In this document: piece after piece, positions 1-38,197 of the stretch
Layout of the letters: every line of letters begins with the position of its first letter
How positions within the stretch are numbered: position 1 is the first letter of the stretch
Source of the DNA: Bacteroidia bacterium
Lineage (GTDB): Bacteria > Bacteroidota > Bacteroidia > J057 > JAIXKT01
DNA: 38,197 nt
Reading direction: 5' to 3'
Assembly (NCBI GenBank): GCA_026932145.1
Contig: JAIXKT010000066.1
Span: 21,230-59,426, forward strand
Made by a program: the position numbers and the translations under genes
The notes under the pieces: model-generated
The model's database searches: none
What the model saw: the letters and a program-made list of their open reading frames with translations, nothing else
Told to the model about the DNA's origin: nothing

Positions 1-270
1 TTGTGGTTCCACTTGCCGTTGGTGTTGCCGGAGCGGGATTTACCGTAACGATAACGGCAGTTCGCGCGCTGGTGCAAGCACCGGCGTAAGCCTCCACATA
101 GTACGTTGTGGTAGCAGAAAGTGCTGGTGTTGTGTAAGTTGCACTATTACCTTGTAGCAAAGTGCCTCCTGTGGCTGCATTATACCAGTTAAACTGCGCG
201 CCGGAAGGTGCAGTAGCCGTTAAAGTAGCCGTAGAACCGGAACATATTGTGGTTCCACTTGCCGTTGGTG
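1..270 (-). repeat. Ig-like domain repeat, 246-bp period
   Basis: The 24 bases at 1-24 recur exactly at 247-270. The spacing of 246 bp equals 82 codons in the minus-strand reading frame, so they mark equivalent points of two consecutive Ig-like repeats. Only one full unit and the start of the next are in the window. Confidence 0.7.
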
Positions 271-2656
271 GAGGGCAGGAATTACAATTAGGAATAGATG
301 CTAAATTACTGATTAGCATTGTGTCGCCTAAACTATCAACAATTCTTATTGGATATGTTCCGGACGGAGTTATGGTTGTTCCGGTAGTAAATGTTACCCA
401 ACTTGTTACATTCTGAACGCATCCTGGGGGGAAAGAGCATGGAGGCATTGGGAAACAATTGCTGCAATCTTGTGTAGTTTGTCTATTTTGCCAATTATAT
501 GGGCCGGATCCGCCGGAAGCCGTTAAGGTTCCGTTAGAATTTTTGCATACACTTAGTTGTACGCACTGAGTAACTGGAACAATGATTGAATCACTTCCGC
601 ATGGAAGAGAATAGATAATGGTATGAGTGCCTACTCCGGCAACAGCAGGGGTAAAGACTCCGGTGGTGGGGTTAATGCCTGGTCCGCTCCATGTTCCGCC
701 GGGAGTAGCAACTGTAAAAGTAAATGCAGGGTCTGTAATACAGGCAGCATTGGATTTACAGATGGTAGCATCACAGCATACATGAGCACGGGGCACACAA
801 GCATTCATATTGATTACGTGTACCCCGCCGGTTCGAGTGTTGGTGCTGGAAGATCCTGTGCCACCACAAACCACAACTTCACCGGAAAGGGTAACATTCA
901 CATCAAAAACCCTGAAAGGCACAGGAAAAGTGGCTATTAAATTTAAGTTTGAATCATATTTTAATACTCTGTCAGAAGAGCCAACATAGATATTTCCGCA
1001 GCTATCTACGTCAAGGCCGCTATTTCCAACGACTTTTCTTCCGAGAGAAGTTGTAGATATTCCTCCGGGTATATTTGCCGTAGCTAAGATAGCTCCTGTC
1101 GCTAATGAGCGTTTATGAAGTTGTGTTCCATTTTGGGTATAAACAAAATCATCACTGGCTCGTATCGCCATAATACCGCTATTGTCATAGCGATAATCTT
1201 CACATTTATAGCTAAGGGCGTAAGAACTATTGGTTCGATATAGTCCTTGTGTAAAGCATGAATTAAAGTTTTGGTGCAGATAACCGATTGTGTCTAATGT
1301 TAAAAAGTAATATTTAGCATTTTTTGAGGCTGTGATAGAACGGACTTCTTGAATAGTAGGTGGCATACCAAACATATTCCCTTGGCCTACTCTTACCTGA
1401 TTGGTAACGTTTCCTGTTGAGACATCTAAGTCATAAATAATTCCAACTAATGAAGTTAGTGATCCGCCGGTACCTCCGATAACCAATTTAGATTGGTCGC
1501 AGTTAAACGCGATATTCCAAAACTCGGCAGAAGATAATATACCGCCCGGGCTTGAATTGTTCCAGACAACGCTGCCGGCAGTATTAACTTTGACAATAGC
1601 TGCTACTGAACCATTTGTTACATAAGAGTTTCCTAATAAATCAGTAGCAAAAGTTCCCAGCCAAGCAGTAGTGTCATAAGGAGTATTGTATGTCCATTGT
1701 AATACTCCGGCTTGGTTGTATTTGAGTAGTTGCATGGGCATTGTTCCGCCGATAATATAAATATTTCCAGAACCGTCTCGCTCGCATTCCCAAACACAGT
1801 CCCAATTTCCGGCAAAATTTGGTGTTTGCACCCAAGGATCTATAACTATAGTGTGGCTATTGTCATAATTTTCAATAGCAAAAGAAACTGTGTTTTTAGT
1901 TTTTTTAAACGGCGTAACTATTTTTTGATTATTATGTTGATAAAAAGAAACCGGTGCATGATCTATAATATTACCAAATTTAGTTGCGATTTTAACGTTA
2001 CCTTGAGAATCTATCGAAACTGATTTGGAATAAGCCATTTGTATATCCGAAATTTTTGCACCCGGATGGATAATGATGTTATACTTAATTCCGGATTCCG
2101 GATGCACCGTATATTCTACATCAATGAACGGATAAATATTTTTATAAGTAACTTTGGTGTAAGCAGAAACATCGTTTAATGATTGAATCTTTCCGGTTCT
2201 ATCTCTATAACAATAGCTATGGTGGTCTGGAGTTTGGTTTTCACCAATCACTTGCACAGCCGGATTTGCGTTGAGCCAAAGCATTTCAACCCAGTCGCTT
2301 TTATAGTTCATCCGTGACTCTTCTTTTTCGTGCTCCAGATGCTCTTCTATGGATTTAATATTTCTTTCGCGTTCCATTTCGCGCTCTCTTTCACGTGCAT
2401 CTTTTTCTTTCTTCCATGTTTTTAAGAAGCCATAGTAAACCCCTTTGGGTGTAAAATATATTTTAGTATGGCCTTGGTCAAACACATATAACACTTGCTC
2501 GGCGGGGAGATGCGGGAGAAAGTATTGACCTTTATTTTCTATAAAGGATTTTGATTTGGAAAAAGGTTTCTCCCAAACTAATTGATTATCATAAGCAAAG
2601 CTTTGCTGTATTCCCAAAAATAGAGCTACTATAAAAAGGTATCGAGAAAGTATCAT
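1..2656 (-). CDS. Secreted DUF7948/beta-propeller protein with Ig-like repeats, C-terminus beyond window
   Basis: An open frame reads from ATG at 2656 to the left edge without a stop, giving at least 885 codons. I checked the frame at 1849, 658 and 58. Residues 1-21 form a signal peptide ending SFA. The next ~200 residues resemble the DUF7948 region that precedes SBBP/beta-propeller repeats (FIENKGQY, then VEYTVHPESGIKYNIIIHPGA). They contain an unusual Arg/Glu-rich stretch near residues 85-115. Propeller-like strands follow (GSGNIYIIGGT, DSCGNIYVGSS), then a Cys-rich region and Ig-like domains of the Bacteroidota Ig_7 kind (SGTTICSGSTATLTA, TTYYVEAYAG). The last Ig unit repeats with an 82-residue period at the edge. 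Such proteins usually end in a T9SS tail, which here would lie outside the window. It is probably surface-exposed; its ligand is unknown. N-terminal architecture matches the 18511 gene, so the two are distant paralogues. Confidence 0.85.
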   Translation of the reverse strand, partial: MILSRYLFIVALFLGIQQSFAYDNQLVWEKPFSKSKSFIENKGQYFLPHLPAEQVLYVFDQGHTKIYFTPKGVYYGFLKTWKKEKDAREREREMERERNIKSIEEHLEHEKEESRMNYKSDWVEMLWLNANPAVQVIGENQTPDHHSYCYRDRTGKIQSLNDVSAYTKVTYKNIYPFIDVEYTVHPESGIKYNIIIHPGAKISDIQMAYSKSVSIDSQGNVKIATKFGNIIDHAPVSFYQHNNQKIVTPFKKTKNTVSFAIENYDNSHTIVIDPWVQTPNFAGNWDCVWECERDGSGNIYIIGGTMPMQLLKYNQAGVLQWTYNTPYDTTAWLGTFATDLLGNSYVTNGSVAAIVKVNTAGSVVWNNSSPGGILSSAEFWNIAFNCDQSKLVIGGTGGSLTSLVGIIYDLDVSTGNVTNQVRVGQGNMFGMPPTIQEVRSITASKNAKYYFLTLDTIGYLHQNFNSCFTQGLYRTNSSYALSYKCEDYRYDNSGIMAIRASDDFVYTQNGTQLHKRSLATGAILATANIPGGISTTSLGRKVVGNSGLDVDSCGNIYVGSSDRVLKYDSNLNLIATFPVPFRVFDVNVTLSGEVVVCGGTGSSSTNTRTGGVHVINMNACVPRAHVCCDATICKSNAACITDPAFTFTVATPGGTWSGPGINPTTGVFTPAVAGVGTHTIIYSLPCGSDSIIVPVTQCVQLSVCKNSNGTLTASGGSGPYNWQNRQTTQDCSNCFPMPPCSFPPGCVQNVTSWVTFTTGTTITPSGTYPIRIVDSLGDTMLISNLASIPNCNSCPPPTASGTTICSGSTATLTATAPSGAQFNWYNAATGGTLLQGNSATYTTPALSATTTYYVEAYAGACTSARTAVIVTVNPAPATPTASGTT

Positions 2657-2703
2657 TTTAACCAAATTTTCTAAACGGTGAATTAATATTATACTTTTTT
2701 TTA

Positions 2704-2717
2704 AACTTGCGCAAGTT
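2704..2717. promoter_or_regulatory. 14-bp perfect palindrome in divergent intergenic region
   Basis: AACTTGCGCAAGTT lies between the divergent genes starting at 2656 (minus) and 2739 (plus). It is GC-centred in an otherwise very AT-rich 82-bp gap. It could be an operator for a dimeric regulator, but no regulator gene is adjacent and the role is inferred from symmetry and position only. Confidence 0.35.
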
Positions 2718-2738
2718 ATAAAAAATGTATAATAAAAG

Positions 2739-3080
2739 ATGAATACCTTAACGGAATTACAACAAGAAGTGGATAATTGGGTCAAAACTGTGGGAGTTCG
2801 TTACTATTCGGAGCTAACGAATATGGCAATTTTGACAGAAGAGGTTGGGGAGGTAGCCCGGATTATCGCTCGAAAATATGGGGAACAATCTTTTAAAAGC
2901 CCTGAAGCTGAGCAGGAAGCTGATTTAGCTGATGAGCTCAGCGATGTTTTGTTTGTAACAATCTGTTTGGCGAACCAAACCGGAGTTAATTTAGCGGCTG
3001 CTTTTCGAGCCGGTATGGAAAAACGCACTAAACGGGACGCAACACGGCACGCTAATAATCCCAAACTGAAAAACGAATAA
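2739..3080 (+). CDS. MazG-like nucleotide pyrophosphohydrolase
   Basis: This 113-residue protein matches the single-domain, all-alpha MazG/NTP-PPase family, whose members hydrolyse nucleoside triphosphates (often non-canonical ones) to monophosphate and pyrophosphate. The metal-binding signature is visible: EEVGE at about residues 34-38, then EADLADELSDVLF at about 60-72, which gives the usual ExxE...ExxD pattern. The length is normal for a stand-alone MazG-like house-cleaning enzyme; classical two-domain MazG is about twice as long. The start follows an AT-rich leader, and the gene is divergent from the giant secreted protein. The substrate cannot be told from sequence. It runs in the same direction as the exporter, 87 bp downstream. 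Confidence 0.85.
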   Translation: MNTLTELQQEVDNWVKTVGVRYYSELTNMAILTEEVGEVARIIARKYGEQSFKSPEAEQEADLADELSDVLFVTICLANQTGVNLAAAFRAGMEKRTKRDATRHANNPKLKNE

Positions 3081-3127
3081 TCATAATTTTATACCCACTG
3101 AACTGCCCGCTGAATTTTATTTGCTAT

Positions 3128-3159
3128 CTGCTAATATGTTTTTTTACAGATATTAGCAG
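3128..3159 (+). promoter_or_regulatory. Hairpin just upstream of the exporter start codon
   Basis: CTGCTAATAT (3128-3137) is the exact reverse complement of ATATTAGCAG (3150-3159), with a 12-nt T-rich loop. The hairpin ends 8 nt before the ATG at 3168, where a ribosome would load. It may limit translation of the exporter or stabilise/terminate the mazG-like transcript. The T run sits in the loop, not after the stem, so a standard terminator is unlikely. Confidence 0.5.
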
Positions 3160-3167
3160 CTTCATTT

Positions 3168-5333
3168 ATGGATAGCCTTACTCGATTTAGCACCAAGCGT
3201 TATCAGACTCCGACATTACTTCAGATGGAAGCTGTTGAGTGCGGGGCTGTTTCTTTGGGTATAATTTTGGGCTACTTTGGGCTGCACGTTCCGGTTACTC
3301 AATTGCGAATAGCTTGCGGAATTTCACGGGATGGATCTAAGGCCAGCAACATTGTGAAAGCTGCCCGGCAATACGGCTTAGATGCACGAGGATTCAAAAA
3401 GGAAATCCATGAATTAAAAGATATTGATAAGCCATTTATCATCTTTTGGAAGTTTTACCATTTTGTTGTAGTAGAGGGGTTTAGCAACCAAGGGGTTTGG
3501 ATTAATGACCCTGCTACCGGACCGAGGCGCGTTACTTGGCAGGAATTTGACGAAAGCTACACCGGCGTTTGCCTGTTTTTTGAACTCACAGAAAAATTTC
3601 AACCCTCTGAACCCCCAATCCCAATTTGGAAACGAATTGCAATAGAGCTACAAGCGTACCGAACACAGGTCGTTTTTGTGCTTATTGCCGGAATCTCTCT
3701 CTTAGTTCCCGGGTTAGTAATACCGGCTATCACCAGATCTTTTATTGACGAGGTGCTGGTAGGCGGCCAATTACATTGGATTTGGCCTATTTTATCCGGC
3801 TTATTGCTCACTATTATGCTACAATTAGGCTTTAACTGGCTTAAAGAAAACCAATTACTTAAATTAGAAACACAATTTAGTATTTCGCTGAGCAGTAAGT
3901 TTATGTGGCATTTATTTCGGCTTCCCGTAGCTTTCTTTAACCAGCGTTATGCCGGTGAAATTGGCAACCGACTATTTGCTGCCGAACATTTATCAGTAGC
4001 ACTTTCCCGCCAAATTTCTAACCACTTATTTGATATTGTTTCGATATTTTTCTTTGCCATAGTGATGTTTTTTTATGATGCTCTTTTGGCGGTGATTAGT
4101 ATTACTATGGCAGTGCTAAATTTTTTAGCCTTGCGAGCTATTCACCGAAAAAGAGTGGATACAAATCTGCATCTACAGCAAGACTATGCTAAACTAACCG
4201 GAATTTCACTAACCGGCTTACAATTAATAGAAACCCTAAAAGCAATGGGTAATGAAGGTGATTTTTTTGCCCGCTGGGCAGGCCACCAAGTAAAAGCCAC
4301 TAATACACAACAAAAATTAGATAGTGTTGGTATATTTTTGGAACATTTACCGTTATTATTAGCCGGGCTAAATTCTGCGATAATCCTCTGGATTGGCGGA
4401 TACCGTGTGCTAAACGGAGATTTAACCATTGGAATGTTGGTAGCTTTTCAAGGAATTATGGTCAGTTTCCAACGACCTGTTTACAACCTGATGCACGCCG
4501 GAGGAACTTTACAGGAAATTGTAGCGGATTTATTCCGCTTAGATGATATATTTCAAAACCCTATCGAAAATAAATTTCAGCAAAAATATCGTTCGGCATT
4601 ACCCAGTAAACTATCCGGAAAAATAGCTTTACAAAATATCACCTTTGGTTACTCTCAGTTAGAACCACCTTTAATTAACGACCTAACTCTAACCATAGAG
4701 CCGGGTAAAAGAATAGCCTTAGTAGGAGGCTCCGGAAGTGGAAAAACCACAATCGTAAACCAGATTGTGGGCCTATACAAACCTTGGAACGGAAAAATTT
4801 TGTTTGATAACATTCCCTATGAAGAAATCCCGCCGGCTACCTTAACAGCTTCTATGGGAGTTGTTAATCAAGAAATTTTTATGTTTAATGGCACTGTTCG
4901 AGATATTGTTTCTTTATGGGATCAATCTATTCCGGAATCAGATATTATTCAAGCCTGCAAAGATGCGGAAATCCATGATGAGATAACGGCAAGGCCGGGA
5001 GGCTATGAGTCTGAGGTTCAAGAAGGTGGTAAAAATTTTTCCGGAGGGCAGCGGCAACGGTTAGAAATCGCCAGAACGCTATCTATGAACCCAACAATAT
5101 TAATCTTAGACGAAGCAACCTCCGCCTTAGACCCGCTTACAGAAGTTAAAATAGACCAAAATATCCGTAAACGCGGCTGTACCTGCCTGATAATAGCTCA
5201 CCGCTTATCTACTATCCGAGATTGTGACGAAATAATCGTGCTAAAATCCGGTAATATCATTCAACGTGGAACCCACGAAGAACTACTAACTGTTCAGGGC
5301 TACTACCAAGAACTCATTCAATCTATTGATTGA
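3168..5333 (+). CDS. NHLM-type bacteriocin exporter: C39 peptidase, membrane and ATPase domains
   Basis: This 721-residue protein is a peptidase-containing ABC transporter of the kind that cleaves double-glycine leaders and exports peptide natural products. The C39 peptidase domain (about 13-135) carries the catalytic triad: Cys25 (VECGAVS), His98 (FYHFVVVEG) and Asp114 (NDPATGPR). Its wording (RDGSKASNIVKAAR, then INDPATGPRRV) is closest to the nitrile-hydratase-leader microcin (NHLM/NHPM) exporter family. The membrane domain spans about 165-440. The ATPase domain has Walker A GGSGSGKTT (520-528), signature FSGGQ (S625), Walker B ILILDEA (D648/E649) and the H-loop at His678. All catalytic residues are present, so it should be active in the inner membrane. 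No precursor, modification enzyme or membrane-fusion gene is next to it. Confidence 0.88.
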   Translation: MDSLTRFSTKRYQTPTLLQMEAVECGAVSLGIILGYFGLHVPVTQLRIACGISRDGSKASNIVKAARQYGLDARGFKKEIHELKDIDKPFIIFWKFYHFVVVEGFSNQGVWINDPATGPRRVTWQEFDESYTGVCLFFELTEKFQPSEPPIPIWKRIAIELQAYRTQVVFVLIAGISLLVPGLVIPAITRSFIDEVLVGGQLHWIWPILSGLLLTIMLQLGFNWLKENQLLKLETQFSISLSSKFMWHLFRLPVAFFNQRYAGEIGNRLFAAEHLSVALSRQISNHLFDIVSIFFFAIVMFFYDALLAVISITMAVLNFLALRAIHRKRVDTNLHLQQDYAKLTGISLTGLQLIETLKAMGNEGDFFARWAGHQVKATNTQQKLDSVGIFLEHLPLLLAGLNSAIILWIGGYRVLNGDLTIGMLVAFQGIMVSFQRPVYNLMHAGGTLQEIVADLFRLDDIFQNPIENKFQQKYRSALPSKLSGKIALQNITFGYSQLEPPLINDLTLTIEPGKRIALVGGSGSGKTTIVNQIVGLYKPWNGKILFDNIPYEEIPPATLTASMGVVNQEIFMFNGTVRDIVSLWDQSIPESDIIQACKDAEIHDEITARPGGYESEVQEGGKNFSGGQRQRLEIARTLSMNPTILILDEATSALDPLTEVKIDQNIRKRGCTCLIIAHRLSTIRDCDEIIVLKSGNIIQRGTHEELLTVQGYYQELIQSID

Positions 5334-5421
5334 TTTTTTCCACAAAGTGCTTTCAATAGCTATAAGCTCCTTGTGAGCAAAGTTATTTTATTTAGGTTGA
5401 TAAGCAATGTAATTTTGAAGT

Positions 5422-6282
5422 ATGTTTCGTTGGATACTATTAATTCTGATTATCAGCACTATACATATAAAATCTTATGCGCAAGCTGAAGAGCATCCGT
5501 TAGCCGTACCGATGTTGGCAGATTTAGACTTCACAACCGGCCGTTGGGAAATGGTCGGCGTAACACTACATAACTATAAGCTACTACCTATTCAAGAGGA
5601 AATAGGCACTTTTGTAATGGCCAGCAAAGAAATCATGAAGGAAATGCAGCAAACATGGCGTTTCCCACAAATATTTGATGACTTCTGTGATTTTCACTAT
5701 GCCTTAAAATTTTATCGGGACGGAAAATTAGTTAAAACACTCCGCCTAAATCTGGATTGTAATTATATCAGCATCGGCGGAATATCATATCGCTTTGATA
5801 AACAACTATTTTTGAAGTATCGCTATGCTTATAAGCGTGTTAGCTGGTCTCGTATTAACTTCAAGAATTTAGTGATACTCAGAGAAGCCGTAAAACGTAT
5901 TGAAGCAATGCCCAATACTTATATGTATTTTGATGTTCGGCCATACGACTTTGACGGATATTTTACCATTGGTGCCAATGGATTCGCTTGGAATGTTGAT
6001 AGAGATTCCGTAAAAAATGCCTTTATCGCTAAAATCCAACACATTACTGGAAGCAATCAATTTTATTTAATTCCAGGTGTTTATTACATGAAAGATAAAG
6101 ACCTCTGTTTAAGATACGAAGTGTATTGCAATAAAGATGTGGCTATGCGCTACCGACAAAAAGATATGATAACCGATTGGCAGGCGCATCAACAATATTC
6201 AGAAACCGTCCAGATCATTGTAGTCGGTATCAGCCGAAAAGATTATCAAACTATCATGAAAGATTATTTAGACAAAGAGTAA
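5422..6282 (+). CDS. Unrecognised secreted protein
   Basis: I do not recognise this 286-residue protein. Residues 1-21 form a signal peptide (hydrophobic LLILIISTIHI, cleavage after SYA), so it enters the periplasm or goes beyond. The rest is rich in aromatic residues and charges, with no further membrane segment, no lipobox and no T9SS tail. Four cysteines after the signal (around FCDFHY, LDCNY, DLCLRYEVYC) could form disulfides. It starts 88 bp after the exporter, on the same strand, but it is not a plausible peptide precursor: it is long and has a Sec signal rather than a GG leader. TAATTTTG at 5410-5417 resembles a -7 element but lies too close to the ATG to be trusted. Confidence 0.7.
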   Translation: MFRWILLILIISTIHIKSYAQAEEHPLAVPMLADLDFTTGRWEMVGVTLHNYKLLPIQEEIGTFVMASKEIMKEMQQTWRFPQIFDDFCDFHYALKFYRDGKLVKTLRLNLDCNYISIGGISYRFDKQLFLKYRYAYKRVSWSRINFKNLVILREAVKRIEAMPNTYMYFDVRPYDFDGYFTIGANGFAWNVDRDSVKNAFIAKIQHITGSNQFYLIPGVYYMKDKDLCLRYEVYCNKDVAMRYRQKDMITDWQAHQQYSETVQIIVVGISRKDYQTIMKDYLDKE

Positions 6283-6591
6283 TGTAAAGTAATCAATAGC
6301 GTCCTAAACATTTTGAGAAAAAGAGGAGGCAAATTAAGTAATTCTAATTATCTAAGAGGTTACACAACAAAACTTCCCCTCTCTTATGGCAAGAGCGCGT
6401 TGCATAACCTCTAAATTTTAAAAAAGCCCAAATTTTCTCCCGTTCAAAATAAATTTTGATTTTTTGGGGAGTTTATGGGGAGTTTTTTTACATTTTACGT
6501 CTTTTTTTGTGGGTGTGGGGTTTCATTTTTTATGTTTTTGCCCCTTTTTCGCCTCATTTTTACCAATTGGGCGTATTTTGGGCCTACAGGC

Positions 6592-7701
6592 TTAAAATAG
6601 CTGCATTTGAGGTGGTGCCGTTTTTGGTGTTAACATATTGTTTACTAATAGCTTAGGTAACCTATACAGGTTGTATGCAATTGCTTCCAGGGCGTGCTGG
6701 GCGTGGGTTTTGGCGATGCCCACATAGCGGGCGGTGCCGCCGCCGAACCAGCTTTTGGTGCCGGCAAAGGTGCGCTCTATTTTGTAGCGGTGTTTGCCGC
6801 AGAGTTGGTTGAATTTGAGTTGTAATTTTGTTAAGGGTTTGTTTTTCACTGCTTTATAACACACTCTATCTTTAAGTCCCTTCGCTTTGAGGTAGGTGGT
6901 ATGGGCTTTGGATTTGTAGGCTTTGTCGGCATAGATGGCGACTTTTGGGGGAACTTGTGCCTTGGTTATCAATGTGTTAAAGTGGTTATGGTCATGGACG
7001 TTGGCGGGTGTGGTCTCCAGGGCAAGGACCAATCCGTTGCCGTCGGTAATAACGTGTTTTTTGTAGCCAAAGCGGGTTTCTTTGCCTTTTTTGAGCCAGC
7101 GGGCTTCGTCGTCCACGCCAGGTTGATTTACTTTAACAAGCTTTAATTCAGCCGTTTGTGTTTGTATAGCTTCTTCCGTTTGTTCGTTTTCTTTTCTGTC
7201 TTCGGCAATTTCGTAGGTGGGTTTTCCGGTGGGTTTGCGGGGGCTGTCGGTAATGGAGGCATCTATTATGCAGCCGGATTTTACCGTAATAGCATGTTTA
7301 TCAAGCTGTTGGTTAAGTTCTTGCAACAGCAAGTCGTAGGCATTGCTTCCTGCCAGTTCGTTGCGGAAGCGGCACAGGGTGCTGTGGTCGGGTACTTCGT
7401 CTTCAAGACTCAGCCCAACGAAGGTCATCCAGCTTAAATCGGTGTTGGTCCTGTCTTCTATGTCTCTGTCGCTCAGGCTTTTATACCAAACGCCGAGCAG
7501 TAGCATTTTGAAAAGAATAATGGGGTTGTAGGCGGGTCTGCCGTCCGGTCTAAGCCCTTTTGGGTAGTGTTTTTGAAGTATTTTTACGATTGATTCCCAA
7601 TCAATTACCTCATTTATTTGCTTTAGAAACGCGTTTTTAGAACTGCGTTTAGAAACGTAGGGCTGGCTAAAACTCATCTGTATTTGGGCGTGCTTTATCA
7701 C
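6592..7701 (-). CDS. IS5-family transposase, copy A
   Basis: This 369-residue DDE transposase belongs to the IS5 family (N-terminal DUF772-like part, then an IS4-type catalytic domain). Candidate catalytic residues are Asp147 (CIIDASITDS), Asp259 (IYADKAY) and Glu309 (YKIERTF...K, the family's Y-R-E-K type signature). The N-terminal region carries the typical LRPDGRPAYNP and PDHSTLCRFR wording. The long frame starts with GTG at 7701. A TATTTTTG element at 7713-7706 would place transcription start close to that codon, so ATG at 7677 (protein starting MSFSQPYV) is the likelier start. The frame is intact and should be functional. Confidence 0.9.
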   Translation of the reverse strand: MIKHAQIQMSFSQPYVSKRSSKNAFLKQINEVIDWESIVKILQKHYPKGLRPDGRPAYNPIILFKMLLLGVWYKSLSDRDIEDRTNTDLSWMTFVGLSLEDEVPDHSTLCRFRNELAGSNAYDLLLQELNQQLDKHAITVKSGCIIDASITDSPRKPTGKPTYEIAEDRKENEQTEEAIQTQTAELKLVKVNQPGVDDEARWLKKGKETRFGYKKHVITDGNGLVLALETTPANVHDHNHFNTLITKAQVPPKVAIYADKAYKSKAHTTYLKAKGLKDRVCYKAVKNKPLTKLQLKFNQLCGKHRYKIERTFAGTKSWFGGGTARYVGIAKTHAQHALEAIAYNLYRLPKLLVNNMLTPKTAPPQMQLF

Positions 7702-7705
7702 ACCA

Positions 7706-7713
7706 CAAAAATA
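7706..7713 (-). promoter_or_regulatory. Transposase -7 promoter element, copy A
   Basis: Read on the minus strand this is TATTTTTG, a full match to the Bacteroidota TAnnTTTG -7 element, inside the IS and just upstream of the transposase. It favours the ATG at 7677 as start. Copy B carries the same element at 9118-9125. Confidence 0.4.
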
Positions 7714-7782
7714 ATAAATTAGTTAATTAATTCAAAATCAAATAGTTAAATATTTTTATTCTTTTTGTCGTGCAACAGGCTC

Positions 7783-7814
7783 AATTCTATAGTTAATTAA
7801 CTGGAAGATTAATT
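7783..7814 (+). repeat. 32-bp direct repeat, first copy (between the two IS copies)
   Basis: These 32 bases, beginning AATTCTATAGTTAATTAACT, recur exactly at 9195-9226 after copy B. They lie outside the terminal inverted repeats as I define them, so the duplicated unit is IS plus 32 bp. Confidence 0.85.
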
Positions 7815-9194
7815 GAGTGCGTTGCATAACCTCTGAATTTTTAAAAAAGCCTAAATTTTCTCCCGTTCAAAATAAATTTTGATTTTTTGGGGAGTTTTTT
7901 TACATTTTACGTCTTTTTTTGTGGGTGTGGGGTTTCATTTTTTATGTTTTTGCCCCTTTTTCGCCTCATTTTTACCAATTGGGCGTATTTTGGGCCTACA
8001 GGCTTAAAATAGCTGCATTTGAGGTGGTGCCGTTTTTGGTGTTAACATATTGTTTACTAATAGCTTAGGTAACCTATACAGGTTGTATGCAATTGCTTCC
8101 AGGGCGTGCTGGGCGTGGGTTTTGGCGATGCCCACATAGCGGGCGGTGCCGCCGCCGAACCAGCTTTTGGTGCCGGCAAAGGTGCGCTCTATTTTGTAGC
8201 GGTGTTTGCCGCAGAGTTGGTTGAATTTGAGTTGTAATTTTGTTAAGGGTTTGTTTTTCACTGCTTTATAACACACTCTATCTTTAAGTCCCTTCGCTTT
8301 GAGGTAGGTGGTATGGGCTTTGGATTTGTAGGCTTTGTCGGCATAGATGGCGACTTTTGGGGGAACTTGTGCCTTGGTTATCAATGTGTTAAAGTGGTTA
8401 TGGTCATGGACGTTGGCGGGTGTGGTCTCCAGGGCAAGGACCAATCCGTTGCCGTCGGTAATAACGTGTTTTTTGTAGCCAAAGCGGGTTTCTTTGCCTT
8501 TTTTGAGCCAGCGGGCTTCGTCGTCCACGCCAGGTTGATTTACTTTAACAAGCTTTAATTCAGCCGTTTGTGTTTGTATAGCTTCTTCCGTTTGTTCGTT
8601 TTCTTTTCTGTCTTCGGCAATTTCGTAGGTGGGTTTTCCGGTGGGTTTGCGGGGGCTGTCGGTAATGGAGGCATCTATTATGCAGCCGGATTTTACCGTA
8701 ATAGCATGTTTATCAAGCTGTTGGTTAAGTTCTTGCAACAGCAAGTCGTAGGCATTGCTTCCTGCCAGTTCGTTGCGGAAGCGGCACAGGGTGCTGTGGT
8801 CGGGTACTTCGTCTTCAAGACTCAGCCCAACGAAGGTCATCCAGCTTAAATCGGTGTTGGTCCTGTCTTCTATGTCTCTGTCGCTCAGGCTTTTATACCA
8901 AACGCCGAGCAGTAGCATTTTGAAAAGAATAATGGGGTTGTAGGCGGGTCTGCCGTCCGGTCTAAGCCCTTTTGGGTAGTGTTTTTGAAGTATTTTTACG
9001 ATTGATTCCCAATCAATTACCTCATTTATTTGCTTTAGAAACGCGTTTTTAGAACTGCGTTTAGAAACGTAGGGCTGGCTAAAACTCATCTGTATTTGGG
9101 CGTGCTTTATCACACCACAAAAATAATAAATTATTTAATTAATTCAAAATCAAATAGTTAAATATTTTTATTCTTTTTGTCGTGCAACAGGCTC
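7815..9194 (-). mobile_element. IS5-family insertion sequence, copy B
   Basis: This 1380-bp element is in the same orientation as copy A and encodes an identical transposase. Differences are confined to the non-coding ends: the left end reads GAGTGCG instead of GAGCGCG, one 11-bp unit of a GGGGAGTTTAT tandem is lost, one T is added in the A/T tract, and one G-to-T change lies near the right end. Its left boundary directly follows the 32-bp repeat, and its right boundary is followed by the same 32 bp. Confidence 0.8.
8004..9113 (-). CDS. IS5-family transposase, copy B
   Basis: The product is identical over all 369 residues to the copy A transposase, with the same DDE residues (Asp147, Asp259, Glu309). 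The frame begins with GTG at 9113; ATG at 9089 is the likelier start, for the same promoter-position reason as in copy A. Identity of the coding DNA, against small changes in the ends, points to recent duplication or gene conversion. It ends the IS block that sits directly upstream of the ATP synthase operon, in the opposite direction. Confidence 0.9.
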   Translation of the reverse strand: MIKHAQIQMSFSQPYVSKRSSKNAFLKQINEVIDWESIVKILQKHYPKGLRPDGRPAYNPIILFKMLLLGVWYKSLSDRDIEDRTNTDLSWMTFVGLSLEDEVPDHSTLCRFRNELAGSNAYDLLLQELNQQLDKHAITVKSGCIIDASITDSPRKPTGKPTYEIAEDRKENEQTEEAIQTQTAELKLVKVNQPGVDDEARWLKKGKETRFGYKKHVITDGNGLVLALETTPANVHDHNHFNTLITKAQVPPKVAIYADKAYKSKAHTTYLKAKGLKDRVCYKAVKNKPLTKLQLKFNQLCGKHRYKIERTFAGTKSWFGGGTARYVGIAKTHAQHALEAIAYNLYRLPKLLVNNMLTPKTAPPQMQLF

Positions 9195-9226
9195 AATTCT
9201 ATAGTTAATTAACTGGAAGATTAATT
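9195..9226 (+). repeat. 32-bp direct repeat, second copy
   Basis: Exact copy of 7783-7814, placed between IS copy B and the leader of the ATP synthase operon. It probably represents the original right flank of the first IS insertion. Confidence 0.85.
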
Positions 9227-9234
9227 TTTAGTTG

Positions 9235-9242
9235 TAATTTTG
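9235..9242 (+). promoter_or_regulatory. Candidate -7 promoter element for the ATP synthase operon
   Basis: TAATTTTG fully matches the Bacteroidota TAnnTTTG -7 element and is followed by CACCC. It lies 49 bp before the first ORF at 9291. The -33 region would fall inside the 32-bp repeat, where I see no good TTTG. The IS insertion therefore reaches to the edge of this promoter. Confidence 0.45.
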
Positions 9243-9290
9243 CACCCGTTTTTGCCTTATTTTCAAATTATATTTTTCATTTGATAGATA

Positions 9291-9692
9291 ATGAATTTTT
9301 GGCGTTCGTTTGTGATAATTACTGCATCATTAGCGTTACTTTTTGGTTTATCCGTTTATTATCAGGTTTTTAGAATAGATAATAGCTTGGTTTTTGTGGC
9401 GCTGACGGCTACTTCGCTGATGTCGGCAATAGCATTTAAGATTTTGCAAGGCAAAGTTTCGGTATCTGGGAGCTATGTGATAATGAAAGGTATATTGGGA
9501 AGTTTAGGCGTTAAATCACTCATAACCATATTTATAGTTGTTTTTATTAAGATAAAATTCCCTGAAGAAATTGTACCTTTTGTAGGTTATTATTTTTTTT
9601 CATATTTTATCTATACAACTCTTGCAGTATATCATTTACTTCGTAACTTGCGTCCGCAAATAGAAGGCAGTAAACCTTCTTCAAATAGTTAA
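9291..9692 (+). CDS. Small four-helix membrane protein, AtpI-like, heading the ATP synthase operon
   Basis: This 133-residue protein has about four hydrophobic segments and a short polar C-terminal tail. It ends 6 bp before atpB and is clearly co-transcribed with it. Position, size and topology match the AtpI/ATP synthase subunit I type accessory proteins found upstream of atpB, which help assemble the c-ring. Sequence identity to that family is not obvious by eye, so the assignment rests mainly on context. There is no signal peptide cleavage site; the first helix (about residues 5-25) probably stays in the membrane. Confidence 0.65.
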   Translation: MNFWRSFVIITASLALLFGLSVYYQVFRIDNSLVFVALTATSLMSAIAFKILQGKVSVSGSYVIMKGILGSLGVKSLITIFIVVFIKIKFPEEIVPFVGYYFFSYFIYTTLAVYHLLRNLRPQIEGSKPSSNS

Positions 9693-9698
9693 TAATCA

Positions 9699-10775
9699 AT
9701 GCGTTACAGCTATTTAATATTTTTCTTTCTGTATATTTTTGGGCTGCAAACGGTTACTCTGGCTCAAGATACCCATCAAAATGAGCCGAAACAGTCTGAA
9801 GGAAGCATTTCAAAGCTAATCTTTCATCACGTTTCTGACCAGCATGATTGGCACATTGCAGATATTCCGGCAGGGAATGGCCATTATACACCTATTTCCA
9901 TTCCATTACCTTGGATTATCATCAATAACGGTGTAGATATATTCATGCTACATGGCCATTCTGAAACGGAGTTAGCCGAGCAAGCAGCTCAAAAGAATTA
10001 CTTATATGAGCATGGCCATATTAAACAAACCTTAGACGGTAAGCCTGTAATTGATCTTTCGATGACCAAAACAGCTTTCCAAATACTATTAGTATGCTTA
10101 TTGATGACACTTATTTTTACAAGTGTTGCCGGAGCATACAAAAAGAATGAAGGAAAAGCCCCCAAAGGATTACAGTCTTTATTAGAGCCGATTATTATTT
10201 TTGTTCGGGACGAAGTTGCTAAACCTAATTTAAAGGAAAAATATGCTGGCTTTATGCCTTATCTGCTGACTTTATTTTTCTTTATCTGGATTTCTAATAT
10301 TTTTGGTTTAACGCCATTTAACTCGAATATAGCTGGTAACATTTCGGTAACGGCAGCTTTGGCGTTACTAACCTTTATTATCACTCAGTTTAAAGGCACA
10401 GCTACTTACTGGGGGCATATTTTTTGGTTCCCCGGAGTGCCGCTTCCTGTCAAGTTTTTGATGCTGCCCGTTGAGCTTATCGGAATATTTACTAAGCCTT
10501 TTGCCTTAATGATTCGTTTATTTGCGAATATTATAGCTGGGCACTTTATGGTTTTAGCCTTAATTTGTATGATATTTATCTTTTCTAAAGGTGGAGAAAA
10601 TGTGTTAGCCGGTTTTGGCATAGCACCGGTATCCATAGCCTTTACGATATTTATCTTTTGCTTAGAAATGTTGGTTGCGGCTGTGCAAGCTTACGTTTTC
10701 ACACTACTAACTTGTGTTTTTGTTGGCTCTGCTATGGAAGAGCACCATCATGAAGAAAACCACGCACATCATTAA
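9699..10775 (+). CDS. atpB: ATP synthase F0 subunit a
   Basis: Subunit a forms the proton half-channels next to the c-ring. The 358-residue protein is longer than the ~270 residues of E. coli because of an N-terminal extension, usual in Bacteroidota, with a signal-like segment (LIFFFLYIFGLQTVTLAQ) and a His-rich periplasmic part (residues ~45-120). The essential arginine is Arg273 in LMIRLFANIIAGH. Five or so membrane helices follow residue 125, including IWISNIFGLTPF. The C-terminus ends in a histidine-rich tail (EEHHHEENHAHH), also common in the phylum. It is preceded by the AtpI-like gene and followed after 44 bp by atpE. Confidence 0.96.
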   Translation: MRYSYLIFFFLYIFGLQTVTLAQDTHQNEPKQSEGSISKLIFHHVSDQHDWHIADIPAGNGHYTPISIPLPWIIINNGVDIFMLHGHSETELAEQAAQKNYLYEHGHIKQTLDGKPVIDLSMTKTAFQILLVCLLMTLIFTSVAGAYKKNEGKAPKGLQSLLEPIIIFVRDEVAKPNLKEKYAGFMPYLLTLFFFIWISNIFGLTPFNSNIAGNISVTAALALLTFIITQFKGTATYWGHIFWFPGVPLPVKFLMLPVELIGIFTKPFALMIRLFANIIAGHFMVLALICMIFIFSKGGENVLAGFGIAPVSIAFTIFIFCLEMLVAAVQAYVFTLLTCVFVGSAMEEHHHEENHAHH

Positions 10776-10780
10776 TGTAA

Positions 10781-11053
<273 letters not shown>

Positions 11054-11063
11054 GAAGCCATGA

Positions 11064-11105
11064 GCCGGATTGAACAACGGTTGGTTGAACAATCCGGCTT
11101 CTTTA
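11064..11105 (+). terminator. Hairpin between atpE and atpF, possible partial terminator
   Basis: GCCGGATTG (11064-11072) pairs exactly with CAATCCGGC (11090-11098). The AAGAA at 11052-11056 can extend the stem with TTCTT at 11099-11103, leaving a bulge. A T-rich stretch follows. Inside the operon this looks like an attenuator or 3'-end stabiliser for the atpE message. Confidence 0.6.
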
Positions 11106-11130
11106 ATTTAACAACCACTTAACAAAATAT

Positions 11131-11625
11131 ATGGAATTAGTACTTCCTCAGTTTGGATTATTTTTCTGGACAATAGTTATATTTTTAATTTTCTTCTTCA
11201 TCTTAAAGAAGTTTGCTTGGGGCTTTATCCTAAAAGCAATTCAGGAGCGGGAGCAATCTATTGAAACTTCCTTGAAAGCTGCCGAAGCAGCTCGGATAGA
11301 GATGGAAAAACTAACGGCCAATAACGAAGCCATTTTGCGCCAAGCCCAGATAGAGCGTGATGCTATCTTACGCGAAGCAAAAATGGCCGGAGAAAAAATC
11401 GTTACCGATGCCAAAGATAAAGCAGCAAAAGAAGCCGCTATCCTATTAGAAAGAGTCAAAAATCAAATTCAGGCCGAAAAAATGGCTGCCCTCACAGATA
11501 TTAAAAATCAAATTGGCGAACTCTCCCTCAAAATTGCCGAAACCATACTAAAAAACGAACTCGCCGACAAATCGCATCACGAAAAATATATTCAATCCGT
11601 AGTATCCGATATTAACCTTAACTAA
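11131..11625 (+). CDS. atpF: ATP synthase F0 subunit b
   Basis: Subunit b is the peripheral stalk that links F0 to F1. The 164-residue protein has one N-terminal membrane helix (about residues 5-27, FGLFFWTIVIFLIFFFILKK) and then a long charged helix typical of the dimeric coiled coil (EREQSIETSLKAAEAARIEM to about residue 135). Length is normal. It ends 2 bp before the atpH start. Confidence 0.94.
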   Translation: MELVLPQFGLFFWTIVIFLIFFFILKKFAWGFILKAIQEREQSIETSLKAAEAARIEMEKLTANNEAILRQAQIERDAILREAKMAGEKIVTDAKDKAAKEAAILLERVKNQIQAEKMAALTDIKNQIGELSLKIAETILKNELADKSHHEKYIQSVVSDINLN

Positions 11626-11627
11626 CC

Positions 11628-12185
11628 GTGCTGCAAGATAGAATCGCCAAACGATACGCTACCTCTATTTTTGACTTAGCTGTAGAAAAAAACCAACTGC
11701 AATCAGTTGCCAACGATTTTGATACCATCGGAAGTATTTTTAAAACCAATAGAGAATTTTCACTGCTGCTGAAAAGCCCTATTGTTACAGCAGACAAAAA
11801 AAGAGACATCTTAAAAGCAATTTTTCATGGAAAAATTAGCCCCATAACCGAAACTTTCTTGGGTATTTTGGTCAGAAAAGGACGTGAAAATGTTCTGGAA
11901 GTAGTAGCCCGTGAGTTTGTAGCCCTTTTTGATAAACATCAAAACCAACAAAAAGCACTTATCACCTCAGCTCAGCAACTTTCCCCTGAAACCATAAGCC
12001 TCATCAAAAAGCAACTCGAAAACAAATTTAACTCAACTATTTTAATAGAAACCAAGATTAACCCCGACCTCATCGGCGGTTTTGTCATTCGTATTGATGA
12101 TTTACTTTACGACACAAGCATCTTAAATAGAATTCAAAATCTAAGAAAGCAATTTTCTGAAAACTCTTATATTGTTAAACTTTAA
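11628..12185 (+). CDS. atpH: ATP synthase F1 subunit delta (GTG start)
   Basis: Delta sits on top of the F1 head and binds the peripheral stalk. The 185-residue product shows the family pattern: N-terminal IAKRYATSIFDLAVE, the middle FLGILVRKGRENVLEVVAREF, and the C-terminal INPDLIGGFVIRIDDLLYDTSI. Translation begins with GTG at 11628, 2 nt after the atpF stop; no ATG is suitably placed upstream, so translational coupling is likely. A 24-bp gap separates it from atpA. Confidence 0.94.
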   Translation: MLQDRIAKRYATSIFDLAVEKNQLQSVANDFDTIGSIFKTNREFSLLLKSPIVTADKKRDILKAIFHGKISPITETFLGILVRKGRENVLEVVAREFVALFDKHQNQQKALITSAQQLSPETISLIKKQLENKFNSTILIETKINPDLIGGFVIRIDDLLYDTSILNRIQNLRKQFSENSYIVKL

Positions 12186-12209
12186 TTTTCACGCTATTAG
12201 CGAATAAAT

Positions 12210-13805
12210 ATGGTAGAAGTCAGACCTGATGAAGTTTCCGCAATCTTACGCGAGCAACTTTCCGGATTCAAATCAACTTCAGAATTAGAAGAAGTTGGAA
12301 CAGTATTACAAGTAGGCGATGGTATCGCCCGTATTTACGGACTTTCTAAGGTTCAATCCGGTGAACTGATTGAGTTTGAAACCGGCTTACGTGGTATGGT
12401 TTTAAACCTCGAAGAAGATAACGTTGGTGCAGTGTTATTAGGTGATTCCGAAGGAATCAAAGAAGGCTCAATAGTACGCCGTACCGGACGTATTGCATCT
12501 ATTGATGTGGGGGAAGGAATGTTGGGTAGGGTTGTTAACTCCTTAGGAGAACCTATTGACGGAAAAGGTCCTATTAGTGGTAGCCTCTACGCTTCTCCGA
12601 TAGAGCGCAAAGCGCCAGGGGTGATTTTCCGCCAGCCGGTTAATGAACCCCTTCAAACAGGCCTCAAAGCTATTGATGCGATGATTCCAATTGGGCGCGG
12701 CCAACGCGAACTCATCATCGGAGACCGCCAAACCGGCAAAACAGCGGTAGCTCTTGACACCATCATTAACCAAAGACCGGCTTACGAAGCATGGAAAAAT
12801 GGAGACAAAAACGCCAAACCTGTTTTTTGTATCTATGTAGCTTCCGGCCAAAAAGCCTCTACGATTGCACAAGTAGTTAAAACTTTAGAAAAATATAACG
12901 CTTTAGAATACTCGATTATAGTAGCTGCTCCGGCATCTACACCATCTCCGCTACAGTTCTTTGCTCCGTTTGCAGGGGCAGCTATCGGTGAATATTTCAG
13001 AGATACCGGCCGCCATGCCTTAGTTATCTATGACGATTTATCCAAACAAGCGGTTGCCTATCGTGAAGTTTCATTATTACTGAGAAGACCTCCAGGCCGC
13101 GAAGCATATCCCGGAGACGTTTTTTACCTACATAGCCGCTTATTAGAGCGTGCTGCAAAAATCATCAATAATGATGCAATCGCAGCCAAAATGAACGATC
13201 TACCTGAATCTTTTAAGGGATTAGTCAAGGGTGGCGGTTCATTAACAGCACTCCCTATCATCGAAACACAAGCTGGGGACGTTTCCGCCTACATCCCAAC
13301 GAACGTAATTTCGATCACAGACGGGCAAATTTTCTTAGAATCTAACCTCTTTAACTCCGGTGTAAAACCCGCTATCAACGTTGGAATTTCCGTTTCACGG
13401 GTTGGAGGATCTGCACAGATTAAATCTATGAAAAAAGTAGCCGGAACACTAAAACTTGATTTAGCTCAATTCCGTGAGCTAGAAGCATTTGCAAAATTCG
13501 GCTCAGACTTAGATGCAACTACTCAAAGACAACTTGACAGAGGTAGAAGATTAGTAGAAATCCTAAAACAAGGACAATATCAGCCAATTAAAGTAGAAAA
13601 TCAGGTTGCTGTTATTTATGTAGGAACTAAAGGCGCTTTGGATAAAGTCCCTGTTGATAAAATAAAAACATTTGAGCAGGAATTTATTTCGGTTTTAGAA
13701 GCCAGTCATCCGCAGATATTACCTGAATTAGCATCCGGAGCTATTTCGGATAATGCAATGCAAGTGTTGAACAAAGTAGCTACAGAATTAGCTTCTCGTT
13801 ATTGA
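12210..13805 (+). CDS. atpA: ATP synthase F1 subunit alpha
   Basis: Alpha is the non-catalytic nucleotide-binding subunit of the F1 hexamer. At 531 residues it is close to the normal length. Visible marks: the N-terminal beta-barrel ([17 protein letters not shown]), P-loop GDRQTGKT (171-178), [16 protein letters not shown], the [21 protein letters not shown] stretch and VSRVGGSAQ. There is a modest insertion ([16 protein letters not shown]) after the P-loop helix. Start ATG at 12210 gives the conserved [15 protein letters not shown]-terminus. The partner beta subunit gene is not in this operon. Confidence 0.98.
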
Positions 13806-13817
13806 TAAAACGATTGT

Positions 13818-14711
13818 ATGCCCAGTTTAAAAGAAATTAGGGGACGAATAAAAAGTGTGCGGGGCACCCAGCAAATTACCAAAGCTATGAAAATGGTATC
13901 CGCAGCTAAGCTACGTAAAGCGCAGGATGCTATTATTCAACTAAGACCATACGCCTCAAAACTAAAAGAAATTTTACAAAATTTGAGCCAAGGAGCAGAA
14001 TCAGGAGTTTCAAGCCCGTTTTTACAGGGTAAAGAAAATCCCCAAACCGTTCTACTTATTGTGGTAACATCCAATAAAGGTTTATGCTCTTCATTTAACT
14101 CAAATGTGATAAAATCAACTTTAACGGCTATTCAGGAAAAATATTCATCCCATCAGAAAAATAAAACTCTTTTTCTCTGGTGCATCGGCAAAAAAGGACA
14201 TGAATATTTCCAAAAACGTGGTTATCAGGTGGTTAATACTGAGTTTGATCTTTTTACGAAACTTTCATTTGATGCTATTGCAATGATAGCCCGCGAAATA
14301 ATGAGTAATTATGTTGCGGGAAAATGGGATAAAGTTGATCTTTTTTACAATGAATTTAAAAATATTGCGACCCAAATTCGGAAACATGAGCAATATTTAC
14401 CAACTTCGTCTGTAACATCAGTAAGCACAAATCAGCCCACAAAGCAATCTGTTGAGTATATTTATGAACCTAATAAGGCTCAGATCTTGGCAGAGTTAAT
14501 TCCGAGATCTCTTACTATTCAGCTTTTTAAAGCTATTTTAGAATCGAATGCAGCTGAGCACGGAGCACGTATGACGGCTATGGATAAAGCTACCGAAAAT
14601 GCACAGGAACTATTGGGTTCTTTGCGTTTGACCTATAATCGTGCAAGACAAGCAGCTATCACCAAAGAAATTTTGGAAATAGTAGGCGGTGCAGAAGCCC
14701 TAAAAGGCTAA
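13818..14711 (+). CDS. atpG: ATP synthase F1 subunit gamma
   Basis: Gamma is the central rotor shaft. The 297-residue protein has the conserved N-terminal helix (IRGRIKSVRGTQQITKAMKM) and C-terminal helix (MTAMDKATENAQEL, then YNRARQAAITKEILEIVGGAEAL) that form the coiled-coil axle. It begins 12 bp after atpA and is the last gene of the operon. It is followed by a strong hairpin rather than by atpD and atpC, which in many Bacteroidota lie elsewhere. Confidence 0.97.
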   Translation: MPSLKEIRGRIKSVRGTQQITKAMKMVSAAKLRKAQDAIIQLRPYASKLKEILQNLSQGAESGVSSPFLQGKENPQTVLLIVVTSNKGLCSSFNSNVIKSTLTAIQEKYSSHQKNKTLFLWCIGKKGHEYFQKRGYQVVNTEFDLFTKLSFDAIAMIAREIMSNYVAGKWDKVDLFYNEFKNIATQIRKHEQYLPTSSVTSVSTNQPTKQSVEYIYEPNKAQILAELIPRSLTIQLFKAILESNAAEHGARMTAMDKATENAQELLGSLRLTYNRARQAAITKEILEIVGGAEALKG

Positions 14712-14746
14712 GTTTCGGGCTGGCCAATATTTATTTTTTGTTAATA

Positions 14747-14784
14747 TTGCACTTAATGCAGTTTTTAGGCTGTATTAAGTGCAA
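14747..14784 (+). terminator. 15-bp stem hairpin after atpG, just before the next start codon
   Basis: TTGCACTTAATGCAG (14747-14761) pairs with CTGTATTAAGTGCAA (14770-14784) over 15 positions with a single G-U wobble and an 8-nt loop. Only a weak T stretch (TTGGTTTT) follows before the ATG at 14793. It either ends the ATP synthase message or is a leader structure of the next gene. Confidence 0.6.
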
Positions 14785-14792
14785 TTGGTTTT

Positions 14793-15389
14793 ATGAACTT
14801 TTTAGCGCATTTATATCTTTCAGGAGACCAGCCAGCTATGCGGGTTGGCGGATTTGTAGCGGACTTTGTGAAGGGTTCTATCCTCAATACCTTACCACAT
14901 AAAGTTCAACAAGGCGTTAGGTTGCATCGACAAATAGATTCCTTTACAGATTTGCATCCAAATGTGCAGCAAACTGTAATTTTGCTAAAGCCGTCTTTGG
15001 GGCGATATGCAGGCGTTGCCGCCGATATTTTGTTTGACCATTTTCTGGCCAAAAACTTTCAGTATTATACAACCTACTCTTTGCCGGAATTTGTAACCGA
15101 AACGCATCTGCAATTAACAGATTATTTAGCTTATTTTCCGCCGCGTGCGCAGGTAGTCTGGAGCTACTGCACCTCCCAAAATTGGCTGCTCAACTATGCG
15201 CACTGGATAGGAATCGAACGCAGCTTTCATGGCATGACAAAACGTACCGGACAAACTAAATTTATTGAATCCTTAGCGTTTATCCCAAGTCTTTTGCCTG
15301 AAATTCAACATAACTTTGAAGCATTTTGGCCTGGATTGGTAGCGTTTTCTGAACATTCTTGCGCTAAACTTTTATCAAGCGATGCTTGA
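14793..15389 (+). CDS. ACP phosphodiesterase-like protein (AcpH/DUF479 family)
   Basis: The 198-residue protein matches the AcpH family, which in E. coli removes the 4'-phosphopantetheine arm from acyl carrier protein. Family wording is clear: MNFLAHLYLSG at the N-terminus, GGFVADFVKG, GVRLHRQIDSFTDLHP and AADILFDHFLAKNF. The His/Asp residues in these motifs (HR.ID, D..FDHF) are the likely metal ligands of the HD-like helical fold. Length is normal (E. coli about 193). It is cytoplasmic. Its stop overlaps the start of the glycosyltransferase by 8 nt. AcpH-like proteins in Bacteroidota are rarely tested, so the substrate is inferred. Confidence 0.85.
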   Translation: MNFLAHLYLSGDQPAMRVGGFVADFVKGSILNTLPHKVQQGVRLHRQIDSFTDLHPNVQQTVILLKPSLGRYAGVAADILFDHFLAKNFQYYTTYSLPEFVTETHLQLTDYLAYFPPRAQVVWSYCTSQNWLLNYAHWIGIERSFHGMTKRTGQTKFIESLAFIPSLLPEIQHNFEAFWPGLVAFSEHSCAKLLSSDA

Positions 15390-16464
15390 ATTTAGCTGGT
15401 TATTAATAGGTTCTGGCCTCGTCTTGATTCAAACAATCTTTTGGGTTCTTTTATGGGTAGCTTGGAGAACATTAAAACCAACAGCAGAAAATTTTTCTCC
15501 CAAAAATGAAAGTTCTGTTTCTGTTATTATTTGTGCTCATAATGAAATAAAGCAACTGCCAACGCTAATATCAGATCTTTTAAAGCAACGATATTCAAAC
15601 TATGAAGTTATATTGGTTGATGACCGATCAGATGATGGTACGCAGGAATATATTAGCTCACTAAAGTGCGATAAATTGCGATACATTCGTATAGAGCATA
15701 CTGCCGTAGGGTGGCCTCCCAAAAAATGGGCTATTCAAACGGGTATTTCTCATGCCAAAAATGACTGGCTGGTATTTACCGATGCAGATTGTTCTGTGGG
15801 TAAAAATTGGCTGAATAGCTTATTATCAGTATCTTACAATAAAAATATAGAAGTTGTTCTGGGTTACAGTCCTTATATAGTTGATGCGAGTTTGATTAAT
15901 AAATTTATACAAGTAGAAACTTTTTTAACGGCAACATCGTATTTGGGGGCAGCTAAGATCGGCTTCCCGTATATGGCAGTAGGTAGAAACACAGCTTATA
16001 GGCAAATCTTTCGTGGTACACACGCCCAAAATCAGTTTAAGACAACTCTTTCCGGTGATGATGACCTGATTATCAATAACTTTGCTATCTCTCGAAAGAC
16101 TATTCCCAATATTGATCCGTTAAGTTTTGTATTCAGCCAGCCTAAGAAAACGTTTCGTGAATGGTTTACCCAAAAAACGAGGCATTATGGAGCATCTTTT
16201 CGCTACACTACTGTTTCCAAAGCCATTTTAGTAGCCTTTCATGGTAGCTTTTTTTTATTATTAATCGGTCTTTTTAGTGGTCTATTTCCTTTTTGGTTAA
16301 TTTTATTTCGTAACTTTGTTCAATATTTTACACTCAAGGTATCACGGAATAAACTTAAGCATATTCAGCCGATTTATGTGATTTGGTTACTTGAACCGGT
16401 ATTGCTCGTTATTCAATTCTTACTTGTATTGCGTAATCTGATGAAAAAACCGGTATGGAAGTAG
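15382..16464 (+). CDS. Family 2 glycosyltransferase, membrane-anchored
   Basis: The 360-residue protein has an N-terminal membrane helix (about 5-28) and a GT-A fold catalytic domain. VSVIICAHNE (about 47-56) and VILVDDRSDDGT (about 77-88) bind the nucleotide-sugar, FTDADCS (about 131-137) is the metal-binding DxD-type motif, and SGDDDLIINN is the acceptor-side acidic motif. Two or three hydrophobic helices near residues 275-350 follow a QKTRHYGASFRY amphipathic stretch similar to the QxxRW region of processive enzymes. It probably transfers sugar to a lipid or polysaccharide at the inner membrane. It overlaps the genes on both sides (8 and 10 nt), so the three are one operon. Confidence 0.87.
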   Translation: MLEFSWLLIGSGLVLIQTIFWVLLWVAWRTLKPTAENFSPKNESSVSVIICAHNEIKQLPTLISDLLKQRYSNYEVILVDDRSDDGTQEYISSLKCDKLRYIRIEHTAVGWPPKKWAIQTGISHAKNDWLVFTDADCSVGKNWLNSLLSVSYNKNIEVVLGYSPYIVDASLINKFIQVETFLTATSYLGAAKIGFPYMAVGRNTAYRQIFRGTHAQNQFKTTLSGDDDLIINNFAISRKTIPNIDPLSFVFSQPKKTFREWFTQKTRHYGASFRYTTVSKAILVAFHGSFFLLLIGLFSGLFPFWLILFRNFVQYFTLKVSRNKLKHIQPIYVIWLLEPVLLVIQFLLVLRNLMKKPVWK

Positions 16465-17060
16465 AATTTGGAGGCAGCTTTAAAGCTGAAGCGGATAAGC
16501 ATTTAGTAGAAGCCGTAAAAGCCGGTGAAGAGGCAGCTTTTACTACGCTCGTTTCTAAGTACAAACGTGCCGTTTACTTTACCATTTTAAAAATGGTAAA
16601 AAATACCAACGATGCTCAGGATTTATCCCAAGAAACCTTTACTAAGGCTTATGCCAATATTCATAAATTTGATTCCCGCTTCGCCTTTTCTACATGGCTT
16701 TTTCGTATAGCAACCAATACCTGCATTGACCATATCCGAAAAAGAAAAATCATCTTACAATCTATTTCCAGTTATATTGATACCGAAGATGGAGCTATAT
16801 CAATGGAAATACATGACCCAAATTCTCCTATTCCAGATATTACTTTATCCATAAAAGAACGTAACGAGTTTATTAATAGAGCAGTAGATAAACTTCCTGC
16901 TAAATTTCAGGAAATAGTTCGGTTACGATATTTTTTAGAATATTCTTATGAAGAAATTTCGGCACACCTAAAGATACCTTTGGGAACGGTAAAAGCGAAG
17001 CTTCATCGTGCCAAAATTACATTAAATGAAATTTTAGCAGATTATGATAATTTTGTTTAG
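16455..17060 (+). CDS. ECF-type RNA polymerase sigma factor
   Basis: This 201-residue sigma-70 family protein has region 2 at about residues 28-97 (the DAQDLSQETFTKAYANI and FSTWLFRIATNTCIDHIRKRK stretches that bind core and the -10 element). Region 4 is at about 140-195 (LPAKFQEIVRLRYF, YEEISAHL, LGTVKAKLHRAK helix-turn-helix). Region 3 is absent, as is typical of ECF factors. The linker is acidic. Its start lies inside the glycosyltransferase gene (10-nt overlap). No anti-sigma factor gene follows: the next gene is a thioredoxin-like protein with its own promoter, so control may be transcriptional or by an unlinked partner. Confidence 0.93.
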   Translation: MEVEFGGSFKAEADKHLVEAVKAGEEAAFTTLVSKYKRAVYFTILKMVKNTNDAQDLSQETFTKAYANIHKFDSRFAFSTWLFRIATNTCIDHIRKRKIILQSISSYIDTEDGAISMEIHDPNSPIPDITLSIKERNEFINRAVDKLPAKFQEIVRLRYFLEYSYEEISAHLKIPLGTVKAKLHRAKITLNEILADYDNFV

Positions 17061-17083
17061 GCATACTTTTTGTTCTATTTTTG
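17052..17083 (+). promoter_or_regulatory. Bacteroidota-type promoter for the thioredoxin-like gene
   Basis: TTTG at 17052-17055 and TATTTTTG at 17076-17083 match the -33 TTTG and -7 TAnnTTTG elements, with a 20-nt gap. Transcription would start near 17089, 19 nt before the ATG at 17108. The -33 box lies in the last codons of the sigma factor gene. Confidence 0.6.
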
Positions 17084-17107
17084 GGTCAAAATTTTTTTTA
17101 AATATCT

Positions 17108-17596
17108 ATGTTAAAGTCAGGGTCTATTTTTTGCTCTTTTTGGTTTTTTTTAGGTTCTTTTTTTTCGGTTTTTGCGCAGAAGCAGGCTCCGCCTACTAAT
17201 TTTCCGCAGTTCAAGTTTTATGATTTATCGGGTAATGCATTTACAAATAACCAGATAAAAGCAGGGCTTCCAATGGTTGTTTTTTACTTTGATCCGGATT
17301 GCGACCACTGCCAGTTAGAGGCAAAAATGATTTCCAGTGAGTTAAATTCCTTTGGGCAAGTTAATTTACTGTGGGTAAGTACAGCCGAAGAAGCAGCTAT
17401 TAAAAGTTTCCAGCAAAAGTTTTTTGCTGGTGCCAAAACTCCGGTGTATTTTGTGCGCGACAAAGACTATAAATTTGACGGATATTTTGGTTATAGCGTA
17501 GCACCAACTATCTTAGTATTTGGGAAAAACGGGATTTTTCTGAAGAAATTTACCAACGAAATTGCACCCGTTGAAATCAGAAACTTACTTAAATAA
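17108..17596 (+). CDS. Secreted thioredoxin-fold protein (TlpA/redoxin-like)
   Basis: The 162-residue protein has a signal peptide (FCSFWFFLGSFFSVFAQ, cleavage near residue 24) and a thioredoxin fold. The redox motif is Cys65-Asp-His-Cys68 in FYFDPDCDHCQ, placed after the typical GLPMVVFYF strand. The cis-proline position is SVAPTILVF. It probably acts as a periplasmic thiol-disulfide oxidoreductase (a TlpA/ResA-like reductase or a peroxiredoxin-like variant). It has its own promoter and a strong terminator, so it is monocistronic. Confidence 0.85.
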   Translation: MLKSGSIFCSFWFFLGSFFSVFAQKQAPPTNFPQFKFYDLSGNAFTNNQIKAGLPMVVFYFDPDCDHCQLEAKMISSELNSFGQVNLLWVSTAEEAAIKSFQQKFFAGAKTPVYFVRDKDYKFDGYFGYSVAPTILVFGKNGIFLKKFTNEIAPVEIRNLLK

Positions 17597-17617
17597 AAAC
17601 ACCCTCAATTAACAACC

Positions 17618-17661
17618 AAAGTGCATACGATTTAGCTAAATCGTATGCACTTTTTTATTTT
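17618..17661. terminator. Bidirectional terminator between convergent genes
   Basis: A perfect 36-bp palindrome (17618-17653, centred on TTTAGCTAAA) is followed on the plus strand by TTTTATTTT. On the minus strand its AAAG end gives a T run as well. It lies between the stops of the thioredoxin-like gene and the minus-strand gene at 17711. Confidence 0.88.
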
Positions 17662-17710
17662 GGGTTCTATTTTAGTGCCCAGTTACACCCTAAAAATCCC
17701 CAAACCTTAG

Positions 17711-18160
17711 TTATTTAAATCGCTCTCTTCGCTCAAATAGCCAACGTTTTCGGAAGATACGGCTAACACTTCCAATAAGCCAAATTAACAGCAAAATAAC
17801 AGCACCTAAACCCATTGCACCCAAAGCACCCGGAAATAGGTAGTATGCAAAAAATGCTATCCCGTAATAATCAACGATATACCAAAATAAAATCCCAATA
17901 AAAAGTAAAAAAGATAAAAAGGTTAGGATTATATTAAATAAGGTTCTGATAAAATTTCGTTTTGAGCGTTTTTTACGAACCATTGGTTCGGGTTTTTCTC
18001 GTTGTGGCTGCACCGAAAATTCCGGCGATGACTTCTTCGGTGGTGGCTCCTCTGCGGTACTGCCCAAAAGATCAAATGTAATGATAATGCCAATGCTACA
18101 TAAAAATAGTTTTATATATCGCCAAAACTTCCCTTCACGTATGCAGCTTGCCATATACAC
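17711..18160 (-). CDS. Small membrane protein of unknown function
   Basis: I do not recognise this 149-residue protein. It has a hydrophobic N-terminal segment (about 17-33, LFLCSIGIIITFDLLGS) that may be a signal anchor. A Pro/Glu/Lys-rich linker follows (about 36-65). Then come two long hydrophobic stretches (about 75-95 and 100-132), ending in a basic tail (RKRWLFERRERFK) expected in the cytoplasm. TAACTTTG at 18170-18163 is a full -7 match that would put transcription start around the first codon, so the ATG at 18154 (third residue) may be the real start. Confidence 0.65.
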   Translation of the reverse strand: MYMASCIREGKFWRYIKLFLCSIGIIITFDLLGSTAEEPPPKKSSPEFSVQPQREKPEPMVRKKRSKRNFIRTLFNIILTFLSFLLFIGILFWYIVDYYGIAFFAYYLFPGALGAMGLGAVILLLIWLIGSVSRIFRKRWLFERRERFK

Positions 18161-18510
18161 CGCAAAGTTACAGAATCAATTTAGCAATTAATCTAAACTT
18201 CTCGCTCTTTTGTAAAGAGATACTTATTTATCAGTACTTAAAATCCGTTTATAAAATTCAAATATCAGGATTTATTGTATATTTATCTTAATATCAATAT
18301 CTTATATTTTTCTTCTTTTTTTAAAAAATAAAGTTGTATTGTAACTATATTTACACATTATTTTAAAATAACGAATTTGATATTTTCTAAAATTGTTAAA
18401 AACTAAATTTTAGACTTTTTTTAGGCTAAAGAAGATAGAACTTCGGGGAAAAAAACGCCCATTCAGCCTATAAAATAACTATTACTTTTGGTTAGTTAGT
18501 AACTTGCAAT
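18161..18510. other. 350-bp AT-rich intergenic region without a gene
   Basis: This gap separates divergent genes. It holds the probable minus-strand -7 element at 18163-18170 (TAACTTTG on the minus strand). Towards 18511 I find no full TAnnTTTG match; TAACTTG just before the ATG is one base short. No ORF, tRNA or strong hairpin is visible. Confidence 0.6.
18163..18170 (-). promoter_or_regulatory. -7 promoter element for the small membrane protein
   Basis: Read on the minus strand it is TAACTTTG, followed by CGG. It sits immediately upstream of the ATG at 18160. No TTTG is found at the ideal -33 distance; a TTG lies a few bases too close. Confidence 0.4.
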
Positions 18511-21500
18511 ATGAATACTTGTTTTGGAATTTCCAGATTTGTATGGATTTTTTGCTGTATTGGGTTGATTTTTTCAGGGCTGAAAGCCCATGATTTACGA
18601 TTTACTCCCAATGGCGGGCAATGGCATCAGAGAGTTTTGTATCGGGCAGATATGCCTCAAGGCAGAGTTTTTTTAGAGCAAAATAAATTTACTTATGTTG
18701 TTTATAAGCCTACCTTAAACCATACCCAAACCAACAGCTTAATTTTTCCGGAAAACCAAAGCCCTTTTCAGATTCATGTATTTAATTTAGAGTGGCTTGG
18801 CGGAAATCCTTCCCCTAAAACGATTTCAGAAAAAGTATTACCTGAAACTGAAAACTTTTTTATCGGGAATGACCAGAGTAAGTGGGTAAGCGGGCTGCAT
18901 CCAGCACAATCTGTTTTATATTCAGAAGTTTATAACGGTATTTCGTTACGCGCTACTTCCCATGACAAATCCTTTAAATATGAGTTTATTGTTCAACCCG
19001 GAGCAGACCCCAACCAAATTCGATTACGTTATAATGGACTGAACAACATTAGCATTCAAAACAACCAACTTGTTTTGGAAACAGCTATTGGAAAATTTTA
19101 TGAGCAAGAACCCATTGTTTGGCAGGTCGTTAAGGGAGAAAAAAAATATTTACGTTGTAAATACCGGCTACAAGATGGAAATATCACTTTTTCTATTGAT
19201 AAGCACAACCCCAAATTACCATTGATTATAGATCCGGTTTTAGTCTTTGCAACTTTTACGGGTTCTTATGCTGATAACTGGGGTTTTACGGCAACTTATG
19301 ACAATTTGGGAAATCTATATTCCGGCGGCTTGGTACGCGGAGTCGGGTTTCCGGTTGATGTCCTCGGCCCCTATTCTATCCAGCCAAACTATGCAGGAGG
19401 AACTTGGATTTCCTTTAACTACAGCCTTTTCTATGAAAGTGATATAGCTATAATCAAATATAACAGCAATGGTCAGCAACGAGTTTATTCAACCTATCTC
19501 GGTGGAAGTTTTAATGAACAGCCACACAGCATTATCGTTAATGACAGAAATGAACTCTATATCCTTGGCACAACCCGTTCCAATAACTTTCCGGTATTCT
19601 TTAACTCGTATGATAATAGCTTTAACGGCCAAATAGATATTATTGTGGCAAAATTTGATAGTCTTGGAGAAAATCTTTTGGGGAGCACTTATCTGGGAGG
19701 AAGCCAAGAGGACGGTATAAATAGAAAAGATATAACCGGCTCAACAAATCCTAATCCGTTACACCGTTTTTATGCTGATGATGCCAGAGGTGAGATTATC
19801 GTAGATAATCTGGGTTATTGCTATGTGGTAACCAGTAGTTCTTCGCCGGATTTCCCAACTACGGCAGGTGCTTTTCAGTCAAATCACATTGAAGACCAAG
19901 ACGGAGTTGTGTTTAAATTAGACCCACTTATGCGCCAGTTAGTTTGGAGTTCGTTTTTAGGGGGCACCGGCATAGACGCAGGTTATTCACTTACTTTTGA
20001 CCAAGGAAATACCTTAACTGTTGTGGGAGGCACTACCAGCCAAGACTTTCCCATCACAGCAAATGCTTATAGCGACAGCTATAATGGCGGCTCAGCAGAC
20101 GGCTTCATCACCCGAATACGTAATGACGGCTCTCTAATCGAATACTCAACTTATATCGGCACTTCAAGCTATGACCAAATTTACTTCGTTAAAACAGACA
20201 TAGACAACAATATTTACGTAACCGGCCAAACGGAGGGCATGAGCTATCCCATAACCACCGGAGTTTATTTTAACCCCAATTCTACCCAATTTGTTACTAA
20301 ACTTAATCCTACGCTTAGCAACATCATTTATTCCACACGATTTGGCTCCGGGCGTGGTACGCCGGATATTACGATGTCTGCATTTTTGGTAGATAAATGT
20401 GAAAATATTTATATCTCCGGCTGGGGTGGCTTAGAGGTAAATGGTGTTCGGAATGGAAATACCACCGGTTTACCCGTTACGCCAAATGCTATGAAATCTG
20501 CTACGGACGGTTCCGACTTTTATCTGATTGTATTTCGAAAAAATGCCCAAACTTTATACTACGCAACCTTTTTTGGTGGCTATCAAAGTGCTGCGCAATA
20601 TAGCGAAGGAGAGCACGTGGACGGCGGAACCAGCCGGTTCGATAGAAAAGGAATTGTTTATCAATCTGTATGTGGTGGTTGCGGCGGGCAGTTTGCTGCC
20701 CCCGGCGGAAGTAACCCGGCAACCAGCGGCTCATACTCACCTGTCAATAACTCCTACAACTGTAATAACCTCGTCTTCAAAATAGAATTTGAACTCTACT
20801 TAGAATCTGTGCTATCTGAATTTACCCAAAATAAATTTACCGGCTGTTCACCCCTTGATATTCAGTTTACTAACCTAAGCGAACGTTACCGGTCTGTTCT
20901 TTGGGATTTCGGTAATGGAGATACAACCTCGGTTCTAAATCCTGCCCGAACTTTTACGCAACCCGGAATCCATACAATAAAACTATATGCCATTGATTCT
21001 CTGAGTTGTAATATTTCAGATACCATTACCAAAACCATAGAGGTTTTTGCGAAACCTCATGCGGACTTTACCACCACTGCCTTTGCCTGTACTACGGTAG
21101 TTCAGTTTACAAACTCGTCTTCCATAGATGCTACTGATTTTTTATGGAATTTTGGGGATGGGAATACCAGCATCCAGCGAGACCCCATACATACCTTTGC
21201 AGCTAATGGCCGCTATAATATTCAGCTAATTGCCAGTAATACCAATGGCTGCCGAGATACAATCAATCGAAGTTTAGATGTATATTCTTATCCGGTTCCG
21301 GCTTTCAATTTAGCAAGTTCTCCTTGCCGGCTAAACGCCCAATTTGGAAATCAAACTGTTGGGGGAAATGAGTTTTTTTGGGATTTTGGGAACGGACAAA
21401 CGAGTACCGATTCTTTACCCAGTACAATCTATTCTGCTCCCGGCAGCTATATTGTAAGCCTTCGGGTAAATGGCTCTACCTGCCCGGTAACCATTCAAGA

Positions 21501-23661
21501 TACCATTAAAATACAGCCCGCTTCTGTAGCAAATTTTACCTATTCACAAATTCCTTGTTCTTATACCATTAACTTTACCAATCAGACTCAAAATGCAACA
21601 ACTTACCTCTGGAATTTTGGAGATGGAACACAGGATAGTGTTCTAAGCCCAACTCACACTTTTCCCGGAGGGGGTACTTATGCCGTTCAACTGATTTCCG
21701 AAAAAGATATTTACTGCGCAGATACTTTTTCGCTAAGCATCACTTTACCGGAAATCCCGCAAGCAAGGTTTAGACCTGTTGCACAAAAATGCGACTTAAA
21801 TGTTTACTTTGACAATACAAGTTCTGCAGCCAACCAATTTTTATGGGATTTTGGGGATGGAACAACGAGTAATTTATCGGCTGTATTTCACCAATACAGT
21901 TCATCGGGAATTTATACAGTTCAGCTAATTGCTTCACAAAGTAATGCTTGCCCAGACACAACGACTCTTGCTGTTGAAATCTCACCTCATTCTAATGCTC
22001 AATTTATAGCTCCCGATTCAACCTGCAATTCTCAGGTAACTTTTCAGAATAATAGCATTAACTACTTTTCTCAGCAGTGGGATTTTGGAGATGGTAATAC
22101 GGATACGTTACGCAATCCGGTACACACGTACACAAGTCCCGGTGTCTATCAAGTGCAGTTAATCACAGACGCGGGAACTTTGTGTGCAGATACAGCATTT
22201 CAAACGGTTGTGGTAAGATTACCCGGCACAGCACGCTATGGTATTAGTACCGAAAAATGCAATACAAAAGTCTTATTTTCAGATAGTTCTATAAATCATT
22301 TATCATCTTTTTGGCTTTTTGATGATGCAACTACCGATACAGCGTTAAATCCGGTACATATTTTTCCAGGCCCCGGAAGATATGATGTACGGCTGATTGT
22401 GAATAGATACAGTCCTTGCCCAGATACAATGTTTCAAACAGTGGTGATTGATACTCCGGCAACGGCTCATTTTTTTGTGCCGCCGATTGTCTGTGATACA
22501 TTTGTTACGTTTTTTAACACAACCACACATGGCCGAACTTTTTTATGGGATTTTGGGGACGGAAATACCGATACAGTTTTTGCCCCTGTTCATCTATATT
22601 CGGGGTCGGGTACTTATAGAGTTCGATTGTGGGTTAATCAAGGAGAGTATTGTGCTGATTCGCAGGAGGTTACATTTAGAATCCCGAATCTTTCTGAGGC
22701 AAAATTCAGCTATCATGCGGAGCCGTGCGATAGAAAGGTAACTTTTGAAAATTTGAGCCGCTTAGCTGGAAGCTATCGTTGGGAATTTGGAGACGGCACG
22801 TTTTCCAATACTGCCGCTCCTGTACACACTTTTTCGGAAGCCGGAAGCTATACCGTTCAGTTAATCACCAATCCGGATTCTGCCTGTTCTGATACTACCA
22901 AGCAAGTCATCGTCATTTGGCCAGCATCCCAAGCGGATTTTCGCCAACTAACAACCGAATGTGATTCGGTTTCTATTTTTCAAGCAAGTTATCCGGTTCA
23001 TTTTTCCAGAAGTTGGCATTTGTCTAATGGTCAATCTTTTACAGATTCAACTGTCTTTGTTGCACTTTCTCCGGGATTTTATACCATAACACTCTTAACA
23101 GATTCTGGAACAGCCTGCGCAGATACTTTCCAAAAAGACTTTCAAATTCTGCCAAGACCGCAAGCCAAGTTTGACATAAAGCAAGAGACTTGTAAACAGA
23201 TAATTACACTTCAAAATACTTCAATAGGTTCTCAACTGCATTATTTCTGGAACTTTGGGGACGGAAGCACGAGTACCGAACAAAACCCAATTCACCATTA
23301 CAACCAAGAACGTACTTATGAAATCTCCTTAACGGCCATAGATGCTAATGGCTGCTCTGATACTACCTCATTTCTGTTAGAATACGACTTAGATGGTTTG
23401 AAAAATCTTTTTATTCCCAATGTGTTTACGCCTAACGGAGACGGCAGAAATGATAAATTTGAAATCTTTGCGGAATCCGCACCTTGTGTAGAATCAGTGA
23501 TGATATTTGACCGCTGGGGAATCTTGATTTTTGAAACCAATTTTTATGGAAACTATTGGGACGGAACAGTAAATGGAAAAGATGCCCAAGAAGGAGCTTA
23601 TGTTTATGTAATCAAAGGCCGAAATGGAAAACGGGCAGGAACAGTTACGTTAATTCGATGA
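18511..23661 (+). CDS. Giant secreted SBBP/PKD-repeat protein with T9SS type B sorting tail
   Basis: The 1716-residue protein has a signal peptide (ending near residue 26, GLKAHD). A DUF7948-like region follows (about 30-245, FTPNGGQWHQRVLYRAD, then YNGISLRATSHDKSFKYEF). Next are SBBP-type beta-propeller repeats (about 250-760, motifs such as YSTYLGG and YVTGQT). About eleven PKD domains fill roughly 770-1623 (WDFGDGNT-type loops; two, near 1265 and 1505, lack the canonical GDG). Each PKD unit has one Cys near its start and one before a C-(A/P/S)-DT motif near its end, suggesting a disulfide per domain. The last 86 residues (NVFTPNGDGRNDKF, FDRWG, WDG) are the CHU_C/gliding-motility-type tail that directs T9SS export and surface attachment. 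Likely a rod-like adhesin or surface-layer component. The S9 peptidase gene overlaps its stop. Confidence 0.92.
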   Translation: MNTCFGISRFVWIFCCIGLIFSGLKAHDLRFTPNGGQWHQRVLYRADMPQGRVFLEQNKFTYVVYKPTLNHTQTNSLIFPENQSPFQIHVFNLEWLGGNPSPKTISEKVLPETENFFIGNDQSKWVSGLHPAQSVLYSEVYNGISLRATSHDKSFKYEFIVQPGADPNQIRLRYNGLNNISIQNNQLVLETAIGKFYEQEPIVWQVVKGEKKYLRCKYRLQDGNITFSIDKHNPKLPLIIDPVLVFATFTGSYADNWGFTATYDNLGNLYSGGLVRGVGFPVDVLGPYSIQPNYAGGTWISFNYSLFYESDIAIIKYNSNGQQRVYSTYLGGSFNEQPHSIIVNDRNELYILGTTRSNNFPVFFNSYDNSFNGQIDIIVAKFDSLGENLLGSTYLGGSQEDGINRKDITGSTNPNPLHRFYADDARGEIIVDNLGYCYVVTSSSSPDFPTTAGAFQSNHIEDQDGVVFKLDPLMRQLVWSSFLGGTGIDAGYSLTFDQGNTLTVVGGTTSQDFPITANAYSDSYNGGSADGFITRIRNDGSLIEYSTYIGTSSYDQIYFVKTDIDNNIYVTGQTEGMSYPITTGVYFNPNSTQFVTKLNPTLSNIIYSTRFGSGRGTPDITMSAFLVDKCENIYISGWGGLEVNGVRNGNTTGLPVTPNAMKSATDGSDFYLIVFRKNAQTLYYATFFGGYQSAAQYSEGEHVDGGTSRFDRKGIVYQSVCGGCGGQFAAPGGSNPATSGSYSPVNNSYNCNNLVFKIEFELYLESVLSEFTQNKFTGCSPLDIQFTNLSERYRSVLWDFGNGDTTSVLNPARTFTQPGIHTIKLYAIDSLSCNISDTITKTIEVFAKPHADFTTTAFACTTVVQFTNSSSIDATDFLWNFGDGNTSIQRDPIHTFAANGRYNIQLIASNTNGCRDTINRSLDVYSYPVPAFNLASSPCRLNAQFGNQTVGGNEFFWDFGNGQTSTDSLPSTIYSAPGSYIVSLRVNGSTCPVTIQDTIKIQPASVANFTYSQIPCSYTINFTNQTQNATTYLWNFGDGTQDSVLSPTHTFPGGGTYAVQLISEKDIYCADTFSLSITLPEIPQARFRPVAQKCDLNVYFDNTSSAANQFLWDFGDGTTSNLSAVFHQYSSSGIYTVQLIASQSNACPDTTTLAVEISPHSNAQFIAPDSTCNSQVTFQNNSINYFSQQWDFGDGNTDTLRNPVHTYTSPGVYQVQLITDAGTLCADTAFQTVVVRLPGTARYGISTEKCNTKVLFSDSSINHLSSFWLFDDATTDTALNPVHIFPGPGRYDVRLIVNRYSPCPDTMFQTVVIDTPATAHFFVPPIVCDTFVTFFNTTTHGRTFLWDFGDGNTDTVFAPVHLYSGSGTYRVRLWVNQGEYCADSQEVTFRIPNLSEAKFSYHAEPCDRKVTFENLSRLAGSYRWEFGDGTFSNTAAPVHTFSEAGSYTVQLITNPDSACSDTTKQVIVIWPASQADFRQLTTECDSVSIFQASYPVHFSRSWHLSNGQSFTDSTVFVALSPGFYTITLLTDSGTACADTFQKDFQILPRPQAKFDIKQETCKQIITLQNTSIGSQLHYFWNFGDGSTSTEQNPIHHYNQERTYEISLTAIDANGCSDTTSFLLEYDLDGLKNLFIPNVFTPNGDGRNDKFEIFAESAPCVESVMIFDRWGILIFETNFYGNYWDGTVNGKDAQEGAYVYVIKGRNGKRAGTVTLIR

Positions 23662-25763
23662 TAATAAATCAGAAAATATTTTTTAAGTTATTTATTATCA
23701 GTAATTTACTGATATATTTAACTTCTTGCTCAGGAAATAAGATTACTTACCCGCCAACGCAACGGGTTTATTCGGCAGATACTTTCTTTGGTAAGATTGT
23801 GCCGGAATATTATCGTTGGTTAGAATATGACACCGCAAGTGCCGTTCAAAATTGGGTTGAGCTACAATCTTCTTTTACAGAATCTTATTTATCTGGTATT
23901 CCTTTACGCGACAGTCTTCGGGAAGAACTTACCCGTTATTACAATTTTCCAAGACGTAGCAGCCTCTATGTTCATAATGGATTATTCTTTTCATTTAGAA
24001 ATGATGGACTTCAGAACCAGTCTGTGTTTGGGATTTCTTCTTCAGAGCAAGACACAAACTTTCAAGTTTTATTAGACCCGAATAAACTCTCAAAAGACGG
24101 TACTATTTCCCTAAGTGGTTGGAGTATTTCTAAGAATGGAAAGTTTTTAGCTTATCAACTTTCTGAAAGCGGTTCAGATTGGAATCGAATTTTTGTAAAA
24201 AAAATGACTGATAATCAACAGCTTACAGATACCTTGCAAAATGTAAAGTTTTCAGATATAGCTTGGTATCAAAATGGTTTTTATTACAGCCGCTACCCAA
24301 AGCGAGGAGGTACTTTTGAGAAAGATCAATACCATAGTTTGTATTATCATGAACTTGGGAAATCCCAATCAGCAGACAAGTTAATCTTTCAAGACCCAAG
24401 TTTACCCTTAGAAAACGTTAGTGCCCAAGTTACCCAAGACGAAAACTGGTTAGTTTTATACCGATCTTCGGGAACTTCTGCCGGAAACGCTGTCTTTTTT
24501 AGAAAAAGTAACGAAATTACTGGTTTTCAAGCACTTGATACAAACAGAGTTTATGAACACAGCATCATTGGCTCTATGGGAAATTATTTGCTGCTGCACA
24601 CAAACCACAATGCACCAAATTACTGTTTGCAGAAAGTTCCTATTAATCAACCAGATAAAAGGATAGATTTATTATCTGAAAAAAAAGATGTGCTGCGGCA
24701 GGTTTTGTGGAACAACCGTTTTTTGGTAACGCATTATTTGGTTGAGGCGGCATCCCGTTTGGTTGTTCACGATTCGTCCGGTGGTGTTTTAGCAGAAGTT
24801 TCCTTGCCGGCGTTAGGTACTGTTTCGGATATTTCGCTACCCAAAGATTCCGCACAGGTTTATTTTGCTTTTACTTCGTTTTTGTATCCTGCTTCGATTT
24901 TTCGGTACGATATTTTGGAAAAAAAGCTCACGTTGCTGTATCGCCCTCCCACATTGTTGAATCCAGATTCTTTTGAAACCAAACAAATTCGCTATAAAAG
25001 TACTGACGGCATTGAAGTGCCGATGTTTATTGTGCATAAACGTGGTATTCAATTAGATGGGAATCACGATTGTATGCTATATGGCTATGGCGGTTTCAAT
25101 ATTAGTATTCTTCCGGATTATTCGGTAATGCGGGCTGTTTGGCTAAACAGAGGAGGTATTTTTGCGTTGCCTTCGTTGCGTGGAGGAGGTGAATTTGGAG
25201 AAAGCTGGCATCAAGCCGGAATGCTCCTAAAAAAACAGCAGGTCTTTGATGATTTTATCGCTGCGGCAGAATTTTTAACTCGCTCCGGCTACACCAACTC
25301 ACAGAGACTCGTTATCAGCGGACGCTCTAACGGAGGGTTATTAGTAGGTGCTTGCTTAACACAACGTCCTGATTTATACAAAGTTGCTTTACCGGCTGTG
25401 GGTGTTTTAGATATGCTACGGTTTCAGCGTTTTACCATCGGCTGGGCTTGGGTATCTGAATACGGTTCCAGCGAAGACTCATCTGCTTTTCAGTATCTAT
25501 ACAAATATTCTCCCTTGCATAACCTAAAAGAAGGCACTGTTTATCCGGCTACGTTTATCACTACGGCTGACCATGACGACCGCGTAGCACCAGCACATTC
25601 TTTCAAATTTGCAGCAGAACTACAATATTGCCAAAAAGGGAACAATCCTATCTTGATTCGGATTGACCGAGCTGCCGGGCATGGTTCCGGTAAACCTATC
25701 CACAAACGAATTGCCGAAGAGGCTGATATTTTGGCTTTTACATACAAACAATTGTATCCATAA
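23658..25763 (+). CDS. Prolyl oligopeptidase family S9A lipoprotein
   Basis: This serine peptidase cleaves short peptides after proline. I start it at ATG 23658, giving 701 residues. That start overlaps the upstream stop as ATGA and yields a proper lipoprotein signal (FKLFIISNLLIYLTSC, lipid on Cys near 21); the frame is open further upstream but only by running inside the PKD gene. The N-terminal beta-propeller begins YPPTQRVYSADTFFGK and YRWLEYDTA, as in the family. The hydrolase domain carries Ser557 (GRSNGGLLVG), the Asp motif ADHDDRVAPAHS, and His675 (AAGHGSGKP), in the spacing of mammalian prolyl oligopeptidase. Length is normal. It is probably membrane-anchored in the periplasm or on the surface. 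Co-translation with the PKD protein is likely. Confidence 0.93.
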   Translation: MIINQKIFFKLFIISNLLIYLTSCSGNKITYPPTQRVYSADTFFGKIVPEYYRWLEYDTASAVQNWVELQSSFTESYLSGIPLRDSLREELTRYYNFPRRSSLYVHNGLFFSFRNDGLQNQSVFGISSSEQDTNFQVLLDPNKLSKDGTISLSGWSISKNGKFLAYQLSESGSDWNRIFVKKMTDNQQLTDTLQNVKFSDIAWYQNGFYYSRYPKRGGTFEKDQYHSLYYHELGKSQSADKLIFQDPSLPLENVSAQVTQDENWLVLYRSSGTSAGNAVFFRKSNEITGFQALDTNRVYEHSIIGSMGNYLLLHTNHNAPNYCLQKVPINQPDKRIDLLSEKKDVLRQVLWNNRFLVTHYLVEAASRLVVHDSSGGVLAEVSLPALGTVSDISLPKDSAQVYFAFTSFLYPASIFRYDILEKKLTLLYRPPTLLNPDSFETKQIRYKSTDGIEVPMFIVHKRGIQLDGNHDCMLYGYGGFNISILPDYSVMRAVWLNRGGIFALPSLRGGGEFGESWHQAGMLLKKQQVFDDFIAAAEFLTRSGYTNSQRLVISGRSNGGLLVGACLTQRPDLYKVALPAVGVLDMLRFQRFTIGWAWVSEYGSSEDSSAFQYLYKYSPLHNLKEGTVYPATFITTADHDDRVAPAHSFKFAAELQYCQKGNNPILIRIDRAAGHGSGKPIHKRIAEEADILAFTYKQLYP

Positions 25764-25789
25764 AACGTTACTTCATAGCTTTAATGCAC

Positions 25790-25797
25790 TATATTTG
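25790..25797 (+). promoter_or_regulatory. -7 promoter element deciding the Nudix gene start
   Basis: TATATTTG is a full match to TAnnTTTG. It implies transcription start near 25803, downstream of the in-frame ATG at 25784 and upstream of the ATG at 25817, which is therefore the better start. No clear -33 TTTG is seen. Confidence 0.5.
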
Positions 25798-25816
25798 TTC
25801 TTTTAAAAAATCAACA

Positions 25817-26482
25817 ATGGAGGCATTAGAAACTTCCCGGAAATTTACAATCTGGAAAAACTCACTTCAAAAATCAGGTGTTATTTTAAATAGTATGGAA
25901 GAGCTTTCTACCATTCGTAAAGGGAATGGAGAAGTCCTTTTTTCATTGTTGCGAATTGATGCTCAGGATAATTCAGGGACTCCTTTATTACCTATTGTTT
26001 TGCTGCGGGGTCATTTTGTTTCGGTACTTACTTGCTTTATCGAGCAAGAAAGCGGCAATAAATTTTTATTATTAGTAAAACAACGCCGGGTAGCTAACGG
26101 AGAAGTTTTTTACGAACATCCTGCCGGAATGTGTGACAGTGAAGCCGACCCCTTGAAAGTAGCCTGCAAAGAAGTCTTTGAAGAAACAGGCTTTGAAGTT
26201 AGGCCAGAACAACTGCACGCCATTAACGATGAACCTTTTTATAGCTCCCCCGGCTTATTGGACGAAGGCGGATACTTCTTTTGGTGTGAAATTACCTTGC
26301 CTAAAAAAGAAATAGAAGACTTCAAAGCCAGAAAAACCGGCGCTGCCGGAGAAAGCGAATTTATTGAAACAGATGTAGTTCCAATTGAAGAAGCCTTTTT
26401 CTTGATGAACAACACCAATGGAATGCTTAATTTACTGATGTACCTCAATGCGCGTACCGCTACATTCAAGAAAAAAGCATAA
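25817..26482 (+). CDS. Nudix hydrolase, nucleotide-sugar pyrophosphatase-like
   Basis: This protein of 221 residues (from ATG 25817; the frame opens at 25784) hydrolyses a nucleoside diphosphate linked to another moiety. The Nudix box is the stretch from GMCDSEAD to KEVFEETGF. The metal-binding KEVFEE core is intact, but the usual Glu at box position 7 is Ala with a Glu one place earlier, and the usual Arg at position 15 is Lys. The preceding YEHPAG and the later SSPGLLDEGGYFF are typical of ADP-ribose/UDP-sugar pyrophosphatases of the NUDT14 kind. Its stop overlaps the next start by one base (TAATG), so the two form an operon. Cytoplasmic. Confidence 0.87.
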   Translation: MEALETSRKFTIWKNSLQKSGVILNSMEELSTIRKGNGEVLFSLLRIDAQDNSGTPLLPIVLLRGHFVSVLTCFIEQESGNKFLLLVKQRRVANGEVFYEHPAGMCDSEADPLKVACKEVFEETGFEVRPEQLHAINDEPFYSSPGLLDEGGYFFWCEITLPKKEIEDFKARKTGAAGESEFIETDVVPIEEAFFLMNNTNGMLNLLMYLNARTATFKKKA

Positions 26483-27426
26483 TGCAGCATTTTGTAGCTG
26501 ACAATGCCGAAATAGCCTCAGATCTATGGGATAATTTTATTCAAAAATGTAGTGGAGCATCCATTTGTGCTCGATATGGCTGGTGGAGTATTGTAGCCCC
26601 AAACTGGAAAGCTCTTATTATTACAGATGATTCAGGGAAATGGATGGCTGTGCTGCCATTTTGTCGGCACAAGAAATTCTACTTTATCAATACACTTTCA
26701 CCTCCGTTTTGGACACCCTACACAGGACCTTACATTCTCAAAAACAACCTCATAGATTATCCCAAAAGTCAATATTTACATAAAATTTGGAGCTATTTAA
26801 TTGCTGTTCTACCAAAATTTAGCTTTATACAGCTTAGTTTACCCATAGGAGTTGCTTGGAGTAATGAATTAAAAACAGCCGGCTTCAAAATCATTCCTAA
26901 GCTATCTTATGTAGCTGATTTTCAAAACATAACTTGTTTTCCGGTTATGCAACCTCAATTAGCGCATAAGCTACGGCAGGCTGAACGGCAGCATTTTGTG
27001 CTAAAAGAGGTCGGGCTTGATGAGTTGGATTGCCTGTTAAGTTTCCCCCAAAATCAAAAGAAGTATTCTGTCGAAAAAATAGCCGTCCTGAAAAAACTGA
27101 TAACCTCATTTTCTGGTCAGCCTCTTATTGGATTATTTTCTGAGAATCAGGAATTGGCTGTTATCAACTGGGCACCAAGCTATGCTTCTGTTTGGCTTAA
27201 TGTATTAACGGTTTCAAATCCAAATCTTCAGACAAGTCGTGCTACTGCCGGTTTTTTGTTAAAACATCAATTAGACCGAGCATTTACTCAACAGGAGATT
27301 TTTGATTTTGAAGGTTCTGAAATACCGGGTGTAGAGATGTTTTACCGAAGATTTGGCTTTGAACCTTACAATTACTTTGTTGTTACCAAACACCCTTTTT
27401 CTTCTTTATTGCCTACTTGGGTATAA
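26482..27426 (+). CDS. FemAB/GNAT-like acyltransferase-fold protein
   Basis: This 314-residue cytoplasmic protein appears to have two GNAT-like halves. LWDNFIQKC and ARYGWWSIVAPNWKAL are in the first (about 1-145). The second (about 150-305) carries HKLRQAERQHFVLKEVG, LIGLFSENQELAVINWAP and FDFEGSEIPGVEMFYRRFGFEPYNYF. The FEGS...FYRRFGFEP ending is characteristic of FemAB-like and Acetyltransf_6 proteins, which move an amino-acyl or acyl group onto cell-envelope precursors. The acceptor is unknown. It is translationally coupled to the Nudix gene. Confidence 0.7.
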   Translation: MQHFVADNAEIASDLWDNFIQKCSGASICARYGWWSIVAPNWKALIITDDSGKWMAVLPFCRHKKFYFINTLSPPFWTPYTGPYILKNNLIDYPKSQYLHKIWSYLIAVLPKFSFIQLSLPIGVAWSNELKTAGFKIIPKLSYVADFQNITCFPVMQPQLAHKLRQAERQHFVLKEVGLDELDCLLSFPQNQKKYSVEKIAVLKKLITSFSGQPLIGLFSENQELAVINWAPSYASVWLNVLTVSNPNLQTSRATAGFLLKHQLDRAFTQQEIFDFEGSEIPGVEMFYRRFGFEPYNYFVVTKHPFSSLLPTWV

Positions 27427-27445
27427 AAAAATCTCAAAACCCAAA

Positions 27446-27520
27446 AAAAGAAAACGCTCTCTTATCTGTTTTGTATGCGTAAGCATTTTATTCAAATAAA
27501 AGAGCGTTTTCTTTTGTAGA
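27446..27520. terminator. Bidirectional terminator between convergent genes
   Basis: Twenty bases at 27446-27465 pair with 27496-27515 at 19 of 20 positions (core AAAACGCTCT/AGAGCGTTTT). The A-tract on one side and T-tract on the other serve both strands. An inner ATGC-GTAA-GCAT hairpin (27475-27486) caps the loop. It lies between the stops at 27426 (plus) and 27592 (minus). Confidence 0.85.
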
Positions 27521-27591
27521 ACTTGTTTAACCTTTACTTATCAACAACAAGAGAAAGTCTTTTGTCAATCGTTCAAAGACTAAAACAATAT

Positions 27592-30006
27592 TTATTCAAC
27601 CATGATTTTTTGATAGCCTACTGTTTTTTCCTGTAAATCAATTACTTGAACCCAGTAAAAGCCTGCGGAAACTTTGTCTAAGGATATTGTATAGGTTGTT
27701 TGTCCGGCAAGAGAGACCTTTTGTTCTTGTATTGTAGCTCCCATAGCGTTCATCAGTGAAATTTGCCAATTACCATTTTCTTTGGGTAATGCGATGTTTA
27801 AGGTTTGTTTAGCAGGGCTTGGAAAAGCTGTGAAGCTAAGATTATTTGCTAACTGTGAACGACTTACTACAACTATATTGAGGGAGTCTTTTTTAATATT
27901 GCTGGCATTATCAGCACATAATGTTTTGAGTGTAAACAAGTAACGTCCTTCTTGCAATGAATCTGGAATTGGTAAAGAAAGTGATAAGTTGGGGGTTACA
28001 ATATTTTTTTCTGGGCCTACTGTGGGGCTTACTTGTTGCCATGAAAAACGGTAGGCAATAGCTCCTGTAACGGCAGCCCAAGAGGCTTCTACTTGCTGGG
28101 GCGGGGTGGTTGTAAAGCTAACACTGAAGCTAACTGGGGCAGCACACGCTGGTGAACAGCCGTGTTTGCGCGGGTTAAAGGCATCTGCATTATTTCTGGG
28201 GGTAAGTTTTACCACGTTCCATTGATACATCAATATACCCTGTAAACTGTCAAAGGTGGTAGAATCCGTAATTAAGCAAACGGGTACATTCATAAGGCCA
28301 TCTGTATTTGCCCATAGGGTGTCATTCACATAGGAAAAGTTCAGAGATGTAAAAATATTATTCGTTTGGCGGCCGGCAGAAACACGCAGGCCGTTTATGG
28401 AAGGTGTGGAAGTAAGTCCCACACGGTAATCTCCATTATTTACAGTGCTGGTTGGCTCTACGCGGGTACTCTTTACCCGCAAGTTAGAATCCGTTATCCT
28501 GATGAACATACTTTCATAAGCTTCGGTAGCAATAGATTGAGTATCTGAAAACTGTGTTGCCGATAAAACCAATGGAGTAATGGAATTGCCGGTACTGATT
28601 ACATTGGCAGTAGCTTCTGTGATTTGGGTATGGCCAAAATATTCGGTAACTTTTCCATTTACTGAAACCTTATCGCCTATTTTTAGCTTGGTAATACTGG
28701 TATCTCCTATTAATTGGATACCGGCCCAAGCATTTTTACCTTCTTGTTGAATAAAAATATAACCCAAATCATTCACGGAAGCAGTAACAACTCCCTGAAC
28801 ATCAGAAACATGCATATCTACATAGCCGGATTCATATCTCCTGGAAGTTGAGCGTTGAATTTCTTGAGATGTTTTTTGAATATCTACAATTTCGCAGCCG
28901 TTTTGGTTTGTTGTATAGCATTGCGGCGCAAATATTGGGAATGAAACTGTTTGAGAATCTAAGTCTGTTGCGGTAACGTAGTAGTGTACAAAGGTTTGGT
29001 TAGGTTGCGGAGGAATAGTAGCTGTCCATTGGTTCGTAGAGCCGGGTACTTTGGTCATCGGAATTGAATCATAATTTAGGTTTGTTTCTCCGATAGCATA
29101 CCTTACATTTGCTCGTACTACGGAATCTGCCGGATAAGCGATATGGTCAATTGTGGCAGTTACAGTTATGGAATCTGTTGGTTTTGGGCAGGCGATGTTA
29201 CGCACCATTGAGGTAATATTGGGCGGAAATTGGCCAATGGTCATTCCTAAAGTATCAAAAACGTGCAGTTCATAATAAGAAGTTGGAAGAAAAGCTCTAT
29301 GAAACACGATACCCCGAATTTCTGAATAAACTGTTCCTAATTCAGGTTTTGTGTAGCCGTGAGTTTGGTTTCTTTGAAAGAAATAAGCATCCCATACTTT
29401 TATTTCTCCACCGGAGGCATCTCTTACGGTAAAATCTCCACGTGCAGGGTTTGTAGAAACCTGAATTACAGAGGCATCTTTAATCGAAATATAGGAGCCT
29501 TGCCATTCTTCGCCTGTTGGTACAGAGGTTGTTGAGGTGCTGTTTAGTGTGATAAGTTGCAAAGTATCTGGGCCGGCAAGTGGAATACCATTAGCTAATA
29601 CGGTTACGGTAGTAAGCGTATCCAATGTAAGTTGAGTTTCACCGGAATAGTAGCCTACCGTTCCGATAACTTCAACATACTGGCCGGGTAGGAGGTCAAT
29701 AGCTCCGGTTGCTTGTGCAGATGCTACTGATGAAATACGTACTTGTAAGCCGGTTTTGGAGCCATGCTTAGCCGAATCTTGTATCCAAAAGCTGGCTGAA
29801 CCCGGAACAAAATATTGATACCACTCCTTAGGGCTCTGTACTACTACTCCACGCACAGAAACGTAACCCCCTTTTAACACAGAAGTATCATTCGGTGCTA
29901 TGCTGTCATTCACAGTCATGATCTGACTGATGGTAGTTGGGGTCTGGGCATGAATACAGTAGCCCAACCCTAAAAATAATCCTAAAAAAAGCCAAAAACG
30001 TGTCAT
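27592..30006 (-). CDS. Secreted multi-domain protein with OB-fold-like repeats and T9SS type A tail
   Basis: The 804-residue protein has a signal peptide (LFLGLFLGLGYCIHAQ). Two or three OB-fold-like modules follow: about 25-150, with VSVRGVVVQSP and VEVIGTVGYYSGETQL; about 160-260, with GSYISIKDASV, FTVRDASGGEI and YSEIRGIVFH; and about 385-490, with GVVTASVNDLGYIFIQQEG and DKVSVNGKVTEYFGHTQI. This style is seen in DUF5689/YhcR-like secreted proteins of Bacteroidota. An Ig-like region (about 270-370) sits between them and a fibronectin-like domain lies at about 630-715. The last ~80 residues (FTAFPSPAKQTLNIALP to YQKIMVE) form a T9SS type A sorting domain. No nuclease or phosphatase domain is visible, so the catalytic role, if any, is unknown. 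Confidence 0.88.
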   Translation of the reverse strand: MTRFWLFLGLFLGLGYCIHAQTPTTISQIMTVNDSIAPNDTSVLKGGYVSVRGVVVQSPKEWYQYFVPGSASFWIQDSAKHGSKTGLQVRISSVASAQATGAIDLLPGQYVEVIGTVGYYSGETQLTLDTLTTVTVLANGIPLAGPDTLQLITLNSTSTTSVPTGEEWQGSYISIKDASVIQVSTNPARGDFTVRDASGGEIKVWDAYFFQRNQTHGYTKPELGTVYSEIRGIVFHRAFLPTSYYELHVFDTLGMTIGQFPPNITSMVRNIACPKPTDSITVTATIDHIAYPADSVVRANVRYAIGETNLNYDSIPMTKVPGSTNQWTATIPPQPNQTFVHYYVTATDLDSQTVSFPIFAPQCYTTNQNGCEIVDIQKTSQEIQRSTSRRYESGYVDMHVSDVQGVVTASVNDLGYIFIQQEGKNAWAGIQLIGDTSITKLKIGDKVSVNGKVTEYFGHTQITEATANVISTGNSITPLVLSATQFSDTQSIATEAYESMFIRITDSNLRVKSTRVEPTSTVNNGDYRVGLTSTPSINGLRVSAGRQTNNIFTSLNFSYVNDTLWANTDGLMNVPVCLITDSTTFDSLQGILMYQWNVVKLTPRNNADAFNPRKHGCSPACAAPVSFSVSFTTTPPQQVEASWAAVTGAIAYRFSWQQVSPTVGPEKNIVTPNLSLSLPIPDSLQEGRYLFTLKTLCADNASNIKKDSLNIVVVSRSQLANNLSFTAFPSPAKQTLNIALPKENGNWQISLMNAMGATIQEQKVSLAGQTTYTISLDKVSAGFYWVQVIDLQEKTVGYQKIMVE

Positions 30007-30023
30007 GTTATCTATCTTTACTG

Positions 30024-30031
30024 CAAAGATA
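30024..30031 (-). promoter_or_regulatory. -7 promoter element for the T9SS type A protein
   Basis: On the minus strand this reads TATCTTTG, a full TAnnTTTG match, 17 bp upstream of the ATG at 30006. A T-rich stretch lies at the -33 distance without a clear G. The 5' leader would be about 12 nt. Confidence 0.5.
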
Positions 30032-30140
30032 AAGTATTCTGCCGGCTCTAAAAAAAAATAGTGCTTTTGGGTACTTTAATTTTTCTTTGTAGGAGATAGT
30101 TTTTCTATTTAAAAATTCAGATTTTGATTCAAGTAAATAA

Positions 30141-31001
30141 CTAAGGCTTAGTATTTTCTAAAATCTGCTGAATAGCTGTTTTTACATCTTCCATGAGCCA
30201 CATAGGGGTTGAAGTGGCACCGCAAATTCCTACATTATAGCTATTTTTTAGCCATTCTGGATTTAATTCTTCGGGAGAAGATATAAAATAGGTATTTGGG
30301 TTTTCTTGCTTACACACTTCGTAGAGGACTTTACCATTTGAGCTTTTTTTGCCTGATACAAAAATTACTGTATCATATTGTTTTGCAAACACTTTTAGGT
30401 GAGGTTCTCGATTGGAAACTTGTCTGCATATTGTATCGTTAGCTTTAAAGGAGTTTTTTGCTCGCTCTTCAATCAGGGATTTTAGTCGGTAAAAATTGGA
30501 AGTGCTTTTGGTCGTTTGGCTGAATAGTGATATAGGTTTATCATAGTCAAGTTGATCTAAGCCTTCTTCACCTGCTATTACGATGGCTTTTCCGTTTGTT
30601 TGGCCAACGAGCCCATTTACTTCTGCGTGTCCATTTTTACCATAAATTACAACCTGTTCTTCATCATTATAGGCATTACGCACTCTGTTTTGTAGTTTTA
30701 GCACAACGGGGCAGGAAGCATCTATGAGCATAATGTTGTTTTTCATTGCAGTTTGATATGTTTCTGGTGGTTCTCCATGTGCGCGGATGAGCACTGCCGT
30801 ATCTCTTAGTTGGGCAAGCTCCTCGTGGGAGATGATTTTTAATCCTTTTTGCTGAAGGCGTTGTACCTCAATTTCATTATGAACAATGTCTCCCAAGCAA
30901 TATAGGGATCCGTTTTCGTCTAACCAATCTTCTGCCATCTGGATAGCATAAACAACCCCAAAGCAAAAGCCAGAATTGGGGTCAACAGTTACTGCTTTCA
31001 T
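30141..31001 (-). CDS. ispH: 4-Hydroxy-3-methylbut-2-enyl diphosphate reductase
   Basis: IspH is the last enzyme of the MEP isoprenoid pathway and makes IPP and DMAPP using a [4Fe-4S] cluster. The 286-residue protein has the three cluster cysteines: Cys13 (SGFCFGV), Cys97 (DASCPVV) and Cys192 (DTICRQVSNRE). A further Cys260 lies in VGICGATSTP. Substrate-binding residues are present: His41 (IVHN), His75 (RAHGEPP) and the HAEVNG loop with His125/Glu127, where many enzymes read HPEVxG. Length matches the Bacteroidota form. It follows the T9SS protein gene on the same strand, with a 134-bp gap that suggests separate control. Confidence 0.96.
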   Translation of the reverse strand: MKAVTVDPNSGFCFGVVYAIQMAEDWLDENGSLYCLGDIVHNEIEVQRLQQKGLKIISHEELAQLRDTAVLIRAHGEPPETYQTAMKNNIMLIDASCPVVLKLQNRVRNAYNDEEQVVIYGKNGHAEVNGLVGQTNGKAIVIAGEEGLDQLDYDKPISLFSQTTKSTSNFYRLKSLIEERAKNSFKANDTICRQVSNREPHLKVFAKQYDTVIFVSGKKSSNGKVLYEVCKQENPNTYFISSPEELNPEWLKNSYNVGICGATSTPMWLMEDVKTAIQQILENTKP

Positions 31002-31090
31002 TTTTCGTAGAATAACAAATTTCGGACTTTATTAAGTTCCCTAAACCAAACTTCAGGATATTTTTCAGAATGGATTAATAATTTTTCCGC

Positions 31091-31098
31091 TAAATTTG
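31091..31098 (+). promoter_or_regulatory. -7 promoter element for the 31115 gene cluster
   Basis: TAAATTTG is a full match to TAnnTTTG, 16 bp upstream of the ATG at 31115. A TTTTTC stretch at 31061-31066 lies near the -33 distance. It would drive the propeller gene and its overlapping neighbour. Confidence 0.5.
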
Positions 31099-31114
31099 TG
31101 AAGTTAATTTTTAG

Positions 31115-32566
31115 ATGATAACTTTACCCGATCTTCGGTATTCTATTTACTTTTTAATAGTTGTATTTTTTCCAAACTATATTTTTGGTCAAGTTGTATG
31201 GAAGGCTCATTTTGGGACTTTATACACACAATCCTCTCCAAGATGTATAGATCTGACCCAAGATGGAGTTTTAGATGTTGTCATTGGTTTAAGCGAAGGC
31301 AATAATGTAGGTGGCAGAGTTCAGGCTTATGAAGGTAAAACCGGCTCTTTAATTTGGGATTGTAATTTAGATGCAAGTATTTTTGGGTCTGCTGTTTTTT
31401 GGGATATTACGGGAGACGGTATTCCAGATGTTTTTATAGGCGGGCGCAGCACAACTTTTGCCGCTATTAACGGCAAAACCGGAGAAGTAATCTGGAAGTT
31501 CGATGTAAAAGCAAAACCCAAAAAACGTAAGTTTTCAACCAACTGGAAAATGTTTTACAATGCTCAATTAGTGCCAGACCAAAACAATGACTTAGTGCCT
31601 GATTTGTTGGTTACTAACGGCGGGCAGGAAGATTCCGCTGCGTTTAGCAAGAGCCGCCCTACGGGTTATATCATGATACTAAGCGGCAAAACAGGCCAAA
31701 TTTTGGGATACCACCCTAATCCTGACTTTGCAGAAACCTATTGCTCACCGGTTTATGCCTATAATAATGGCGAACATGAAGTTTACTGGGGAACCGGCGG
31801 CGAAACCCACCCGGGAGCACTTTGGCGCACAACCTTGAAAAATATATTAGAAGGAAAACCCGAAAATGCCCAAAGAATTATCAATCACGCCCGAAAAGGC
31901 TTCGTTTCCCCGCCCGTATTCGTTGACCTAAATAAAGACAATGTACTCGACATCGTAGCTACCGCCTTAGGCGGCGTTTGCTATGCCATTGACGGAAAAA
32001 CACAAAAAGAACTCTGGTCAAAAGACTTTGGCAAGGTAGAAACATATTCCATCCCCGCACCCGGCCTCTATTTTGATTCTACCCGCACAGACCTCTTCTT
32101 TAACTACGGAAGAGGCTCTTTTGTGGAAGGATTTCAACACCATATACAAACTGTTTTGAATGGAACTACCGGCGAAATATTATTTCAAGATTCCATTGAC
32201 GCAGTGATTATATCTTCCCCCGTTACAGCTAATATTTTTCAGCATCCGTTCCATACCGTCTTTTTGAAATATAACTTACGCGACACAGACGTACCGGCTA
32301 ATCACGGAATAAAAATGTATTGTTTTAACGGAAAAAACCCTTATTCAGAAGTTCTTGATTTACCCACAGGTGGAGCCGGACACTTTTCTACACTCTGGGT
32401 GGGAGATTTAGACGGAGATAAAAATTTAGACATCCTCTCTGCAATGCGGCTTGATAGCTGGTATTTAATACGTCTGGAAGTTGCCTATAAATTAAAAAAT
32501 CCTCCCACTTGGGGAGCTTACCATGGTTCACTATATGATGGCGTTTATCGTGAAAAAATACGTTAA
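31115..32566 (+). CDS. Secreted FG-GAP/PQQ-like beta-propeller protein
   Basis: The 483-residue protein has a signal peptide (IYFLIVVFFPNYIFGQ, cleavage near 26). Six or seven propeller blades follow. Calcium-loop-like repeats are plain: DLTQDGVLDVVIGL, DITGDGIPDVFIGG, DQNNDLVPDLLVT, DLNKDNVLDIVAT and DLDGDKNLDILSA. They alternate with PQQ-like blade words (YEGKTGSLIWDC, INGKTGEVIWKF, IDGKTQKELWSK). The mixture is usual for BamB-like/FG-GAP exported proteins of the phylum. There is no T9SS tail and no lipobox, so it is probably periplasmic. The next gene starts 44 nt before its stop, so the two are co-translated. Confidence 0.87.
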   Translation: MITLPDLRYSIYFLIVVFFPNYIFGQVVWKAHFGTLYTQSSPRCIDLTQDGVLDVVIGLSEGNNVGGRVQAYEGKTGSLIWDCNLDASIFGSAVFWDITGDGIPDVFIGGRSTTFAAINGKTGEVIWKFDVKAKPKKRKFSTNWKMFYNAQLVPDQNNDLVPDLLVTNGGQEDSAAFSKSRPTGYIMILSGKTGQILGYHPNPDFAETYCSPVYAYNNGEHEVYWGTGGETHPGALWRTTLKNILEGKPENAQRIINHARKGFVSPPVFVDLNKDNVLDIVATALGGVCYAIDGKTQKELWSKDFGKVETYSIPAPGLYFDSTRTDLFFNYGRGSFVEGFQHHIQTVLNGTTGEILFQDSIDAVIISSPVTANIFQHPFHTVFLKYNLRDTDVPANHGIKMYCFNGKNPYSEVLDLPTGGAGHFSTLWVGDLDGDKNLDILSAMRLDSWYLIRLEVAYKLKNPPTWGAYHGSLYDGVYREKIR

Positions 32567-34049
32567 AATAATAGTTTCCTGCATTGTATTAATCTGTTGC
32601 GGGAATATTTCTCTTGCAAAAGAACTGCTTTTTTATGCAGATATTGCACGCTTTCAAAGCCCCGAAGGAAAAACCTATCTGGAGGTTCATCTATCAATTG
32701 GAGGCTCTACGGTCTATTATAATCCGCTGGCAAATGGAAAGTTTAAAACTTCGGTAGAAGTTATCTATCTGATTTCCCAACAAGGTGAAACCCAGAATAT
32801 TGTATGGGGAGATAAATTTTTATTAACAAACGAAAACATTATAGACACAACAACTTCGGTTGAATCTCGCTTTTTTATGGATACCCGTCGGGTAAAATTA
32901 GCTCCCGGAAATTATCAACTGACTATAGAACTTACAGATAACTTTGCCCCCGGCAAACGGGACTATAAAGCCACCCGAAATTTCTCTATTGCACAAGATA
33001 CTATTTCCCAACCCGTTTTTAGCGACTTATTGTGGGTAAACTCTTTCTTCCCAACCGGAAGTAAATCAACTCAATATACACGCGGAAATATTGACATCCT
33101 ACCCTTTGTAACTAACGGAGCTTTCTTGGATATGGATTCACTGAAGTTTTATATTGAACTATATACCAAAGATATTGAAGAGCCTTATTATTATGCTATT
33201 TCCATTTTACAGGCTGCTAACTCTGCCCGCATAGAAAATTTTACCCGAAAAACACGCCCACAAAAACCCCAAAAAGTAAATCAATTAATCCAAGCATTTA
33301 ACATCAAAGAACTACCCTCACAATATTATATCCTTGAAGTAGAAGCTGTTACTAATGATGGAAGGACTTTGGCGACCAAACGAACCCGTTTTTATGTATA
33401 TCGTAGTGCAGATAATCAGACTTTACCGGATTTTTCTCAAAAATATGACCAGCTTTATGCACATCCGGAAGAATCTCTCAATGTTTACTTACAAGCATTA
33501 CGTTTTATATCAACTCCCACAGAAATTAATTTCGTGAATTCCCTTCAAACATTTAGCCAGAAAAAAAATTACTTTGTTCATTTTTGGCAAAAAAGACATC
33601 AGGCTAATACACCCGAAGGTTATGAATGGAAAGATTATTTAGCCAAAATTAAATATGCAAATGAGCATTTTAAATCTGCCCTAAGGCCCGGCTACCAGAC
33701 AGATAGAGGTAGAGTATTGCTTACCTATGGAGCACCAAATGACATTCAATCTTTTCCCAGCCAAACAGATAAATATCCGTACCAAATCTGGTCATATAAT
33801 AAACTGGGCGTTCAAAGTAATGTAATCTTTGTTTTTTATGACCGCGACTTAACCACCAACGAATATGTACAACTACATTCTACCAAATTCGGGGAATTTA
33901 CCAACCCCAATTGGCGAAGCCAGTTATTATTCCAAACCAATGGTTCAATGGGAGGGTATGATATGGAAAACTATAACAACAACCCTAACCTAAAAGACCA
34001 CTTTAACGACGACCAAATCTTCATCAATAACCGAGATAACCCCCGTTAG
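32523..34049 (+). CDS. GWxTD-family secreted protein
   Basis: The 508-residue protein has a signal peptide (IIVSCIVLICCGNISLAK); translation could also begin at ATG 32535 or 32538. The conserved C-terminal block at about 340-470 matches the GWxTD domain found in Bacteroidota and Acidobacteria: YFVHFWQKR, KIKYANEHF, then GYQTDRGRVLLTYGAPNDI and YPYQIWSYNKLG. The name-giving motif reads GYQTD, Tyr replacing Trp. The N-terminal ~300 residues look like beta-sandwich domains (VYYNPLANGKF, then APGNYQLTIELTD). The molecular role of the family is not established. It overlaps the propeller gene by 44 nt and precedes the WD40/pseudo-caspase gene. Confidence 0.88.
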   Translation: MVHYMMAFIVKKYVKIIVSCIVLICCGNISLAKELLFYADIARFQSPEGKTYLEVHLSIGGSTVYYNPLANGKFKTSVEVIYLISQQGETQNIVWGDKFLLTNENIIDTTTSVESRFFMDTRRVKLAPGNYQLTIELTDNFAPGKRDYKATRNFSIAQDTISQPVFSDLLWVNSFFPTGSKSTQYTRGNIDILPFVTNGAFLDMDSLKFYIELYTKDIEEPYYYAISILQAANSARIENFTRKTRPQKPQKVNQLIQAFNIKELPSQYYILEVEAVTNDGRTLATKRTRFYVYRSADNQTLPDFSQKYDQLYAHPEESLNVYLQALRFISTPTEINFVNSLQTFSQKKNYFVHFWQKRHQANTPEGYEWKDYLAKIKYANEHFKSALRPGYQTDRGRVLLTYGAPNDIQSFPSQTDKYPYQIWSYNKLGVQSNVIFVFYDRDLTTNEYVQLHSTKFGEFTNPNWRSQLLFQTNGSMGGYDMENYNNNPNLKDHFNDDQIFINNRDNPR

Positions 34050-34164
34050 CAGCGTACAGAAGTTTGGGGTATAGCAGCTACAACTACTTTAAAGTTCGGC
34101 AACTTTTACTACGGCAGCCAACTTGTATAAAAGAATTGTAACTTGCTCTAAAATTTGTTTGCGT

Positions 34165-37020
34165 ATGCTCAAGAGAGTACTTTGGCTGTTGGTCTTTTTG
34201 GTATGCCGCAAGGTCTTTGCCCAAAATTTACCTATTTATACCAAACATCAAGATAGCATTACCCATATTTCAGGGGAAGGAAATTATTGGGTTACGGCAG
34301 ATGCCAATAACCGGCTTATCTTATGGGACTTAGCTAAAAATCAATCTGTTGTAGATTGGTTTATGCCGGAAATTCGCCAAGTAGAATTTAGCCCATTCAG
34401 AAAAAAATGTGCTATTCTTACGCCTAAAAACTTATGTATTATTGACTTTCAGAAAAATACAGCCCAAAAAATATTACTGAATAATTTACCTATTGAAAAA
34501 ATTACTTGGGCGCAATCCGGTGATTCATTGGTTACTTTGCTGGGGCAGGAAGTAGTAACCCTTGCCTTAGATTCTGCCCTTACACGATCCAAAACCAACA
34601 TCCAGTTCCTAAATAGAATCACGAATTATCAATTATCGGATACTTTCATTTCTATGACCACCGTTAATTGGGACGAAGAGGAACTGATTCAGCTATATTC
34701 AATTCACCAAGATGAACCTATTTTTGAGAAAAAACTATCCGAACAAAAGTATTCCTTTTGGTTTCAAAAAGGCTCTAAATTACATCTAATCATTGCGAAA
34801 TCAGACAACTCAATACAAATAACTGATATTCAATCTAATAAAGAGTATCTACCGTTTACCTATCATTTAAAACCAGTAAAATCTGTTTCAATAGTTGGGG
34901 ACACCGTGATTAGCTCAGATATTTCCGGAATGGTAGCTTTTTGGAATTTACAAACCGGCAGGCTAATCGCAAAACTACAATTACCAGCCGAAGAGTCCCC
35001 ATTTTTAGCTGGTATTCCCAATAGGCACACTGTATTACTCCAACAAGGTGCTGTTTTGAATGAATATTCCTTGCAAGGTGAGCTATTACAATCTTTCGGG
35101 AAAAATACCTGCTCAAAAAACGTAGCTGCTTGGTTATCAGATTCTACCATAATTATTGGAACGGATACATTGCTAAGTTCTTTCTCCCTAAACACGTTAC
35201 GAACAACTTACTTAGAAACAAAAATTCCAGCACAATTAGATTATTTAGTTTACAACCCGGTAAAGCAGCAGATAGCCTTTTCGGCAACAGAAGGAACTAA
35301 AACTACTTTACGGGTATTAGCCTACCCTGGATTAAATACCTTGTGGAGCTATCCATTGGAGAGTTCTGTCTGGGAACAGCTATATTTTTCCTTAGACGGA
35401 AACCGCCTTATCGGAAAAACTAAATTTATGCCCGGAAAAACAACCATCGCGATTGTCTGGGATTCCAATAATGGCACCGTTATCACCCAAACTCAAAGCC
35501 CGTCTTATGCCAAACAAGAAATGGCATATACTCGAAACAACCAAGAGTTATGGCAGGCTACCAACGCCCTCAAACCAGTATTATCCAAATTAAATTTTAC
35601 CGGAAACATAACTGATTCTATTACAGATTATTATCATGAAAGATTTTGGGTATCTGAAAATGGAAACTATATTTTGTACTCTACGAAACCCAATAACTGG
35701 GCTATCAGAGATATTGAATCAAAGATTGTGATAGATACAGTTAAACTTAGTGGAAAACTTACGGCAAGCAACATTTGGCAAGACAATTGGTGGAGTACCG
35801 AACTCTTAGATACCTTTCCGGCAATTACAAAAGTACGCTGCCGCAATATCAAGCAGCAACAATGGATTTGGGAAGAAATTATTACCGGAAAAATATCCAG
35901 TATATCACGCTCTCCCGAAGGAAATTGGATAACCTTGCTTACTCAAACCGGCCCCGTACACCTGCTAAATGCACATACCGGCATCCCTAAATTTGAACTG
36001 TTATTAACTCCACGCGGAAGTTTAGCAATAGCACAAGACAAAAACTACTATTGTTGGGGAACCCATCAGCCATTTATTCAAAATTTTACCCAAAATTTCT
36101 CCCCCAGTGAAATTATTAAAAATATAAAACCGGAATCAAATCCATTTTTTGTAAATTCCATTCACAAATTAGAGGAACAACGCAGCAATGCACCTCTTAC
36201 CCGAATAGATTCTTTGCCCAGAAATCAGCAGCAATCACTTTTTTTATTGGTTATTGCTCCCGAAAAAACGGCAGATACCAACCTAACCCGTTATTCCGGC
36301 GAAACAGACGCAGCCTTACTTGAAAAACATTTTAAACTCACAAAAGCCTTTGCTTCTGTAAATGTAACCATCTTAAAAGGAAAAAACGTTTCCCATAACG
36401 GACTGCTAAATACAGCTAATTGGCTGAGTAAAGCCAAAGAAACAGACTTAGTCTGGATTTATGTCATTGGAAATGGTGTAATTACCAATAATGGTGAACC
36501 GGGAATTGCGCTAAATACATTCAAAATTAATGAACCGGACAAACAAGATATTATCACAATTGAAATCTGGAAAGAGCTATTTAGCAAATGTTCGGCAAAA
36601 TTTCGTTGGATTATGGGAGACCTTTCGTTAAGTAGTATGCTCACTATGTCATTACAACCAAGTTTAAAGGTAGGTGCTTTTGCCGGCGGATACCTGAAAT
36701 ACCGAATTCGAAGCAATAAAACGACCGTTCAGCTTCCCTTAGCAGAAGCAACGCGCTTATTTGAGCTATACGGAGAAATTATCAATGTTCAAACACAGGC
36801 TTCTGTGCTCTGGTGGTTTAGCCCCGTAGAACTACTTTGGAATAAAGGCAGTGAAGTTTTTTCTCCCTTTACACGGTTCTTAACGCAGTATTTTACACCC
36901 GGCACTTGTAGAACTATTCAGTCTCAGGGACTTACACAAGTGAGAAACTCATTTAAACAAAGTTTCTCGCAGATTATCGCTGACCCGGAAATAATGATCC
37001 CGCTAATATTACCCCGTTGA
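34165..37020 (+). CDS. Secreted WD40-like propeller protein with C-terminal caspase-like domain lacking the catalytic dyad
   Basis: I start it at ATG 34165 (951 residues), which gives a clean signal peptide (MLKRVLWLLVFLVCRKVFAQ); the frame also opens with TTG at 34123. Residues ~25-640 show WD40/YVTN-like blades (YWVTADANNRLILWDL, VISSDISGMVAFWNL, SISRSPEGNWITLL, VHLLNAHTG), enough for one or two propellers. Residues ~690-900 follow a peptidase C14 (caspase-like) order: a LFLLVIAPEK strand, SGETDAALLEKHF helix, VTILKGKNVSHNGLLNTANWL, DLVWIYVIGNGV, FRWIMGDLSLSS. In active enzymes the last two read SGHG and DACHSG. Here the His position is Asn770 and the Cys position is Ser821, so it should be inactive. 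Last gene of the 31115-37020 group. Confidence 0.7.
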   Translation: MLKRVLWLLVFLVCRKVFAQNLPIYTKHQDSITHISGEGNYWVTADANNRLILWDLAKNQSVVDWFMPEIRQVEFSPFRKKCAILTPKNLCIIDFQKNTAQKILLNNLPIEKITWAQSGDSLVTLLGQEVVTLALDSALTRSKTNIQFLNRITNYQLSDTFISMTTVNWDEEELIQLYSIHQDEPIFEKKLSEQKYSFWFQKGSKLHLIIAKSDNSIQITDIQSNKEYLPFTYHLKPVKSVSIVGDTVISSDISGMVAFWNLQTGRLIAKLQLPAEESPFLAGIPNRHTVLLQQGAVLNEYSLQGELLQSFGKNTCSKNVAAWLSDSTIIIGTDTLLSSFSLNTLRTTYLETKIPAQLDYLVYNPVKQQIAFSATEGTKTTLRVLAYPGLNTLWSYPLESSVWEQLYFSLDGNRLIGKTKFMPGKTTIAIVWDSNNGTVITQTQSPSYAKQEMAYTRNNQELWQATNALKPVLSKLNFTGNITDSITDYYHERFWVSENGNYILYSTKPNNWAIRDIESKIVIDTVKLSGKLTASNIWQDNWWSTELLDTFPAITKVRCRNIKQQQWIWEEIITGKISSISRSPEGNWITLLTQTGPVHLLNAHTGIPKFELLLTPRGSLAIAQDKNYYCWGTHQPFIQNFTQNFSPSEIIKNIKPESNPFFVNSIHKLEEQRSNAPLTRIDSLPRNQQQSLFLLVIAPEKTADTNLTRYSGETDAALLEKHFKLTKAFASVNVTILKGKNVSHNGLLNTANWLSKAKETDLVWIYVIGNGVITNNGEPGIALNTFKINEPDKQDIITIEIWKELFSKCSAKFRWIMGDLSLSSMLTMSLQPSLKVGAFAGGYLKYRIRSNKTTVQLPLAEATRLFELYGEIINVQTQASVLWWFSPVELLWNKGSEVFSPFTRFLTQYFTPGTCRTIQSQGLTQVRNSFKQSFSQIIADPEIMIPLILPR

Positions 37021-37031
37021 GTACGTAAATT

Positions 37032-37056
37032 GCCATTACGGAACTACCGTAATGGC
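37032..37056. terminator. Convergent hairpin terminator overlapping the lipoprotein 3' end
   Basis: GCCATTACGG (37032-37041) and CCGTAATGGC (37047-37056) form a perfect 10-bp stem with a 5-nt loop, 12 bp after the stop at 37020. The minus-strand gene's last codons and its TAA (37036-37038) lie inside the hairpin. A T-rich stretch (ATAATAATTTTATT) follows on the plus strand. Confidence 0.7.
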
Positions 37057-37515
37057 CGGAATAATAATTTTATTGCTGGGATGCCCGGCTCTATCTAAAA
37101 GATAAACTGTATAGACAACCGTTTCTTGGTTTACACGGGGATTTTTACGCTCTATACCGTTGATATTCACCGTAATAACTCCCTGAATAGAGGGTTTTCT
37201 GGTTTCCGGTGTGAGGTAAGGCAAGTTATAGGAAATCACGCTGCTATCACGGCTATCAATCAAGAAGAAATTTGAATTTGAAGTAGTAGGCGTTTTGTTT
37301 CCTATATCACCGTCTCCGTCCTTATAGCGTATTTTCAGAACAAGCTCATCACCGGTTAAGCAGTTTGGCGGGTCAGCACATTCTCGGATTCGGGTAGGAG
37401 TTAGGCTTTCAAAGGCGATATCCGGCTCAATCGGAAAAACCGGTTCGCTGCCTCCACAGGAAACCGTTCCCAAACCCAAAATCAGCCACCAAACCCAGCC
37501 CAAATAACATTTCAT
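37036..37515 (-). CDS. Lipoprotein of unknown function
   Basis: The 159-residue protein has a lipoprotein signal (WWLILGLGTVSCGG, lipid on Cys near 20). The mature part is a single small beta-rich domain with a DGDGDIGN acidic loop (about 72-79) resembling a calcium-binding turn, and two Cys (CADPPNC, near 47 and 52) that may form a disulfide. Similar KYKDGDGDIG lipoproteins are common in Bacteroidota, with no known function. It is probably in the outer membrane. It converges on the pseudo-caspase gene and shares its terminator hairpin. Confidence 0.8.
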   Translation of the reverse strand: MKCYLGWVWWLILGLGTVSCGGSEPVFPIEPDIAFESLTPTRIRECADPPNCLTGDELVLKIRYKDGDGDIGNKTPTTSNSNFFLIDSRDSSVISYNLPYLTPETRKPSIQGVITVNINGIERKNPRVNQETVVYTVYLLDRAGHPSNKIIIPAITVVP

Positions 37516-37586
37516 TACACAAAACTAAGTAACTTTCTGGCACCAACCAATTTGATGCGGCGAAATTTACTACGTTGTTCCAATAA

Positions 37587-37700
37587 AACACTTGACAAAA
37601 TTAGATCCCAAGGAGAAAAACACCGGAATACCAAAATAAATTTTGGTATCCTCTTTTTTTTCTCGGAACTTCGTCAAGCGCTGCGTTACTGTCAAGTGTT
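37587..37700. other. Nested inverted-repeat element with a plus-strand terminator
   Basis: The outer arms AACACTTGACA (37587-37597) and TGTCAAGTGTT (37690-37700) are exact inverted repeats. CTTGACAAAATT (37591-37602) can alternatively pair with AACTTCGTCAAG (37667-37678). A middle GAGAAAAA pairs with the T-run ending in TCTC. The inner ATACCAAAAT (37628-37637) pairs with ATTTTGGTAT (37640-37649) and is followed by CTCTTTTTTTT, a good plus-strand terminator. No plus-strand gene ends nearby, so it may close a small RNA or be a decayed MITE-like element. Confidence 0.5.
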
Positions 37701-37742
37701 AAAAAAATGATATCGAATGAATAGAAGATATATTTATTACTT

Positions 37743-37838
37743 GAGCGTGTTGCATAACCTCTGAATTTTTAAAAAAGCCCAAATTTTCTTCCGTTCAAAA
37801 TAAATTTTGATTTTTTTTTGAGTTTATGGGGAGTTTTT
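37743..37838 (-). mobile_element. Solo left end of the IS5-type element
   Basis: About 96 bp starting GAGCGTGTTGCATAACCTCT match the left end of the two complete IS copies (6393 and 7815), including the GTTCAAAATAAATTTTGATT tract and the GAGTTTATGGGGAG stretch. Similarity stops near 37838, where the sequence enters the ISAon1-type remnant. No transposase of its own is attached. Confidence 0.75.
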
Positions 37839-37874
37839 TGGGGTCAGGTTAATTTTATGGGGAGAAGGGCTATT

Positions 37875-38142
37875 TTAGGTAAACAATTTTTCTAATCTAA
37901 ACAGGAAGAATTTTACATCCGTAACCCCTCTTAAATTAGCTCTAAATTGTTTTATTTTTGAGTTGAATGATTCTGCATTGGCATTGGTGTTTCTGTTATT
38001 AAAGAAGTTAAGGATGTTTTCAAAGTGATGTTCAATGGAGTTTACCACACTATTAAATTCATCTATTTTCATTTCAATAACTCTTTGTTTCCATTCTTTA
38101 AACTTGATTATGGCATCTGCTTTATACTGTAACTTATAGATA
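37875..38142 (-). pseudogene. Truncated ISAon1-type transposase, C-terminal fragment
   Basis: The minus-strand frame is open from the IS end at 38143 to the stop at 37875. It encodes the last ~88 residues of a DDE transposase. The NTNANAESFNSKIKQFRANL and TDVKFFLFRLEKLF wording matches the C-terminus of ISAon1/ISL3-like transposases of Bacteroidota; NAESFNSKIK carries the final Glu of the catalytic triad. The N-terminal part, with the earlier Asp residues, is missing because the gene is cut by another IS copy. An internal ATG at 38072 gives a 65-residue ORF but is not a natural start. Confidence 0.75.
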
Positions 38143-38197
38143 GAGCGCGTTGCATAACCTCTAAATTTTTAAAAAAGCCCAAATTTTCTCCCGTTCA
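38143..38197 (-). mobile_element. Left end of a further IS5-type copy, cut by the window edge
   Basis: From 38143 the sequence GAGCGCGTTGCATAACCTCT and the following ~35 bp match the left end of IS copy A almost base for base, in the same orientation. The element interrupts the ISAon1-type transposase gene. The rest lies beyond the window. Confidence 0.8.

Follow-up and report, generated by a model that had tools for sequence, protein, structure and literature searches.

An exported WD40–caspase-like fusion protein of a Bacteroidia bacterium, a probable pseudo-orthocaspase with an N/S pair at the catalytic positions

Pseudo-orthocaspases, in which the catalytic residues of the p20 domain are replaced, account for 858 of 9,994 bacterial orthocaspases, and for 10 of 1078 in Bacteroidetes (Klemencic 2019, PMC6426788). 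The published members retain both aspartates of the S1 pocket (PMC6426788). The residue pairs listed for their dyad positions are Y-S, Y-N, Y-C, H-G, C-Y, Y-R, Y-G, Y-Y, Y-H, Y-Q, and H-P, and the N-S pair is absent from this list (PMC7889975). Among the partner domains of bacterial metacaspases, WD40 is the most frequent (PMC3501461). Deletion of the Synechocystis pseudo-orthocaspase (SyOC) leads to higher tolerance of oxidative stress (PMC7889975), and thus a phenotype is possible for proteins with a dead p20 domain. Research on pseudo-orthocaspases has been almost confined to cyanobacteria and alphaproteobacteria; the 951-aa protein described here adds a case from Bacteroidota. The p20 core fold is also common to the MALT1 paracaspase and metacaspases (PDB 4i1p, 4f6o, 4afv); however, these are active proteases with other flanking domains, and their sequence identity to the 951-aa protein is very low.

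The analysed stretch of DNA (the window, 38,197 nucleotides) comes from a host genome of 3.48 Mb in 66 contigs. An open reading frame on its forward strand, from the ATG at 34165 to a stop codon ending at 37020, encodes 951 aa, arranged as a signal peptide followed by a pair of WD40-type propellers and, at the C-terminus, a p20 domain of the C14 (caspase/orthocaspase) type:

34165..37020, + strand, gene of the probable exported WD40–pseudo-orthocaspase, stop included (open reading frame; codon usage resembling that of neighbours)
34165..34221, + strand, signal peptide, residues 1-19, predicted cleavage between VFA and Q20 (sequence; invariant Q20; Q-rule)
34258..34980, + strand, first WD40-type beta-propeller, about residues 32-272 (Pfam propeller models; AlphaFold2 (AF2) strands at pLDDT of about 60-80; Foldseek)
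35002..36040, + strand, second propeller, about residues 280-625, boundaries uncertain (Pfam; AF2; Foldseek)
36040..36228, + strand, NYY-type junction to p20, 63 residues (compared with four relatives)
36229..37017, + strand, C14 p20-like domain, residues 689-951 (alignment, C14 profile, AF2, structure matches)
36307..36309, + strand, Asp715, retained S1-pocket acid at the position of Asp95 of T. brucei metacaspase 2 (invariant, 28-row alignment)
36472..36474, + strand, Asn770 in place of the catalytic His, IGNG instead of GHG (alignments)
36619..36621, + strand, Asp819, retained S1-pocket acid at the Asp211 position, the D of D-x-C (alignments)
36625..36627, + strand, Ser821 in place of the catalytic Cys, GDLSLSS instead of DACHSG (alignments)

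The frame is also open upstream, to an alternative TTG start at 34123, and the better signal peptide is the one read from the ATG at 34165 (MLKRVLWLLVFLVCRKVFA, cut before QN). Residue Q20 is invariant across 15 aligned fusions, and the site conforms to the Bacteroidetes Q-rule for signal peptidase I (PMC5837995), which supports the export claimed in the earlier note. Neither a T9SS C-terminal domain nor a clear lipobox was seen in the 951-aa protein, and the periplasm would therefore be the simplest location for it. Promoter-like sites near the gene do not exceed the chance level.

In the N-terminal two thirds of the protein, Pfam matches belong exclusively to WD40/propeller models; they are many, and all of them are below threshold. 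One, an EML-type propeller model, covers residues 556-641 in the second propeller, where the AF2 strands are of low confidence. The full-length AF2 model is likewise of low confidence (pLDDT 51), and its propellers match double WD40 structures in Foldseek (e.g., COPB2 or yeast beta'-COP). The many propeller models and these structural matches bear out the WD40 part of the fusion described previously. The order of signal peptide, propellers, and C-terminal p20 is that of exported Bacteroidota WD40-C14 fusions (encoded on contigs C7, C1, and, in a longer form, C46 of the host genome, or G015 C1120), and the NYY-type junction is common to most of them and the 951-aa protein. However, the stretch from this junction to p20 has 63 residues here, compared with 179-186 in four relatives, and the spacer module of approximately 115 residues between propeller and p20, a feature of the exported fusions, is missing.

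Pfam searches with the C-terminal 286 residues, up to an E-value of 10, gave no notable match and no C14 model, and a single-sequence PDB search with the p20 region was empty, so more sensitive tests of the caspase claim were needed. A profile was made from 27 Bacteroidota C14 domains, with the 951-aa protein left out. It scored this protein at 38.4 bits (E 8.9e-11) when searched against a set that also included 2000 shuffled versions of its sequence, whose top score was 6.1 bits. As judged by this profile, the similarity of the C-terminal domain to C14 is far beyond chance. Apart from the protein itself, a search of 395 genomes of the class with p20 as the query found C14 proteins exclusively; they are about 1000-1350 aa long, with identities of 18-26%. 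The AF2 model of residues 640-951, computed with 27 relatives, has a mean pLDDT of 75, a pTM of 0.78, and core blocks above 90. The 50 PDB matches listed for it are MALT1, caspase or metacaspase structures, all with a probability of 1.00. The AF2 models are of moderate (p20) and low (full length) confidence, and the alignments behind them included C14 domains with intact dyads; since the p20 model was thus informed by dyad-bearing relatives, the independent evidence comes from the profile test. In the latter half of p20 both alignment and model are poor; at the C-terminus there is no relevant Pfam match, and a p10-like tail is modelled at low confidence. The C-terminal domain is predicted to have the caspase p20 fold, and the model and its structure matches agree with the caspase-like order of strands noticed earlier. 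Default Pfam models miss divergent dead p20 domains such as this one, so that the number published for Bacteroidota may be an underestimate.

In active orthocaspases (peptidase C14B) the catalytic His lies within GHG and the catalytic Cys within D-x-C-x-S-G; in the 951-aa protein IGNG and GDLSLSS stand in place of these motifs. IGNG aligns with GHG and GDLSLSS with D-x-C-H-S-G, gap-free within each motif, which confirms the earlier placement of N770 and S821 on the catalytic His and Cys positions. The distance between them is indeed 51 residues; in relatives it is 50, the difference resulting from one residue inserted between the two motifs. From residue 689 to the end, His and Cys occur only as H722, H744, C809, and C915. 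None of these occupies a dyad position, and an alternative His/Cys dyad inside p20 is thereby ruled out. With the dyad replaced, cutting by the cysteine-protease mechanism would not be possible for this protein. The invariant columns of the 28-row alignment include both GxG glycines and the aspartates D715 and D819. In the alignment to metacaspases, these two aspartates match the T. brucei metacaspase 2 residues Asp95 and Asp211, which bind the basic residue at P1 (PMC6426788). The pocket was thus spared and the catalytic machinery lost.

The 951-aa protein shares with pseudo-orthocaspases (Klemencic 2019, PMC6426788; SyOC, PMC7889975) a p20 domain recognised by homology, the replacement of both catalytic residues, the S1 acids (a common feature, not a strictly defining one), Ser at the Cys position, which is common among them, and perhaps the orthocaspase-like lack of a recognised p10. 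The known members are mainly cyanobacterial and alphaproteobacterial; this one occurs in Bacteroidota and places p20 behind two WD40 propellers, and its N-S pair differs from those listed. The N/S pair and the missing spacer set it apart, and on sequence grounds it is best filed with the pseudo-orthocaspases, a kind already published, as a clear but isolated and divergent case.

Bacteroidota WD40-C14 fusions retain GHG and D-x-C, which the 951-aa protein does not. In the host genome, three proteins exceed the Peptidase_C14 cut-off, encoded on contigs C46 (1348 aa), C1 (600 aa), and C7 (1070 aa), and the 951-aa protein is undetected by this Pfam model. All three carry GHG, followed by DACHSG (C46), DACFAG (C1), or DSCHSG (C7), and by sequence the C1 and C7 proteins are WD40-C14 fusions. 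His and Cys are kept in 111 of 113 aligned C14 domains of the host genome and its relatives, the three paralogues included, in a sample gathered with C14 profiles and hence biased towards intact domains; the exceptions are the 951-aa protein and a distant G020 protein with R at the His position. Loss of the dyad is therefore not clade-wide, and the possibility that it extends throughout the clade is rejected, as the nearest relatives, among them the three paralogues, keep H and C. The presence of dyad-bearing paralogues in the same genome, together with the predicted export, would make live and dead forms comparable in one cell. A second p20 without the dyad was observed in the same order (L178; G020:C347:1700-2550, - strand), with LAGRGYY for GHG and LMADFFVDP for D-x-C; it lies in another part of the tree, and its sequence marks it as an independent case of a dead C14 domain.

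Taken as a whole, the 951-aa protein is quite probably a pseudo-orthocaspase that is exported and acts as a binder in the periplasm, having kept, as a WD40-C14 fusion, the caspase fold of p20 and its acidic S1 pocket but lost the dyad. The predicted fold, the replaced dyad, and the signal peptide all support the reading of the earlier note as an exported pseudo-protease, and the scaffold or sensor role suggested there would be a further step. The protein probably works by binding basic peptide motifs or partner proteins in the periplasm without catalysis. It is proposed that the propellers would recruit partner proteins, and that p20 either would hold a basic peptide segment that is not cut or might pair with, and tune, the dyad-keeping C14 paralogues encoded on contigs C46, C7, and C1. 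Inactive caspase homologues elsewhere regulate active caspases. By analogy, the dead, spacer-less WD40-C14 protein might serve as a periplasmic decoy or adaptor that regulates its exported dyad-keeping WD40-C14 paralogues; we regard this as rather unlikely. If true, it would be a bacterial extracytoplasmic analogue of the control of active caspases by inactive homologues.

The alternative that survives best, although we think it improbable, is relaxed constraint, i.e., an ex-protease that is being lost and whose p20 has no present function. It would account for the end branch of the 951-aa protein in the tree (6.65, compared with a median of 0.38) and for the second half of p20, which aligns and models poorly. 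Measured by path, its closest neighbours in the tree are WD40-C14 proteins, those of C7 and C46 among them, with its exact placement unsure. In line with this alternative, no orthologue was found among 60 relatives, 22 genomes of the order, 395 of the class, and 395 of the phylum (overlapping samples), and a GTDB pattern scan, which reaches close kin only, found none either. However, a long neutral history is expected to leave stops or frameshifts, whereas here the 951-codon frame has stayed open despite many substitutions, which makes an unconstrained frame unlikely, and codon usage matches the neighbouring genes in that frame only. The open frame and the codon usage argue against a pseudogene, and the core strands, D715, D819, the GxG glycines, and an intact signal peptide survive. 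Constraint may nevertheless be relaxed in p20 alone. It is very unlikely that the protein is still an enzyme, with Ser821 as the nucleophile of a re-invented active site: Ser lies exactly on the nucleophile position, but the base position has no His and none is near it in the alignment (only H722 and H744), and we know of no C14 member working with an N/S pair. That the domain is unrelated to caspases and its strand order an accidental likeness, as the silence of Pfam and of the PDB sequence search and the mere 13-22% identity of p20 to relatives might suggest, is hardly credible in view of the independent profile match, which no shuffle approached, the exclusively caspase-fold structures among the matches listed, and the architecture shared with the paralogues.

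Two genes precede the pseudo-orthocaspase gene:

31115-32566, + strand, FG-GAP protein gene
32523-34049, + strand, GWxTD protein gene

The GWxTD gene was found in 51 of the 60 relatives, mostly in single copy, and is nearly universal in the class. In 20 relatives checked, no p20 protein like the 951-aa one lies behind it; a conserved operon with the GWxTD gene was therefore rejected, there is no synteny argument, and the neighbourhood points to no function. By eye, the places downstream of GWxTD are taken by a papain-like protease (L086), an FG-GAP-like protein with a Por-type tail (L085), or a TPR-CHAT-like protein of the caspase clan (L102), where here the pseudo-caspase is found. Convergent with the WD40-C14 gene, at 37036-37515 (- strand), lies a gene for a 159-aa putative lipoprotein with no Pfam match. 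Elsewhere in the window, two nearly identical insertion sequence copies, 1412 bases apart, occupy 6469-9113 in tandem; each encodes a DDE transposase of 369 aa with identical Pfam scores, and they are flanked by an ABC/C39 peptidase exporter region and ATP synthase genes. The gene at 18511-23661 encodes a secreted protein of 1716 aa, which contains DUF7948 and ten PKD_4 stretches and carries a type IX secretion signal of the CHU_C kind.
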